DNA of 64,000 nt from the NCBI RefSeq assembly GCF_020149915.1, contig NZ_CP083760.1:2728001-2792000 (forward strand), written 5' to 3'. Shown piece after piece: positions 1-64,000 of this stretch (the stretch's first letter is position 1; the number at the start of each line of letters is the position of its first letter). The notes under the pieces are model-generated. The model did no database searches and was not told the DNA's origin. It saw only the letters and a program-made list of their open reading frames with translations. Both the position numbers and the translations under genes were made by a program. The stretch comes from Candidatus Sulfidibacterium hydrothermale. Lineage in GTDB: Bacteria; Bacteroidota; Bacteroidia; Bacteroidales; F082.

Positions 1-28
1 ACCGGCAGAAAAAATCCCGCCGGTTTTT
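1..28 (+). terminator. Hairpin with T-run downstream of etfA
   Basis: ACCGGC (1-6) and GCCGGT (19-24) form a six-base-pair stem with a 12-nt loop. It is followed by a T-run on the plus strand, so as read it suits a plus-strand transcript entering from outside the window. It could also act for etfA on the other strand, but the bases that would show a T-run there lie outside the window. Confidence 0.35.
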
Positions 29-49
29 CAAAAGATTGATTAAAAAGAT

Positions 50-1024
50 TTATTTATTGGCCTTCAACTCTTTCACTGCTTCAATCAATTGCGGAATCAC
101 TTTAAAAGCATCCCCAACGATACCGTAATCCGCGGCTTCGAAAATCGGAGCTTCCGGATCTTTATTAACGGCCACAATGTATTTCGATGAGCTGATACCG
201 CCCAAATGCTGAATAGCACCGGAAATACCAAAAGCCATATACAGATTCGGAGCAATAATTTTACCCGTCTGACCCACATGTTCTTCATGTGAACGCCAGC
301 CTTCATCAGAAACCGGACGCGAGCAAGCCATTCCGGCACCCAGCAGTTCGCCCAATTCTTCCAATCCGCCCCAGTTTTCCGGACCTTTCATTCCACGGCC
401 ACCGGAAACCACAATTTCGGCATCGGTCAACAATACTTTACCCGTAATTTTATGGGTATCCAGCACCTTGGTACTGAACTCATCATCACCAATTTGCGGA
501 TCAAATACTTCAATGGTTACTTCCGTCGGATTTTCCACCACTTCATAAGAATTCTGGGCAAAAGTAATCACTTTTACATCGGTATTGATTTGCACGTTGG
601 CAAATGCTTTACCGGTAAATACTTTTTTGCGTACCACGAAAGGATCCACGCTCACCGGAAGACCGGTAACACCCGAAACCAGTCCGGCATTCAGTTTAAC
701 CGCTACCCGCGGAGCAATGGCTTTACCTTCGTTATTATGTGCAAAGATGATTACTTTGGCACCTTCTTTTTCAGCTGCTTTAGCCACAGCATCGGCCAGT
801 GCTTTATTGTCCAGCGACTCAAAACGGTCGTCCTGTACATTCAAAACCTTGTTGGCACCATATTGTCCTAAAGTTTTCAATTCGTCGTCGGCTACATGAC
901 CAATCGACAGGGCCGTTACGCTGCTACCCATTTCTTTGGCAATGGCAGCGGCAAACGAAACAATTTCGTGGGTAAGTTTTTTAAATTTACCGGCCCAGTT
1001 TTCTGTATATACTAATACTGACAT
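50..1024 (-). CDS. etfA: Electron transfer flavoprotein alpha subunit
   Basis: 324 aa, the usual size for EtfA/FixB. The N-terminal half is the Rossmann-like ETF domain. The C-terminal half (about residues 205-320) is the FAD-binding domain, with the family signature GQTGKIIAPNLYMAFGISGA followed by the invariant IQH and a GGRGMK motif near residue 208. EtfAB is a soluble heterodimer that passes electrons from acyl-CoA dehydrogenases or similar flavoenzymes to the quinone pool, or takes part in bifurcation. It follows etfB by 33 bp on the minus strand, so the two form an operon in the order B-A. No dehydrogenase or ETF-quinone oxidoreductase is visible in the window, so the electron donor is unknown. 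Confidence 0.96.
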   Translation of the reverse strand: MSVLVYTENWAGKFKKLTHEIVSFAAAIAKEMGSSVTALSIGHVADDELKTLGQYGANKVLNVQDDRFESLDNKALADAVAKAAEKEGAKVIIFAHNNEGKAIAPRVAVKLNAGLVSGVTGLPVSVDPFVVRKKVFTGKAFANVQINTDVKVITFAQNSYEVVENPTEVTIEVFDPQIGDDEFSTKVLDTHKITGKVLLTDAEIVVSGGRGMKGPENWGGLEELGELLGAGMACSRPVSDEGWRSHEEHVGQTGKIIAPNLYMAFGISGAIQHLGGISSSKYIVAVNKDPEAPIFEAADYGIVGDAFKVIPQLIEAVKELKANK

Positions 1025-1057
1025 TTTTCTGATTTTTAAAAGGTTAAAACTATGGAA

Positions 1058-1795
1058 TTACAATACTTTGGCTTCCTCGTGTAAGAGTCTGATAAGCTCT
1101 TTGGCATTGTCTTCATCCACCATTTTACAGGCCGCTTTCGGAGCCGGCAATTCGTACGACAGAAACTCAATTCTGGGTTCTGCTTCAACAGGTTCCACCA
1201 CTTTCAGTGGTTTTTTCCGGGCCATCATAATGCCACGCATAGCCGGAATTCTCGGGTCAATGGCAATTCCTTTCTGAACAATCACTACCAACGGTGTAGG
1301 AACACTCAACACCTGAGAGCCACCGTCAATATCCCGATGAATTTTCAATTCACCATTTTCAATATCCACACCCGAAACAGCAGATACTGAATTAATTCCC
1401 AGTATTTCAGCCAGCATACCGCCGACACTGGCACCGTTATAATCCGAAGCTTCAATACCGGCCATAATCAAATCATAATCTTTTGCCACTTCGGCCAGTT
1501 GTTTGGCCACAAAGTAAGCATCCAGGGGTTCAGCATCAATGCGAATAGCATCATCAGCCCCCACGGCTAACGCTTTACGCAAAGTCGGTTCAGTGATTTT
1601 AGTTCCCACGTTGGCCACCGAAATCTTTTCTACGCCACCCGCTTCTTTCAGCTCCATGGCACGGGTCAGGGCCAGTTCGTCCCAAGGATTGATAATCCAT
1701 TGTACACCGGTCGTGTCAAAGGCCTTATTATCCCCGGTAAACCTGATCTTCGTCGTCGTATCAGGCACATTACTAATCAATACCAGAATTTTCAT
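1058..1795 (-). CDS. etfB: Electron transfer flavoprotein beta subunit
   Basis: 245 aa, normal EtfB/FixA length. It begins MKILVLISNVPDTTTKIRF, and the INPWDELALTRAMELKE segment is typical of the family. The VGADDAIRI and GIEASDYNGASVGGMLAE stretches line the AMP/FAD pocket in known EtfB proteins. It is the first gene of the etfBA operon. The upstream 1-kb spacer contains no other gene, so the promoter must lie just upstream of 1795. No exact TAnnTTTG box with a partner was found there; ATATTTGTGC near 1830-1845 (minus strand) is the nearest match. Confidence 0.95.
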   Translation of the reverse strand: MKILVLISNVPDTTTKIRFTGDNKAFDTTGVQWIINPWDELALTRAMELKEAGGVEKISVANVGTKITEPTLRKALAVGADDAIRIDAEPLDAYFVAKQLAEVAKDYDLIMAGIEASDYNGASVGGMLAEILGINSVSAVSGVDIENGELKIHRDIDGGSQVLSVPTPLVVIVQKGIAIDPRIPAMRGIMMARKKPLKVVEPVEAEPRIEFLSYELPAPKAACKMVDEDNAKELIRLLHEEAKVL

Positions 1796-2822
1796 GATAT
1801 AAATTTTTTAGTTATCCGTATTATTTTGCACAAATATCAGAAAAATTTTTGAAAATATTACGCATGCAAACTATTTTTTAAGAAAAAATAAGAATTTTTA
1901 TTCATTATAGATTACACTAACAGTCCATTAGCGGCTTGCACGAATCTTTCAAAGACAAACTTGTCCGAATTTTTATAAGGGCGGGCAAACGCACAAGCTT
2001 TCACGGGCCATTCGCTATAGTCCTCGCCCGGCAGTACGTTCAGCTAATGCTTCCGGGCGCTTCCCTGTCGCGCCGTCCGCATAAGCTTCACCCGTCCTGC
2101 CGTGCTGCGGGCTGCCGCTACTGTCCCTGCCGCAAAGAAAAGCAATGGATTAATCCGATTCGGAAACGATACCTTATCTCTCACCTAAATACTTCAAGCT
2201 TTGGATACTTTAAATTCTGACCATTCAGAAATAATAAACATTAAACAACAAGTGGAAACAAACCGTTTATCGTTTGAGATTTGTTTTTTTGCTTTTTGGG
2301 ATTTCAAACATCGGTCACTACTCACTAGTCATTGGAAAGGAAGGGCGAACGATTGATTTTCAGTATTTTACTCATATTTTCGCTATCATCCTGAACGGAG
2401 CACAGCGCAGTGAAGGATCTCAAAAACAATCACGGGAGTTAAAAAAGATGTTTCACTGCGTTCAGCAAGACAAACTAGTTGATTTTTTTGTTTTTTGTAA
2501 TTTTCTACTTTTAGGCACTTCAAACTTTAGGCACTTGAAGTACTTAAAAGGCGTCTCTTTTCAAGTCGGACAGGACTTGAAAAGTGGAGATATAGGCGCA
2601 GACGAAACCGGGAAAATCATCGTCCGAGCGGACATTCAAACGATGAAGGAGGCCGTTAAGCGAGATGCTTCGCGTTGCTCAGCAAGACAAACCGGTTGGC
2701 TTTTGGTATTTTGCGTTTGGGGCTTGGGATTTTTTTGTGATTTGCCTTTTTGTTTTTTGTGATTTCCCACTTTAGGCACTTCAAACTTTAAGTACTTCAA
2801 ACTTTAAGACTTCTCACTTCAT
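1796..2822. repeat. Gene-free, repeat-rich spacer
   Basis: No credible gene lies in these 1,027 bp; the reading frames present are low-complexity. Three kinds of repeat are visible. Around 1980-2110 a GC-rich block contains the inverted pair CGCCCGG (2025-2031) / CCGGGCG (2053-2059) and resembles a dispersed intergenic element. Segments 2447-2549 and 2661-2810 are diverged copies of each other: both have a CAGCAAGACAAAC core, then TTTTTGTTTTTTGT, then GGCACTTCAAACTTTA. Between them sits a strong hairpin (2551-2590, listed separately). The spacer looks like a nest of old non-coding repeats between etfB and hslR. Confidence 0.6.
2551..2590 (+). repeat. Interspersed 11-bp hairpin element, copy A
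   Basis: CTTTTCAAGTC (2557-2567) and GACTTGAAAAG (2574-2584) form a perfect 11-bp inverted repeat around a 6-nt loop, flanked by GCGTCTC on the left and TGGA on the right. The same layout, with compensating changes in the stem, occurs inverted at 7957-7994. This marks a dispersed family rather than a chance hairpin. Confidence 0.6.
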
Positions 2823-3200
2823 TTACCCTTTTCCTTTGAGCTTATCCAATATCCGGCGTTCTTTTTTAGTAGGCCGGCCGGCACCACGTTCCCGTCTTTC
2901 GTAATTCAACTGGCGGATCATTTGCAGCTTTTCAAGCTCTTCTGGCGAGGTCAGGTCTTCCATTAAGTCAGGAACCAATGAGGCAGAAACCCGGTTTTTC
3001 ACCGCTTTTTTCACCCGGATCATTTTCACAATTCCTTGCTGATGTACTTCAATCTGATCGCCTTCGGCTACTTCACGCGAGGGTTTTACATTTACCCCTG
3101 CCATTTTCACTTTTCCGCCTTTGCAGGCTTCCGCAGCCTGTGTCCGGGTTTTATACAACCGGACTGCCCACAACCATTTATCTATGCGCACCCCGCCCAT
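2823..3200 (-). CDS. hslR: S4-domain RNA-binding protein (Hsp15/HslR-like)
   Basis: The start is placed at 3200 (MGGVRIDKWLWAVRLYKTR), four bases after the der stop; a longer frame reaching 3251 would overlap der. This gives 125 aa, close to the usual Hsp15 length. An S4 domain covers about residues 5-65 (RIDKWLWAVR, GGKVKMAGVNVKPS, EVAEGDQIEV). The C-terminal tail is basic and ends RRGAGRPTKKERRILDKLK. In E. coli, Hsp15 binds stalled 50S subunits that carry nascent peptidyl-tRNA. It is the last gene of the run era-der-hslR. The small paralogous S4 families are hard to tell apart, so the symbol is tentative. Confidence 0.85.
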   Translation of the reverse strand: MGGVRIDKWLWAVRLYKTRTQAAEACKGGKVKMAGVNVKPSREVAEGDQIEVHQQGIVKMIRVKKAVKNRVSASLVPDLMEDLTSPEELEKLQMIRQLNYERRERGAGRPTKKERRILDKLKGKG

Positions 3201-3204
3201 AAAC

Positions 3205-4515
3205 CTATTTTTGTCTGAAAAACAACTGAATCGGAACGCCAGTAAAATCAAAATGCTGCCGGATCTTGTTTTCCAGGAATCGTTTATACGGATCTTTTAC
3301 TTCATCGGGTAAATTGCAGAAAAATACAAACTGAGGCGTTTGCGTTTTAAGCTGCATCACGTACTTGATTCGCACATAACGACCACGCGAAACCATGGGA
3401 TGCGGATTTTCTTCAATAATCGGCAACAACAAATCATTCAGCTTCGAAGTCGAAATTCGCTTACTTCGTTTTTGAAACACCTCTTCAGCATAATTCAATG
3501 CTTTAAAAACCCGCTGTTTATCTTTTACCGAAACAAACACGATAGGAACATCATTAAACGGCGCAATCCGTTGCCGAATGGCTTTTTCATATTCCAAATG
3601 GGTATTGTTGTCTTTTTCTACCAAATCCCACTTGTTCACCACAATCACAATACCTTTCCGGTTTTTCTCTGCCAAATGAAAAATATTCACATCCTGCTTC
3701 TCTATTCCCTGCGAAGCATCAATCATCACCAAACAAACATCGGCATTCTCAATGGCTCGAATGGTCCGGAGTGTCGAGTAAAACTCAATATTTTCGTAAA
3801 CTTTCCCCTTTTTTCGCAATCCGGCCGTATCCACCAGCATAAAGTCATGCCCAAAACCTTTAAACGGTGTATAAACGGTATCGCGGGTGGTACCGGCAAT
3901 CGGAGTAACAATATTTCGGGTGTCACCAATCAGGGTATTGATCAGTGACGACTTTCCCACATTAGGGCGACCAATCACTGCAATACGCGGAACATCCGGG
4001 GTTTCCGGCTCCGGTTCCGGATTCCGGAACTCTTTTACCATTTCATCCAGCAAATCTCCGGTTCCGCTTCCGTTGACAGAAGAAATCGGGTACACTTCTC
4101 CCAATCCTAAAGCATAAAAATCGGCCGCAGCATGTGACAAAGCCGGAGTATCTACTTTATTGGCCGCAATAAAAACTTTCTTGGACGAACGGCGTAACAA
4201 TTCGGCCACATCTTCATCCAGCGGATGAATCCCCTCACGGGCATCCACCACAAAAATAATGACATCGGCTTCGTCTATGGCAAATAATACCTGTTTTCGA
4301 ATTTCCTCTTCAAAAATGTCATCCGATCCCTGAACAAAGCCGCCGGTATCAATTACCGAAAACTCTTTTCCGTTCCAATCACTTTTTCCATAGATACGGT
4401 CGCGTGTTACACCACTCACCGACTCTACAATAGCCGTTTTAGAACCTGTTAATCTGTTAAATAACGTGGATTTCCCCACATTTGGGCGGCCGACAATGGC
4501 AACAATGTTATTCAT
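3205..4515 (-). CDS. der: Ribosome assembly GTPase Der (EngA)
   Basis: 436 aa with two consecutive G domains, which is diagnostic of Der. The first has GRPNVGKST near residue 8, DTGGF and NKVD. The second has GRPNVGKSS near residue 182, DTAGLR and NKWDLVE. The C-terminal KH-like domain ends HFDFTGVPIQLFFRQK. Der is essential for 50S subunit maturation. It lies downstream of era with a 37-bp gap and upstream of hslR with a 4-bp gap, giving a ribosome-biogenesis operon on the minus strand. Confidence 0.97.
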   Translation of the reverse strand: MNNIVAIVGRPNVGKSTLFNRLTGSKTAIVESVSGVTRDRIYGKSDWNGKEFSVIDTGGFVQGSDDIFEEEIRKQVLFAIDEADVIIFVVDAREGIHPLDEDVAELLRRSSKKVFIAANKVDTPALSHAAADFYALGLGEVYPISSVNGSGTGDLLDEMVKEFRNPEPEPETPDVPRIAVIGRPNVGKSSLINTLIGDTRNIVTPIAGTTRDTVYTPFKGFGHDFMLVDTAGLRKKGKVYENIEFYSTLRTIRAIENADVCLVMIDASQGIEKQDVNIFHLAEKNRKGIVIVVNKWDLVEKDNNTHLEYEKAIRQRIAPFNDVPIVFVSVKDKQRVFKALNYAEEVFQKRSKRISTSKLNDLLLPIIEENPHPMVSRGRYVRIKYVMQLKTQTPQFVFFCNLPDEVKDPYKRFLENKIRQHFDFTGVPIQLFFRQK

Positions 4516-4552
4516 TCCTTATTTTTTTGCAAAAGTAACGGTTTTAGCCGTA

Positions 4553-5434
4553 TCAATACTCATAACCAAACCGGCTGAGCTGTTTATCATTATTTCGCCA
4601 GTCTTTATTCACTTTTACAGACAAACGAAGAAAAATTTTCTTCTCAAAAAACGCTTCCATTTCTATCCGGGCCATTGTACCCGTTTTTTTAATGGCTTTC
4701 CCCTGATGACCTAGAATAATGGCTTTCTGCGATTCGCGTTCCACAAAAATATACGCATCAATTTTTATCAGGTTCTCACTCTCTTTAAATGAGTCAATGG
4801 CCACCTCCACCGAATACGGAATTTCTTTTTTGTAATTCAGAAATATCTTCTCCCGGATCATCTCCGAAGCAAAAAAGCGCTCTGTTCTCGTGGTCAGTTC
4901 ATCTTTCGGGTAATAAGGCGGACTTTCCGGAAGCTTTTCCAGTATCGTATCAAAAACTTTGGAAACATTAAACTTATGCAACGCCGAAACCGGAATAACT
5001 TCCGCTGCAGGCAAACGGTCTTTCCACTCAGCGGCATACTGCTCTACCGTTGCCTGATCCGACAAATCAATTTTATTAATAAGGACAATAACCGGCACAT
5101 TCGATTGCTTGATCTTGCTCAAAACGGTTTCTTCTTCAAACCTTAATCCGGGTTCGGTCATCAACAAAATAATATCTGCATCGATCAAAGCCGTTTCGAT
5201 GTATTTGTTCATGTACTCATGCATCTTGTAAGCCGGCTGACGCACAATTCCGGGAGTATCAGAATAAACAATCTGAAAATCTTCTCCGTTAACAATCCCC
5301 ATGATACGGTGCCGGGTAGTTTGTGCCTTTGAAGTAATAATCGACAATTTTTCACCCACCATGGTATTCATCAAAGTTGATTTTCCCACGTTAGGATATC
5401 CTATAATATTGACAAAGCCTGCTTTATGTGCCAT
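4553..5434 (-). CDS. era: 16S rRNA-processing GTPase Era
   Basis: The start is set at 5434 (MAHKAGFVNIIGYPNVGKST), giving 293 aa, the usual Era size. The frame stays open to 5560, but that extension would run through the divergent tRNA gene and has no family similarity. G1 is GYPNVGKST, G3 is DTPGI and G4 is NKIDL. The C-terminal KH domain (about residues 200-290) has the motif GHQGKAIKKTG. Era binds the 3' end of 16S rRNA during 30S assembly. It is the first gene of era-der-hslR and diverges from tRNA-fMet, with 91 bp between them. Confidence 0.96.
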   Translation of the reverse strand: MAHKAGFVNIIGYPNVGKSTLMNTMVGEKLSIITSKAQTTRHRIMGIVNGEDFQIVYSDTPGIVRQPAYKMHEYMNKYIETALIDADIILLMTEPGLRFEEETVLSKIKQSNVPVIVLINKIDLSDQATVEQYAAEWKDRLPAAEVIPVSALHKFNVSKVFDTILEKLPESPPYYPKDELTTRTERFFASEMIREKIFLNYKKEIPYSVEVAIDSFKESENLIKIDAYIFVERESQKAIILGHQGKAIKKTGTMARIEMEAFFEKKIFLRLSVKVNKDWRNNDKQLSRFGYEY

Positions 5435-5452
5435 AAAAATTTTTAAAAAAAA

Positions 5453-5491
5453 TTTGCGTGACAAAGAAACAAAATATATCTTTGCACTCCC
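5453..5491 (+). promoter_or_regulatory. Bacteroidota-type promoter of tRNA-fMet
   Basis: TTTG at 5453-5456 and TATCTTTG at 5477-5484 are separated by 20 nt, a perfect match to the -33/-7 consensus of Bacteroidota sigma-A promoters. Transcription should start near 5491, about 35 nt before the tRNA. No comparable promoter is seen inside the tandem units downstream, so this may be the only source of transcripts for the whole array. Confidence 0.75.
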
Positions 5492-5525
5492 ATTTGAAAA
5501 CGATGAAACGTTCATAAAAATATAT

Positions 5526-5597
5526 TGCGGGGTGGAGCAGTGGTAGCTCGACGGGCTCATAACCCGTAGGTCGTAGGTTCGAATCCTGCCCCCGCTA
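5526..5597 (+). tRNA. Initiator tRNA-fMet (CAT)
   Basis: This is a complete cloverleaf with anticodon CAT in the loop CTCATAA. Two initiator hallmarks are present: T1 faces T72, so the first acceptor pair is unpaired, and the anticodon stem contains three consecutive G-C pairs (GGG/CCC). The T arm is GTAGG-TTCGAAT-CCTGC. CCA is not encoded; A73 is followed by CTGC. The last 26 nt (5572-5597) are repeated at the head of every downstream array unit. Confidence 0.95.
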
Positions 5598-5609
5598 CTG
5601 CAAGAAAGA

Positions 5610-5639
5610 GGCTGTTGGAATTTTCTGACAGCCTTTTTT
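5610..5639 (+). terminator. tRNA-fMet terminator, copied in every array unit
   Basis: GGCTGT (5610-5615) pairs with ACAGCC (5628-5633) and is followed by six T. The same hairpin recurs every 356 bp, at 5966, 6322, 6678, 7034, 7390 and 7746, always between a tRNA 3' fragment and the next GIY-YIG gene. In the last copy the T-run is interrupted by a C. Confidence 0.7.
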
Positions 5640-5656
5640 CGTTTTTACCCTATACT

Positions 5657-5932
5657 ATGTTCAAAGTTTACGTTTTATATTCGCAAAAATTCAACAAGAT
5701 TTACATCGGGTACACCGGTAATCTCGAAAAAAGGCTCTTGTCACATAACAAACTGGCTCATAAAGGATACACCGTGAAATTCAGACCCTGGACACTGGTT
5801 TTTTCCGAAGAATTTCCCACTAAACAGCTCGCCATGAAACGCGAAAAACAACTAAAATCGGCAAAAGGAAGACGGTTTATCTGGGAAAAAATCAAAGCTT
5901 CTGGGCTCATATCCGCCGGCTGGCGGACGTAG
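5657..5932 (+). CDS. GIY-YIG nuclease, array copy 1
   Basis: 91 aa from ATG 5657; a TTG-initiated extension to 5615 would run through the terminator and is rejected. It is a single-domain GIY-YIG protein of the UPF0213/YhbQ-like type. It has VYVLYS (the GIY strand), KIYIGYT (the YIG strand), a conserved Arg in LEKRLLSHN and the metal-binding Glu in MKREKQLKS. The last residues (SAGWRT) are encoded by the palindrome, and the TAG stop lies inside the repeated tRNA T-arm sequence. No promoter is seen directly upstream, so expression probably depends on read-through from tRNA-fMet. The substrate is unknown; tRNA or the tRNA gene is an inference from position only. Confidence 0.88.
   Translation: MFKVYVLYSQKFNKIYIGYTGNLEKRLLSHNKLAHKGYTVKFRPWTLVFSEEFPTKQLAMKREKQLKSAKGRRFIWEKIKASGLISAGWRT
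5912..5927. repeat. 16-nt palindrome TCCGCC-N4-GGCGGA at unit junctions
   Basis: TCCGCCGGCTGGCGGA is a 6-bp inverted repeat with a 4-nt centre. It closes each of the six full units (5912, 6268, 6624, 6980, 7336, 7692). It recurs at 48462-48477 in the 5S fragment. Forms with other centres occur at 49528-49543, 51195-51210 and 51617-51632 inside 23S rRNA, and TCCGTC-TTCT-GACGGA is at 48421-48436. No case was noticed inside a protein gene other than the GIY-YIG C-termini. Confidence 0.8.
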
Positions 5933-6012
5933 GTTCGAATCCTGCCCCCGCTACTGCAAGAAAGAGGCTGTTGGAATTTTCTGACAGCCTTTTTTCGTTT
6001 TTACCCTATACT

Positions 6013-6288
6013 ATGTTCAAAGTTTACGTTTTATATTCGCAAAAATTCAACAAGATTTACATCGGGTACACCGGTAATCTCGAAAAAAGGCTCTTGTCAC
6101 ATAACAAACTGGCTCATAAAGGATACACCGTGAAATTCAGACCCTGGACACTGGTTTTTTCCGAAGAATTTCCCACTAAACAGCTCGCCATGAAACGCGA
6201 AAAACAACTAAAATCGGCAAAAGGAAGACGGTTTATCTGGGAAAAAATCAAAGCTTCTGGGCTCATATCCGCCGGCTGGCGGACGTAG
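6013..6288 (+). CDS. GIY-YIG nuclease, array copy 2
   Basis: The 91-aa product is identical to copy 1 (GYTGN and LVFSEE variants), and the surrounding DNA also looks identical. All catalytic positions of the GIY-YIG fold are kept. The identity points to a very recent duplication or to gene conversion within the array. Confidence 0.88.
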   Translation: MFKVYVLYSQKFNKIYIGYTGNLEKRLLSHNKLAHKGYTVKFRPWTLVFSEEFPTKQLAMKREKQLKSAKGRRFIWEKIKASGLISAGWRT

Positions 6289-6368
6289 GTTCGAATCCTG
6301 CCCCCGCTACTGCAAGAAAGAGGCTGTTGGAATTTTCTGACAGCCTTTTTTCGTTTTTACCCTATACC

Positions 6369-6644
6369 ATGTTCAAAGTTTACGTTTTATATTCGCAAAA
6401 ATTCAACAAGATTTACATCGGGTACACCAGCAATCTCGAAAAAAGACTCTTGTCACACAACAAACTGGCTCATAAAGGATACACCGTGAAATTCAGACCC
6501 TGGACACTGGCCTTTTCCGAAGAATTTCCCACTAAACAGCTCGCCATGAAACGCGAAAAACAACTAAAATCGGCAAAAGGAAGACGGTTTATCTGGGAAA
6601 AAATCAAAGCTTCTGGGCTCATATCCGCCGGCTGGCGGACGTAG
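6369..6644 (+). CDS. GIY-YIG nuclease, array copy 3
   Basis: 91 aa. It differs from copies 1-2 by GYTSN instead of GYTGN and LAFSEE instead of LVFSEE. There are also a few silent changes, for example ACC ATG instead of ACT ATG at the start. The catalytic Tyr, Arg and Glu positions are intact. Confidence 0.88.
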   Translation: MFKVYVLYSQKFNKIYIGYTSNLEKRLLSHNKLAHKGYTVKFRPWTLAFSEEFPTKQLAMKREKQLKSAKGRRFIWEKIKASGLISAGWRT

Positions 6645-6724
6645 GTTCGAATCCTGCCCCCGCTACTGCAAGAAAGAGGCTGTTGGAATTTTCTGACAGC
6701 CTTTTTTCGTTTTTACCCTATACC

Positions 6725-7000
6725 ATGTTCAAAGTTTACGTTTTATATTCGCAAAAATTCAACAAGATTTACATCGGGTACACCAGCAATCTCGAAAAAA
6801 GACTCTTGTCACACAACAAACTGGCTCATAAAGGATACACCGTGAAATTCAGACCCTGGACACTGGCCTTTTCCGAAGAATTTCCCACTAAACAGCTCGC
6901 CATGAAACGCGAAAAACAACTAAAATCGGCAAAAGGAAGACGGTTTATCTGGGAAAAAATCAAAGCTTCTGGGCTCATATCCGCCGGCTGGCGGACGTAG
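6725..7000 (+). CDS. GIY-YIG nuclease, array copy 4
   Basis: 91 aa, identical to copy 3 in protein and, by eye, in DNA. It lies in the fourth array unit with the same upstream tRNA fragment and terminator. Confidence 0.88.
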   Translation: MFKVYVLYSQKFNKIYIGYTSNLEKRLLSHNKLAHKGYTVKFRPWTLAFSEEFPTKQLAMKREKQLKSAKGRRFIWEKIKASGLISAGWRT

Positions 7001-7080
7001 GTTCGAATCCTGCCCCCGCTACTGCAAGAAAGAGGCTGTTGGAATTTTCTGACAGCCTTTTTTCGTTTTTACCCTATACC

Positions 7081-7356
7081 ATGTTCAAAGTTTACGTTTT
7101 ATATTCGCAAAAATTCAACAAGATTTACATCGGGTACACCAGCAATCTCGAAAAAAGACTCTTGTCACACAACAAACTGGCTCATAAAGGATACACCGTG
7201 AAATTCAGACCCTGGACACTGGTTTTTTTCGAAGAATTTCCCACTAAACAGCTCGCCATGAAACGCGAAAAACAATTAAAATCGGCAAAAGGAAGACGGT
7301 TTATCTGGGAAAAAATCAAAGCTTCTGGGCTCATATCCGCCGGCTGGCGGACGTAG
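7081..7356 (+). CDS. GIY-YIG nuclease, array copy 5
   Basis: 91 aa. It carries GYTSN as in copies 3-4 but LVFFEE in place of LAFSEE, plus a silent change at the Leu codon of KQLKS (TTA for CTA). The frame is intact, so the small differences between copies have not broken the protein. Confidence 0.88.
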   Translation: MFKVYVLYSQKFNKIYIGYTSNLEKRLLSHNKLAHKGYTVKFRPWTLVFFEEFPTKQLAMKREKQLKSAKGRRFIWEKIKASGLISAGWRT

Positions 7357-7436
7357 GTTCGAATCCTGCCCCCGCTACTGCAAGAAAGAGGCTGTTGGAA
7401 TTTTCTGACAGCCTTTTTTCGTTTTTACCCTATACC

Positions 7437-7712
7437 ATGTTCAAAGTTTACGTTTTATATTCGCAAAAATTCAACAAGATTTACATCGGGTACACCAGCA
7501 ATCTCGAAAAAAGACTCTTGTCACACAACAAACTGGCTCATAAAGGATACACCGTGAAATTCAGACCCTGGACACTGGTTTTTTTCGAAGAATTTCCCAC
7601 TAAACAGCTCGCCATGAAACGCGAAAAACAATTAAAATCGGCAAAAGGAAGACGGTTTATCTGGGAAAAAATCAAAGCTTCTGGGCTCATATCCGCCGGC
7701 TGGCGGACGTAG
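7437..7712 (+). CDS. GIY-YIG nuclease, array copy 6
   Basis: 91 aa, identical to copy 5. It is the last complete copy and is followed by one more tRNA 3' fragment and terminator at 7708-7775. Confidence 0.88.
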   Translation: MFKVYVLYSQKFNKIYIGYTSNLEKRLLSHNKLAHKGYTVKFRPWTLVFFEEFPTKQLAMKREKQLKSAKGRRFIWEKIKASGLISAGWRT

Positions 7713-7792
7713 GTTCGAATCCTGCCCCCGCTACTGCAAGAAAGAGGCTGTTGGAATTTTCTGACAGCCTCTTTTCGTTTTTACCCTATACC

Positions 7793-7984
7793 ATGTTCAA
7801 AGTTTACGTTTTATATTCGCAAAAATTCAACAAGATTTACATCGGGTACACCGGCAATCTCGAAAAAAGACTCTTGTCGCATAACAAATTGGCTCATAAA
7901 GGATACACCGTGAAATTCAGACCCTGGACGCTGATCTTTTCCAACAGGCCTCCGCTCCCACTTTTCAGGTTTGTCTCAACCTGA
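7793..7984 (+). pseudogene. Truncated GIY-YIG nuclease, array copy 7
   Basis: The frame matches the other copies for about 50 residues (through FRPWTLIFS), then diverges into NRPPLPLFRFVST and a stop. The part carrying the catalytic Glu (KREKQLKS in the others) is lost, so the product should be inactive. The break falls next to an unrelated interspersed hairpin (7957-7994), which suggests the array was cut off by recombination at that repeat. This copy carries GYTGN like copies 1-2 but has its own silent changes, so it may be the oldest unit. Confidence 0.85.
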
Positions 7985-7994
7985 AAAGAGACGC
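7957..7994 (-). repeat. Interspersed 11-bp hairpin element, copy B
   Basis: CTTTTCAGGTT (7961-7971) and AACCTGAAAAG (7978-7988) form a perfect 11-bp inverted repeat. Read on the minus strand, the element has the same order as copy A at 2551-2590: GCGTCTC, stem, loop, stem, TGG. It sits at the truncated end of the GIY-YIG array. Confidence 0.6.
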
Positions 7995-8328
7995 ATCCCC
8001 TTATTTTTCCATCGTGATATCCTTCACCCCCCCTTGTGGTAAGAAAATAATAGTGAAGAATGAAAAACAGTAATCGATGAACATTCTATTATCCACTATT
8101 TTGATTCACTTTTGTTCTTTGGTGCTTGCCTTTCGAGATTTCGTCCTTGCCCAGCCTTCCAGTCATCCATTCATATCATGCTACCCATCTGATTTACCCG
8201 TTAAATTTTCCATTTCTTCTCGTAAAAATGTGAAATTTTAAAAATCCCGGGAATCTAACCCGGAATATTCCCTAATTTTACGTTTTAATAATTATCCTCC
8301 CAAGCAGGATACAGGAAAGCAAAGAACC
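7995..8328. other. Gene-free spacer between array and epimerase gene
   Basis: No gene or recognisable RNA is seen here. The only structure noted is a short inverted pair, CCGGG (8247-8251) and CCCGG (8259-8263), in what is probably the leader region of the epimerase gene. No clear -7/-33 promoter pair was found. Confidence 0.4.
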
Positions 8329-9444
8329 ATGGAAAAAACCATCATTACTCAAATTGATGTTATCAAATTAAACCTTCCTTATAAAGAACCGTTTGTGATT
8401 TCGCTCGGTGTTATTGAGAGTGCTACCAATGTGGTCATAAAAATACACACTAACAGCGGCTTAACCGGAATTGGAGAATGTGCCCCTTTTGTCACTATTG
8501 TTGGCGAGACACAAGAAACGGTTTTTAGCTACGCAAAGCAACTGGCAAAAATGCTCAAAGGGAAAGATCCTTTTGCCCTTGAAGAAAGATTATATGAAAT
8601 TGACCGTGCCGTTGCCGGAAACCCGACCATGAAAAGTGCTTTTGATATGGCGCTTTACGACCTGTTGGCAAAAAAAGCAAATATGCCTCTATACCAGCTT
8701 TTGGGAGGGCTAAACAATCGCGAAGTTTATACGGATATGACCATCAGTATTGGTCCGCCCGAGAAGGTAGCCCGCGATGCCGTCGCTTTCCAAAAAGCCG
8801 GATTTCCTGCCATCAAAGTAAAGCTGGGGACAAATACCCAAGACGATGTAGCCCGGATCAAGGCCATTCGCGAAGCAGTGGGAAATGACTATCCTATCCG
8901 TATTGATGCCAATCAGGGTTGGGATACCATTACGGCCATCAACACGTTAAAAGCTCTTGAAAAATACAATATTGAGCATTGCGAACAGCCTGTAGCGCAC
9001 TGGAATGATGTGGAAATGGCAAAAGTAAGGGCCAACAGTCCCATTCCCATCATGGCTGACGAATCGGTTTTTGACCATCACGATGCTTTCCGGCTGGCTT
9101 CTATGGGCGCCTGCGATTTTTTCAATATTAAGTTTTCAAAATCGGGAGGAATATTTAAGGCTTTAAAAATCAATGCCATTGCCGAATCGGCGGGGATAAA
9201 ATGTCAGGTGGGTTGTATGTCCGAATCGCGTTACGCCCTGACGGCTCTCATGCATTTTGTACTGGCTTCTCAAAACGTGGTCCATTTTGATATGGATTCA
9301 TCGCTTATGCTGGATGCTGATCCGGTTACCGGAGGAATTCAATACCAGGGAAGCGGGAAGTGGACACTGGAAAATGACCTTCCGGGGATTGGTGCGGATT
9401 TTGACCCGGATTTTCTGAAAAGTATGGAAAGTGTAACCATCTAA
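8329..9444 (+). CDS. Dipeptide epimerase (L-Ala-D/L-Glu epimerase family), cytoplasmic
   Basis: 371 aa, an enolase-superfamily protein of the muconate-lactonizing subgroup. The catalytic signature is complete: the KxK motif in AIKVKLG (about residue 163), the metal ligands Asp in IRIDANQGW, Glu in EHCEQP and Asp in MADES, and the second-face Lys in NIKFSKSGG. Enzymes of this type epimerise dipeptides, classically L-Ala-D-Glu from murein, to the L,L form. It has no signal peptide. The next gene starts 3 nt after its stop, so they are co-transcribed. A second, exported-looking paralogue lies at 19858-21009. Confidence 0.88.
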   Translation: MEKTIITQIDVIKLNLPYKEPFVISLGVIESATNVVIKIHTNSGLTGIGECAPFVTIVGETQETVFSYAKQLAKMLKGKDPFALEERLYEIDRAVAGNPTMKSAFDMALYDLLAKKANMPLYQLLGGLNNREVYTDMTISIGPPEKVARDAVAFQKAGFPAIKVKLGTNTQDDVARIKAIREAVGNDYPIRIDANQGWDTITAINTLKALEKYNIEHCEQPVAHWNDVEMAKVRANSPIPIMADESVFDHHDAFRLASMGACDFFNIKFSKSGGIFKALKINAIAESAGIKCQVGCMSESRYALTALMHFVLASQNVVHFDMDSSLMLDADPVTGGIQYQGSGKWTLENDLPGIGADFDPDFLKSMESVTI

Positions 9445-9447
9445 ACC

Positions 9448-10575
9448 ATGGATAAAAAACCAACATTAAAAAAAACTTTCCCGTTTATCATGGAAAGCAA
9501 ACTCCGGCCCGTTACTACCCTAAACGGAAAAAATTATCTCTACTTTGCCGGGACCAGTTACTATCAATTGCATGCCCATTCAGAGATTATTGCTTCAGCC
9601 GTAGAGGCCACACGGCAATGGGGAATTGGTGCTGCCACTTCGCGAACAATCAACGGAACAACACCACTATTATTAAAGCTGGAAAAAAAGATTGCCGATT
9701 TTTTCGAAACCGAAGATGCGGCTTACCTTCCGTCCGGTTATCTCAGTAACCTTGCCGGAATTCAGGCTTTGGAACAATTACAAATCTTCGACCGCATTTT
9801 TATTGACGAAAAAGCCCATTATTCCAACTTAGCCGGAGCCAGAGGAACCGGCAAAAAAGTGATCCAATTCTCTCATCTTGATGCTGATAATCTGGAAAAG
9901 AAAATAAAAAAACACCTGAAAAAAGGAGAAAAACCACTGATTGTTTCTGACGGACTGTTCCCCATAATGGCCGAAGTTCCGCCCGTTCCTGCTTACCTAA
10001 AAATAGCAGAAGCTTACGACGGCGCTATTTGGATAGATGATGCTCATGGTGCCGGCATCCTTGGCGAACACGGACGAGGTTTGTATGAATATTTTAATCT
10101 TTCATCAGACCGGCTTTATTCGGGCGGAACACTTTCCAAAGCTTTTGGTGCTTACGGTGGTTTTATTATCGGAGACAACCGTTTTATTCACACAGTAAAA
10201 TCCGGAGAGGTCATGACCGGGACCAACTCTCCGCCAAGTGCAATAGCAGGAGCTGCATCGCGGGGTATCGAAATGATCAAAAACAATCCTGAATTTCTCC
10301 GCCGGTTAAAAAGCAATGCGTTGTATCTTAAAGCCAAAATAAAATCCATTGGAATTGCTGCAGAAGAAAACGCCATTCCGATAGTAGCTTTTTCTTCAGG
10401 TAATGCTGAAAAAATGGAAAAGATTCAACAAATGCTGATGAATAAAGGTATTTACATTCAGTTCGTTAAATATATCGGAGCCGGTTCGGAAGGGATTTTA
10501 CGCATCGTGGTTTCTTCTGCTCACACCAAAGAAGAAATTGACTTTTTGGTAAATTCTCTTGCTTTTATTCTTTAA
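9448..10575 (+). CDS. PLP-dependent aminotransferase/acyltransferase-like protein (AONS/KBL type)
   Basis: 375 aa, fold type I PLP enzyme of the alpha-oxoamine synthase-like group. The Schiff-base lysine lies in YSGGTLSKAFGAYGGF (about residue 230), the cofactor Asp in AIWIDDAHGAGILG, and a Gly-rich segment in GAATSRTINGTTPL. Relatives condense an amino acid with an acyl-CoA (8-amino-7-oxononanoate synthase, glycine C-acetyltransferase). No biotin or threonine-degradation genes are nearby. Tight coupling to the dipeptide epimerase suggests a role in amino acids released from peptides, but the reaction cannot be fixed from sequence. Confidence 0.8.
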   Translation: MDKKPTLKKTFPFIMESKLRPVTTLNGKNYLYFAGTSYYQLHAHSEIIASAVEATRQWGIGAATSRTINGTTPLLLKLEKKIADFFETEDAAYLPSGYLSNLAGIQALEQLQIFDRIFIDEKAHYSNLAGARGTGKKVIQFSHLDADNLEKKIKKHLKKGEKPLIVSDGLFPIMAEVPPVPAYLKIAEAYDGAIWIDDAHGAGILGEHGRGLYEYFNLSSDRLYSGGTLSKAFGAYGGFIIGDNRFIHTVKSGEVMTGTNSPPSAIAGAASRGIEMIKNNPEFLRRLKSNALYLKAKIKSIGIAAEENAIPIVAFSSGNAEKMEKIQQMLMNKGIYIQFVKYIGAGSEGILRIVVSSAHTKEEIDFLVNSLAFIL

Positions 10576-10592
10576 CGAAATCCCAACCGGGT

Positions 10593-12080
10593 TTAATGCA
10601 TAACGTATCCCAAAATAAGATACAACACCGCAGTAATACTTCCCACAAACAAAGCATAAGGTAACTGTGTCCGGACATGATCAATATGATCAGAAGCCGA
10701 AGCCATGGACGAAATAATAGTCGTATCAGAAATAGGGGAACAATGGTCACCAAAAACCCCGCCACCAATGGTAGCCGCCACAACAAGGTATAAATTAGCA
10801 TGTTGCGCCTGAGCCATCGGTACCGAAATCGCCATCATAATGGCAAAGGTTCCCCAGGATGTTCCGGTGGAAAAAGCAATAAACGAGCTGATCACAAATA
10901 AAATAAACGGAAGAAGTTGAGGAGTGAGCCAAGCTTTGGTTTGTGCTGCTACATACACTCCGGTTCCCAGTTTATTACTCACATCACTAATCGAAAACGC
11001 CAGCATCATCAACAAGGCCAGCGGCATCATTTCACTAATTCCTTTCAGCGTCAGGTCAACCATTTCTTTGGTTTTCATTATTTTCTGTACTCTGTACAAA
11101 ACCATAGCCACCAGTAATGAAGTAATTACCGAATATAAAACTGCCGAAGAACCCGATCCGGCACCAATGGCCTGTACAAGGTAATCAAACCAGCCGGTAG
11201 CGTCTTTTACTGAAGGATAACCGGTATAAAACAAATAAACCGGCATCATCATGACCATTGTCAAGATAGGAATATACATGTTGTATGCCCGGAGTTTGAT
11301 TCCCTCTTTCGATTCCAAAGAAGTAATCGTATCCGAAACCAACGGATGGGCGTTATCATTTAACAATTTACCGGTTTCACGGGTTCTTTTTTCCGCTTTG
11401 GCCATCGGACCAAAATCCTTTTTGGTGACAATGATAAAAAAGACCAGCAAAATGGTCAAAACAGGGTAAAAATCGTACAACAGAGCATTTCCCAAAACAG
11501 CCATCGGACGCTGAATCCCTTGTGTCAAGAGTAATCCCATGATAAAAGCTCCCCAGGCATTAAACGGAATCAGGATAGAGGATGGCGCGGAAGTAGAATC
11601 TGCAATATAAGCCAGTTTTTCGCGGGGAATTTTAAATTTGTCAAACAACGGACGATACAATGTACCGACGGTTAATGAGCTGATGCTGGTTTCTACAAAA
11701 AGTACCACACCGGTAATCATGGCCAACAGCTGAACAAACATCCGGCTTTTCATCTTTTTGCTTTTTTCTATTTTTTCAATAAACCGGCTAATGGAGATCA
11801 TAAATCCGTCCACACCACCCGAATACTGAATAAACAGCAACAAAGCCCCCACCAAAGCGCTAAACATAATGGTACGGGTATTGCCCGGCGACTTAAACAC
11901 ATTGACAAAAGCATCGATGGTGGCAAACGTACCGGTGAAAACATTCCAGCCATTAATGATCAGCCAGCCCAGCCAGGTTCCGAAAATCAGAGCAACATAA
12001 ACCTGTTTGGTACGCAAAGCCAGAATAATAGCCAGTACCGGCGGGAGAATAGAAAAAAAACCGTAATCGTGCATCGGCAT
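10593..12080 (-). CDS. Na+/H+ antiporter NhaC family
   Basis: 495 aa, inner-membrane protein with about 11-12 hydrophobic segments. NhaC-family features include the N-terminal FFSILPPVLAIILALRTKQV, the central DSTSAPSSILIPFNAWGAF and the late FSTGTSWGTFAIMMAISVPMA followed by GDHCSPISDTTIISSMAS. Members exchange sodium for protons or, in some cases, transport amino or organic acids. The gene is convergent with the PLP enzyme (17 bp between stops) and divergent from dacB. The second Met (12074) is an equally possible start. Confidence 0.9.
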   Translation of the reverse strand: MPMHDYGFFSILPPVLAIILALRTKQVYVALIFGTWLGWLIINGWNVFTGTFATIDAFVNVFKSPGNTRTIMFSALVGALLLFIQYSGGVDGFMISISRFIEKIEKSKKMKSRMFVQLLAMITGVVLFVETSISSLTVGTLYRPLFDKFKIPREKLAYIADSTSAPSSILIPFNAWGAFIMGLLLTQGIQRPMAVLGNALLYDFYPVLTILLVFFIIVTKKDFGPMAKAEKRTRETGKLLNDNAHPLVSDTITSLESKEGIKLRAYNMYIPILTMVMMMPVYLFYTGYPSVKDATGWFDYLVQAIGAGSGSSAVLYSVITSLLVAMVLYRVQKIMKTKEMVDLTLKGISEMMPLALLMMLAFSISDVSNKLGTGVYVAAQTKAWLTPQLLPFILFVISSFIAFSTGTSWGTFAIMMAISVPMAQAQHANLYLVVAATIGGGVFGDHCSPISDTTIISSMASASDHIDHVRTQLPYALFVGSITAVLYLILGYVMH

Positions 12081-12334
12081 GCTTTTTGAGTTTATAAACC
12101 AACCTTTTTATCAGAGAATCCGGCAAAAGATCCATTTGATCCGGAGAAGCAAACGACTTAATCCTTTACAAACAAACGGTTTCCCTGTTAAGGCAAATAT
12201 AGCCATCTTTATAAAAATCACGAATGCATAACCCGTTAATTTTCTGTCAAATTCATTCAAATCTGTTAAAAATAAACGAGCCATCATTTGACACAAGTTT
12301 TTATCTTTAACTCAAATTACCAAACCCTTTGATT

Positions 12335-13837
12335 ATGCGTAAACTGTTGTTTTTCATCGCTCTGAGTTTTTTCTTTACTTCAAGTTTCGCCAAAAAGCCG
12401 CTGTACAAAAAACATCATGTTGTCAACAAAATTTTAAAAGAGGTGGTAAACAACCCCGATTTTAAACCGGCAGCATTTGCATTTCTGGCCATTGACGGTC
12501 AAACCGGCGAAATCATTGCCCAGTATCATCCGGATAAAGCACTCCGGCCGGCGTCTAACCAAAAACTCATATCCACCGCCACAGTGTTACAGCTGTATGG
12601 GCCGGATTTTCGTTTTCAGACAAAATTGGGTTATACCGGCCACATTGATACTTTAAACCATGTTTTATACGGAAACATCATCATCCGAGGAGGCGGTGAT
12701 CCTACACTTGGTTCCCGGTATTTCGAACAAACCAAAAACCATCAATTTCTTGCACAATGGGTCAGTGCTGTAAAAAAGTTAGGGATTGATTCGGTGGCGG
12801 GCCACGTAATTGCCGATGCCGGTATTTTCAGCCGCGATATCGTTCCGGTCTCCTGGTCGTGGACCAACATGGGCGATTACTATGGAGCCGGAGCCTGTGG
12901 ACTCACCATCTTCGACAATATGTACAGAATCTATTTTGATTCCGACAGCCTTGCTGGCGATACAGTTACCATAGACTCCATCGTACCCCAGGTTCCCCAT
13001 CTCATTTTTAATAACGGACTGATTGCCGATACCGTTCACGACGATGAAAGCAACATTTTAGGGGCTCCGTATTGTAACATGCGATACCTCAGAGGAAGAA
13101 TTCCGTTAAATCAAAAGGGATTCTCAGCAAAAGGTTCCCTTCCTGATCCGGCAGATTATGCTGCGTATGTTTTGGAAAAAAGATTACAAAAATCGGGAAT
13201 CAAAATAAAAGCCAATTCTACTACTGTACGACAACTTCTCTTAACCGGCAACCGGATAAACACCCAAAACCTGCATGTTATATCAACAATTTTATCGCCA
13301 CCGCTATCTGAAATCATCCATCAAACCAACATCCACAGCATCAATCTCTTTGCTGAACATTTTCTGGATTATTCCGGATTAAAACTCATTGGCAAAGCAC
13401 AAACCGAAGCTGATGCCAAAGCAGTTATGCAATACTGGGAAAAACAAGGAATGAATATTCAGGGCATGGCACTTACTGATGGCAGCGGACTTTCACAATA
13501 CAATGCCGTCACTCCCCGGCAAATGGTTTTTCTGTTGAATTACATGAAACACAGAAGTCCTTATTTTAATGTGTATTATCAGTCGTTACCGCTTGCCGGA
13601 AAGAGTGATAAAGCCGGCACTTTGGAGGGAATGTTTAAAGGCAGCACCGCAGAAAACAACCTGCGCGCCAAAAGCGGAACCATTGATCGCGTAAAGGCCT
13701 ATTCCGGCTACGTAACTTCACTATCCGGCCGGAAAATTATTTTTTCCATGATGGTGAACAATTTCGGTTGTTCATCGCGAAAAGCCCGGGCTCAACTGGA
13801 GAAACTCATGATTGCCCTGGCTGAACTCAAAAAGTAG
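12335..13837 (+). CDS. dacB: D-alanyl-D-alanine carboxypeptidase/endopeptidase (PBP4 family)
   Basis: 500 aa from ATG 12335; a TTG two codons upstream is less likely. It starts with a cleavable signal peptide (MRKLLFFIALSFFFTSSFA), so the protein is periplasmic. The three penicillin-binding motifs are present: SNQK (near residue 84), SGLSQYN (the SxN motif region) and KSGT (the KTG-box equivalent). The long insertion between the first and second motifs is typical of class C PBP4/DacB (peptidase family S13). It trims D-Ala or cuts cross-links in peptidoglycan. It is convergent with the LD-carboxypeptidase gene. Confidence 0.93.
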   Translation: MRKLLFFIALSFFFTSSFAKKPLYKKHHVVNKILKEVVNNPDFKPAAFAFLAIDGQTGEIIAQYHPDKALRPASNQKLISTATVLQLYGPDFRFQTKLGYTGHIDTLNHVLYGNIIIRGGGDPTLGSRYFEQTKNHQFLAQWVSAVKKLGIDSVAGHVIADAGIFSRDIVPVSWSWTNMGDYYGAGACGLTIFDNMYRIYFDSDSLAGDTVTIDSIVPQVPHLIFNNGLIADTVHDDESNILGAPYCNMRYLRGRIPLNQKGFSAKGSLPDPADYAAYVLEKRLQKSGIKIKANSTTVRQLLLTGNRINTQNLHVISTILSPPLSEIIHQTNIHSINLFAEHFLDYSGLKLIGKAQTEADAKAVMQYWEKQGMNIQGMALTDGSGLSQYNAVTPRQMVFLLNYMKHRSPYFNVYYQSLPLAGKSDKAGTLEGMFKGSTAENNLRAKSGTIDRVKAYSGYVTSLSGRKIIFSMMVNNFGCSSRKARAQLEKLMIALAELKK

Positions 13838-13849
13838 GTTACCCGGAAA

Positions 13850-14911
13850 CTAACTTACGGATTCTTCCATAAGTTTTAAGGTCCTTCTTGTGGCATTAAA
13901 TTTGGCCAAAGTCCCCACGGGCAGTGTCATTTTTAATTGGATGTGACCAAAAGGAAAGCCATAAGCCACCGGAATATTGAGTGGTTTTAAGATATCTTCA
14001 ATTGCCCGTTTCAGCGGGATCGTCGGCGGGTCGTTTTCACTGCATTTATAAAAAATACCCAGTACAATTCCATTGGCTTTTCTTAAATTGGTAGCCTGCA
14101 CCAGCTGGGTAAGCATGCGGTCAACCCGATAGGTTTTTTCTTCAATTTCTTCAATAAAAACAATTTTATTTTCAAAATCGGTTTCAAAATCGCTGCCTGC
14201 CATCGAAGCCAAAACACTTAAATTTCCACCAATCAGTTCTCCTTCAGCTTTCCCTTCGCGAATGGTATAAAAATCAAACTCCGGATTATTTTCCGTATTT
14301 TCTTCTCTTTTGTAAGGATATTTATAGCGGGGAGAAGGATCTATCAAAACGTGTCGAAATACCTTAAGGGTAAAATCATCGAATTCTGAGATTCCCATAG
14401 GGCCATGAAAACATACCAAACCGGTTCGTTCGTTTATGGCAGAAAGCAAAGCGGTGATATCGCTGTAACCAATAAAAATTTTCGGATTTTTCCGGATAAT
14501 TTCATAGTCCAGCAAATCCAGCACCCGGATAGAACCGTAACCGCCTCTGACGCACATAATGGCATCCACCTCTGTATTGGCAAACATATGCATCAACTCA
14601 TCGGCCCGTTCTTTATCGGTGCCGGCAAAATAACCGTATTCCGACAAAACGGAAGGCAAATAATGGGTTTTATATCCCATTCCTTCCAATGTTTTTACTG
14701 CTCCTTGCAGTTGTTTTTCAGTAATCGGACTTCCCGGGGTAACCAAGCCAATGGTATCTCCCTGTTCTAACCTCTTCGGGACAATTCGGGCCGGTTTATG
14801 TTTTACTTTCAAAGGATTTGTTATGGATTGTGCCGACAAGCCCAAAGGAGGCAATGCTGACAGTGCTCCTACGGCCACCATACTTTTAATAAACGTTCTT
14901 CTGTCCGACAT
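13850..14911 (-). CDS. LD-carboxypeptidase (S66 family, LdcA/YkfA-like)
   Basis: 353 aa. The N-terminus has a twin-arginine type signal (DRRTFIKSMVAVGALSALPP), so it is probably exported or anchored. The S66 fold is recognisable from RLEQGDTIGLVTPGSPI, the segment MCVRGGYGSIRVLDLLD and IGYSDITALL, which holds the likely nucleophilic Ser. GGNLSVLASMAGS and a late His complete the expected catalytic region. These enzymes remove the terminal D-Ala from murein tetrapeptides. It lies downstream of susD on the same strand, separated by a terminator hairpin, and would supply tripeptides to the NlpC/P60 enzyme of the same cluster. Confidence 0.9.
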   Translation of the reverse strand: MSDRRTFIKSMVAVGALSALPPLGLSAQSITNPLKVKHKPARIVPKRLEQGDTIGLVTPGSPITEKQLQGAVKTLEGMGYKTHYLPSVLSEYGYFAGTDKERADELMHMFANTEVDAIMCVRGGYGSIRVLDLLDYEIIRKNPKIFIGYSDITALLSAINERTGLVCFHGPMGISEFDDFTLKVFRHVLIDPSPRYKYPYKREENTENNPEFDFYTIREGKAEGELIGGNLSVLASMAGSDFETDFENKIVFIEEIEEKTYRVDRMLTQLVQATNLRKANGIVLGIFYKCSENDPPTIPLKRAIEDILKPLNIPVAYGFPFGHIQLKMTLPVGTLAKFNATRRTLKLMEESVS

Positions 14912-14942
14912 GATTTTATTTTTTTACATCAAAAAAGATTTT

Positions 14943-14992
14943 ACACAAAAAAGAAAGAACAGAGTAAAGGTAATAAAACTCTGTTCTTTCTT
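14943..14992 (-). terminator. Terminator after susD
   Basis: AAGAAAGAACAGAGT (14951-14965) and ACTCTGTTCTTTCTT (14978-14992) form a perfect 15-bp stem with a 12-nt loop. On the minus strand it is followed by a T-rich run toward 14943. It closes the SusCD transcript just upstream of the LD-carboxypeptidase gene, so that gene is read either by leak-through or from its own promoter. Confidence 0.8.
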
Positions 14993-15014
14993 TAATCACC
15001 TAATTAACATCAGA

Positions 15015-16508
15015 TTAATTCATCCACCATAACGGATCAACAGGTGATTTCTGATTATCGGCTACATTGTCAGGGTTCCGCTGTACTTCGGTTGACGGAT
15101 ATTGTGCCCGTACCAACCATTCTCCCGGGAAATCACTCTGATCATTATCTGCCGGAAGAGACAAATCTTTGAAAACATCTGTAGAGAAATTATATCTTCT
15201 GAGATCCACAAAAGTTTCCGGATTCAGGAAATTGGCGATATATTTCTGCCACATAATATCTTCCAATTTCAGATTGTCGGCTCCCATAGCTACTGAAGGA
15301 TCGGCCAAATAATCGGTTCCGTTCACTCCCAGTTTAGCCATGTTGGCAGCAATACCGGCTAAATAAGCATCATAACCGGCTTGTGTAGTACCTACACTGG
15401 TGGTTGTTCCGCCATTGGCCAGAAATTCGGCTTCTGCTTTGATGAACAAAGCTTCAGAATACGAAATAATCACAATCGGCGCTGTGGCATTGGTATAATA
15501 ACCCTCTTCGCGAAAATCGGTATTTGCCTGACTTCCGTCACCAGAGACACCATAACCGCCACTCACATAACCTTTATACACATCGCTTCCATCATCGGTT
15601 TCAGCATAAACCGGAAGACGCGGGTCCATTGTGACCACACCGCCTGTAAACGGATAGGATGTACCATCCATGTAAGAAACCAGCTGGTCGCAAATCACAT
15701 CATGTGCATTACCGGTATGTTTGGCCAGAACTTCTCTTGAGTACCAAGGATTAAGATGTTTTGTATCAAAAAACATTTGGAAATCATCATCATTGGAAGT
15801 AAAGCCTTTGGCAATAGCATCCAAAGCTTTCTGGGCGGCTTGTGCTGCTCCCAATTTATTGACAAGATGTAAAGCATAACGGGCCTTTAAGGTATAAGCA
15901 GCTTTTAACCATTTACTGACATCTCCATGATAAATCAAATCCGTTTTATCATCAATGGTGTAACCTGAATTATCCGGAGCTTCCAACTCGGTAATAGCCG
16001 CATCAAGAAGCGAAAAGATATCGTTATAAATAGCTTCCTGAGAATCGAATCCCGGAGTAAAATTATCAGAAGCTTTTGCAGCCTGCGAATAAGGAATATT
16101 CTCATAGCTATCGGTAGCCAGACCAATATTGATCGCTGTCAAGATCCGGGCTATCGCATCAAAATGAGTAGCATTTACTGCTGAAGCTTTTTGAAAAATT
16201 GTTTTCAGGTTAGGTAAAATGTACAAATAAACATTACTCCAGGTTCCGGAGATTGTAGTTGTACCAGCAGCACCTCCACCCTGGTAAACAAAATTTTGGG
16301 AATAGTTTCCGAAAATTCTTTCCGCATCATACTGGGCATAAATGGTATGATAAATAACAGGCGCCAGCAAATCGTTCATCCGAAGCTGATCGGCACTTAC
16401 GGCAGAGGTAGGGGTATTCACATCAAAGTAGTCTTTACCGCAACTGGTAACCAATACGGTAAGAAAGACAACAGCGATTGTTTTTAGTATATTTTTCATA
16501 TCTCTCAT
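15015..16508 (-). CDS. SusD/RagB-family nutrient-binding outer-membrane lipoprotein
   Basis: 497 aa with a lipoprotein signal: hydrophobic stretch then VTSCGKDYFD, with the Cys as lipidation site. The actual start may be the Met at 16499 (MKNILKTIAVV). The body has the tetratricopeptide-rich helical pattern of the SusD-like 2 group, including EALFIKAEAEFLANGG and the C-terminal MWQKYIANFLNPETFVDLRRYN. SusD proteins sit on the cell surface as a lid over the SusC barrel and capture the ligand. It is spaced 3 bp from susC. The neighbours suggest a peptide ligand, probably murein peptides, rather than a glycan; there is no glycoside hydrolase in the cluster. Confidence 0.93.
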   Translation of the reverse strand: MRDMKNILKTIAVVFLTVLVTSCGKDYFDVNTPTSAVSADQLRMNDLLAPVIYHTIYAQYDAERIFGNYSQNFVYQGGGAAGTTTISGTWSNVYLYILPNLKTIFQKASAVNATHFDAIARILTAINIGLATDSYENIPYSQAAKASDNFTPGFDSQEAIYNDIFSLLDAAITELEAPDNSGYTIDDKTDLIYHGDVSKWLKAAYTLKARYALHLVNKLGAAQAAQKALDAIAKGFTSNDDDFQMFFDTKHLNPWYSREVLAKHTGNAHDVICDQLVSYMDGTSYPFTGGVVTMDPRLPVYAETDDGSDVYKGYVSGGYGVSGDGSQANTDFREEGYYTNATAPIVIISYSEALFIKAEAEFLANGGTTTSVGTTQAGYDAYLAGIAANMAKLGVNGTDYLADPSVAMGADNLKLEDIMWQKYIANFLNPETFVDLRRYNFSTDVFKDLSLPADNDQSDFPGEWLVRAQYPSTEVQRNPDNVADNQKSPVDPLWWMN

Positions 16509-16511
16509 TTT

Positions 16512-19500
16512 TTAAAATTGAAATTTAATACCGAAGGTATAACTCTGACTCAACGGTACCGTTAAACCGGTGTAACCGTAAATGTTTGTAGCAGCACCAA
16601 AATAGTTGGCTTCGGGATCAAATCCGTCAAACGGAGTCCAGATAATGATATTATGCGCATTGGCAAACACATCAAAGCTCCGGATATGATTCAGATGGAA
16701 ACGGTAAGTAATACCAATGGTTCTGAGTTTTACCCAAGAAGCATCTTTCAACAGCACTTCAGCGGCATTGTTGTAGTTGTTCCAGTCTCTGTAGTAGCTG
16801 TTAGCCGTAATCTCCAACGGAATATCATTGGGTTTGTAACCACCGTTTCCGTCGTCGGTAACCCCTTCCAGAACCCGTTCCTGATCACGGAATTCGGTTT
16901 CAAGCAGGTTTCCGTTCCGCAGGGCATTACGATATCCTTTATCATAAACATCGCCGCCGTTTTTCCATTCAATCAGGAAATTAAAGCTGAGATTTTTCCA
17001 GGTGAAGTTTGATCCGACAGAGGCAACGAAATCAGGGAATGCATTTCCAACTTTCACCATTTGGTTTCCATTGGTATAGAAATAACCATCGTTTTTATCT
17101 CCGGTGATCATCCATTTTCCGGCAGAACTTCCTGATGAAATAACATAACGTTGACCATCAACGGTTTTAAATACCCAACCATACAGTGAGCCAATTTCAT
17201 CACCCACTTTGGCTTTGGAAGTAATCCGGTCGCTAAAGAAAACAATTTCATCCAAATCGGGAGGTAAAGCTTCTACCCGGCCTTTATTGGTAGACCAGTT
17301 CACATAAATTTCCCATTTAATGTTGTTGTTCCGGATGACATCACCACTAACCATCACTTCATGTCCCCAGGTTTTATAGTCACCGGCATTTCTCACCACG
17401 CCAGAGAGTCCTGAAGAATAAGCTGTTCCCACCGTAAAGATTTGATCTTTTACGTTGGTGGTATAATAAGAATAGTCAACCCGCAACCGGTTTCTGAAGA
17501 AATGCAAGTTGGTACCTACTTCAAAGCTGTTATCTCTTTCCGGTTTGATATTCAAGTCTCCAGAAGTGGTACTCGCACGATATCCACCTGCGGCTCCAAA
17601 CGGGAAGTCCGGGTCCGGAATATAATAATGACCAATTTGTCCGAAACGCGGGCCTTTACCTACCTGAGCCCAGGAGATTCTGATTTTACCAAAGGTAAAC
17701 ACTTTACTGTTTTTGAAGAAATCTTCGGTAAACACATACGAACCACTTACCGAAGGATAGAAGAATGAACGGTTTCCTTCAGGCATGGTAGAAACCCAGT
17801 CATTACGACCGGTGGTATTCACAAATAATTTGTTTTTGTAACCCAATTGCAAGGAGTAGAATACCCCCACATTCCGTTCGTCAGTTACACTGGCTCCGGC
17901 AAAGGTATTAATGGTATTGCTCAAATCATTAATTCCAGGAACATTCAATCCTTCACCACGGATGTAATAGTAATTTCTTTGCCGGTCAGAAACCTGATTA
18001 CCCAGAGTTAAACTGGTATTAAAATCTTTTGTCCAGTTATGGTTGAAATGGAGCAACAGATCGGATTCCAAACCGGTGTAAAAAATATTTTCATCTACAA
18101 TAAAACCATGTACCTGTGATCCAACATCCAAATCGGGTGGAACAAAACGGTTTCTCCGGTCAGAATAATTATCTACCTGGAAAGAATAAGTTGCAGACAT
18201 CCATTTATAAGGTTGCCAATTTACATTGATATTGGCAATCCAACGATTCAGATGACTTTGCAAGTTACTCTTTTCAAGGAAATAACGCGGGTTATCAATA
18301 ATTCCGTTAGTATAGTTTTTTTCTGTACCATCCGGATATTCATAATCGTTAATCGGGAAAGTAGCCGACCAGTAAGACAACGAGCTAAATACCGATTTAT
18401 CCCCGCTATTAGCCTGTTTTGAAAAGGTTTTGGTATAAGAAATTGATGTATTAAACTGAAGGTTTTTCAACAGCTTATACCCGGCATTTACCCTAAATGT
18501 TTTTTTATCGTAATAGGTGTTGGGCAAAACGCCGTTATCGGTGGTCCAATTTGACGAGAAGAAATAATTAAACCGGTCGCTGGCACCACTGATATTGAAG
18601 TTCAGCTGAGTATTAATCCCGGTTTTAAACAATTCGTAAGGATCATGAAACGCATCATGACGAAGGTCGATGGAATCACCAGAAGGCATAATAAACCAAT
18701 CCTGCGAGAAAGGAACGCCCCACGAATAGAACGCAAAGCTTCCCGGACGCAGGTAGCCACCCGGAGCATCGGGATCAATCACAGCACCCGGAATTTTTGT
18801 GGTACGGTTTCCTTCACGATATGTTTCTTGCAACGAAGGAGTTTTCACTACTTTTCTAAAAGTAGTATTCATCGTCAGATTAATTTTAGGTGCTCCTTTT
18901 TTACCTTTTTTGGTTGTAATGACAATAGCACCATTGGCAGCACGCACACCGTAAAGTGCGGTAGCGGCAGCCCCTTTCAAGACAGAATAACTGGCAATGT
19001 CGTCGGGGTTGAGGTCACCTACACGGCTGGCAAAGTCAAACTGTTCGTTACTTCCGGTTGCATTGGAACCGGCGCTGGGCAATACGTTACCAGCAAAAGT
19101 AGAGTTGTCAATGGGCATCCCGTCCACAATAATCAACGGTTGATTACTTCTGCCCGGGTCAATAGAGGTGATCCCGCGGATCAGAATATCAACACCACCG
19201 CCGGCAGAACCACCGGTTTGTGAAATTTGCAGCCCCGGCACTTTACCCTGCAGAGCAGCAACAGCATCGGTTTGTCCGGCAATGTCCACATCTTTGGGTT
19301 TAATTTGGGTTACCGAATATCCCAATGCCCGGGTTTCTTTTTTGATACCAAAAGCTGTAACAACTACTTCGTTCAGCTTTTTCACACTTTCTTGCAGGAC
19401 AACATTGAGGGTTGGGCCGGTAACCTTCACTTCTTTGGTATCATACCCTACAAAGGAAAATACCAATATACTGCCGTTAGCAGCATGAATTTTGTATTTT

Positions 19501-19679
19501 CCATCCAGATCGGTTGTGGTTCCGATGGTCGTTCCTTTCACCCGAATATTCACGCCTGGTAATCCGACCCCGGTGTTGTCTTTAACAACACCCTTTACTA
19601 CCTGCGTTTGTGCCAGTAGTAATTGGGAGGCGGAAATAAACATGATGGTAAGAAACAAGAACCTGTACACTTTTTTCAT
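16512..19679 (-). CDS. SusC/RagA-family TonB-dependent outer-membrane transporter
   Basis: 1055 aa. It has a signal peptide, then a carboxypeptidase-regulatory-like domain (VVKGVVKDNTGVGLPGVNIR, about residues 28-105), the SusC signature region near KKLNEVVVTAFGIKKETRAL, a plug domain with IRGITSIDPG and LKGAAATALYGVRAANGAI, and a long 22-strand barrel ending SQSYTFGIKFQF. It imports oligomers into the periplasm using TonB energy. It is followed directly by susD and preceded (178 bp upstream) by the epimerase gene of the same strand. No sigma/anti-sigma pair or hybrid two-component regulator is present. Confidence 0.95.
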   Translation of the reverse strand: MKKVYRFLFLTIMFISASQLLLAQTQVVKGVVKDNTGVGLPGVNIRVKGTTIGTTTDLDGKYKIHAANGSILVFSFVGYDTKEVKVTGPTLNVVLQESVKKLNEVVVTAFGIKKETRALGYSVTQIKPKDVDIAGQTDAVAALQGKVPGLQISQTGGSAGGGVDILIRGITSIDPGRSNQPLIIVDGMPIDNSTFAGNVLPSAGSNATGSNEQFDFASRVGDLNPDDIASYSVLKGAAATALYGVRAANGAIVITTKKGKKGAPKINLTMNTTFRKVVKTPSLQETYREGNRTTKIPGAVIDPDAPGGYLRPGSFAFYSWGVPFSQDWFIMPSGDSIDLRHDAFHDPYELFKTGINTQLNFNISGASDRFNYFFSSNWTTDNGVLPNTYYDKKTFRVNAGYKLLKNLQFNTSISYTKTFSKQANSGDKSVFSSLSYWSATFPINDYEYPDGTEKNYTNGIIDNPRYFLEKSNLQSHLNRWIANINVNWQPYKWMSATYSFQVDNYSDRRNRFVPPDLDVGSQVHGFIVDENIFYTGLESDLLLHFNHNWTKDFNTSLTLGNQVSDRQRNYYYIRGEGLNVPGINDLSNTINTFAGASVTDERNVGVFYSLQLGYKNKLFVNTTGRNDWVSTMPEGNRSFFYPSVSGSYVFTEDFFKNSKVFTFGKIRISWAQVGKGPRFGQIGHYYIPDPDFPFGAAGGYRASTTSGDLNIKPERDNSFEVGTNLHFFRNRLRVDYSYYTTNVKDQIFTVGTAYSSGLSGVVRNAGDYKTWGHEVMVSGDVIRNNNIKWEIYVNWSTNKGRVEALPPDLDEIVFFSDRITSKAKVGDEIGSLYGWVFKTVDGQRYVISSGSSAGKWMITGDKNDGYFYTNGNQMVKVGNAFPDFVASVGSNFTWKNLSFNFLIEWKNGGDVYDKGYRNALRNGNLLETEFRDQERVLEGVTDDGNGGYKPNDIPLEITANSYYRDWNNYNNAAEVLLKDASWVKLRTIGITYRFHLNHIRSFDVFANAHNIIIWTPFDGFDPEANYFGAATNIYGYTGLTVPLSQSYTFGIKFQF

Positions 19680-19857
19680 AAGCCTATCATTTTAAATTAA
19701 TACTAAAAAATTGAATTATAATTTCATACGTTTTTATTTTTTGTTATTACCTTATTTGTTCTCTATTTTTTAACGCTTATTTTGTTTTATTAACTTTTAT
19801 TAAATACATGGGCGTGCAAAATGGGAAATTTTTTGGTTAAAAGTACGTTTTTTTAAA

Positions 19858-21009
19858 TTAAACTTTTTTTATCCCAATCCCAGGAAGATTAGTCAGGGTA
19901 ACTTTTCCATTTACGATCTTCATTCCTGTAAACGGATCGTTTTTAATCAACAGGTTTCCATCCAGATCAGCATAGTCGACCAACGGAGCCAATTGGGCTA
20001 CTGCTGAAACGCCACATGAGGTTTCGGTCATACAGCCAATCATCACTTTCATTTTCAACGCCCGCGCCACGGTAATCATTTTTTTGGCTTCCCACAAACC
20101 GGTACTTTTCATTAGTTTGATGTTGATTCCCGAATAGGCTCCATGAATTTTATCGACAATATCGGGCAACCGCTGAAAGGCTTCATCGGCCATCGTAGGC
20201 AACGGGCTGTATTCGGTAAGCCACGCCATATCATCAAGCTGATTTTTAGGCATCGGTTGTTCTACCAAAAGCACGCCCTTTTCTTTCAGCCAATAAATCA
20301 TATCCAATGCTTTATTACGGTCTTTCCATCCCTGATTGACATCCACATACAACGGAAGGTCCGTTACCGAACGTACCGTATCAATCATTTCCTGATCATT
20401 TCCACGGCCCAGTTTCACCTTCAAAATCTTCAGGTGCTGTTTCATCTTCAGGGCTTCTTCGGTTTTGGCTCGTACCACATCGGGTTTATCAATTCCGATG
20501 GTAAAGTCGGTATCCGGTGTTTTTTCGGGGTTCAGTCCCCACAAACGATAAAGGGGTTCATTCACCAGTTTCCCCTGTAAATCATGTAAAGCAATATCCA
20601 CCGATGCTTTCGCAGCAGGATTTCCTACCGCAATAGAGTCGATATAAGTTAAAATATCATCTGTAAGAAAAGGGTCTGAAAACTGTTCCAGGTTCACCTG
20701 AGACAAAAATTTAGTAGCCGTTTGTATGGATTCGCCAAGGTAAGGAGGCATGGAAGCTTCGCCATAACCTACCACGCCGTCGTATTCAATTTGGGTAAGA
20801 ATATCGGGGGTAGAATTTCGCGAATACTCTGCCACCGTAAAAGTATGCTGCATTTGCAGCGGATAAGGTTTAAAAGTAAGCTTCATTTTTGGACGTGAAC
20901 CGTTTTTTAAATAAGCCGGAACTGATTTCCCAAAAGCAATTTTAGGTACCATAGCTCCCGCAGCGCTTATTCCGATAATTTTTGTAAAGTTCCTTCTGTT
21001 AATCAACAT
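19858..21009 (-). CDS. Dipeptide epimerase, exported (Tat-type signal)
   Basis: 383 aa. It begins MLINRRNFTKIIGISAAGAM, a twin-arginine signal, so unlike the paralogue at 8329 it should act outside the cytoplasm. The enolase-superfamily residues are present: LKILKVKLGRG (KxK), LPLYVDVNQGW (Asp), LVEQPMPKN (Glu), TMADEAF (Asp) and GINIKLMKSTG (Lys). Family members convert L-Ala-D-Glu to L-Ala-L-Glu. It starts 3 nt after the stop of the NlpC/P60 gene, the enzyme that would produce its substrate. Confidence 0.88.
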   Translation of the reverse strand: MLINRRNFTKIIGISAAGAMVPKIAFGKSVPAYLKNGSRPKMKLTFKPYPLQMQHTFTVAEYSRNSTPDILTQIEYDGVVGYGEASMPPYLGESIQTATKFLSQVNLEQFSDPFLTDDILTYIDSIAVGNPAAKASVDIALHDLQGKLVNEPLYRLWGLNPEKTPDTDFTIGIDKPDVVRAKTEEALKMKQHLKILKVKLGRGNDQEMIDTVRSVTDLPLYVDVNQGWKDRNKALDMIYWLKEKGVLLVEQPMPKNQLDDMAWLTEYSPLPTMADEAFQRLPDIVDKIHGAYSGINIKLMKSTGLWEAKKMITVARALKMKVMIGCMTETSCGVSAVAQLAPLVDYADLDGNLLIKNDPFTGMKIVNGKVTLTNLPGIGIKKV

Positions 21010-21012
21010 ATT

Positions 21013-22233
21013 TTATTTTGTTTTAAGCATTTGAAAAAACGGATTATCTTCCAATCGTTGTATCGTTGTTCCATTCACCTGTCCGATAATACGCACGGCT
21101 CTCACAAAACGGGGAGCATACTCTCCGGCATATTCCGAACTTGCGGGATCCATACTGCTGATGCGTACTTTTCCGGAAGAATGAATAAAGCGACCACCAC
21201 CGATATACATCGCCACATGGGTTACCTTTTCCGGTTGATTTTCTTTTGCTTTCCGGCCAAAGAACAACAAATCTCCCGGCCGCAAGCCTTTAAACTCAAA
21301 ATGCGTGGTAATCTCTTTCCCGAAATGGGTTTGCTGCGATGCGTCACGCTGTAAAAGAATTCCATTCAGATAATAAATGGTAGAAGTAAAACCACTGCAA
21401 TCAATCGCTTTGGAAGAACGTCCTCCCCAGAGGTACGGAATACCGTTGAATTTTAAAGCTGTATTTACCAAACTTTCCGGAGTAGGTTTTCGATGAATAA
21501 AGTTGTCAAAATTAACAGCTTCTGTCTTTTTCACAAATGCCACTCTCCCATCCGGATATTTTACCTGGTAAAAAGTTCCTTTGGTTGCAATCACCGGCAA
21601 AATGCATCCCACAGCCAAATCACTGACCACAAGCGAATGCGTATCGGGTTTCGAATAAGAAAAACCATATTGCCGGTTATATACCATTTTGGAATGATTT
21701 TCGTAACGCTGCAAATCTTCCTGGGTAAAGAGAACAATATCGGCCTGATTTATCCAGCCCAAGTAACGATCCGGCGTTTGAATCAAATACCATTCGCCTT
21801 TTTTCTGAAACACCTTTAATGGCGTACCCAACAATGCCTGATTCAACATTTCGGAAGCCCGTGTGGTTTTCCTGCGAATGCTTGAAACGGAATTATTTAT
21901 GAGCGCAACCTTATTTTTCCATTGCTTTTCGGGCAACAAGGAAATATCACAACGAACTCCCGGAAATTGATTTTTCAGCTGAAGCAAAGCCTTTTTGGCT
22001 TCATTATTTTCTACAACACCCTGTACGGCAACCGCTCCATTTTGCTGACGGACAACTGAAACACGCCACAAAGCCACCCGTGTATCCGGGGCAAACACTT
22101 TCTGCAGCGAATCCACATTTCCCTTTACCTCCGAAACCAATGATCTCTCACTGGTTTCGGAGCAGGAACCCAACATCACTATCGCTATCAGAAAAATTAT
22201 CAAATGCTTCATTTTCATTTCAGTCAACTCCAT
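21013..22233 (-). CDS. NlpC/P60 gamma-D-glutamyl-diaminopimelate endopeptidase (YkfC-like lipoprotein)
   Basis: Up to 406 aa; starts at 22233, 22218 or 22212 are possible, the last giving a clean lipoprotein signal MKHLIIFLIAIVMLGSCS. Two SH3-like segments (about residues 130-250) precede the NlpC/P60 domain. The catalytic triad is visible: Cys in AIDCSGFTST, His in VTHVAMYIGGG and His in RFIHSSGKV. YkfC-type enzymes cut the gamma-D-Glu-mDAP bond of free murein peptides that carry an unsubstituted L-Ala. It lies between lysA (4 bp upstream) and the epimerase, an order that follows the degradation route. Confidence 0.92.
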   Translation of the reverse strand: MELTEMKMKHLIIFLIAIVMLGSCSETSERSLVSEVKGNVDSLQKVFAPDTRVALWRVSVVRQQNGAVAVQGVVENNEAKKALLQLKNQFPGVRCDISLLPEKQWKNKVALINNSVSSIRRKTTRASEMLNQALLGTPLKVFQKKGEWYLIQTPDRYLGWINQADIVLFTQEDLQRYENHSKMVYNRQYGFSYSKPDTHSLVVSDLAVGCILPVIATKGTFYQVKYPDGRVAFVKKTEAVNFDNFIHRKPTPESLVNTALKFNGIPYLWGGRSSKAIDCSGFTSTIYYLNGILLQRDASQQTHFGKEITTHFEFKGLRPGDLLFFGRKAKENQPEKVTHVAMYIGGGRFIHSSGKVRISSMDPASSEYAGEYAPRFVRAVRIIGQVNGTTIQRLEDNPFFQMLKTK

Positions 22234-22237
22234 TTCC

Positions 22238-23446
22238 TCATACTATTTCATCGATCACCAACGGATTACCGCTTGCTGTTCTAATTTCGTCAGAATAAAC
22301 CGCTTTGGGTTTATTTCGTAAAGTATATTGTGATACCATTATTTCCCCATAGGCTCCCGTACTTCTGATAGCCACAAGATCGCCTCTTTTGGTTTTCGGA
22401 AGCATTACATCATCATCAAAGCTATCAGAAGTTTCACAAACCGGTCCCACTACATCATATTTATAATTTTTTATCTGCGCTCCCGGTCTGGAGATATTCT
22501 GAATTTTATGTTGTGCTCCATACAACGCCGGCCGGATAAGATCGGTCATACCGGCATCCAGTATCATAAACTCTTTATTCAGTCCTTTTTTTATGTACAG
22601 CACTTTAGAAATCAAGCTGCCCATTTGGCCAACTACCGAGCGTCCCAGTTCAAAATGAACCTTTTGTCCTTCGCGTACTTTCAGATGCTCATGAATCGTA
22701 TCGAAAAAATGTTCAAAATCGGGAATAGGCTCAGCATCCGGATCTTCATAATTGATTCCCAGTCCACCGCCTAAATTAATATGCTCAAGCAACAAACCGT
22801 GTTTCTTATAAATAATGTCCTGAATGCTGTTTACTTTTTCGCACAATTCAATATACGGAGCCAGTTCCCTGATTTGTGAACCGATATGAAAATGCAAACC
22901 GATAAGCTGGATATGCGAAAGGCTGTTGACCCGCCGGATAACCCGGTCAAGAAACTGAAGTGGAATTCCGAACTTGTTTTCCGGCAAACCCGTTGTGAGA
23001 TATTTATGCGTAATGGCATCAATATCCGGATTTAACCGAAGGGAAACCGGGACCACTTTTTGTTTTTTACGGCCCCATTCGTTAATCACTTCGATCTCTT
23101 CAATCGATTCACAATTAAAACTGAAAATCGATTGATCGATGGCATAAATAATTTCTGCGTCGCTTTTTCCCACACCGGCAAAAACCACTTTTTCGGACGG
23201 AATCCCCATTTCCACTGCTTTCTTCACTTCATTTCCGCTGACACAATCGGCACCCAGTCCGTAATCTTTAATGATTTGCAGCACCCGATCATTGGCATTT
23301 GCTTTAATCGCATAATGAATATGATAGTCATATTTTCCGGCTGCACGGGTGAGGTTATCTAAACTTTTGTGTAGCAAGGATATATCATAAAAATAAAAGG
23401 GCGTTTCCACCTGCAAAAAATACTGATATAATGCTTTGTTGAACAA
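22238..23446 (-). CDS. lysA: Diaminopimelate decarboxylase
   Basis: 402 aa, fold type III PLP decarboxylase, initiated at TTG. The PLP lysine is in HYAIKANAND. GLHFHIGSQ, a glycine-rich NLGGGLGINYED phosphate loop and GPVCETSDSF are all diagnostic for LysA; the usual EPGR is ELGR here. It converts meso-diaminopimelate to lysine. Its place as first gene of the peptide cluster is unusual and suggests it also processes diaminopimelate freed from murein peptides. Confidence 0.93.
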   Translation of the reverse strand: MFNKALYQYFLQVETPFYFYDISLLHKSLDNLTRAAGKYDYHIHYAIKANANDRVLQIIKDYGLGADCVSGNEVKKAVEMGIPSEKVVFAGVGKSDAEIIYAIDQSIFSFNCESIEEIEVINEWGRKKQKVVPVSLRLNPDIDAITHKYLTTGLPENKFGIPLQFLDRVIRRVNSLSHIQLIGLHFHIGSQIRELAPYIELCEKVNSIQDIIYKKHGLLLEHINLGGGLGINYEDPDAEPIPDFEHFFDTIHEHLKVREGQKVHFELGRSVVGQMGSLISKVLYIKKGLNKEFMILDAGMTDLIRPALYGAQHKIQNISRPGAQIKNYKYDVVGPVCETSDSFDDDVMLPKTKRGDLVAIRSTGAYGEIMVSQYTLRNKPKAVYSDEIRTASGNPLVIDEIV

Positions 23447-23561
23447 GTGTTTAATTTTTAATTTTATTTTTGAATGTCCAAATTTAAACCTAACATAATT
23501 TATATAAAAAATTTTTAATAATTTTATACAAAATTTCTAAAGCACGTTAAGATTTTAACAG

Positions 23562-24242
23562 ATGAAAACAATTGGTGAAATTGTAAAGCAATTAATCAGA
23601 GAAACCCCTTTTATGGAGGAGGCACTGGAAGAAGGTTTGGTGAATATTTCTGCCTTGTCGAGAAAGCTAAAACCTCAGGTTGAAGCCGAACTGGGAAAAG
23701 AGGTGCAGACCGGTGCCATTGTGATGGCTATTAAAAGGTACGATCCCGGATACAATTACAATCTTAAATTCGGAATCAAACAATTTGTCAGTAATCTGGG
23801 GGATTTAATTGTTCAATCGGGATTGATGCATTACACTTTTGAAAATTCCAACACTCTGGCAGAAAAACACCGGGAACTGGTTAACAGTATTTCCGGCGAC
23901 CAGATCTATTATTCGGTGTCACGCGGAATTTTCGAGACAACTGTAGTAGTAAGCAACTCGACCGCTCATCTTGTCGAAAAGATTTTTGCCGGGGAAAAAT
24001 TGATCTTTCAAAAATTCGGTTTGTCTTCCATCACCCTAAGACTTCCCAAAAAGCGTGACGAAACCACCGGATTTTTCTATTATATTCTAAAAAATATTGC
24101 ACTGGAAAATATCAATATCGAAGAACTCATCTCCACAACCAACGAGTTTACCATCCTGGTTCGTGAAAAAGATATTGATCATGCTTTTTCCATTCTTATG
24201 CGGTTGAAAAAGTCCAAAAATCAAGGCTCTCCTGCTTTATAG
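23562..24242 (+). CDS. ACT-domain protein of unknown function
   Basis: 226 aa. The N-terminal 65 residues (MKTIGEIVKQLIRETPFMEE) look like a small helical, possibly DNA-binding domain. The C-terminal part (about residues 120-215) has two ACT-like beta-alpha repeats, including ILKNIALENINIEELISTTNEFTILV, which resembles the regulatory region of aspartate kinases. There is no kinase domain. It diverges from lysA, so a role in sensing lysine or a related amino acid is plausible but not shown. Confidence 0.7.
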   Translation: MKTIGEIVKQLIRETPFMEEALEEGLVNISALSRKLKPQVEAELGKEVQTGAIVMAIKRYDPGYNYNLKFGIKQFVSNLGDLIVQSGLMHYTFENSNTLAEKHRELVNSISGDQIYYSVSRGIFETTVVVSNSTAHLVEKIFAGEKLIFQKFGLSSITLRLPKKRDETTGFFYYILKNIALENINIEELISTTNEFTILVREKDIDHAFSILMRLKKSKNQGSPAL

Positions 24243-24256
24243 TTTTACAATCCCGG

Positions 24257-27200
24257 TTATTTTTGCCGGGTGATCAGAAGTTTTTGTGTTGTAAATCCTT
24301 TCTGTGTTTTTACCCGGACAAAATAAATTCCGGGCGGGATACCTGTCACATCCATTTTCCACAAATATTTGCCGGCTTGCTCTGTTTTTACCGGCAGCAT
24401 TTTACCGGAAAGATTCATCAATACCGGTGCTTCGGTTATTTTTTGCGTTGTTTTCAACCAAACAAGGTGATTTTCAACGGGAACCGGAAAAACAGAAAGT
24501 CTGCCGGATTGCTGGTAATTACCGACAGCCAGCGGCTGCAAAATACGTACCCCGTCAGAAACCATCGTGTCAGAAACCAGTGAAGCCCCATTAATCGCCA
24601 CCACCGAAATATAACAAGTATCGCCCGGAGTCAGCGAAAGTCCGTCGACGGTGAAATCTTGTTTCAACTGATTCTCTCTCCATCCCACAATATCATCATG
24701 CCCGGGAGCCGTTCCCACACAATAACGATAGGCTGCAATACCCGAATTAATATCCGAGGAGGATGCCCAGTGTCCTGAAATTTTTGTTGTGACATGAGTA
24801 GAGTCCAGATCCGCATCATCCAGCCCGTCAGAAACCGAAAAACCGGAAGGTTTTGTCCAGTCGATATTAACAAAAGCGGTATCCACTGCCGAAAGATTAT
24901 GCATAGAATCAGACACCAACGAAAGAATACGGCAAGCCGGCATATCCGGGGCAGTATTCTGAACAGGTACCATTCCGTTCTCTCCGGTAGTAACCGGAGC
25001 CTCTGCTTTTCGTGAACGATAAACGGTGATATCGTCATACGAAACATTGGCATTTCCGGTACGTAACGAGATACTTTTCCCATTTATTAACGGCGTTGCA
25101 TCCACCCAGGTGGAAACCAAAGTATCATTTTTGAAAACATCAATTTCTCCTGTATAAGGTTTATATAAAACTTTGGCATCAAACCACTGATTACAGGGCA
25201 CATCACAGGCATCGCTGGTTTTAAGATGAATGGAATTATTTTCCGATTTATAAATTTGACAGGTATTCTGATCCACTCTGAAGTAAACCATATAGGCATT
25301 ATTCCGTTGGGATAACGCCGGGTTATCCGACATAAAAATCAATCCGGCCCGCCGATTATCCCCACTGCCACCAATTTTCATTCGCCAAGTATAAAGAAAA
25401 GCGGTTTTTGATGCATTTTGTTCCACATCAAAATAGATATTGGTATTGGAATTTGTTTCATCCGACTGGTTTAACACGCCATTTACGATATTCCAGTTCC
25501 CCGATATCTTTTTCCATCCGGCAGAAAGTGTTCCGTTAAAATGGTCTTCAAAAAATCCTGTACGAACGGCTGCTGTCCAGTGTTTTCCGTCAAAATATCC
25601 CACATGATAAAAACGTCCGGTTACTCCCGTATTGTCCTTATCGGTAAAATCAGCCTGAAAATTTCCTGTTTCCCAAATTTTCACCTGAAGATGAGTCACC
25701 GGACGAACAGAATCTGTTTCTCCTTCAATCACTTTGATGTAGCGTCTTGGCAAATAGCGCCCCTGAAAATCGGCTACCGAGTAATTATTATATCCCACAC
25801 GCCAGTCGGTTGACGAAGCAGCCGCTTCAATAATCAAAAAAGTTCCATTGCCGTTTACCGAATGGATCAGTCGCACATGATGCCCGGCATAATTCACCAC
25901 ATCTCCCGGTTTTAAATCATCATACGATGGATATTCTGTTGAAATATCAGGAATTGTACGTGTACTGTACTTATTTCCGAGTCCCCAGGCTCTGGAAACA
26001 AAGCCGGAACAATCTACCCCTACAGCACACGACGGACCGGCACCATTTCCATGTGTATCGCAATCACCGGCAGAAACCCCGTCGGCGATACCCTGATCAA
26101 ATTGTTTCAGTGAAGAAAAGCCTCCCCACATGTAAGGAATGGAGACATTGTTTCCTACAGTAACCCAGGAAGGTGTTTTTACATGCACGCCACCACAATC
26201 GCGATCCCAGATATTGGCCGGATGACAATACCATTTGTGCGTAGCATACGGCTCGGCATTTTGCAAAATTTTCTGCCGGGTGATCGGCGTAAGCGCCATA
26301 TTTTTCAGATAAAAGCCATCGCTTTCTATAGCCGGCAACAGATGATTATTGTACAAATAGGTTTGTCTATACAGATTTTCCGGCAACCGGATTTCCGCTC
26401 CCGATTTCAGGTTTCCCAACGTATTTTCCCTGAAAAACGCTGCTTTTTCAGGAGTGGAAACATAAATCTCCACTCCCTTTTTCGAAACATTTACATCGTG
26501 TTTGATATACGTGTAATACACATCCGGCATTAAAATTTTTCCATTTTGCGAAAACCGGTTGTTCGCATATTCAAAAAGATAAATTTCGCGCTTTACCTTT
26601 AGTGGAAATTCCCGCTGAATTTGTTGTACTTCCACATACAAACGGTCTTTATAAATACCCAGTAACTTTACACTTCCCAATGGCTGTTGAACAGTAATTG
26701 TTCGGGCAATCAGCGTATCTGCATTACCATAAATCATCAGACGGAACTGCCGGGAAGAGAGCTTACGGACTTTCCCCCGCAAATTATTCTGAAGGATAAT
26801 GCCGTCTTCTTCGTCAAAAATACCGCGTGCCGGATCAAATTCCCAGGATTTCTGATCCGGAGAGATAAGATAAAGATGGTTTTCTGTGGTTCGGATATTC
26901 TCCACAAAACGAATTTGACCGCCAAAAAACCACTTTCCGGTTATTTTTCCATCCGGGGTCATCCGGTACAAATACTGCGTACCGGCAATGTAATAATCGC
27001 CCCTGAACACGGTGAAATCAACAGGCGAGAAAGGAAGCGGATATACCTTTTCTTTTTTCTCCGTGGCCATGTTAAAAAGGAATAAAGCCTGTTTTGCCCG
27101 CGAAAGAAAAGCCCGGTGATTTTCATCCAAATCACGAAAAACCTCTACACTATAATTTCCTGAAAAGCTTTTAACATAAGGTAAACCATTGGGCGTATTC

Positions 27201-27313
27201 CACGACAAGGTACTCTCATTCCGGAAAGGAGAAAGGGCTGTTCCTGACTGCGAAAACACCGGCATGGCCGAAAATATCCAGCCCGTCAGAAACAACGCTA
27301 AAAATTTTTTCAC
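24257..27313 (-). CDS. Secreted NlpC/P60-like cysteine peptidase with lectin-like domain and T9SS tail
   Basis: 1018 aa, starting at GTG with a signal peptide (MKKFLALFLTGWIFSAMPVFS). Residues about 20-340 form a region of beta-rich segments without clear identity. The central part holds an NlpC/P60- or CHAP-like catalytic region with GVDCSGFVSRAWG (Cys) and YAGHHVRLI (His). A concanavalin-like jelly roll follows (about residues 575-765), then fibronectin-like segments. The last 75 residues, starting near SVFPVPVENHLVW and ending GFTTQKLLITRQK, are a type IX sorting domain. The protein is therefore exported through the T9SS whose porU and porV lie at the end of the window. Cell-wall peptide hydrolysis is likely, but the substrate is unproven. 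Confidence 0.8.
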   Translation of the reverse strand: MKKFLALFLTGWIFSAMPVFSQSGTALSPFRNESTLSWNTPNGLPYVKSFSGNYSVEVFRDLDENHRAFLSRAKQALFLFNMATEKKEKVYPLPFSPVDFTVFRGDYYIAGTQYLYRMTPDGKITGKWFFGGQIRFVENIRTTENHLYLISPDQKSWEFDPARGIFDEEDGIILQNNLRGKVRKLSSRQFRLMIYGNADTLIARTITVQQPLGSVKLLGIYKDRLYVEVQQIQREFPLKVKREIYLFEYANNRFSQNGKILMPDVYYTYIKHDVNVSKKGVEIYVSTPEKAAFFRENTLGNLKSGAEIRLPENLYRQTYLYNNHLLPAIESDGFYLKNMALTPITRQKILQNAEPYATHKWYCHPANIWDRDCGGVHVKTPSWVTVGNNVSIPYMWGGFSSLKQFDQGIADGVSAGDCDTHGNGAGPSCAVGVDCSGFVSRAWGLGNKYSTRTIPDISTEYPSYDDLKPGDVVNYAGHHVRLIHSVNGNGTFLIIEAAASSTDWRVGYNNYSVADFQGRYLPRRYIKVIEGETDSVRPVTHLQVKIWETGNFQADFTDKDNTGVTGRFYHVGYFDGKHWTAAVRTGFFEDHFNGTLSAGWKKISGNWNIVNGVLNQSDETNSNTNIYFDVEQNASKTAFLYTWRMKIGGSGDNRRAGLIFMSDNPALSQRNNAYMVYFRVDQNTCQIYKSENNSIHLKTSDACDVPCNQWFDAKVLYKPYTGEIDVFKNDTLVSTWVDATPLINGKSISLRTGNANVSYDDITVYRSRKAEAPVTTGENGMVPVQNTAPDMPACRILSLVSDSMHNLSAVDTAFVNIDWTKPSGFSVSDGLDDADLDSTHVTTKISGHWASSSDINSGIAAYRYCVGTAPGHDDIVGWRENQLKQDFTVDGLSLTPGDTCYISVVAINGASLVSDTMVSDGVRILQPLAVGNYQQSGRLSVFPVPVENHLVWLKTTQKITEAPVLMNLSGKMLPVKTEQAGKYLWKMDVTGIPPGIYFVRVKTQKGFTTQKLLITRQK

Positions 27314-27474
27314 AGTTGTTGATTTTTAAAAATGTTGTTAAATTTTGGCCTAAAGATGCAAAAAAATTAAATCCAATATTGCTGGAAGTCTTTTTTTAAG
27401 ATTAAGCAGCAAAAATGTAAAGGACAAAAATCAAATTTCAAACCAACAAACAATCATATTTTTCACCAGCCCCA

Positions 27475-28080
27475 TTAAAACCGGGCAATATAATCTTCAA
27501 GAGAATCGTCGGCCTGCAATTGCAATTTTTTCCGGATACGGTAGCGATTTTTCCGGACAGCTTCCATAGAAACATCCATAGCCTGCGCTATCTGGTGAGA
27601 ATTGAGCCGGATTCGCAAATAAGCACAAAATTTTTGCTCGGTTTTGGAAAGATCAGGATGAGCAGCCAGCAGATGTTCAAAAAAATGGGGATACAGTTTC
27701 TGAAACTTTTGCAGAAAAATCTCCGAATGATCTGAATTCTTCATCACTTTTTCCATTTTCTGCAAAACCTCTTTCAAAGCCGAAACCGGCACCGTTTCCT
27801 CTCCTGACCGAATAATCTTTTTCAGCTCACGCGAAACGGTTTTGTACAGCGCATTATCATTTCCGGCACGAATAGCATATTGAAGCAGTTTTTCGTTCTT
27901 CTCCTGCCATTCAGCAGATTCCGCTTGTTTTGCGGGAACCGGTGACTGACCTTCCGGCAAAGTTTGCAAACGCAAAAGGTAATTCTCTTTTAGCCGTTCA
28001 ATTTGTTTTTTCAGTGCTTCCAGCTCTCTGATAATTTTCCGGTTATTTCTGCTCATCATCCCCAAATTTTGGTTTTCCAC
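27475..28080 (-). CDS. Coiled-coil protein with LuxR-type helix-turn-helix
   Basis: 201 aa from a GTG at 28080; ATG codons at 28059 and 28056 are equally likely starts. Residues 13-40 form a charged coiled coil. The C-terminal 65 residues (LSKTEQKFCAYLRIRLNSHQ then AMDVSMEAVRKNRYRIRKKL) match a LuxR/GerE-type winged helix. It resembles the C-terminal half of the large sensor regulators common in Bacteroidota but lacks their beta-propeller and membrane segment. It sits 42 bp after the GH20 gene and before the T9SS cargo gene, so it may regulate either. Confidence 0.75.
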   Translation of the reverse strand: MENQNLGMMSRNNRKIIRELEALKKQIERLKENYLLRLQTLPEGQSPVPAKQAESAEWQEKNEKLLQYAIRAGNDNALYKTVSRELKKIIRSGEETVPVSALKEVLQKMEKVMKNSDHSEIFLQKFQKLYPHFFEHLLAAHPDLSKTEQKFCAYLRIRLNSHQIAQAMDVSMEAVRKNRYRIRKKLQLQADDSLEDYIARF

Positions 28081-28122
28081 AAAGGTAAGTAAAAAAGAAT
28101 GTTTTTGTCCGATCTTCCCCGG

Positions 28123-30825
28123 TCATTGTTTTGAGCCTCTTTCCGTTTTTATGGAAATTTCGTCCGTAAACAGCCAGGCTTTTCCGCCGGCAGCGGGATG
28201 CCATTCGGGAAGTTTTCCCACGTTTTTGGCATGAATCCGGATAAACCGGATATCTTTTTGTTGAATCGGAAACGAAAAAGTTTGTATCCACGATCCGGCC
28301 CGGTGCCAGCTGATGGTGTTGTATTTTTTCCCAGCGCTGAAATATTTTTTTCCGTCTTTCGATACGGAACAGCTCACCCATTCCGGAAAAAGAATCCACG
28401 AGCGCATACTTTGCAAGAAAGTAATGGAAACCGTATCTGCATCAAGAGGTTTTTTTAAGGTTATTTCAACATCAAAATCGGTTTTCTGAAATCCGAGCCA
28501 GCGTCCGTCCCTGAAATTTTTTGTTCCTCTGATGCCGTCCACCAGGCTAATCACGCCGCGGGCTTTGTATCGCCCGGAAAAAGGATATTTTAAGGTGATG
28601 TGTGCCACCGGCCCGTTGTATATCCTGATGACTTTCCGGAAAACCGGATGATGACTAGCGGCCGGTGCCATGCAGGCTTTTAGGGTGTCGGTCTGTTTTA
28701 TTTGAATTGGGTTTTGATACATCCGCCAGGAAGTATCCGAAAGCGTATTGCCTGTTGTGTAAAGAATTTTGCTGCCCGGAAACAATCCCTGCAATGTAAC
28801 CCGGCGAACCGGAGCAAAATAGTCGGTGTCGGCCTGGATAAAAACATGATACGGAACCGCCTGAAGTGCTTTTTCGAGCTGGTCGTATTTTGCCAGATTC
28901 CGGTTGAGCCAATAAGGACGGTTTTCGCGGTTCCAGAGCATCGTGTAAGTCTGTTTCAGACTAGTGAGTTGATTTTCGAGCGTGTCCAGTGTTTTTTTCA
29001 GTCCCGATTGGGTAAGCTGTTTTCTCTCAGCCGGACAGGTCAGATAACAACGCAGTTTGTTTTTTTCAGAAAGAAAGCGAACTCTTTCAGCCGCAAAAAT
29101 CAGATAATCAATGTTGGCTTTGTTTCGTACGGCTTTTTCTTTGGCTTTTTTGAAATGCTGAATGAGCTGTGTCGTTTCTTTTTTAAGCGAGTCGGCATAA
29201 AGCAGATACGTTTCGGGCCGGCGGGTATTGATTTTTGCAAACAGCGGTTTCCAGAAAGCGTGGTCGATAAGGCCGCCGGCGGCAGGATTTTTATGGAGAC
29301 GGTCCAGCTTCAGCATATTTTGCGTCACCCCGGCATCCGAACCGTAAAACAGCGGATCAAAAGCCTGTGTAAAAGTACGGTAACGCCGGTTCATCGCCGT
29401 GTCGTTTTTCGACATCACCGGGTTCCAGGAACAAGCGGCGCCCCAGGCCAGCGGAAGCCAGTTCATGGAAAACAGATTTTCGCCGTCATCGTCCCAGGTG
29501 GTGTTCAGCATTCCTTTGGCGCCCATGGCTTTGCCGTCTCTCACAAAATGCGAAATGTTGACTTCGGCCGTTGAAAGTCTCGGAAAAATTTGTCCCCAGC
29601 AGCTCACCCCCGGCGCCACCCAAAAATGCATGCCCGATTTTTTAAACGGTTCAATTTCGTTTTTAAAAGAAGGCGCTGCCTGATATGCCCACGGCAAAAC
29701 AATAATGTTTTTGGGCAACTTTGAAATAATTTGGGGATAATCACGGGCAATGTCGCCCCACATCAAAATGGTTTTATGAAAAGGTTTCAATATCTGCACC
29801 AGCTTGTTGATGTGGTAAGCATAAACGCCCGCCAATCCCATGGTGTCCACCATGGTTTTGGCCGGGCCGCTTCCCAGTCCAAAAACTTCGTCGCAGTTAA
29901 TCATAAAATATTTGCTGCTGTATGCCGATGCAATTTCTTTTAAAATATCACCCAGCAGTTTGTAGGTTTCCGGAGAAGCCGGCGATATCACCGAAGGCGT
30001 TTCGGCAAGGTGTTTATATTCGGGGTTTTCCAGTATTTTCCGGAAATGGCCGAAAGCCTGAAAGTTTCCGATAAGATTCACATGATATTTTCGGGCGTAA
30101 GCCGACAGCTCTTTTATTTCTGCTGCCGTAATTCCATCGCGGGGCGCCAGGTCGGGATGCGATTTTAACCGGAAGACATTTTCGGTATAAAGGGTGAAAA
30201 CATTCATTTTGAAAAACGCCATGTTCCTGATTTCTTTTTTCAGAAATGCCAGCGTCGGGATGGGGCCCCGGCTGATGTCGTCCTGCCATCCGCGGAAGCG
30301 CAGTGCAGGTTTGTCCACAATGGTTAAAGCCGGCAACGAATTTCCTTTCCGGTTGGCCCGTATCAGTTGACGTAAAGTTTGTATTCCGTAAAATATGCCG
30401 TCGTTCGTGTTGGCCAGCAGGATGATTTTTTTCGGACTTATCTGTAAAACATAGCCTTCGCTGCCGCATGATTTTACTTTTTTCATCAAAGATGCCGCCT
30501 GCTTGTCAAATTTTTTGCTTTGTCCGGGCAATCCGGCCAGAACAGCCGACTTTCGCACTTTCGGGCTGTAACGAAGCGACAGGTTCATGTCTTGTTTAGC
30601 TTCCTGCAACAACTGGTTTACGGCAAAAATCAATGTTGAATCGGAAGGACGGGTAACGAATATTTTCATTCCCGGTGCAAAGGTAAACGCCCCGTTTCCC
30701 CACGCTATTTCTTTTGGCTGAGGAATCAGATGCAACGGCTTTTGTGCAGTTTGTCCCCAAGTTTCCTGCGTGGGAAACAAAACGGTAAGAAACAGAAAAA
30801 GAACGGAATACAAAAAAGTTTTCAT
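28123..30825 (-). CDS. Beta-N-acetylhexosaminidase (GH20)
   Basis: 900 aa from ATG 30825 (MKTFLYSVLFLFLTVLFPTQ, a signal peptide); the open frame to 30960 lacks similarity and overlaps the upstream gene. An N-terminal GH20b-like domain (LHLIPQPKEIAWGNGAFTFA) is followed by the catalytic barrel, with FRGWQDDISRG, GNFQAFGHF and the acid/base region MINCDEVFGLG. The C-terminal part has a discoidin-like beta domain (about residues 760-890). It removes terminal GlcNAc or GalNAc from glycans; cell-wall GlcNAc is one possible source given the neighbours. No sorting tail is seen, so it is probably periplasmic. Confidence 0.88.
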   Translation of the reverse strand: MKTFLYSVLFLFLTVLFPTQETWGQTAQKPLHLIPQPKEIAWGNGAFTFAPGMKIFVTRPSDSTLIFAVNQLLQEAKQDMNLSLRYSPKVRKSAVLAGLPGQSKKFDKQAASLMKKVKSCGSEGYVLQISPKKIILLANTNDGIFYGIQTLRQLIRANRKGNSLPALTIVDKPALRFRGWQDDISRGPIPTLAFLKKEIRNMAFFKMNVFTLYTENVFRLKSHPDLAPRDGITAAEIKELSAYARKYHVNLIGNFQAFGHFRKILENPEYKHLAETPSVISPASPETYKLLGDILKEIASAYSSKYFMINCDEVFGLGSGPAKTMVDTMGLAGVYAYHINKLVQILKPFHKTILMWGDIARDYPQIISKLPKNIIVLPWAYQAAPSFKNEIEPFKKSGMHFWVAPGVSCWGQIFPRLSTAEVNISHFVRDGKAMGAKGMLNTTWDDDGENLFSMNWLPLAWGAACSWNPVMSKNDTAMNRRYRTFTQAFDPLFYGSDAGVTQNMLKLDRLHKNPAAGGLIDHAFWKPLFAKINTRRPETYLLYADSLKKETTQLIQHFKKAKEKAVRNKANIDYLIFAAERVRFLSEKNKLRCYLTCPAERKQLTQSGLKKTLDTLENQLTSLKQTYTMLWNRENRPYWLNRNLAKYDQLEKALQAVPYHVFIQADTDYFAPVRRVTLQGLFPGSKILYTTGNTLSDTSWRMYQNPIQIKQTDTLKACMAPAASHHPVFRKVIRIYNGPVAHITLKYPFSGRYKARGVISLVDGIRGTKNFRDGRWLGFQKTDFDVEITLKKPLDADTVSITFLQSMRSWILFPEWVSCSVSKDGKKYFSAGKKYNTISWHRAGSWIQTFSFPIQQKDIRFIRIHAKNVGKLPEWHPAAGGKAWLFTDEISIKTERGSKQ

Positions 30826-30898
30826 AAGGCAATGTGCTTTTTTTGACTGTCGAAAGGTACAAAATATCAACCGTTTTCCTCCTGGAAATCGGGGGGAA

Positions 30899-31810
30899 TT
30901 ATTTTGTTTTTGTTGAAGAAATTCTTTTTTGCCCTTGTTGCAAAACAATACCGCCGACAATAAAAGCCAACCCCACCAGGGTATATCCGTGAATATGTTC
31001 GCCTACGGTTTGCTGAATCCAGAACAGCCCGAGAAACGGTGACAGATAAATCAGGTTGCTTACTTTGGCCGTATCTTCAGAATAATTGAGCGCTTTCAGC
31101 CAGATAACAAAGGTGAGGCTCATTTCAAAGATGCCGATATAAACGGTGCCGGCCCAACCGTAAAGCGACGGAATCTGCGGCCATTTTCCGCGCAAGGCAA
31201 AATAAACCGACAGATAAAAAAGGCCAAACAGCATATTCAGCAATATTTTCCCGGATTCTTCGCGCGAATCTTTCATGTTTAAAATCCAGTATGCCGCCCA
31301 AAAAACAGCACTTCCCACCGCCAGAGCAGCTCCCAACGGATGATGAAAATGTAACGAAAAAGGCCGTCCGGCGGTTACGATTACAATGAGGCCGAAAAAA
31401 CTAACCAACAGCGCCACAACCGCCCAAATGCTGATTTTTTGTTTTAAAAAGAAAATAGAAAACAGCACCAGCACCACCGGCCAGATATAGTTAAGGGTGC
31501 CGGCTTCCTGTGCTTCCAACAACTGATAAGCTTTAAAAAGCACGAGATAATACAAAAACGGATTAAAAAACCCCATGAGTGCCGAAAGCAGCCAGTCATT
31601 CTTCGAAAGCTGTTTCCAATGCACCGGTTCTTTTCCCATACGGTTCATCACAAAAAGCACTACCACAGCACTCGTTACCGCCCAAAACAACAAGCTCTCA
31701 AACGACAGGAATTTCAATGTCAGCTTGATGGCCGAGCTGATAGTAGACCAAAACAAAACAGCCAACAACGCCAAAAGAAAAGCCTTTTGCCGGGAAATGA
31801 TTTTTTGCAT
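30899..31810 (-). CDS. EamA/DMT-family membrane transporter
   Basis: 303 aa with ten hydrophobic segments arranged as two EamA repeats (about residues 10-145 and 155-295). WSTISSAIKLTLKFLSFESL and TLNYIWPVVLVLFSIFFLKQ are typical of the first repeat. Substrates of the family are metabolites such as amino acids, and prediction of the exact one is not possible. It lies between an SSS symporter and a GH20 gene on the same strand with short gaps. Confidence 0.85.
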   Translation of the reverse strand: MQKIISRQKAFLLALLAVLFWSTISSAIKLTLKFLSFESLLFWAVTSAVVVLFVMNRMGKEPVHWKQLSKNDWLLSALMGFFNPFLYYLVLFKAYQLLEAQEAGTLNYIWPVVLVLFSIFFLKQKISIWAVVALLVSFFGLIVIVTAGRPFSLHFHHPLGAALAVGSAVFWAAYWILNMKDSREESGKILLNMLFGLFYLSVYFALRGKWPQIPSLYGWAGTVYIGIFEMSLTFVIWLKALNYSEDTAKVSNLIYLSPFLGLFWIQQTVGEHIHGYTLVGLAFIVGGIVLQQGQKRISSTKTK

Positions 31811-31819
31811 GAAAACTAT

Positions 31820-33178
31820 TTAAGTTACCGCATTCTTTTTCCGGTAAATTAACTGAAAAACAATCAAAAACAAAATAGCAACAACAAACGAAGCAATACT
31901 TAGTTCCGGTAAAAGATTTCCCGTAACAAGTAAAATGAACACATAAGCCACTCCGGAAATAAAACTGGCCAGGGCTGCCTCATTTTCTATTTTATAATGG
32001 AAAGAAGCAATGGCTGCCGGAATAATCGTAAACCCTACTCCGGTAATAAACAAAATAACGTTAATGATGCTCCTGAAATAAAAAGCCAGCAAAAATCCCA
32101 CAAATGAAAATAAAACGATAAAAATCTTGGTTTGCATTTTCAGCCGGTGCTGTGTTACTTCTTTTTTAGAAAAATGGGAAATATAATCTTTTGCCACACT
32201 GGAAGCCAGTACGAAAATGATGGTATCGGCCGAACTCATAATGGCAGCAAAAAGCAAAACCAAACCTGCACCGATAAACTTTTCAGGAGCCAATACTTTT
32301 AAACCTTCGGCAAAAGCATCACGCGGAGCAATTCCCGGGACCTCATAATGCGCTGAGAGACCTACAATAGTAATCGCCAAACCGGTTACCAGCACCAACG
32401 CAGCCGAAGTAACAAATCCTACTTTTACCACTTTTTCGTTCTTGGCAGCATATACCCGCTGCCAGTATTCGGCCGACTGGAAAATAATCAGTATCCCAAA
32501 CAGGATAAAAGCAATGGTCATACCCGGATTCATATCAGAAAGATCGGTTAGCTCATACGAAAAGTCATGGTTTCCCTTTAACAAAACATAAGCAAGCAAC
32601 AGAAAAAGGATAAACATGATAATGTACTGAAACACATCAGTTTTTACCACCGATTTAAAACCGCCGGCAAAAAGATATATGGTAATCACCGAAGCCGATA
32701 TCATGAGGGCCGTTTCATAACTCCATCCGCTGATATGCGATAATATACTGCTCCCGGCAATAAACTGGTTCAACAACATCCCGAAATAAACCACAAACAA
32801 GATGATCGCAGAAACCACACCCGTTTTTTTGTCATATTTAAAATAAAACCAATCCGACAAAGTCAGAAACTGCTTGGTCGTACTATACTTTCTTAACTTT
32901 AAGGCATAAGGAATAAAAACAAGAAATCCGGCAGCAGTTCCCAGAAAAACGGCAATAGCCGAAATACCAAACTGGTAAACATACGCCGAGTAAGCCACAA
33001 TGGCCGCTCCGCCAATGTAACTGGCTACTACGGTAGACACAAAACCAAAAAGACCGATTTTTCTGCCGGCAATTAAATAATCTTCATCGCGGTTACCTTT
33101 GGTACTTATCAGGCCAATGATAATACACACCAAAGCATAGCCTATCAACATGACCAAATTCCAAAAAGAAAGTTTCAT
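31820..33178 (-). CDS. Sodium:solute symporter (SSS family)
   Basis: 452 aa, about 13 hydrophobic segments. SSS-type features include the N-terminal GNRDEDYLIAGRKIGLFGFV, ASYIGGAAIVAYSAYVYQFG and the sodium-site region LFAAIMSSADTIIFVLASSV. It probably imports a sugar, amino acid or organic acid together with sodium. It is the first gene of a minus-strand run that continues with the EamA protein and GH20. A TATCTTTG box (33206-33213, minus strand) lies just upstream. Confidence 0.88.
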   Translation of the reverse strand: MKLSFWNLVMLIGYALVCIIIGLISTKGNRDEDYLIAGRKIGLFGFVSTVVASYIGGAAIVAYSAYVYQFGISAIAVFLGTAAGFLVFIPYALKLRKYSTTKQFLTLSDWFYFKYDKKTGVVSAIILFVVYFGMLLNQFIAGSSILSHISGWSYETALMISASVITIYLFAGGFKSVVKTDVFQYIIMFILFLLLAYVLLKGNHDFSYELTDLSDMNPGMTIAFILFGILIIFQSAEYWQRVYAAKNEKVVKVGFVTSAALVLVTGLAITIVGLSAHYEVPGIAPRDAFAEGLKVLAPEKFIGAGLVLLFAAIMSSADTIIFVLASSVAKDYISHFSKKEVTQHRLKMQTKIFIVLFSFVGFLLAFYFRSIINVILFITGVGFTIIPAAIASFHYKIENEAALASFISGVAYVFILLVTGNLLPELSIASFVVAILFLIVFQLIYRKKNAVT

Positions 33179-33649
33179 ACGCCCAGGTTTCTATAACAAA
33201 AGCAACAAAGATAGAAAAATATTTTCGGCCTTCTGGGGAAACTTTCTGCTATTCAGGGCAACTATTCTCTCCCGTTTTTCAATAATTTTATTCAAAAAAA
33301 TTTCAAATTAGATTTGTTATAAATTAATGCATTAACCTTTATTTATTTTAAAAACAAGCATTTTATAAAAAAATTTTTTAGATTTGAAGAACGTTCCTTG
33401 AAACAAGTTATAGAAAAAGGATTAACAGGCATTATTTTTAAAAAAACGGACTTTTACTGCTATCACACGGTGAAACATGTAAGGTAATAAAACCGGACAG
33501 CCTTTACAAGACCGCCCGCCGAAGAAATATTCGCATAAAAGATGGCATTATCAACCGGATAACAACGCATTTAATGTTATTATGTTACAAACACGAAGGT
33601 AAAAAGATACCTTACATAAACATATTTATTCACTAAAACCAAGTTTATT
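33179..33649. other. AT-rich divergent spacer
   Basis: 471 bp without a gene. On the minus strand TATCTTTG (33206-33213) is a good -7 element for the SSS symporter. No clear promoter pair was found for the plus-strand barrel gene. The central part is A/T-rich, with runs such as TTCAAAAAAATTTCAAATTA, and no RNA gene was recognised. Confidence 0.4.
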
Positions 33650-34825
33650 TTGAGAAGGTTTACTTTATGGTTTGCAGCCTTATTTTTTGCAACCGGAATG
33701 TATGCTCAAAATGTTATTCCGGGCGGAACAGAAACAATCAAATTAAAAGGTTTTGTCAGTTTTACCACTTTTATGCAGGATCAGTCCTTTAAATTTGGAA
33801 ACGGACAAAATGCGGAATGGGCAAATCCGCCGGAATACACCACGAATAAATGGTTTAGCGGATTTGACGTACGGAACTCACGCATCACGCTGGTTTTTAC
33901 CAACCATGCTAAGAAAGAAACAAAATGGAGCTATGGCGGCGTACTTGAAATGGACTTTTTTGGTGGTTATGTAGGCACTTCCCTGTTTGCTACCCAAATG
34001 CCTACCCCCCGGCTTCGTTTGGCCTATATGGATTTTGTTCATGACAATTTCCGCATTCGTCTCGGACAAGCCTGGACGCCCATGTTCGGAAATGTCCCGG
34101 TTTCGTTATCACACATTGCCTTTCCGCTGGGCTACGGCAATGCCGGATTTGTCGGATGGCGGTTTCCAGGAATCTATCTTTATGCAGGACTGAACAAAAA
34201 AGAAAGTCCGGTAAGAATCCGGCTTGATTTTGCCCTTTTTGCCAATTCATGGGATGGCCCCGGTTCCAATACGGACTTTCTGACTGGCGGCAATTTTGGT
34301 TCGCCACAAACCGAATTAAAGTTTAATTTTATTGCCAAAAAATGGTCTGTCTACGTCGTTGGTCACGTAGACAGTAAAAACCTGGCTCCTGTAGATGCGG
34401 ATCAGTCAGAAAATCTTACCGGATTAGCTGCCGAAATAGGCGCAAAATATCACTCCGGAGGATTTCTGTTTCAGGGAAATCTTTATACCGGGAAAAATAT
34501 TGGCCAACAGTTTGGCGCCATAACCCAGGTACAAGATACTACCCTCGATTTACGTTCAACAGGTGGCTGGTTTCAAACAGGGTATGAATTTAATAAATTG
34601 GGAGTTTATGCATTTTATGGAAATGAAAAAGTGAACCACGATGATGCGGTAATTCTTTTTTCTGAACCCCGCACCAAACATCATCTTTATAATATCATGC
34701 TAAAATACAAACTGGACAAAATCGCAGTCGGCATCGAATGGCTGCACAGCCATCTTACTTATGGAAAAACCGACGAGACCATCAATGGCAATCAAATCTC
34801 ATTAAGTGCATTATATAAATTTTAA
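33650..34825 (+). CDS. Outer-membrane beta-barrel protein (porin-like)
   Basis: 391 aa, started at TTG 33650; no ATG fits the signal peptide MRRFTLWFAALFFATGMYAQ. The mature part is an alternating amphipathic barrel with long loops (KETKWSYGGVLEMDFFGGYV, FRIRLGQAWTPMFGN) and ends LSALYKF, with the C-terminal Phe typical of barrel proteins. It is related to the DcaP/phosphate-selective porin groups. It lies 21 bp upstream of cstA, so the barrel may serve the same nutrient at the outer membrane. Confidence 0.75.
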   Translation: MRRFTLWFAALFFATGMYAQNVIPGGTETIKLKGFVSFTTFMQDQSFKFGNGQNAEWANPPEYTTNKWFSGFDVRNSRITLVFTNHAKKETKWSYGGVLEMDFFGGYVGTSLFATQMPTPRLRLAYMDFVHDNFRIRLGQAWTPMFGNVPVSLSHIAFPLGYGNAGFVGWRFPGIYLYAGLNKKESPVRIRLDFALFANSWDGPGSNTDFLTGGNFGSPQTELKFNFIAKKWSVYVVGHVDSKNLAPVDADQSENLTGLAAEIGAKYHSGGFLFQGNLYTGKNIGQQFGAITQVQDTTLDLRSTGGWFQTGYEFNKLGVYAFYGNEKVNHDDAVILFSEPRTKHHLYNIMLKYKLDKIAVGIEWLHSHLTYGKTDETINGNQISLSALYKF

Positions 34826-34846
34826 TTCATTTAAAAATAAAACATT

Positions 34847-36583
34847 ATGGAATCAATCCTCATCATGGTACTGGTCTTTGCAGGTTATCTTGTAATGTAC
34901 CGGCTTTACGGTAAATTTATCGGGAATAAAATCTTCAAGCTAAATGACGACCATCTTGTTCCTTCAGTCGAACTGGAAGACGGGGTGGATTATGTTCCCA
35001 CCAAAAAAAATATTATTTTCGGACACCATTTTGCTTCCATTGCCGGTACGGGGCCCATTGTAGGGCCGGCTATTGCCGTTATCTGGGGATGGTTACCCGC
35101 TTTGATATGGGTGTTTCTAGGATCGCTCATTATGGGCGGGGTACACGATTTGGGAACCCTTGTTCTTTCCATGCGAAACCAGGGAAAATCCATTTCCGAA
35201 TTTACGGCGAAATACATCAATGTACGGACGAAATACTTTTTCTTCTTTGTGGTGTTCCTTGAATTGTGGATTGTGGTAGCCATTTTCGGACTGGTAATTG
35301 CCATCCTTTTTAAAATGTATCCGCAATCGGTTATCCCGGTTTGGTCGCAAATACCCATTGCCATGTTTTTAGGATATCTGGTATATAAACGAGGAGCCAA
35401 CCTGACAGTGTGGTCTATTATTGCCGTGGTAACCATGTACCTGACTATTGTGTTGGGCTCTTATGTTCCGCTGACCATGCCGAAAGAGGTATTGGGAATT
35501 TCTTCCATCGGTGTGTGGTCGGTTATTTTGCTGGCCTATGCTTTTACGGCGTCGGTTCTTCCGGTAACCAAATTGTTACAACCGCGCGATTACATCAATG
35601 CCCATCAGCTTATTGTGGCGCTTTCGCTGTTGGTTCTCGGGGTTATTTTTGCGGGATTTGGCGGCAAAATGCACGTAGTCGCACCGGTTGTCAGGCTGCA
35701 TCCGAAAGATACGCCGCCCATGTGGCCGTTTTTGTTTATCACTATTGCCTGCGGTGCCATTTCCGGATTTCACTCGCTGGTGTCGTCGGGTACGTCGGCT
35801 AAGCAGGTGCGAAAAGAAACCGATTCGCTTTTTGTGGGATATGGATCCATGCTGCTTGAAGGCGCGCTGGCCACATTGGTTATTATCGCCACAACAGCCG
35901 GAATCGGCTTGGGATACCTTAAAAACGGGCATGTGCTAACCGGAGTAACTGCCTGGACCGAGCACTATGCTTCGTGGGCCGCTGCCGGAGGACTGAGTTC
36001 AAAAGTGGGGGCTTTTGTTGAAGGAGCTGCCAACATGATAGAAACCATGGGAATACCAAAAGTTATTGCCATGACCCTCATGGGTGTTTTTGTGGCTTCT
36101 TTTGCCGGAACAACCATGGATACGGCCACACGCGTTCAGCGCTATCTGCTAACGGAGACTTTTCCGAAAATATTCAGCAACAAATTTGTCTCCACGGCGT
36201 TTGTAATTGGTGCAGCGCTTTTGCTGATTTTTTCTACCGGTGCCAACGGCAAAGGAGCATTGTCGTTATGGCCTTTGTTTGGTGCCGTAAACCAAACGCT
36301 GGCAGCACTGGCATTGATTGTGGTTACCATTTACCTGCGGGCTCGTACCCGGTGGGGCTGGATTATCAGCGCTTTGCCGGCCGTATTTATGCTGGTCGTT
36401 TCTTTTTGGGCGGCCGTCGAAAATCAACTGGATTTTGAAAATAACCACAATCTGTTGCTTGAGGCGCTGAATCTTGTGATCATTATCAGTATGGTTTGGG
36501 TGGCCGTTGAAGGAGTCATCATCTTTTTTAAGACTTCGTACAAACCGAAACTCATGGAGCAGGAATTAAAAAAAGCAGCCTGA
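34847..36583 (+). CDS. cstA: Carbon starvation protein CstA (peptide/pyruvate transporter)
   Basis: 578 aa, inner-membrane protein with about 16 hydrophobic segments. The N-terminal CstA domain is clear: HHFASIAGTGPIVGPAIAVI, LGSLIMGGVHDLGTLVLSMR and GFHSLVSSGTSAKQ. The C-terminal part has SFAGTTMDTATRVQRYLLTE. This shorter form is common in Bacteroidota. CstA proteins import peptides or pyruvate under carbon limitation. It follows the barrel gene closely and fits the peptide-use theme of the window. Confidence 0.94.
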   Translation: MESILIMVLVFAGYLVMYRLYGKFIGNKIFKLNDDHLVPSVELEDGVDYVPTKKNIIFGHHFASIAGTGPIVGPAIAVIWGWLPALIWVFLGSLIMGGVHDLGTLVLSMRNQGKSISEFTAKYINVRTKYFFFFVVFLELWIVVAIFGLVIAILFKMYPQSVIPVWSQIPIAMFLGYLVYKRGANLTVWSIIAVVTMYLTIVLGSYVPLTMPKEVLGISSIGVWSVILLAYAFTASVLPVTKLLQPRDYINAHQLIVALSLLVLGVIFAGFGGKMHVVAPVVRLHPKDTPPMWPFLFITIACGAISGFHSLVSSGTSAKQVRKETDSLFVGYGSMLLEGALATLVIIATTAGIGLGYLKNGHVLTGVTAWTEHYASWAAAGGLSSKVGAFVEGAANMIETMGIPKVIAMTLMGVFVASFAGTTMDTATRVQRYLLTETFPKIFSNKFVSTAFVIGAALLLIFSTGANGKGALSLWPLFGAVNQTLAALALIVVTIYLRARTRWGWIISALPAVFMLVVSFWAAVENQLDFENNHNLLLEALNLVIIISMVWVAVEGVIIFFKTSYKPKLMEQELKKAA

Positions 36584-36710
36584 TGACAATGGGATACCGA
36601 TTGAAAACCAAAATGCGCTAAAAGTGCATTTTAAAATACAATTGGTATGATTTGAAAGAATTTTACTTTGGGCCGGGTTATTAAAAAAAAATAAATAAAA
36701 CAGGATTGTT

Positions 36711-37184
36711 ATGGATGTACCAAAAACAGTTAAAGTACTAAAGAACAGTTATTTTACTCAGCTTATTCCGGCTATTATTCTACTCGGGCTGACCTTTTTC
36801 ATGAGATATGAAATGAACCTTTTTGTAAATGCCCGTACATCGAGCCTGACGGTACAGGTTTTGATCATTACCCTTGCCGGATTAATGGCCGTTGCTTTTC
36901 CTGTTTTTTACAGAAGTTTTTTTGCATACAAAGTCCGGAACAAAAAACAAATTTCGCCGGATGCCTTTCTTTCTTTTGAACGGACTTTGGTAACAGCTGC
37001 GTTGCTGACGCCGTATTTTCTGATCGTTTCTGTTGTTTTAAATATGCCACAAACCGTTTTGATACTGATTACTTTGTTTGCCCTTTACGGAGCTTACTTT
37101 TTCTATCCTTCCCAAAAAAGGATTATTTTTGATATGAAAACGTTCAGGATAAAACCGACAACCGGTCAAAATCAGGTTTTATGA
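36711..37184 (+). CDS. Small four-helix membrane protein, first gene of ArsA-like cluster
   Basis: 157 aa with four hydrophobic segments (about residues 17-35, 45-68, 95-112, 116-135) and basic termini. I do not recognise the family. Its stop overlaps the start of the next gene (ATGA at 37181-37184), so it is translationally coupled to the small soluble protein and through it to the ArsA-like ATPase. A membrane partner of the ATPase is a reasonable guess. Confidence 0.65.
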   Translation: MDVPKTVKVLKNSYFTQLIPAIILLGLTFFMRYEMNLFVNARTSSLTVQVLIITLAGLMAVAFPVFYRSFFAYKVRNKKQISPDAFLSFERTLVTAALLTPYFLIVSVVLNMPQTVLILITLFALYGAYFFYPSQKRIIFDMKTFRIKPTTGQNQVL

Positions 37185-37474
37185 AAAAGAAAAAAGGGCA
37201 AGAAATACGGTCCCGGCTGAAAAAAATCTGGAATTCATACAAAGAGGCAGCCAGCGAAACAGCTGTAGAAACACTGGAAACCGAGCTTGGCGAAATGGAA
37301 AATATTTTCGGGTTGTTGGTACTGGGCTCATTTGTCGGTTTTCCGGCCCCGCCCCTGCAAATAACCCTGGATTTATTGCCGGATATGGAAAAACACTTTC
37401 TCTTGATGTTAAACAAAACAGATACAGCCCAAAGTCCGCTTTCCGAACTGTTATCTGTTTTTGACGTGATGTGA
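37181..37474 (+). CDS. Small protein coupled to ArsA-like ATPase
   Basis: 97 aa. A basic N-terminus (MKKKKGQEIRSRLKKIWNSY) is followed by an acidic helix and a hydrophobic Pro-rich patch, LLVLGSFVGFPAPPLQITLD. I do not recognise the family. It overlaps both neighbours: ATGA with the membrane protein and TGATG (37472-37476) with the ATPase gene. This strict coupling suggests a fixed stoichiometry in one complex. Confidence 0.65.
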   Translation: MKKKKGQEIRSRLKKIWNSYKEAASETAVETLETELGEMENIFGLLVLGSFVGFPAPPLQITLDLLPDMEKHFLLMLNKTDTAQSPLSELLSVFDVM

Positions 37475-38379
37475 TGATGGAACAAAAAACCAGAAATATT
37501 TTTTTTCTCGGGAAAGGAGGCGTCGGAAAATCCACTTCTGCAGCCCTTACCGCACTTTATCTTGCCGGAAAAGGGAAAAAAATTCAATTGGTCTCACTCG
37601 ACCCGGCACACAATCAAAGCGACATTTTTGAACAGCGTTTTTCGGGAAAACCCGTGAAGGTTACTGAAAACCTGTCGGTCAGCGAGGTTGAAATTGATTA
37701 CTGGGTAAAAAAATACCTCTCCGATATCCGGACACAGATGAAACGTAACTATAGTTATCTCACGGCTTTTAACCTGGAAAATTATTTCGATGTTATCCGT
37801 TATTCGCCTGGTATTGAAGAATATGCCATACTGATGGCTTACCATCACATCCGGCAGAAAGCCGGTGCAACCGATTACATAATTTTTGACATGCCTCCGA
37901 CAGCACTGACACTGAAATTCCTGACCCTGCCTGCCCTATCTTTGAAATGGCTTGATAATTTACTGAAACTGAGAGATAAGATTATCGAAAAACGGCAGAT
38001 CATTTCTAAAATCAAAATGGGGAAAAAAGAACTGGAAACCGACAAAATCCGCCGAAAATTACAGCAGCAAATTGAAGATTATCAAAAAGTTAAAACTGTT
38101 TTTGAAGATCCGGACAAAACCCTGTTAAATTTGGTGATGAACACCGATAAACTTTCCTTCTCGGAATCGGAGCTTATTGTCCGGAAGCTTTCCGAATTTA
38201 ACATCACCGTCCGGAATATTTTTCTGAACAAATATCACGAGTCATTCGATATTTCCGTGATCCGAAAGAAATATAAAAAGTGTGACATTCAGGTACTTCC
38301 CGAAAGCAACCGGTCTCTGCTTGGAAAAGCAGCCTTATCGGACTATTTAAGTCATCTCGACTCGTTCCTCACCTTTTGA
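37474..38379 (+). CDS. ArsA/Get3-like P-loop ATPase
   Basis: 301 aa from ATG 37474. It has the deviant Walker A GKGGVGKST typical of the MinD/ArsA class, switch I DPAHNQSDIF (ArsA proteins have DPAHSLSD or similar) and IIFDMPPTALTLKFLTLP as the switch II/A-loop region. It is a single-domain, short form and lacks an obvious cysteine metal site, so arsenite pumping is unlikely and no ArsB is present. Known ArsA relatives energise transport or deliver membrane proteins. It is the last of three overlapping genes, and its function is open. Confidence 0.82.
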   Translation: MMEQKTRNIFFLGKGGVGKSTSAALTALYLAGKGKKIQLVSLDPAHNQSDIFEQRFSGKPVKVTENLSVSEVEIDYWVKKYLSDIRTQMKRNYSYLTAFNLENYFDVIRYSPGIEEYAILMAYHHIRQKAGATDYIIFDMPPTALTLKFLTLPALSLKWLDNLLKLRDKIIEKRQIISKIKMGKKELETDKIRRKLQQQIEDYQKVKTVFEDPDKTLLNLVMNTDKLSFSESELIVRKLSEFNITVRNIFLNKYHESFDISVIRKKYKKCDIQVLPESNRSLLGKAALSDYLSHLDSFLTF

Positions 38380-38430
38380 TAAAGGGTTTACCCGAAAGGA
38401 AAAGTTATTTTATTTGCAAAAAGCAGCGTC

Positions 38431-39957
38431 TTACTGTGCCCAGCCGGGAAACGTTCCCATATGAATATGAAAGATACCGGGAGCCAGAAAATAGGTAAAC
38501 AATGTGATGAGAATTGTGGCAATGATATTTAAAACAAATCCGGTTTTGGCCATCTGAGCCACCGAAATTTTATTGGAGCCAAACACAATGGCATTGGGCG
38601 GAGTAGCTACCGGGAGCATAAACGCCATAGAAGCCGAGATGGTTGCCGGAATCATCAAAAACAGCGGATCAATTTTCAGCGAAACTGCCAATCCGGCTAA
38701 AATAGGCAGCAAAATCTGTGTTGTAGCCGTATTGGAAGTCAGCTCGGTCAGCATCACCATAATAAACGAAACCAGCATAATCACCCAAAACGGATGGGTT
38801 CCGTTAACAAAGGTCAGGGAGTGTCCGAACCAGGCCGACAACCCGGAGTTTTTAAAACCAATAGCCAAAGCAAAACCGCCGCCAAACAACAGCACAATAC
38901 CCCAGGGAATTTTTTTTGAGAATTCCCAATTCATGATCCGGTCGCCTTTTTGGGATTTGGAAGGAATGAAATATAGCAACGAAGCCATAAAAATGGCTAC
39001 GGTTCCATCATTAAAATAATGCGGATGCGCAAACCAGTTTGACCAGCCATGCAGCGTAAACCCGCCAATGCTAATGTTGGAACGGGTCATCCACAGCAAA
39101 GCCATCAGCACAAAATCGGCCAGCACAATCCGCTCTTCCTGCGAAAGCTTTCCCATCAAATGATATTGCTCATAAAAACTTCTTTTGTCAATGGTTTGTA
39201 ATGAAGCTTTTGCAGGCCGGTATAAACGGTAAAGATAAACCCAGGTCACCAAAAACAACAAAACAGCCAGCGGGAAAGCAAAGAAAAACCAGGTAGCAAA
39301 ACTGATCTCCGGGCCTTTGGGAAACATGATGGCGAAAACTTTGGTGAACATGGGGTTGGGTGGCGTACCCACCAACGTGGAAACTCCGCCAATAGAAGCA
39401 CTGTAAGCCACGCCAAGCAGCAATCCTACCGTAAACCGATCAGCCGATTTTTTATCCATCGTATCTTCCAGCTCTTCAATGATGGAAAGCAAAATCGGAA
39501 TCATCATCATGGTGGTGGCTGTATTCGAGATCCACATCGACAAAAATGCGGTAGCCAACATAAAGCCCAACAATATTTTGGACGGACTGGTTCCGGTAAG
39601 CATCAAAATCCGCAAAGCAATACGCCGGTGCAGGCTCCAGCGCTGCATGGCCAAAGCCACCATAAAACCACCAATGAACAAAAAGATAATATCATTAAAA
39701 TAAACCGATGAAACGGCTTTTCCGTTCATAATTCCCAGCAAAGGGTATAAAAATACCGGCAACAATGCCGTAACAGCCAGCGGAACCACTTCAAAAACCC
39801 ACCATACCGCCATCAGCATAGCTACAGCCAGCGTAGCAGTAGCCGCCGGTTTTTCAGGATCGAGATGCACAAAAAATAAAATGAAAAAAAACAGAAGCAG
39901 CCCTAAAACAAATCCCAAAACACGAATCTTGTCTTGTAAATTTTTAGTCATCGGCAT
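38431..39957 (-). CDS. Sodium:anion symporter (SLC13/DASS family)
   Basis: 508 aa from ATG 39957 (MPMTKNLQDKIRVLG); the open frame to 40032 is not supported. It has about 12 hydrophobic segments with the two sodium-site SNT motifs of the family: WISNTATTMMMIPILLSI and ELTSNTATTQILLPILAGLA. GGVSTLVGTPPNPMF and the C-terminal ATPPNAIVFGSNKISVAQM are also typical. It imports di- or tricarboxylates or sulfate with sodium. It is convergent with the ArsA cluster and divergent from yidC. Confidence 0.92.
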   Translation of the reverse strand: MPMTKNLQDKIRVLGFVLGLLLFFFILFFVHLDPEKPAATATLAVAMLMAVWWVFEVVPLAVTALLPVFLYPLLGIMNGKAVSSVYFNDIIFLFIGGFMVALAMQRWSLHRRIALRILMLTGTSPSKILLGFMLATAFLSMWISNTATTMMMIPILLSIIEELEDTMDKKSADRFTVGLLLGVAYSASIGGVSTLVGTPPNPMFTKVFAIMFPKGPEISFATWFFFAFPLAVLLFLVTWVYLYRLYRPAKASLQTIDKRSFYEQYHLMGKLSQEERIVLADFVLMALLWMTRSNISIGGFTLHGWSNWFAHPHYFNDGTVAIFMASLLYFIPSKSQKGDRIMNWEFSKKIPWGIVLLFGGGFALAIGFKNSGLSAWFGHSLTFVNGTHPFWVIMLVSFIMVMLTELTSNTATTQILLPILAGLAVSLKIDPLFLMIPATISASMAFMLPVATPPNAIVFGSNKISVAQMAKTGFVLNIIATILITLFTYFLAPGIFHIHMGTFPGWAQ

Positions 39958-40013
39958 GATTAATACAATTTTAACCGTTGCAAAATAGTGAATTTCGAAC
40001 AAATAAGCAATAT

Positions 40014-40056
40014 TTTGTAGAGGGAAAAACAAAAATCTGCTTATCTTTGCCCCTCT
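40014..40056 (+). promoter_or_regulatory. Likely yidC promoter
   Basis: TATCTTTG at 40042-40049 matches the -7 consensus. TTTG at 40014-40017 lies 24 nt upstream, slightly farther than the usual 19-21. Transcription would begin near 40056, 28 nt before the yidC start. Confidence 0.5.
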
Positions 40057-40083
40057 TTTTGCAAAAGCTTAGATTCATACAGC

Positions 40084-42030
40084 ATGAATAAAAATTCCAT
40101 CATTGGTTTTATTTTAATTGCTGCCATCATGATTGGTTATTCCATTTGGATGGCACCTTCTCAGGAACAAATTGCCGCCCAGAAACGAAAGCAAGACTCC
40201 ATTGCAAGGGTGATGCAGCAATACAACGATTCTGTTAACCGGGCACAGGCACTTGCTTTAAAAGAAAAGCAAAAAGCGGCAAAAACAGACACCGTTCAGA
40301 AAAAAGCGACTGCTTCGCCGGCCCAAACCAGCAAAACGGCCGGTACTACAGCAAAACCGAAAAATTTAGGTGCTTTTGCAAAAGCTTCCAACGGTAAAAA
40401 CAAAAAGTTCGTTATCGAAACCGATCTGGCGCGGTTTGTCATCGGAAGCAAAGGAGGCTTTATTCGTACCGTCGAATTAAAAAAATACAAAACCTGGGAT
40501 CAGCGCCCACTTTACCTTTTCGATTCAACCACCAGTCGGTTTGGCGTTTCTTTTTTCTCACATAATCAACTCATCAGTACCAATCATCTTTATTTTTCCG
40601 TTATCGGAAAACCGGCCGGCAAATCTGTTTTTAAAGTGAGCGGAAAAGATTCGCTCCGCTTTGTCATGCGGGTTTATGCCAATACCCCTACCGGACAAAT
40701 TGATTCGTCGCGCTATATCGACTATGTTTATACTTTCCGCGGAAACAATTACATGCTGCATTTTAATATTGTGATGCATGGCATGCGGCAACTTATTCCG
40801 GCTAACATGAATTATGTAGAGTTGAAATGGTTTGCCAACCTGCTGAAAGAAGAAAAAACCGTAGACCGCTTTAACGGATCTACCATCTATTATAAATTTT
40901 ACAAAGATGATGTCGATTACCTTTCGGAAACGAAAGATGAAAAAAAGACCATCAAATCAAAATTGAAGTGGGTATCGTTTAAACAACGTTTTTTCTCCAG
41001 CACACTAATTGCCGACAATTATTTTAATGACGGCATTCTGGAAACCCACAAAATAAAAAAGAACCCGCCGGTAAAACATTATCTGAAAACCATGTCGGTT
41101 GACCTGACGGTTCCGTTTAATGTGATGCGCGACCGGGAAATTCCGTTGTCTTTTTACTTCGGACCCAATGACTTTACCACCATGAAAGCATACCATCTCG
41201 ATCTGGAACATCAGATTCCGATCGGATGGGGATTTTTCCTGCTGGCATGGATTAACAAATGGATTGTCATTCCGGTGTTTAACTGGCTGGGCGGATACGG
41301 ATGGAATTATGGGATCGTTATTTTGGTCCTGACCATCTTGTTAAAACTGGCTCTCTTCCCTATTGCTTACAAAACCTATCTTTCTTCGGCAAAAATGCGC
41401 GTATTGAAACCGGAGATTGATGCCATTAATGCCAAATTCCCCAAAAAGGAAGATTCCATGAAAAAGCAACAGGCTATCATGGCATTGTATCGAAAAGCAG
41501 GAGTTAATCCGGCTTCGGGATGTGTGCCGATGCTGTTGCAAATGCCTATTTTGTTTGCCATGTTCCGGTTTTTCCCGGCGGCTATTCAGCTCCGGCAACA
41601 ATCTTTCCTGTGGGCTCACGACCTTTCGAGTTATGATTCGATCCTTCAGCTTCCGTGGAACATTCCGTTTTACGGCGACCACGTCAGTTTATTTACCTTG
41701 TTGATGACGGTTTCCACCATCATGTACACGTACATGAACAACAAGATGATGGGATCGCAAACACAGGCCATGCCGGGAATGAAAACCATGATGTATATCA
41801 TGCCTATTATGTTCCTGGGAATCTTCAATAATTATGCTGCCGGATTAAGCTACTACTATTTCCTGGCAAACATCTTTACTTTCTTACAGATGTGGCTCTT
41901 TAAATACGCCATTAACGAAGAAAAACTACGAAAGCAGATTGAAGCCAATAAGAAAAAGCCTCGAAAGAAGTCGAGTTTCCAAAAACGACTGGAAGAGGCG
42001 GCAAAACAAAGAGGTTACCAGAAACGGTAA
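40084..42030 (+). CDS. yidC: Membrane protein insertase YidC
   Basis: 648 aa. It has an N-terminal signal anchor (SIIGFILIAAIMIGYSIWMA), a charged linker, a large periplasmic domain (about residues 110-375) and the conserved C-terminal insertase domain (about 385-615), with GWNYGIVILVLTILLKLALF, a cytoplasmic hairpin KKEDSMKKQQAIMALYRKAG and the hydrophilic-groove Arg region. The tail is strongly basic (KKPRKKSSFQKRLEEAAKQR), as is common for ribosome contact. It inserts inner-membrane proteins alone or with SecYEG. Confidence 0.97.
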   Translation: MNKNSIIGFILIAAIMIGYSIWMAPSQEQIAAQKRKQDSIARVMQQYNDSVNRAQALALKEKQKAAKTDTVQKKATASPAQTSKTAGTTAKPKNLGAFAKASNGKNKKFVIETDLARFVIGSKGGFIRTVELKKYKTWDQRPLYLFDSTTSRFGVSFFSHNQLISTNHLYFSVIGKPAGKSVFKVSGKDSLRFVMRVYANTPTGQIDSSRYIDYVYTFRGNNYMLHFNIVMHGMRQLIPANMNYVELKWFANLLKEEKTVDRFNGSTIYYKFYKDDVDYLSETKDEKKTIKSKLKWVSFKQRFFSSTLIADNYFNDGILETHKIKKNPPVKHYLKTMSVDLTVPFNVMRDREIPLSFYFGPNDFTTMKAYHLDLEHQIPIGWGFFLLAWINKWIVIPVFNWLGGYGWNYGIVILVLTILLKLALFPIAYKTYLSSAKMRVLKPEIDAINAKFPKKEDSMKKQQAIMALYRKAGVNPASGCVPMLLQMPILFAMFRFFPAAIQLRQQSFLWAHDLSSYDSILQLPWNIPFYGDHVSLFTLLMTVSTIMYTYMNNKMMGSQTQAMPGMKTMMYIMPIMFLGIFNNYAAGLSYYYFLANIFTFLQMWLFKYAINEEKLRKQIEANKKKPRKKSSFQKRLEEAAKQRGYQKR

Positions 42031-42050
42031 TACTCAATAGTAAACCCATA

Positions 42051-42099
42051 AAAAAATCCTGAAACGGAATCCAAAAAGGAAACAGTTTCAGGATTTTTT
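42051..42099 (+). terminator. Terminator after yidC
   Basis: AAATCCTGAAAC (42054-42065) and GTTTCAGGATTT (42085-42096) form a strong stem with a 19-nt loop, ending in T-runs on both strands. It can serve yidC and also the convergent Rrf2 gene. Confidence 0.8.
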
Positions 42100-42186
42100 A
42101 TGTCCTACGGAAAAGCAACGAACTTTTCCACAAGCAACGGCCGCCCAAAACAAGCGAAAAATCCGGATAATCTCCGGCAGCTATTG

Positions 42187-42600
42187 CTATTTTTTGTTTA
42201 CATAATAAGCCAAAGTATGATCGCGGATAAAATCCCTGAAATCACGAGTCATTTTCACGGTGACTCCTTCAAAGATACAGGCACTAAACGGACAGGTAGG
42301 CCGGGCTAAAGGACATTTGGTCACTTCCAGCTTTCCTTCTATCGCTTCATAAATTTCGAGCAGGGTAATCTCTTCCGGTGGTTTTGCGAGATAAAAACCA
42401 CCCGCAGGTCCCCGGTGTGAACCGAGAAAACCATCTTTCACCAGTTTCTGCATCACCTTGGAGATATGAAATTTTGAACTTCCTGTTTTTTCCGCAAGAT
42501 GATTGACATTAATTTGGCCGTTATTTCCCTGCTGTGCAATGATGATCATCGAATGAAAACCAATGGAAGCGGCCTCTGTAAGGTTTACTATTTTTGCCAC
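42187..42600 (-). CDS. Rrf2-family transcription regulator, likely Fe-S
   Basis: 137 aa, starting at GTG. It has an N-terminal winged helix (about residues 1-70: NHLAEKTGSSKFHISKVMQK, GFLGSHRGPAGGFYLAKPPE). Three Cys follow in KCPLARPTCPFSACIFEG (C-x6-C-x4-C), similar to the cluster-binding Cys of IscR, NsrR and RsrR. It is therefore probably a sensor of iron-sulfur status, NO or redox. It diverges from a membrane permease gene; a 20-bp palindrome lies between them. Confidence 0.88.
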   Translation of the reverse strand: MAKIVNLTEAASIGFHSMIIIAQQGNNGQINVNHLAEKTGSSKFHISKVMQKLVKDGFLGSHRGPAGGFYLAKPPEEITLLEIYEAIEGKLEVTKCPLARPTCPFSACIFEGVTVKMTRDFRDFIRDHTLAYYVNKK

Positions 42601-42684
42601 AAGTTTATTTTTAAGTATTCCGTTGCAAAAATAGATATTTCAATACTTCGATTTGTTATTTTTAAACAAAAAAGCTCTAATTTA

Positions 42685-42704
42685 TTCCTGTTTTAAAATA
42701 GGAA
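42685..42704. promoter_or_regulatory. 20-bp palindrome in divergent Rrf2/permease promoter region
   Basis: TTCCTG-TTTTAAAA-TAGGAA is symmetrical except for one G/T position. It lies about 55 bp upstream of the predicted start of the permease transcript, whose -7 box TATTTTTG is at 42736-42743 and which has no -33 box. The lack of a -33 element together with an upstream palindrome suggests an activator site. The Rrf2 protein encoded next door is the obvious candidate to bind it. Confidence 0.5.
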
Positions 42705-42769
42705 AAACTACATATTAAAATGCCATAAATATTACTATTTTTGGACAGCGGTAAAAAACAGTCTTGCCA

Positions 42770-43846
42770 ATGGTTAACTTACTACCAATCATTAAACAAA
42801 CGCTGCTCATCACATTCTTTGTCATGTCGATGATGCTCATTATTGAGTATTTAAACGTATTTACCAAAGGACTGTGGAGTAAGGGAATTGAAAAGAGCAA
42901 ATGGAAACAGGTTTTACTGGGTGCTTTTCTGGGAGTAACCCCCGGCTGTCTTGGCGCTTATACAGCCGTTTCTCTCTTCATTCATGATATTATTGGCAAT
43001 GGAGCACTTGTCGCCACCATGATTGCCACATCGGGCGACGAAGCATTTATGATGTTTACCCTGTTTCCTGAAAAAGCGATTTTACTCAATGTGGTTATTT
43101 TTACCATTGCTATTGCCGCCGGTTGGCTTACCGACCGCTTTTTCAAAAAGAAATTTTACATCCCGGCAAGCGACAAACATTTTCATGTTCATGAAATTCC
43201 TGAATGCACCGGTTTCCCGAAAAACACTTTCTGGCATCAGTTGAAACATATCACTCCCACACGGGCGCTCATGCTGATGAGTATTTTGTTTTTTGTTACT
43301 TTTATTACACTGGATGAACATTTGGCTTCAGGAAGTTTTCACGGAATTTTAAAATGGGGACACTCCAGCCATTCCGATTCCGATCCGCTTTGGATCAAGA
43401 TTACCTTTTTTACCGTGATCTCGCTTTCGACAGCCGTCATTTTTATTGTTAACGATCATTTTCTGGAAAAGCACTTGTGGGGCCATATTATTAAACGGCA
43501 TTTTTCCAAGATCTTTTTATGGACATTTTTCACTTTGCTGCTCATTGCTCTGCTCATGAAGCATTTTGACCTGCATAGTGTAATCCAGCACAACATGTTT
43601 TGGGTATTGGTAGCAGCGGTTCTTATTGGCATTATTCCCGAATCGGGGCCCCATTTGATTTTTGTGATGCTTTTTGCCAGCGGCAATTTACCCTTAAGCA
43701 TTCTGCTGGCCAGTTCTATTGTACAGGATGGTCATGGCAGTTTACCTTTGCTTGCCGAATCGCGCAGAAGTTTTATCATTGTAAAACTGCTGAATATGGC
43801 CGTTGGCTTTTCCATTGGGCTGGCCGGGCTGGCGTTGGGAATATAA
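42770..43846 (+). CDS. Putative metal permease (ArsP_2/'putative manganese transporter' type)
   Basis: 358 aa from ATG 42770. It has about nine hydrophobic segments in two repeats; each repeat contains a related motif (GAFLGVTPGCLGAYTAVSLF and VLIGIIPESGPHLIFVMLFA). The central region is His-rich (DKHFHVHEIPEC, WGHSSHSDSD), which is consistent with metal binding. The family has been annotated as arsenic efflux or manganese transport without firm proof. The two inverted repeats suggest a pore with pseudo-symmetry. Its start codon lies about 20 nt after the predicted transcription start. Confidence 0.75.
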   Translation: MVNLLPIIKQTLLITFFVMSMMLIIEYLNVFTKGLWSKGIEKSKWKQVLLGAFLGVTPGCLGAYTAVSLFIHDIIGNGALVATMIATSGDEAFMMFTLFPEKAILLNVVIFTIAIAAGWLTDRFFKKKFYIPASDKHFHVHEIPECTGFPKNTFWHQLKHITPTRALMLMSILFFVTFITLDEHLASGSFHGILKWGHSSHSDSDPLWIKITFFTVISLSTAVIFIVNDHFLEKHLWGHIIKRHFSKIFLWTFFTLLLIALLMKHFDLHSVIQHNMFWVLVAAVLIGIIPESGPHLIFVMLFASGNLPLSILLASSIVQDGHGSLPLLAESRRSFIIVKLLNMAVGFSIGLAGLALGI

Positions 43847-43890
43847 AAAACACTTACCTTTGTGTATAAATTTTCTATAAAATTCTGTTT

Positions 43891-44757
43891 ATGAAAACGA
43901 TACTTATTCCGGTTGATTTTTCGGAGGGAAGTCTGCACTCCTGCCGTTATGCTTTAAAACTCATTGAAAACGAATCGGTTAAAATACACCTTTTTCATAT
44001 TTATAACGACCAGGTAATCCTGCCTGACGCAGGAATGCCCGAAAATATGGAAAGTGATGTTTTCTTTAACAGCGATATTATTGAAGCCCTGAGGAAACAA
44101 GCCGAACTACAACTCAACGAGCTAAAAAAAGAGGTGGAAAACATCATTCGCAGCAACGGGCAACAAGTAAAAGTGGAAACCTTGCTTCAAGGGGGCGACC
44201 CGCGTTGGGAAATCACAGAAGTTTGTGAAGAGCTAAAACCCGACTTGGTCATTATGGGCACTCGCGGACTGGGGAAAAAAGGTTTTCTTGAAGGAAGCAT
44301 GGCCTCCAAGATTATGGGAAAAGCTCCCGTTCCGGTTTTGGCGGTCCCTGAAAATTATACCGGATTCTCTTTCCGGAACATCATGTATCCGACCCACTTT
44401 AACAAACTGGATATTCATGCTTTAGAACAGGTTTTCATCCTGTTTAACCATCTGGATTTTCAAATTCACGTATGCCATTTCCATCTTAAAAAACAGGATG
44501 AAGAAGCCGATATTTTAATGGCCGAACTGGAAAAAGCTTTTGAAAAAGAAAAAGCCGACGGAAAAATCTCTTTTTACCTGCAAGAAGCCCAGGATAAGGA
44601 AACGGCATTAAAAGATTTTGCCCAGCAACATCAAATTGATCTCATCGCTTTTTTACCCGAGAAAAAACATCCGTTGAAATATATTTTCTCTTCGCATCAT
44701 TTGCGGAAAAAGGATTTTTTCAAGTTGGAACTTCCCATGCTGGCTTTACCTGAGTAG
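43891..44757 (+). CDS. Universal stress protein, two UspA domains
   Basis: 288 aa. The first UspA domain (residues 1-148) has MKTILIPVDFSEGSLHSC and the nucleotide-binding signature GTRGLGKKGFLEGSMASKI followed by PVPVLAVPE. The second (about 155-288) is degenerate and lacks the full G-2x-G-9x-G(S/T) loop (LPEKKHPLKYIFSSHHLRKK). Two-domain Usp proteins of this kind are frequent in Bacteroidota. It follows the permease gene by 44 bp on the same strand. Confidence 0.9.
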   Translation: MKTILIPVDFSEGSLHSCRYALKLIENESVKIHLFHIYNDQVILPDAGMPENMESDVFFNSDIIEALRKQAELQLNELKKEVENIIRSNGQQVKVETLLQGGDPRWEITEVCEELKPDLVIMGTRGLGKKGFLEGSMASKIMGKAPVPVLAVPENYTGFSFRNIMYPTHFNKLDIHALEQVFILFNHLDFQIHVCHFHLKKQDEEADILMAELEKAFEKEKADGKISFYLQEAQDKETALKDFAQQHQIDLIAFLPEKKHPLKYIFSSHHLRKKDFFKLELPMLALPE

Positions 44758-45024
44758 GATTATCGCAAAAACAAAAAGTGTTATCAGCACATTTTTGTGG
44801 TACAATCCCGACTGTATAAATTATAAAGCGTCTTAAAAAGCGTGTATATTTGTAGTGTTAGGTTTTGAAAAAGGTTCTCCTGCCGGTTTTTCGTGATTAT
44901 TATAAGCGCGAAATTGCATCATCATTTCCAATGCTGGATTTCACATGCCAAACACGAATATTTTCATTTTCGCAACAAATGTTAAGACCCACAGATTCTC
45001 TTTTCGGCGAAATACAAATGGTAT

Positions 45025-45039
45025 TACTTTTGCATTTTT
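45025..45039 (+). promoter_or_regulatory. -7 element of mnmH
   Basis: TACTTTTG at 45025-45032 fits the -7 consensus and predicts a start near 45039, giving a 10-nt leader. A good -33 box is not seen. The rest of the 290-bp spacer (44758-45048) contains a further TATATTTG at 44845-44852 but no gene. Confidence 0.45.
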
Positions 45040-45048
45040 AATTGAACC

Positions 45049-46104
45049 ATGGCTAAAACGTTACCCATAGAAAAATTCCTGCCTTTGACGGATACTTTGC
45101 CGTTGGTGGATGTACGTTCGCCAGCAGAATTCACCCAGGGACACATTCCGGGAGCAGTTAATATACCTTTGTTTAATAACGATGAACGGGCTATTGTAGG
45201 GATTGGTTATAAACAGGGCGGCAAAGAACATGCGGTACAGCTCGGACTGGAAATTGTGGGGCCTAAGCTGGCCGGATTTGTAAAACAGGCCAAAAGGCTG
45301 GCTCCGAAAAAAGAAATTTTGGTGCACTGCTGGCGCGGCGGAATGCGCTCAAGCAGTATGGCCTGGCTTTTCGAAACAGCCGGATTGAAAGCGTCTATTC
45401 TCGAAGGTGGTTACAAAGCCTATCGCCGGTACATTCGTCAACAATTTTCGCGACCGGTAAACCTGTTGGTTTTAGGCGGTTATACCGGAAGCGGAAAGAC
45501 CGATATACTGAAAATCCTGCAAAAAAACGGGGAGCAGTTTCTTGATATTGAACATCTTGCCCACCATAAAGGTTCGGTTTTTGGTCCGCTTGGGCAACCG
45601 CCGCAGCCTACCAACGAGCAGTTCGAAAACAACCTGGCCGATGCCTGGCGTAAATTTGATTTTTCCCGACGTATCTGGACAGAAGACGAAAGCCGCCAGC
45701 TGGGAAAATGTGTGTTACCCGACCCCTTATTTTTTCAACTGAGGGAAGCTCCTTTAATAAAAATAATTGTCCCGAAATCCGAACGCGAAAAACGATTGGT
45801 CCACGAATACGGCGAATTTAAAAAAGAAGAATTAAAAGAACAACTGGTGAAAATCAGGGAACGTCTCGGCGGACAATATCTGAAAGAAGCGCTGGAAGCA
45901 CTGGATAACAATGCACTGCAAACAGTGGCATCCATCGCCTTGCGTTATTACGACAAAGCCTATGACCATGGCATTTCACGGCGTCCGGAAGAGAACGTTT
46001 TTGAACTGAAAGTTGAAAAAGACCATCCGGAAGAAAATGCCCGGTTACTTTTAAATTTTATTAATCATAATTTGAAAAATAATCATGGATCCCATTTATC
46101 TTGA
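45049..46104 (+). CDS. mnmH: tRNA 2-selenouridine synthase
   Basis: 351 aa. It has an N-terminal rhodanese domain (about residues 1-130) with the catalytic Cys in ILVHCWRGGMRSSSMAWLF, then a P-loop region with GGYTGSGKTDIL near residue 147 and WTEDESRQLGKCVLP. MnmH (SelU/YbbB) replaces sulfur by selenium in the wobble 2-thiouridine of tRNA-Lys, -Glu and -Gln using selenophosphate. The next gene overlaps its end by 20 bp and makes that donor, so the two form a dedicated selenouridine operon. Confidence 0.95.
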   Translation: MAKTLPIEKFLPLTDTLPLVDVRSPAEFTQGHIPGAVNIPLFNNDERAIVGIGYKQGGKEHAVQLGLEIVGPKLAGFVKQAKRLAPKKEILVHCWRGGMRSSSMAWLFETAGLKASILEGGYKAYRRYIRQQFSRPVNLLVLGGYTGSGKTDILKILQKNGEQFLDIEHLAHHKGSVFGPLGQPPQPTNEQFENNLADAWRKFDFSRRIWTEDESRQLGKCVLPDPLFFQLREAPLIKIIVPKSEREKRLVHEYGEFKKEELKEQLVKIRERLGGQYLKEALEALDNNALQTVASIALRYYDKAYDHGISRRPEENVFELKVEKDHPEENARLLLNFINHNLKNNHGSHLS

Positions 46105-48286
46105 TTATAATGCTACCACGCCTGTGGCGCCCGAAGTGGCTGAAGCCATGAAACCTTTTCTTGAAGCATATTTCGGAAATCCTTCCAGTACGCATGCGTA
46201 CGGCGTAAAAACCAAAATGGCCGTGGAGAATGCCCGGCGGCAGGTGGCCGCGCTGATCAACTGCGACCCGTCCGAAATCATTTTTACCAGCGGCGGCACC
46301 GAGTCGAACAACTATGCCATCAAAGGTATTGCTCTGGCTAACAAACACAAAGGCAATCACATCATCACTTCGGCAGTGGAACATCCGGCGGTATTCGAAG
46401 TGTGCCGCTATCTCGAGCAAAATGGGTTCGAGATAACCACCCTTCCCGTGGACGAATTCGGAATCGTTAAAATGGATGCTTTGCAGGCTGCTATCCGTCC
46501 CGAAACCATTCTTATCACGGTGATGCACGCCAACAACGAGGTAGGCAGCATCCAGCCGGTGGAAGAAATCGGAAAACTGGCCCGTGAAAAAGGCATTTTC
46601 TTCCACAGCGATGCTGCTCAGTCGCTCGGGAAAATACCGGTGGATGTCCAAAAAATGAACGTTGATTTGTTAAGTATTGCCGGACACAAACTCTATGCCC
46701 CCAAAGGCATCGGTGCGCTTTACATTCGAAACGGTGTTCATCTCGAAAAACTCATCCACGGTGCCGACCACGAACAAAACCTGCGGGCCGGAACAGAAAA
46801 CGTGTTGGAAATCGTGGGACTTGGAAAAGCCTGTGAAATTGCCGGCGAATACCTGTCCGAAAACATGGAACACTACCGTAAAACAAGAGACTATTTGCAT
46901 CAGTTGTTAAAAGAAGCTTTGCCGGATGTAAAACTCAACGGCCATCCTGAAAAACGGCTACCCAATACGCTGAGCCTTTCTTTTCCGCGGGTGGAAGCCA
47001 ACACCCTGCTCAACCGGCTCGAAAGTGTAGCTGCCAGTGCCGGCGCTGCCTGTCATTCCGAAAGTATTGATGTGTCGGCTGTTCTCGAAGCCATGCTTGT
47101 CCCGCTCGATTATGCCATGGGTACCATTCGTTTTTCCACCGGCCGCTATCTCACCATGAACGAAGTAAAGAAAGCAGCCGGCGAAATCATCCGGACGGTG
47201 AAAACCCTTTTGCCGAAAGAAGAGAATACCGTATCGCAAACAGTTGATGATAAAGAAATTAAACTTACTCATTACACTCACGGACTGGGATGCGCCTGCA
47301 AGATTCAGCCGCAGCATCTGGAAAGTGTGCTGGCCCGGCTCAAACCGCTTTTCGACCCCAAAGTGCTGGTCGGAACCGAAACATCCGACGATGCCACCGT
47401 TTATAAAATAAATGACGATACGGCCATTGTTCAAACATTAGACTTTTTTACTCCCATTGTGGACGATCCGTATGATTTCGGGGCCATTGCCGCCGCCAAT
47501 GCGCTCAGCGACATTTACGCCATGGGAGCCACGCCGCTGTTTGCCCTCAATATTGTCGGATTTCCCGAAGATACGCTGCCCATGCAGGTGTTGGAGAAAA
47601 TCCTGCAGGGCGCACAGGACAAAGCCGCTGAAGCCGGCATTGCCATTCTCGGCGGCCATACCATCGAAGATCCCGAACCCAAATACGGCATGGTGGTTAC
47701 CGGTCGTGTTCACCCCGATGAAATCATCAAAAACGAAGGTGCCCGGCCCGGCGATGTACTTATCCTTACCAAGCCACTCGGAACCGGCATCCTTTCTACG
47801 GCCATCAAGCGCGGCATGGTGGACGAAAAGCTGCAAAAGGAAGTTACACGGCTCATGGCTACGCTCAATAAAATTCCGGCCGAAATCATGAAAAATTATC
47901 CTGTGCACGCCTGCACCGACGTCACCGGCTTTGGTTTACTCGGCCATTTGAAAGAGATGAGCAGTGCTTCAAAATGTGATGTACAGATTGACTTTGAAAA
48001 AGTGCCGTTTCTGCGTGAAGTAAAAAACCTGGCCACAGCCGGCATTATCCCCGGCGGAACATACAACAACCTGGAATTTGTGAAAGATTTTATCGATTTC
48101 GGCAACCGTACACGCACCGACCAGTTATTGCTTTGCGACGCGCAAACTTCCGGGGGGCTGCTGGTGGCACTTCCCAAAAAAGAAGCGGCAGATTACCTAA
48201 ACGAACTGCATAAAAACAAAATTACCGACGCCGTTGCCATTGGCCGCTTCCTGAAAAAAGGAACAGGAAATATCCGTGTTTTATAA
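46085..48286 (+). CDS. selD: Cysteine desulfurase-selenophosphate synthetase fusion
   Basis: 733 aa, about twice the size of a normal SelD. Residues 1-380 are a NifS/IscS-type enzyme: TSGGTESNN, HSDAAQSLGK, PLP lysine in SIAGHKLYAPKG (about 203) and an active-site Cys in AGAACHSES (about 322). Residues 395-733 are SelD: YTHGLGCACKI with the catalytic Cys (about 403, not selenocysteine) and Lys, TLDFFTPIVDDPYDFGAIAA, GGHTIEDPEPKYGMVVTG and DVTGFGLLGHL. The first half can release selenium from selenocysteine or sulfur from cysteine and hand it to the second half, which makes selenophosphate. No selA, selB or selC is seen here. Confidence 0.95.
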   Translation: MDPIYLDYNATTPVAPEVAEAMKPFLEAYFGNPSSTHAYGVKTKMAVENARRQVAALINCDPSEIIFTSGGTESNNYAIKGIALANKHKGNHIITSAVEHPAVFEVCRYLEQNGFEITTLPVDEFGIVKMDALQAAIRPETILITVMHANNEVGSIQPVEEIGKLAREKGIFFHSDAAQSLGKIPVDVQKMNVDLLSIAGHKLYAPKGIGALYIRNGVHLEKLIHGADHEQNLRAGTENVLEIVGLGKACEIAGEYLSENMEHYRKTRDYLHQLLKEALPDVKLNGHPEKRLPNTLSLSFPRVEANTLLNRLESVAASAGAACHSESIDVSAVLEAMLVPLDYAMGTIRFSTGRYLTMNEVKKAAGEIIRTVKTLLPKEENTVSQTVDDKEIKLTHYTHGLGCACKIQPQHLESVLARLKPLFDPKVLVGTETSDDATVYKINDDTAIVQTLDFFTPIVDDPYDFGAIAAANALSDIYAMGATPLFALNIVGFPEDTLPMQVLEKILQGAQDKAAEAGIAILGGHTIEDPEPKYGMVVTGRVHPDEIIKNEGARPGDVLILTKPLGTGILSTAIKRGMVDEKLQKEVTRLMATLNKIPAEIMKNYPVHACTDVTGFGLLGHLKEMSSASKCDVQIDFEKVPFLREVKNLATAGIIPGGTYNNLEFVKDFIDFGNRTRTDQLLLCDAQTSGGLLVALPKKEAADYLNELHKNKITDAVAIGRFLKKGTGNIRVL

Positions 48287-48408
48287 TTTAGGAAATAAGC
48301 TGTCCAATTAACACAGATGTAGTCAACAGTGCCATTCAGGCAGGCGTAATTCTTATTATTATACCCACAAAAAAAGCCCAACACAATGTGCTGAGGCTTT
48401 TAAAAATT
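48287..48408. other. Spacer with duplicated rRNA-operon tail
   Basis: It holds a hairpin (AGCC...GGCT, 48375-48398) with a T-run on the minus strand, which acts as a second terminator behind the 5S fragment. The stretch 48347-48378 is a diverged copy of 48515-48548, the tail behind the true 5S gene. CCATTCAGGCAGGCG (48332-48346) reads as an inverted copy of the sequence at 48501-48513. Confidence 0.55.
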
Positions 48409-48500
48409 CGGCGACCCGCCTCCGTCTTCTGACGGATTCGGGCAGGCGGCCTACTTTCCCATCCGCCGGCTGGCGGACAGTATCATCGGCACTGACAGGC
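48409..48500 (-). pseudogene. 5S rRNA 3'-end fragment with two palindrome insertions
   Basis: Matches to the 3' half of the true 5S gene (48578-48635) are broken twice. A 32-nt insert at 48416-48447, containing TCCGTCTTCTGACGGA, separates GGCGAC from GGCCTACTTTCCCA. TCCGCCGGCTGGCGGA at 48462-48477 replaces the 9 nt CTGGTATGG. The 5' half of 5S is missing. The copy is not a functional 5S RNA. Confidence 0.8.
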
Positions 48501-48544
48501 CCGCCTGAATGACTTAATCTCTTATTATATCCACACAAAAAAAA

Positions 48545-48568
48545 AGCCTCCGTGTTTCCACGAAGGCT
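48545..48568 (-). terminator. rRNA operon terminator behind 5S
   Basis: On the minus strand AGCCTTCGTG and CACGGAGGCT pair over 10 bp (one G-T pair), and nine T follow. It lies directly behind the 5S gene. Confidence 0.85.
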
Positions 48569-48576
48569 TTTAAAAA

Positions 48577-48686
<110 letters not shown>

Positions 48687-48867
48687 AAGATCTTGATGTT
48701 TGATGGTGAATATTAAAAGTCAGATGTTTTATCTCCTTCCTTCCATCTCCTGACTTCCGTCTTCTCTCTTCCAACTTCTGTCTCCCATCTCCCATCGCCA
48801 ATATCTTTGACATCATTCGAAAAAACATACAACTTAGCTCTAAAACCGGTAAAAGGTGAATCGCAGT

Positions 48868-51783
<2,916 letters not shown>

Positions 51784-52052
51784 CTTTCCTCTTTTACTCG
51801 ATTCTCTAGTAAAATTGTATGCTTTTTCTCATGATGTCAATGAACTCTTCCGGAGCTGACCTTTACATGTCTATTGCTTGCGTCGGCTGACTCTGCATGT
51901 AAACGGCCTTTCTGCTCGCTTCCATTACCAATCATCCTTCATATCTGGTAGTATATACCTTCAACCTTCCGGATGCTTAGTAACTCAATATCTTTATGAA
52001 CTTTTCTCGTCTTCAAACTTCCAACTTCCGTCTTCCGCTTTCCAACTTCTTG
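51784..52052 (-). other. tRNA-Ala to 23S spacer
   Basis: 269 bp of internal transcribed spacer. It contains a CT-rich low-complexity stretch (52010-52050) made of variants of CTTCCAACTTCCGTCTTCC, similar to sequence at 48725-48800 and 52560-52600. No further gene is seen. Confidence 0.6.
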
Positions 52053-52126
52053 TGGAGAATAAGGGAGTCGAACCCTTGACCTCCAGAATGCAAATCTGGC
52101 GCTCTAGCCAACTGAGCTAATCCCCC
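52053..52126 (-). tRNA. tRNA-Ala (TGC)
   Basis: 74-nt cloverleaf; the anticodon TGC is in loop ATTTGCATT. The G3-T70 pair that marks alanine tRNAs is present in the acceptor stem (GGGGGAT/ATTCTCC). It lies in the 16S-23S spacer, as is usual. CCA is not encoded; A73 is the last base. Confidence 0.95.
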
Positions 52127-52264
52127 TCAGAACGTTTCGGATGTTCGATGTTTGATGTTTGATTTTAGATGCTTGATGTTCTTTTGGATGGTTGATGTTT
52201 AAATTCCTACCATCTAACATCCCTCATCTGACATCTTATATCATCCATCCCCACATCCGCTCTG

Positions 52265-52338
52265 TAGTCCCGCGCAGACTTGAACTGCGGACCCCTACAT
52301 TATCAGTGTAGTGCTCTAACCAACTGAGCTACGGGACT
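52265..52338 (-). tRNA. tRNA-Ile (GAT)
   Basis: 74-nt cloverleaf; the anticodon GAT is in loop CTGATAA. The acceptor stem AGTCCCG/CGGGACT is complete. It stands between 16S and tRNA-Ala, the standard order of the spacer tRNA pair. Confidence 0.95.
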
Positions 52339-52697
52339 GTTTGGATTGATTAATGTCGAATGATAAATGCTGAAGGCTTCTCAAATGAAGTAATCTTACC
52401 ACCATTTGCCATTCATCATTAATCCTTCTTCATTCCCAAAACCGCCCCTTAACAAAGTTCTCTGTTAGTGAGCAGTAAACCTTTGCTCTAAAGGGTTGAC
52501 AGAGAAAGAAAATACTTCAAATACCTGAAGTGTGAAGTACTTGAAATTTGAAGTGCTTTAGGCACTTCTAACTTCAAACTTCCTTCTTCCATCTCTCTGT
52601 GGATTCTCCTCATTATGTTTAACAAAAATAAAGCACGCCAATGAAAAGGTACAACTTTCGGTCCTTCTCCCTGTGTAACAGTCTAAGAATCTCTCCA
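52339..52697 (-). other. 16S to tRNA-Ile spacer
   Basis: 359 bp of transcribed spacer without a gene. Around 52515-52600 it is built of variants of ACTTCAAA and AAGTACTTGAA, closely resembling the low-complexity tail of the spacer at 2740-2820. Confidence 0.55.
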
Positions 52698-54216
<1,519 letters not shown>

Positions 54217-54377
54217 GTATAAGTATTTTTCAAAAAATTTATACCTTCAAGATCCTGACTGTTTACTCAAAGTCCTGTCTTTTGACAGGGGACTTCCTGC
54301 TGTTCCTTTTCTCTTGGCTGTGCTTCATTATGTCTATGAACTTTCTTTCTTTTTCCGTCTCTTCCAAAACGGGAGTG

Positions 54378-54407
54378 CAAAAGTAATACCTTTTTTTATT
54401 CTCGCAA
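54378..54407 (-). promoter_or_regulatory. rRNA operon promoter P2 (proximal)
   Basis: On the minus strand TTG (54405-54407) and TACTTTTG (54378-54385) are separated by 19 nt, a good match to the Bacteroidota consensus. The predicted start is about 155 nt before 16S. Confidence 0.65.
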
Positions 54408-54550
54408 GCCTTTTTTTACTTTTTTTAAAAAAATTTTTGCTCTACTCTGCATCTCCGTCAAAACGCTTTAAATCACTTGCTTATATAATAAACAACCTTA
54501 AGCGCCTTCCCCTTCTCATCTTCTCTATGTACTCCCGCAAAAACGGACTG

Positions 54551-54579
54551 CAAAAATAGTAAGTTTTTCTTTTCCGCAA
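54551..54579 (-). promoter_or_regulatory. rRNA operon promoter P1 (distal)
   Basis: On the minus strand TTG (54577-54579) and TATTTTTG (54551-54558) are separated by 18 nt. Together with P2 this gives tandem promoters, as is common for rRNA operons. The remainder of the 461-bp upstream region (54217-54677) shows no gene. Confidence 0.6.
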
Positions 54580-54677
54580 TACATTTCTTTAAAAAAAATC
54601 AAAAAAATTTGATATTTTTTGTAACGCACTGAAAAACAGCCTGTAATTTAATTATATCCGGCAAGAATTTTTCTCTG

Positions 54678-55442
54678 TTACCGTGTAAATACCGGCACAT
54701 CATGGGTTGACAACCTTTCGTTGTAAAAATAGCCTTCTTCATCAAACAACTTAAGTTTATCAGGATGAGTTACTTGGTTCCTGATAATAAACCGGGCCAT
54801 CATTCCTCTTGCCTTTTTGGCATAAACTGTCACCATTTTAAATCCGTTGCCACGCGATTCTTTAAATACAGGAGTTATTATTCGAATGTCTTGTTTTTTC
54901 AGATCAAGTACCTTAAAATATTCTGCCGAGGCCAAATGAATTAAAATCCGATCTTTCTGCCTGTTAAGCGTCTCCAACACATCACGAGAAACATCCTCTC
55001 GCCAAAAGTCATACAAATTACGATAGCCATCCGGAATAAATTTTCCGCCAATTTCCAAACGGTAAGGCAGCACTTGATCAAGTGGCCTTAAAACGCCATA
55101 AAAACCGGAAAGAATACGAAGGTGCTCTTGTGCAAACATCAAATCTTTTTTACTTAACGTTTGTGCATCAAGTCCCCTGAAAACTTCTCCCTGATAAGAA
55201 AACAATGCCGGAACCCCCTCTTTTTTCAGTAAAGAAACATGCCACCGTTGAAACCGTTCATGATTCAGTTGCGCCAACTGTGCATTTACTTTCATCATTT
55301 TTGACAAAGTATCCGGTCCCAACTTTTTCAGTGCATCTGCAAGAATTTGGGTTTTATCCAGGTACACCGGTAACGTGATGTTTTCCACCTTTTGCGAAAA
55401 ATCTTGGTGCATGGTTTTTGCCGGTGACAAAAGAACAATCAT
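54678..55442 (-). CDS. yaaA: Peroxide stress protein YaaA (DUF328/UPF0246)
   Basis: 254 aa, the normal length. It begins MIVLLSPAKTMHQDFSQ, the conserved SPAKT start of the family. FSYQGEVFRGLDAQTLSKKD, ILSGFYGVLRPLDQVLPYRL, NLASAEYF-like HLASAEYFKVLD and KKARGMMARFII are all signature segments. In E. coli YaaA lowers free iron under hydrogen peroxide stress and has been shown to bind DNA. It is followed upstream by a HAD phosphatase on the same strand. Confidence 0.94.
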   Translation of the reverse strand: MIVLLSPAKTMHQDFSQKVENITLPVYLDKTQILADALKKLGPDTLSKMMKVNAQLAQLNHERFQRWHVSLLKKEGVPALFSYQGEVFRGLDAQTLSKKDLMFAQEHLRILSGFYGVLRPLDQVLPYRLEIGGKFIPDGYRNLYDFWREDVSRDVLETLNRQKDRILIHLASAEYFKVLDLKKQDIRIITPVFKESRGNGFKMVTVYAKKARGMMARFIIRNQVTHPDKLKLFDEEGYFYNERLSTHDVPVFTR

Positions 55443-55487
55443 ACCTTATTATGTATTTAAAACCTATCAGAAAACTTCACCGTCAGG

Positions 55488-56129
55488 TTATGGCAACGTT
55501 TTCTGTTTTATTTCTGCCAAAGTATTTATCACTTTTGAGGTTTTGGCCCATAACCGATCTTTAGACTGGTGGCCTGAAGCTACCAGTAAATAATCAATTC
55601 CAAGAGAAAGTGCCACCTCCCTGTCATGCAATGTATCTCCCACAAAAACAACACCTTGCGCATTGAGCCTGAGTTTTTTCATAAAATGGTGGGCCATTTC
55701 TATTTTCCCACCTGCATAAATATCGTCAATTCCGGAAACGGCATCAAAGTAAGGTAACAATCCTTTTTCATCCAAAATCTTTACCAAACTGCGATGTTCC
55801 GTTGCCGATATGATAAACTGACGAAACCCTTTTTCCTGAAAAAAACTCAATACATCCTGCACACAAGGGAAAAGAGGCGTCTCTGATAAATGGCTATTGT
55901 AACATTGCATAAATTGCTGTGCCGGAATCTCAAATTTTTCCATAGAAAAATCGAAACCAACACGCTGATAATAATCTTTAACCGGGAAACCAAAAACCTC
56001 CCGATATTTCTGCAAGGTAAGCTCAGGTAAGTTTCTTTTCTTCAACAGGAGATTAATACATTGCACACATAACTGTACATCATCAAGTAAGGTGCCATTC
56101 CAATCCCAAATAATGCCGTGCTTTTCCAT
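55488..56129 (-). CDS. HAD-family phosphatase (phosphoglycolate phosphatase-like)
   Basis: 213 aa. HAD motif I is DWNGTLLDD (residues 8-16), motif II lies in FIISATEH, and motif III/IV are a Lys in the region HHFMKKL and VVFVGDTLHDREVA. A helical cap (about residues 17-80) places it in subfamily I with Gph-type enzymes. The first motif has Asn where many have Asp-Gly-Thr context (DxNGT), which is common in this subgroup. It is the last member of the minus-strand run from ispF to here, 3 bp after the DUF2279-like gene. Confidence 0.88.
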   Translation of the reverse strand: MEKHGIIWDWNGTLLDDVQLCVQCINLLLKKRNLPELTLQKYREVFGFPVKDYYQRVGFDFSMEKFEIPAQQFMQCYNSHLSETPLFPCVQDVLSFFQEKGFRQFIISATEHRSLVKILDEKGLLPYFDAVSGIDDIYAGGKIEMAHHFMKKLRLNAQGVVFVGDTLHDREVALSLGIDYLLVASGHQSKDRLWAKTSKVINTLAEIKQKTLP

Positions 56130-56132
56130 TGA

Positions 56133-57038
56133 TCAAAAAAATATCGGACGGAAACGCATTCCGTTTTCCCAATCGTACTCTAAGGCAGGAGCCGGCACTT
56201 TTACAAAACTCAATGTTTTAAAAACAAAACGCAATACTTTAGAATGTGTTTTGATCCTTGTCCAATCCACATCCACCGAAAGAAAATAATGTGGCACGCG
56301 GTTAAAATGCGGCAAAGGTTGTCCATCGTATTCCGGCGGATTATCATAAGCCCCGATCATCCCAGTAGCTCCATACCCAAAAGCTACATTTAGCCAGGGT
56401 GGAAATTTAGAATCCTTTTTCAAAAAAGAAGCAATGTTCACCGAAAGCCAATTGGTCTGGCCATTATAATCTTTAATAATCTGCTGCGCCCAATTATCGC
56501 CCAATAAATCAGGCCGGTATTGCGGATATTCTGTAGAATGATACGAAAACTTCAACCGGATACGCTGGTCGTGCCATAACAGCTGTTGGCCAATAAACAT
56601 GGCCGATCCCAAGGTATTAAAGATCATATCGCTCGGCGAGAAACCCCACTCGGCTGAAAGTCCGTCAAAAAACTCAATGGTCGTCATGTAGATGAGTCCC
56701 CACGTGCCGCCAAACCAAATGGCTTTTTTTTCATTCATTCCGGCCCAACGCAAACTCCAATAGCCATAATTTCCCAATTGATAGGTTGTTGTCATGTGGC
56801 CCAGTTTGTCTTTCATCATCCACTCTCCCCAGTCATCGGCAATATGGAAACTGGTTTCATCATATCCTTTATACCAGGCAAAATAAAGCAAAGTAACAGA
56901 TGTCACATAAAATCCACCTACGGCTCCATAAACGATTTTCAATCGTTTTTTACTCAATGAATCAGGATAAACCGACATCTCCTGAGCTTGTGCTCCGAGA
57001 TAAGAAAACAACAACAATATGACAACCAGCTTTTTCAA
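56133..57038 (-). CDS. DUF2279-like exported protein
   Basis: 301 aa, starting at TTG with a signal peptide (MKKLVVILLLFSYLGAQAQ). The body has HMTTTYQLGNYGYWSLRWAG and an amphipathic segment around TIEFFDGLSAEWGFSPSDMI, characteristic of the DUF2279 family of predicted cell-envelope proteins. Its function is unknown. It lies 4 bp after the phosphohexomutase gene and 3 bp before the HAD gene, so it is part of the same transcript. Confidence 0.8.
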   Translation of the reverse strand: MKKLVVILLLFSYLGAQAQEMSVYPDSLSKKRLKIVYGAVGGFYVTSVTLLYFAWYKGYDETSFHIADDWGEWMMKDKLGHMTTTYQLGNYGYWSLRWAGMNEKKAIWFGGTWGLIYMTTIEFFDGLSAEWGFSPSDMIFNTLGSAMFIGQQLLWHDQRIRLKFSYHSTEYPQYRPDLLGDNWAQQIIKDYNGQTNWLSVNIASFLKKDSKFPPWLNVAFGYGATGMIGAYDNPPEYDGQPLPHFNRVPHYFLSVDVDWTRIKTHSKVLRFVFKTLSFVKVPAPALEYDWENGMRFRPIFF

Positions 57039-57042
57039 AGAA

Positions 57043-58389
57043 TTATGCTGTAAAACTTTTCAATATTTCAAAAACCTGTTGTGTTTTTTCATCCAACAAC
57101 TTTTGCGATTTGGCTTCGGCCAAGAAACGCAAGTAGGGTTCGGTATTGGAAGGGCGAATATTAAACCACCAGTCAGGAAATTCGAGCCGGTAACCGTCAA
57201 AATCGTAGTAAGCCGTCGGCGTTTCCTGCTTTTTAAAGTAGCTGACCACAGCATCCATGGCTTTTTGTTTTTCTTCAATACGGAAGTTTACTTCGCCGGT
57301 ATTGGCATAAGATGAGATTTCATGAATTAACTGGGAAACCGTTTTCCCCTGTTTTTTAAAATCATCCGTTATATTCAGCATGATCAACGAAGCCAGCAAA
57401 CCGCTGTCTGAATAATAAAAATCACGAAAATAATAATGGCCGGCCAGTTCACCGCCATAAATACCATCTACTTCGCGCAATTTGGTGGCTCCGTATGCCC
57501 GGCCAACCCGCCAGATTACGGTTTCTGCATTAAATTTCGAGAGATATTCTCCCACTGCCTTGGAAGTACGGATATCGTGGACAACTTTTTCTTTTTTAGT
57601 TGTATCTTTCAAAAAGAAATGAGCAAACAGCGCAATAATTAAATCCGGTGAAATAAAATTTCCTTTTTCGTCAATAAACATCACACGGTCCGCATCACCG
57701 TCAAAAATAATTCCCAGATCAGCATGATGTTTTTTTACCGCTTCTTTAATCTGTTCCTGATTTTCAGGCTCCAGCGGATTGGGTTCATGTCCCGGAAAAG
57801 TTCCGTCGGCTTTTTCATTCAGTGCCACATATTGATCTCCAAATAAATCTTTCGAGAATAAAGATGCCATTCCATTAGAAAAGTCAATGGCCAGCTTTAA
57901 CCCGGAGTAATCTTTTTTATACTGGTTAAGAAACTCAAGATAATCCGGTTTCATATTTAATTTCCGTATTTGCCCTTTGTCTTTTTTCTCCACTTTTGTA
58001 TCCGAATCAACAAGCGACTCCAGTTTTTTCAAACCGTTATCATATCCTACGGGCAATACATTTTTTGCCGAAACTTTTAATCCATTATGATTCTTCGGAT
58101 TATGAGAAGCCGTAATCATTATTGATGCGTCGAAACCATATTTTCCGGTTCCCCAATACACCATCGGAGTAGTCGTCAATCCGGCATCGGCAACATCCAC
58201 TCCGGCATCACGCAGTCCTTCTGAAAGGGCTTCAAACATCTCATCCGAGGAAAGTCGCACATCACGACCAATCAAAATTTCTTTCATCGGAAGGACCTGT
58301 GGCAAAAAATAACCAATACGGTACACCATTTCTTTATTTAAATCTTTTCCGTATTCTCCGCGAATATCGTAGGCTTTAAATGCTTTCAT
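57043..58389 (-). CDS. manB: Phosphomannomutase/phosphoglucomutase
   Basis: 448 aa, alpha-D-phosphohexomutase. The catalytic serine is in TASHNPKNHNGLK (about residue 95), the magnesium loop is DGDADRVMF (about 228), the sugar-binding loop is GGELAGHYYF (about 310) and the phosphate loop is RPSNTEPYLRF near the C-terminus. It interconverts hexose 1- and 6-phosphates for envelope sugar synthesis. Whether it prefers mannose or glucose cannot be told here, so the symbol is tentative. Confidence 0.92.
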   Translation of the reverse strand: MKAFKAYDIRGEYGKDLNKEMVYRIGYFLPQVLPMKEILIGRDVRLSSDEMFEALSEGLRDAGVDVADAGLTTTPMVYWGTGKYGFDASIMITASHNPKNHNGLKVSAKNVLPVGYDNGLKKLESLVDSDTKVEKKDKGQIRKLNMKPDYLEFLNQYKKDYSGLKLAIDFSNGMASLFSKDLFGDQYVALNEKADGTFPGHEPNPLEPENQEQIKEAVKKHHADLGIIFDGDADRVMFIDEKGNFISPDLIIALFAHFFLKDTTKKEKVVHDIRTSKAVGEYLSKFNAETVIWRVGRAYGATKLREVDGIYGGELAGHYYFRDFYYSDSGLLASLIMLNITDDFKKQGKTVSQLIHEISSYANTGEVNFRIEEKQKAMDAVVSYFKKQETPTAYYDFDGYRLEFPDWWFNIRPSNTEPYLRFLAEAKSQKLLDEKTQQVFEILKSFTA

Positions 58390-58525
58390 AACAAAATCTT
58401 TTTATCTATAAATTCAATTTTTTCTTACAAGGACAAGCCCTTGTTTTCTTCTTTCCGGCATCCATTTCCCGTCATCCAAGACACAAACATCCGGTAAAGA
58501 ATTTGCAAAGTTAAAAGAAAAGGAT

Positions 58526-59014
58526 TTATCTGGAGCCAGACTGCCGAACAAGTACATTTACAATAGCTGCAATTCCTTCTTTTCGTCCGGTAAAACCCAA
58601 ATATTCAGTTGTAGTCGCTTTCACAGAGAGATTTTCGACAGGAATATGCAAAGTATCTGCCAGTTTTTTTCGCATTTCGGGAATATAAGGTGAGAGAACA
58701 GGCTGCTGCGCCACAACAACTCCATCCACATTTTCAATTTCAAACTTCGTTTTCAAAAGAAGCTGATTGACTTTTTTCAAGAGTTCGATACTGGATATTC
58801 CTTTGTAATGATCATCCGTATCTGGAAAATGACTTCCTAAATCGCCTAAAGCTACAGCACCCAATAAGGCATCGCACAAAGCATGGGTCAGCACATCGGC
58901 ATCCGAATGACCTTTAAGTCCTTTTGAAAACGGGATTTCCACCCCTCCTAACACGAGTTTCCTGTTTTCCACAAAGGGGTGAACATCAAAACCGATACCG
59001 ATACGAAAAGGCAT
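58526..59014 (-). CDS. ispF: 2-C-methyl-D-erythritol 2,4-cyclodiphosphate synthase
   Basis: 162 aa, the usual IspF length. FDVHPF and GHSDADVLTHALCDALLGA hold the metal-binding Asp and His, and FPDTDDHYKG and the C-terminal KATTTEYLGFTGRKEGIAA complete the signature. It makes the cyclic diphosphate of the non-mevalonate isoprenoid pathway. It follows porV by 18 bp on the minus strand. Confidence 0.97.
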   Translation of the reverse strand: MPFRIGIGFDVHPFVENRKLVLGGVEIPFSKGLKGHSDADVLTHALCDALLGAVALGDLGSHFPDTDDHYKGISSIELLKKVNQLLLKTKFEIENVDGVVVAQQPVLSPYIPEMRKKLADTLHIPVENLSVKATTTEYLGFTGRKEGIAAIVNVLVRQSGSR

Positions 59015-59032
59015 AAAATGAACCGTGAAAAA

Positions 59033-60250
59033 TTATTTCCGGCTGTATTTGTTGTTCCCAAAATTAAACAGCAACGAAAAACGCAACGTTTTTTCCAACG
59101 GGTTTTGTTGTGATACGGTGGGAATCAAATAAGAAAAATCCAAACCAAACACATTGTAACGCAGCCCTACACCTAAGGTTACGTACTGACGATCTCCTTT
59201 GTGTTTATTTTCATAAAAATAACCGGCACGAACAGCAAATAAATCATTATACCAATATTCGGCACCGAAAGAAAAATAAAATTCCTGCAGTTCTTCTTTA
59301 AAACCATCAGGAGCATCGTACCACGATTGCACCATTCCTTTGATGACTCCAACATTCGGATCTTTTCCTTCAGCAATTTTATACGTACCATCCGGATTCA
59401 ACACCGGATTTCCCAATGAATCGGTAGCATAAACCGGCGGTGTAGGTACGAGCAATTTATTGATATCTATGCTAAATGACACTTTATTATACCGGTCCAG
59501 ATCTAATGTTAACCGCGATCCGAAACGGAGGTTGGTAGGAATAAAATCTTTTTGAATATTGGTTTTACTATAAGAAATCTTACTTCCAATATTGGAAATG
59601 AAAACACCCCAGGCAAACTGAGCGTTGTAATTACTGAACCAGTTCACATCTTTTTGCCAGTAGAGACCGATATCAACGGCCACAGAAGTTCCGGCCGAGC
59701 TTTCGGTACCTTGTGGTGAAAATCCGGCTGTCAGATTAGAATATATAAAACGGCCGTCTACCGAAAGAGCGAGGTAATCAGAAAGTTTTCGCGCATAGGC
59801 CATAGAGATGGCAAACTCATTGGGTTTATAAGTACCCAGCGGATATCCCATTTCATCGGTAAACTGAATTTCGCCCAATGAGAAATAGCGTAAACTGGCA
59901 GCCAGCGTTTGCCGGTCATCGAGCCGGTGGTAATAAGTCAAATAAGCCAGATTAATATCATTAACCAGATTTCTTAACCACGGAGTATACGAGATGGAAA
60001 AACCGGATTCATCTTCAATAAAAGCATATTTTGCCGAATTCCAATGCATGGAGCTTGCATCAGGCGAAGTAGCCACTCCGCCATCACCCATGCCCCCGGC
60101 TCTTCCGTCCGGGCCAATGGTCAGAAACGGAACCGCTGTAGTAATTACCCGGTCGCCACTGGCCTGACCACTCACATTATTGTATGTTTGTGCTTTACCG
60201 CTTACAACGAAAAAAATGAAAGCTGCGAGGAAAAGAAATCTTGTTTTCAT
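59033..60250 (-). CDS. porV: Type IX secretion outer-membrane protein PorV
   Basis: 405 aa with a signal peptide (MKTRFLFLAAFIFFVVSGKA) and a FadL-like barrel. Family features are the N-terminal AVPFLTIGPDGRAGGMGDGG and DASSMHWNSAKYAF and the C-terminal YLIPTVSQQNPLEKTLRFSL. PorV (LptO) shuttles cargo from the T9SS translocon to the PorU sortase on the cell surface. It lies 87 bp after porU on the same strand. Confidence 0.93.
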   Translation of the reverse strand: MKTRFLFLAAFIFFVVSGKAQTYNNVSGQASGDRVITTAVPFLTIGPDGRAGGMGDGGVATSPDASSMHWNSAKYAFIEDESGFSISYTPWLRNLVNDINLAYLTYYHRLDDRQTLAASLRYFSLGEIQFTDEMGYPLGTYKPNEFAISMAYARKLSDYLALSVDGRFIYSNLTAGFSPQGTESSAGTSVAVDIGLYWQKDVNWFSNYNAQFAWGVFISNIGSKISYSKTNIQKDFIPTNLRFGSRLTLDLDRYNKVSFSIDINKLLVPTPPVYATDSLGNPVLNPDGTYKIAEGKDPNVGVIKGMVQSWYDAPDGFKEELQEFYFSFGAEYWYNDLFAVRAGYFYENKHKGDRQYVTLGVGLRYNVFGLDFSYLIPTVSQQNPLEKTLRFSLLFNFGNNKYSRK

Positions 60251-60337
60251 AAAAAGTGTTATCTAAAAAATGGTGTGCAAATCTAACGAAAATCAAATTG
60301 TTTTATTATAAACGTAACTTTTTTTCATAAGTTATTG

Positions 60338-63300
60338 TTATCGAATAAATACCAATTTATTCCGCAAAAACCGGGTTTCCCCGGATTCATTGGTAATCTG
60401 TACCTGGTAAACATAAATTCCCCGGCCGATTTTTGCACCAAAATCATTGGTACAATCCCAGTGAATCCGTCCGGAGCTAAATCCTGACGGAATAAATTCG
60501 GTATGGATAGTTTTTACTTTTCTTCCATCGAGTTTAAAAATATCAATGGTTACCGTTAATGGCTCTCCAGCCTGATTATGATCAAAAACAAAATCGGTGG
60601 CATCAGTAACCGGATTAGGAATATTGATCAGGTTTTCCACGACCAAACGCGAAGAAGATTCGACCACAAACGACAATTCCGCTGTGGAAGAATTATTATA
60701 CAAGTCCCATGCTTTCAGCTGAATTGTATGTTCGCCATCCGAAAGTCCTTTCAACTGATAACGAATGGTTCCATGTGTAAAATCTCCGGGATCTGCCACG
60801 TAGTAAGCATTCAAGTTATAACTTTCACGGGTATTTCCATCGAGCGTTGCCACAATATCGTGGCCAATACTATTCCCGGTGGTATTAATCCCGCTTTTAT
60901 CGCTCAACCGGGCAAAAAGTACCGGATCAGCATGGGTAATGCCTCCCGGAGCAAAAGTAGTATCATTCATAAAAAGCTGTATAACCGGTCCTGTTGTATC
61001 TGATGGTGCCTGGTCGTCATATCCACCCACTACAACATTTTCATCATATCCATGGCCATCGTTTTCTCCATCGTCAAAATAGTAACTAATCCGGCCTTTT
61101 CCATACTTGTAAGCAATATCTTTTGGCACAACAAACGAAAAATCAAAGTTTCCGTTTTGGATGGCTGCCTGTCCTTTAAACAAAATACTGTTCCATTCGT
61201 AAAATGTTGTCACCCGGCTGTCCGGGTCAGTACCCAACGTAGAAATGGCTGATTTTTTATCGTAAACCGTAGAAAAAATAGTCCCGTTAAACCGGTCCAG
61301 TTTTTGTCCGTTTTCATCCACTACTTCTCCCTGAATCGATACTTTCGCCAAGGCTTTCAGGGTATCCGGAACGCCTTCGACCACTGCTTTGGCATTGATA
61401 AATGTGGTCTTGGCCCGGTTTTCAGGATAAGCCAGCTGCAGGGCCGGATCACCAATCAAAATAAATTTTTTATCGTTATTTCCACCCAACACTTTGGAAT
61501 GCATAATCACATCACCAAAACAAGGATAATGTCCATCTGTTTTTTCAAATAAATTGTTTTGATAAATGGCCATATTCAAGGCCAGGTTGGCGCTGGCGTA
61601 AGTAGCCCTGGTAGTGGTAAACAAAGCCACTGCCCCACCTTCCGGATTCAGGAAAACATCTTCTCCGGCCGAAACCAATTCCGGGTTATCATACCGGGTA
61701 AATTCGCAGGTAGCCGTAATAAAAACAGTTAATTTATCTTTATTCGTCCATGAATTAATATCAGATATGGTCATAAACCGTTCGTGCCCCAAGCCCACTT
61801 CACCACCATGACCAGAATAATTAAAGATCAGTGTACCAGCATCAATAGCAGAGTTAATGGCATCATTCAATGCCGGAGCTCTTTGTCCGCTCGGCGTAGA
61901 AATTTGCGGAAAAGCATCCAGATAAAGCTTACTGATTCCATACACCGGATAATTTTCATTCAGGTATTTGGTCAGCGTTTCGGCATCATTCAGATGACGG
62001 TTATAATCTCCGTCGTCAGCCACAAAAGTCAGCCGGTTCCGCCAGGGACCCAGCGTTTCCGGCGTATTTGAATGGTAACGAATGGTTTTATCTACGGCTT
62101 CTTTTGCTTCTTCCGGCGTATCGACCGGAAACCGGCCAATACCAATATCTACCCGGTCATCAAGGCTGTTTCCTTCTCCATCATCCAGATAACCGAAATA
62201 ATCATCTGACGCAATGGAATTAATGGTATTCAGCGATTCCACACTTTCCCAACAAGGAACAAAATTGGTATTTCCGGGAACCCGGTTTTTATAATCAAAA
62301 GAGGCATCACCAAAAAGAAGCAAATACCGTAATTCACTTCCCGGAGAACTATTGTCGTAAATGTGCTTCACAAAATCACGAATAGCCGTAACATCCTGTG
62401 CCCCGGAAGAAAATTCGTTGTAGATTTTTTGTGGAGTAGTCACAAAAACTTTCATTCCATCTTTTTCCCGGTGAAAATCGGCCAGTCGCTGGGCCTGTTC
62501 CAAAAAATCAGGATAAGCAACTATTAATAAATCAATATCTTTTACTGCATGCAAATTTTGGTTTTCCACTTTTTCCACAAACTCGGGCTTGTAAAAATCG
62601 GTTCCGTCAAAAGCAACAAACGTTTTCACCGGTGCTTCATGGGCCAAAAAAGTAAAACCATCCATTGTTTGTTTTATTTCTGCTTTTTTGGCTGAAAGCG
62701 GATCCGTTACATCCCATACTTCCACTTTGCCGGAAGTTTTTAAATGATATTCTGCCACATTCCCAGAGGAAAAGGTATTTCTAAAAGTCATTTGTCCGCC
62801 ATCAAAAACAAGTTGCCGGCGAACATTCAGCTCTATGTAATCAAGATATCCCACTGAAGAAGATGAACTTCTTTGAAAAACCGTTTTCACCGAAACATCA
62901 TCTCCTGCAGGGCTAAATGTAAACTGTGTACTGCCTGCTTTTCCCAAATCGTACCCACTGGTTCCGGTCAATGGCATATCCAGTGTTTTTTGTAATTGAT
63001 CATTGGTATAGATTAAAAACCGGTTTGACGAATAGGCTTTGGAAGCAAAAACCGCTTTACAAAATGCCGGAGCATTTTGATCGACATGTGGGAAATGGAA
63101 ATCAAAAGTATAAGAAGTTGACAGATCATACACCTCGCCATACCAGGTACGTCCTGTATTACCCAGATTCCGTTCATCTTTTTCATGACAAGCCACATCA
63201 GTAAAAGTATTGATTTCCGTATCAGGATTTCCGGAAATCGTATCCTGTTCAATCCGCAACCCGGGTTGCTGCTGTACGGTCAAAAAATAGTAAGCATAAT

Positions 63301-64000
63301 CGTCATAAGGATTATTTTGGTGATAAAAAGTACCGCTAGAAGACTGGTATTTCCAGCTTACCGGGCCTTTGCCATAAAAAAGAATATAATCGCCAGGACC
63401 AAAAACACCATCTTTGCCATCTACTACTTCAATAGGATTTTCCGTCAAATCTGCCGGACGCGGATCATTATTTTTTTCAGGCAAAACGCCTCCTCCATTT
63501 CCATAAAGCGCAAAATAGGCCGGATTTTTACTCACAGGAAAGCCCATGCTTTTCAGCTCATCGTAAGTCAGTTTATAAATTCCACTTTTATCAATCCGGA
63601 TTTTAAACCAATCCCCTTCGGCCAGTACCGAATGGGTTACCTCCGACATTTTCAATGCTGTTTGCTTTAACGGCAAATCCGTTACCGTAATTTTCACGGC
63701 AAAGACAAGTAATTTCTCATATCGTTTGGCATGCACATTCCAACGAACCGGCGTAAGCTGTATTTCAGCGTAAGGCTGTTTGCGTGCTGTCACCAGGAAT
63801 GCCTGAACCCGAAAAGCTGTATCTGAAAAGTTTTTTTCTGCCAGCCACACTGCCGCGTTACTGTCTGCCGGAGCTACTGAAACCGGAATGAGTTTTGCCT
63901 GAATACGAACATTCCCGGAATGTATCGGAAGTAATTTTTTATACACAGGGAGCGATTCGAGACCAGAAAAAAAAGCATTTTGGAAAGATAAACGGCGAAA
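60338..64000 (-). CDS. porU: Type IX secretion sortase PorU (N-terminus outside window)
   Basis: The frame stays open to the window edge, giving at least 1220 aa; a GTG at 63946 is not the start. A gingipain-type C25 peptidase domain lies in the middle: FNYSGHGGEVGLGHERF with the catalytic His and FITATCEFTRYDNP with the catalytic Cys. The C-terminus (GRKVKTIHTEFIPSGFSSGR to LVFIR) is a FlgD-like/sorting-type domain, which PorU keeps. PorU removes the sorting tail from T9SS cargo and attaches the cargo to a surface glycolipid. porU-porV-ispF are in one direction. Confidence 0.94.
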   Translation of the reverse strand, partial: FRRLSFQNAFFSGLESLPVYKKLLPIHSGNVRIQAKLIPVSVAPADSNAAVWLAEKNFSDTAFRVQAFLVTARKQPYAEIQLTPVRWNVHAKRYEKLLVFAVKITVTDLPLKQTALKMSEVTHSVLAEGDWFKIRIDKSGIYKLTYDELKSMGFPVSKNPAYFALYGNGGGVLPEKNNDPRPADLTENPIEVVDGKDGVFGPGDYILFYGKGPVSWKYQSSSGTFYHQNNPYDDYAYYFLTVQQQPGLRIEQDTISGNPDTEINTFTDVACHEKDERNLGNTGRTWYGEVYDLSTSYTFDFHFPHVDQNAPAFCKAVFASKAYSSNRFLIYTNDQLQKTLDMPLTGTSGYDLGKAGSTQFTFSPAGDDVSVKTVFQRSSSSSVGYLDYIELNVRRQLVFDGGQMTFRNTFSSGNVAEYHLKTSGKVEVWDVTDPLSAKKAEIKQTMDGFTFLAHEAPVKTFVAFDGTDFYKPEFVEKVENQNLHAVKDIDLLIVAYPDFLEQAQRLADFHREKDGMKVFVTTPQKIYNEFSSGAQDVTAIRDFVKHIYDNSSPGSELRYLLLFGDASFDYKNRVPGNTNFVPCWESVESLNTINSIASDDYFGYLDDGEGNSLDDRVDIGIGRFPVDTPEEAKEAVDKTIRYHSNTPETLGPWRNRLTFVADDGDYNRHLNDAETLTKYLNENYPVYGISKLYLDAFPQISTPSGQRAPALNDAINSAIDAGTLIFNYSGHGGEVGLGHERFMTISDINSWTNKDKLTVFITATCEFTRYDNPELVSAGEDVFLNPEGGAVALFTTTRATYASANLALNMAIYQNNLFEKTDGHYPCFGDVIMHSKVLGGNNDKKFILIGDPALQLAYPENRAKTTFINAKAVVEGVPDTLKALAKVSIQGEVVDENGQKLDRFNGTIFSTVYDKKSAISTLGTDPDSRVTTFYEWNSILFKGQAAIQNGNFDFSFVVPKDIAYKYGKGRISYYFDDGENDGHGYDENVVVGGYDDQAPSDTTGPVIQLFMNDTTFAPGGITHADPVLFARLSDKSGINTTGNSIGHDIVATLDGNTRESYNLNAYYVADPGDFTHGTIRYQLKGLSDGEHTIQLKAWDLYNNSSTAELSFVVESSSRLVVENLINIPNPVTDATDFVFDHNQAGEPLTVTIDIFKLDGRKVKTIHTEFIPSGFSSGRIHWDCTNDFGAKIGRGIYVYQVQITNESGETRFLRNKLVFIR

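Follow-up and report, generated by a model that had tools for sequence, protein, structure and literature searches.

What is a tandem array of small nuclease genes doing at the 3′ end of a tRNA gene? The window, i.e. the whole 64,000-nucleotide stretch of the Candidatus Sulfidibacterium hydrothermale genome analysed here, holds such an array, in which each unit boundary is a copy of the tRNA interrupted by a hairpin (a "decoy"). We consider it probable (roughly 0.7) that a minimal homing-type mobile element is at work, whose nuclease would break the tRNA gene and which would be copied in and amplified by recombination.

Organization of the array

Six complete units of 356 bp and a truncated seventh follow the tRNA; they correspond to a tandem repeat at 5572-7942 (period 356 bp, 6.7 copies, 99% matches). 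Its features are as follows.

5526..5598, + strand: intact tRNA-Met(CAT), initiator type (ARAGORN); adjoins era in relatives
5610..5640, + strand: terminator-like hairpin and T run after the intact tRNA (by eye), at +356 bp in each unit
5657..5932, + strand: GIY-YIG nuclease gene, unit 1 (91 aa; Pfam match, conserved columns)
5903..5911, + strand: short arm of decoy 1, GGGCTCATA, copy of tRNA 5560-5568; recurs every 356 bp
5912..5927, + strand: hairpin TCCGCCGGCTGGCGGA, decoy 1
5928..5954, + strand: long arm of decoy 1, the last 27 nt of the tRNA
6013..6288, + strand: GIY-YIG gene, unit 2
6268..6283, + strand: hairpin, decoy 2
6369..6644, + strand: GIY-YIG gene, unit 3
6624..6639, + strand: hairpin, decoy 3
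6725..7000, + strand: GIY-YIG gene, unit 4
6980..6995, + strand: hairpin, decoy 4
7081..7356, + strand: GIY-YIG gene, unit 5
7336..7351, + strand: hairpin, decoy 5
7437..7712, + strand: GIY-YIG gene, unit 6
7692..7707, + strand: hairpin, decoy 6
7793..7954, + strand: GIY-YIG gene of truncated unit 7 (residues 1-54 align)

ARAGORN labels the tRNA at 5526-5598 Met(CAT) only; the more specific name tRNA-fMet, used in the sequence-only reading, is probably correct according to our own reading of the GGGCTCATAACCC arm, which favors fMet over elongator Met. We take the 3′ end of this intact tRNA to belong to the first unit. The number of units given by the sequence-only reading holds, whereas their description as perfect goes too far, because the full units are identical within pairs only (1=2, 3=4, and 5=6), so that there are three unique sequences; compared with unit 1, units 3 to 6 carry 7 differences in 356 positions. 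Each full unit does carry the 91-aa GIY-YIG gene described there, starting with the ORF at 5657-5932 and recurring at +356 bp. The sequence GGTTCGAATCC has no further occurrence past 7712 within the window. An assembly artefact that concealed a single unit is disfavored, since the assembly of the window genome is a single contig and tandem arrays are also present in other single-contig genomes.

The GIY-YIG nuclease

The first ORF of the array matches PF01541 (E=7.4e-18), and Pfam recognizes the catalytic GIY-YIG domain and nothing else in the protein. Across the family, the nuclease is 80-91 aa long. Residues Y5, Y16, G18, R26, H30, and E63, among others, are invariant in a 13-row alignment, and we take the catalytic residues to be among these positions. 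The AF2 model has a mean pLDDT of 83.5. The nearest solved sequences are 1ywl and 1zg2, and the structure-specific SLX1 is among the nearest solved relatives. With a median dN/dS of 0.15 (21 usable of 111 pairs), the nuclease is under purifying selection; stop codons are found within some homologues.

No near-identical nucleases were shared between host families, the top identity among 132 proteins being 0.69. Carriage by phages or plasmids was considered and set aside: searches of viral contigs, plasmids, and phages (phage records at E≤1e-5) yielded no relative of the window protein (P0001), and two family members had no PHROG family match at E≤0.001.

Association with tRNA genes

The nuclease was found in 188 of 296 sampled Bacteroidota genomes, and relatives of the element reside at many different tRNA genes in Bacteroidota and some nearby phyla. 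We analyzed 141 loci, comprising L001, L008, and L009 of the window genome, 29 plus 29 search loci besides the window array, and 80 chosen stretches (77 clusters among the best-scoring places listed and three from the other search). The 80 stretches were chosen blind to tRNAs, except for L175, the place of L047, which had previously been seen to be tRNA-free. A tRNA or tmRNA lies on the same strand within 100 bp at 111 loci and within 300 bp at 123, including two (L057 and L059) where the nearest RNA gene is an undetermined ARAGORN call; none of the nearest genes within 300 bp is on the opposite strand. In a control GIY-YIG subfamily, which we label YhbQ-like, the corresponding numbers are 0/30 and 1/30. 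Homologues that are never next to RNA genes, which the sequence-only reading named as evidence against itself, are thus not what is seen.

At some of the 18 loci lacking a nearby tRNA, the contig ends or the fetched stretch cuts through an array. Tracts resembling tRNA were seen by eye at L089, L094, L128, L136, L167, and L177, and inspection by eye showed nothing tRNA-like at L067. Six further nuclease matches of the window genome lie outside the 141 loci: L010 has no tRNA, L014 has a tRNA-Ser ∼60 bp downstream, L013 is a second copy at the L008 locus, and L011, L012, and L015 belong to the control subfamily. Two or more nuclease matches are present at 51 of the 141 loci, and the spacing between tandem copies ranges from ∼290 to 620 bp. 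A mirror type also exists near the D-loop, where the nuclease is located upstream of the tRNA and the 5′ half is duplicated.

When 28 RNA-gene labels were placed on 124 tree tips, 43 changes were required, compared with a mean of 96.8 and a minimum of 90 in 500 shuffles. The nuclease phylogeny thus tracks tRNA identity, more than it tracks host family. The 28 labels amount to 26 RNA genes, since two are elongator Met and one is a misread decoy (L008, kept as Gly(CCC) because ARAGORN takes its Val-like decoy for a tRNA). A tRNA-Met clade agrees with the proposal of the sequence-only reading that the initiator tRNA gene is targeted, yet the range of labels extends the targets well beyond it. Among loci fetched by protein similarity to the fMet clade (the best 80 of 250, with at least L292 and L311 overlapping the first locus set), a tRNA lies within 300 bp at 67 and is tRNA-Met at 65 of these; the other 13 have no same-strand tRNA within that distance. 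ARAGORN called a tmRNA at L108 only. The idea that the L094 array targets a tmRNA was rejected, since the Rfam matches are weak and on reading look like fMet-type decoys.

Hairpin-interrupted tRNA copies

The palindrome had been regarded as a module of its own. It lies instead within the second tRNA fragment, between GGGCTCATA and the 27-nt tRNA 3′ end, where ACCCGTAGGT is absent, and for this reason the final residues of the ORF are translated from the tRNA fragment. The array contains 6 copies of TCCGCCGGCTGGCGGA, whereas shuffling the window 100 times gives an expected count of 0.00 for the pattern TCCGCCNNNNGGCGGA.

At 86 of 124 labelled loci, a strict detector found a copy of the neighboring tRNA that is anchored at the tRNA end and interrupted by a hairpin; its controls scored 0/620 with the wrong tRNA and 1/122 on the tRNA's far side. 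A looser second detector was positive at 98/124 (control 14/620), and either detector at 106/124, a union without a control of its own. Hairpin borders were set by script, and some are rough. The hairpin site recurs for several tRNAs in several host families with a variable loop, and ∼10 nt beyond the hairpin, on its far side, are conserved among decoys. The widely varying loop length disfavors a fixed-spacing dyad site for a protein dimer. The internal stem mismatches gave no sign of RNA-level selection on the hairpin (12 G-U versus 12 A-C in the strict count); a looser count of 20 to 10 is biased, since G-U was accepted when extending the stem. Nor is the palindrome an exclusive mark of the element. 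Sites matching TCCGCCNNNNGGCGGA occur in 17 of 60 relatives, and palindromes of the same type are also found without the nuclease gene and away from RNA genes, as in genome G027, where Rfam and ARAGORN gave no RNA gene at 20 fetched loci (21 of its 24 palindromes).

RAYT and IS200-type proteins use hairpins as ends. By analogy, the GIY-YIG protein might cut the hairpin and tRNA arms of a donor decoy rather than the intact tRNA, and the freed unit might enter other tRNA genes through tRNA homology. The recurring hairpin site with its variable loop, the conserved nucleotides on its far side, and the kinship to SLX1 would suit such hairpin-driven transposition, which would also account for the safety of the intact tRNA. 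We nevertheless consider it unlikely, given that palindromes of this type occur without the gene and that we know of no GIY-YIG transposase. Quite unlikely, too, is that the decoy, rather than being a scar, is a working part whose target sequence, split by the hairpin, directs cutting by the bare 80-91 aa nuclease, with the decoy acting as a DNA end or perhaps as a guide RNA made beside the gene. Were this so, the elements would form a separate class of hairpin-directed nuclease element, which could be retargeted between RNA genes by exchange of the two arms.

Filled and element-free sites

The era-fMet site is filled in 3 of 11 scored genomes of one genus. In L121, L263, and L264 of one genus, the last decoy is followed by the sequence type that directly follows fMet in nuclease-free loci, and a different terminator stands after the tRNA end on the left. 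Of 14 loci without a nuclease match, 13 have this native-type sequence directly 3′ of fMet; the loci were fetched with a query that itself included the sequence after the L121 decoy and are enriched for that terminator. One locus without a nuclease match, L290, has a CCACTT..AAGTGG terminator like the supposed element-borne one. Displacement of the tRNA end is seen at 43 Met loci; the sequences after the intact tRNA and after the last decoy differ at 23 of them and are alike at 20. The comparison points to insertion of an element that supplies the tRNA 3′ end and, in many cases, a terminator as well, and it supports a native tRNA end and terminator left downstream of the inserted element.

In two genera, the sequence of the intact tRNA does not differ between filled and element-free loci; the tRNA of the window differs at one position, 26, a difference that the two filled congeners do not share. 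Resistance through an altered intact tRNA was therefore not seen, and self-cleavage is not blocked by a changed site.

Arrays of near-identical units and the alike flanks at 20 Met loci could also reflect tandem duplication of a tRNA and its neighboring nuclease gene, after which the extra tRNAs decayed, with no mobility involved. This is very unlikely in light of the filled and element-free sites: flanks differ at 23 Met loci, and the native-type terminator is displaced in the three loci described above. In addition, the hairpin sits at one tRNA position across several host families, and tRNA identity accounts for the nuclease phylogeny better than host family does.

Proposed mechanism

In the homing-type mobile element that we favor, the unit would combine a bare GIY-YIG gene with a terminator and a tRNA 3′ end that replaces that of the host, and a short tRNA arm with the GC hairpin would form its right edge. 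The host 5′ half and the 3′ end of the element would together form an intact tRNA, as the comparison of sites supports. Beyond this, we infer cutting and movement by the element. The nuclease would break a matching tRNA gene at or near the hairpin position of the decoy, and recombination would copy the element into the break; breakage and recombination between the repeated tRNA ends would then let the array grow and shrink. The replacement tRNA end would keep the host alive, as a spare end carried with the nuclease gene means that the tRNA still works. The hairpin may either remove or mask the site in the decoy or be the cut site itself. The sequence-only reading of a minimal mobile or self-amplifying element that rebuilds the tRNA 3′ end is thus strengthened by the site comparison, the differing terminators, and the tRNA-specific clades, with movement still deduced from these patterns. 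Its other suggestion, a system acting on the tRNA itself, gained nothing, as we found no support for action on the tRNA molecule.

A device serving the host, with the nuclease guarding the tRNA gene from integrating elements or tuning tRNA gene dosage, would be in line with purifying selection and with nuclease clades tied to one tRNA across several host families. It seems highly improbable in view of the patchy presence in one genus, the stop codons in some homologues, and the interruption of most decoys, owing to which dosage need not rise. Duplication and rebuilding of the tRNA 3′ end resemble what happens at integrase attachment sites, but a tRNA-targeting integrase-type satellite with the nuclease as cargo has hardly any likelihood, since the 356-bp unit fits the nuclease ORF only, with no recombinase gene in the element, mirror elements near the D-loop duplicate the 5′ half, and the second tRNA copy contains a hairpin.

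If the homing-type reading is right, these would be among the smallest mobile elements known to us, housed in essential tRNA genes of Bacteroidota and some nearby phyla and surviving by bringing the very tRNA piece that they would otherwise break. It would explain many small GIY-YIG genes next to tRNAs as well as tandem repeats that can be mistaken for assembly errors. Clades paired with different RNA genes would form a naturally occurring range of specificities within one very small type of nuclease. It also becomes testable how homing elements exploit genes unable to change their sequence and what decoy hairpins do.

Comparison with known systems

The UPF0213/YhbQ-like small GIY-YIG proteins have the same small domain as the element nuclease, but the subfamily that we take to be YhbQ-like, drawn from the same relatives, is not located at tRNAs. 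In REP/RAYT systems, short GC palindromes are linked to a small nuclease gene, a pairing also found here; the nuclease of the element is, however, GIY-YIG and not a Y1 transposase, and its palindromes lie inside tRNA copies.

A search of open-licence PMC literature gave, among the papers listed, no prior description of this tRNA-inserted element, but it did return related work, so that the sequence-only statement that no such system has been described needs qualification. The closest known systems are phage SegB, one of several free-standing GIY-YIG homing endonucleases of T-even phages, and, in fungal mitochondria, mobile ORFs (mORFs) that supply a replacement for the end of a gene. According to the available text on SegB of phage T6 (PMC13096335), this free-standing GIY-YIG nuclease amplifies a tRNA-segB segment, its nuclease activity and recombination genes are required for the tandem amplification, also in trans, and it cuts within tRNA genes at the motif RAWTSGAAC. 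This motif is the reverse complement of the T-loop-like GTTCSAWTY. Both systems combine a GIY-YIG domain with its catalytic residues, an association with tRNA genes, and tandem tRNA-nuclease amplification, which was shown experimentally for SegB and is read from sequence here. In contrast to the element, SegB is a phage gene for which the available text describes no tRNA-internal location, rebuilt end, or hairpin decoy, and the element nuclease has no sequence kinship to phage seg genes (no PHROG or phage match).

As far as the available text goes, mORFs with a duplicated C terminus occur in atp6 of Allomyces and in atp6, atp9, cox2, and nad3 of Glomus, where an endonuclease ORF with a replacement 3′ end sits in the host gene and the native end is displaced downstream (PMC3630166). 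The same order of endonuclease ORF, replacement gene end, and native end downstream is seen here in one genus and is suggested by the 23 of 43 Met loci. Unlike mORFs, the element resides in tRNA genes of a bacterial chromosome instead of mitochondrial protein genes, and its rebuilt tRNA end has not diverged from the native one, as the identical intact tRNAs in two genera indicate. It further differs by its 80-91 aa nuclease, its often own terminator, the hairpin in the displaced copy, and its tandem arrays.

Organization of the array at tRNA-fMet and related arrays in the genome

The tRNA gene and the adjoining array occupy the following positions in the window:

5526-5598, tRNA-Met(CAT), called by ARAGORN
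5572-7942, tandem array with a 356-bp period, 6.7 copies and 99% matches, called by Tandem Repeats Finder

Every full unit contains a 91-codon GIY-YIG gene. The array described in the sequence-only reading is present, but its units are not all perfect: the six full units represent three distinct sequences, each occurring as an identical pair, and units 3 to 6 show seven differences to unit 1. This pairing of sequences suggests a stepwise doubling of the array. The 16-bp palindrome of the same reading is also present, but sits within a second tRNA fragment at the right edge of the unit. In this hairpin-interrupted copy (the decoy), GGGCTCATA is followed by the hairpin and the last 27 nt of the tRNA, and ACCCGTAGGT is absent.

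The window genome, a single contig of 3.27 Mb, holds 15 matches to the protein, 7 of which are the window array. Downstream of tRNA-Val lie a related gene and a decoy with a different palindrome; at tRNA-Pro, a related gene lies upstream with copies of the tRNA 5' half, in a mirror arrangement. Two further decoy arrays, perhaps mobilised in trans, lack a nuclease gene:

L031:1040-1811, elongator tRNA-Met decoy array, seven units of ~111 bp
L032:925-1447, tRNA-Ser(GCT) decoy array, two 191-bp units

The hairpin position in the elongator tRNA-Met decoys is homologous to that in the fMet decoys. Of 29 TCCGCC-type palindromes in the genome, 25 were placed in these decoy and nuclease arrays, the 23S genes, and a 5S copy. 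A GIY-YIG gene at locus L035 (C1:112582-112818) has no tRNA close by; by eye, it apparently lies within another small gene, flanked by short inverted copies of CCTGTCAAAT.

Association of the nuclease family with RNA genes

Homologues were found in 30 of 60 relatives (E<=1e-10) and, by profile search, in 188 of 296 genomes sampled across the phylum. Of 141 loci, 111 have a tRNA or tmRNA gene on the same strand at a distance of up to 100 bp, and 123 at up to 300 bp. A different GIY-YIG subfamily, taken from the same relatives as a control, scored 0 and 1 of 30. In the 141 loci, the nearest tRNA or tmRNA gene within 300 bp is never on the opposite strand. At least two nuclease matches are present in 51 of the 141 loci. 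Separately, loci L037 and L038 may represent a second association between a nuclease and repeats: their YhbQ-like GIY-YIG genes lie amid repeats of type TCATCCTGAACGAAGTGAAGGATCT.

The short nuclease domain was used to build a quick tree of 140 rows, 124 of them labelled. The 28 RNA-gene labels require 43 changes on this tree, whereas 500 shuffles averaged 96.8 and never fell below 90; host family requires 65, against a shuffled mean of 88.4. Single labels spread over several host families (fMet four, Asp seven, Val eight). In a second test, the 80 top-ranking of 250 loci were collected by protein similarity to the fMet clade; at least two of them duplicate earlier loci. A same-strand tRNA lies within 300 bp in 67 (65 tRNA-Met, 1 Asn, and 1 undetermined), and 13 have none. 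Titles of the tRNA-Met loci name Bacteroidales, Flavobacteriales, Chitinophagales, Cytophagales, Sphingobacteriales, Balneolia, Ignavibacteria, and a KSB1 bin (tRNA-Met at 248 bp); because many of these loci are metagenome bins, the odd hosts may be contamination. The motif CATAACC[CT][AG]nAGGT, found in 52 of 62 Met tRNAs of this set that carry the element, includes the stretch that is absent from fMet and elongator decoys.

The expected catalytic columns of the nuclease are invariant in 13 diverse rows, and the median dN/dS is 0.15 (from 21 of 111 pairs; the remaining 90 were saturated or undefined). An AF2 model (pLDDT 83.5) corresponds in secondary structure to a bare GIY-YIG domain; confidence is low in the terminal part, where the reading frame enters the decoy. 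UPF0213 proteins are the closest solved structures in sequence, followed by SLX1 and I-TevI; the model gave no fold match at E<=0.001, the best being SLX1 (E=1.3e-3).

Decoys and their hairpins

Hairpin-interrupted, end-anchored copies of the tRNA present at the same locus were recovered by an automatic detector in 86 of the 124 labelled loci; the controls gave 0 of 620 (wrong tRNA) and 1 of 122 (the tRNA's far side). A second, looser detector raised the count to 98 (versus 14/620 with a wrong tRNA), and the union of both comprises 106. With the looser detector, the interruption site is often the same for one tRNA in different host families: 36^47 or 37^48 in 6 of 9 fMet loci, 38^49 in both elongator Met loci, 50^59 or 51^60 in 10 of 15 Asp loci, and 21^22 or 22^23 in 8 of 9 mirror-type Arg loci (nuclease upstream of the tRNA); the sites are more mixed for Ser, Ala, Leu, and Val. 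By eye, the stems vary on both sides (TCCGCC/GGCGGA, TCCGTC/GACGGA), as does loop length. Beyond the hairpin, copy and tRNA match at >=90% for 8 nt, 75% at 11, 54% at 17, and 26% at 20 (63 loci with the nuclease downstream), of which only positions beyond ten are free of detector bias, since the detector required a run of three and its score favours the first ten nt. Loci L267 and L289 have decoys beside tRNA-fMet and no nuclease match, like remnants or non-autonomous forms.

Palindromes similar to the decoy hairpins are also present in this genome's 23S rRNA and, elsewhere, within other repeats. The 23S rRNA gene of the window contains TCCGCC-N4-GGCGGA at 49528-49543, 51195-51210, and 51617-51632. 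At the latter two sites, the relatives G012 and G038 have different hairpin-like tips, one of them a TCCCGA..TCGGGA palindrome in G012. A degenerate second 5S rRNA-like fragment with two GC palindromes (48405-48510) adjoins the 5S gene and resembles a tRNA decoy. In another relative (G027, L238-L257), TCCGCC palindromes often tip other hairpin repeats, such as TGTCATTCTGA..GAAGAATCTT, and no RNA genes were found in these loci.

Comparison of filled and element-free sites

In relatives of the window genome, tRNA-fMet adjoins era, and this site is filled by the nuclease element in 3 of 11 scored genomes of the genus (in G004, the sequence extends just 188 bp past the tRNA). Fourteen fetched fMet loci of another genus have no nuclease match; an AAGCTTC-type terminator directly follows the last fMet in 13 and a CCACTT..AAGTGG type in the other (L290). 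The order in the filled locus L121 is intact tRNA, CACCACTT..AAGTGGTG terminator, nuclease, decoy and, last, the AAGCTTC type. L263 comprises two units bearing the CACCACTT-type terminator, and its last decoy is followed by the AAGCTTC type; L264, whose stretch includes no intact tRNA, is consistent with this order. L265 and L269, filled loci from the same genus as L121, possess the AAGCTTC type also after the intact tRNA; given these and L290, the argument rests on the order of terminators and not on type alone.

A displaced tRNA end was present in 43 Met loci of the second set. The sequence following the intact tRNA differs from the one following the last decoy in 23 of these, two of which fall just below the threshold for likeness (>=20 aligned nt); in the other 20 the two are alike. 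In mirror loci, a decoy start was found in 16 of 28. In 14 of these 16, decoy and intact tRNA are preceded by different sequences, as expected if the native promoter remains with the decoy.

Proposed mechanism and comparison with known systems

The main idea of the sequence-only reading, a mobile or self-amplifying element that targets the initiator tRNA gene and rebuilds its 3' end, is well supported. Sequence comparison supports insertion of the element into the tRNA with a rebuilt end. The nuclease would make a break in the tRNA gene, and recombination would copy and amplify the element, as suggested by two precedents. SegB of phage T6, a free-standing GIY-YIG nuclease, cleaves within tRNA genes and, together with recombination genes, amplifies tRNA-segB segments (PMC13096335); fungal mitochondrial mobile ORFs bring a replacement gene end (PMC3630166). 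The intact tRNA has an identical sequence in filled and element-free loci and would therefore be expected to be cut, unless cleavage occurs rarely, is followed by repair, or depends on the hairpin; how self-destruction is avoided is likewise left open by the SegB authors (PMC13096335). In contrast to the cut site proposed here, free-standing endonucleases of T4 are reported to cleave DNA at distances of hundreds or thousands of bases from the genes that encode them (PMC2988022). Assigned to no named family, the element most likely works like a homing element with gene-end replacement.
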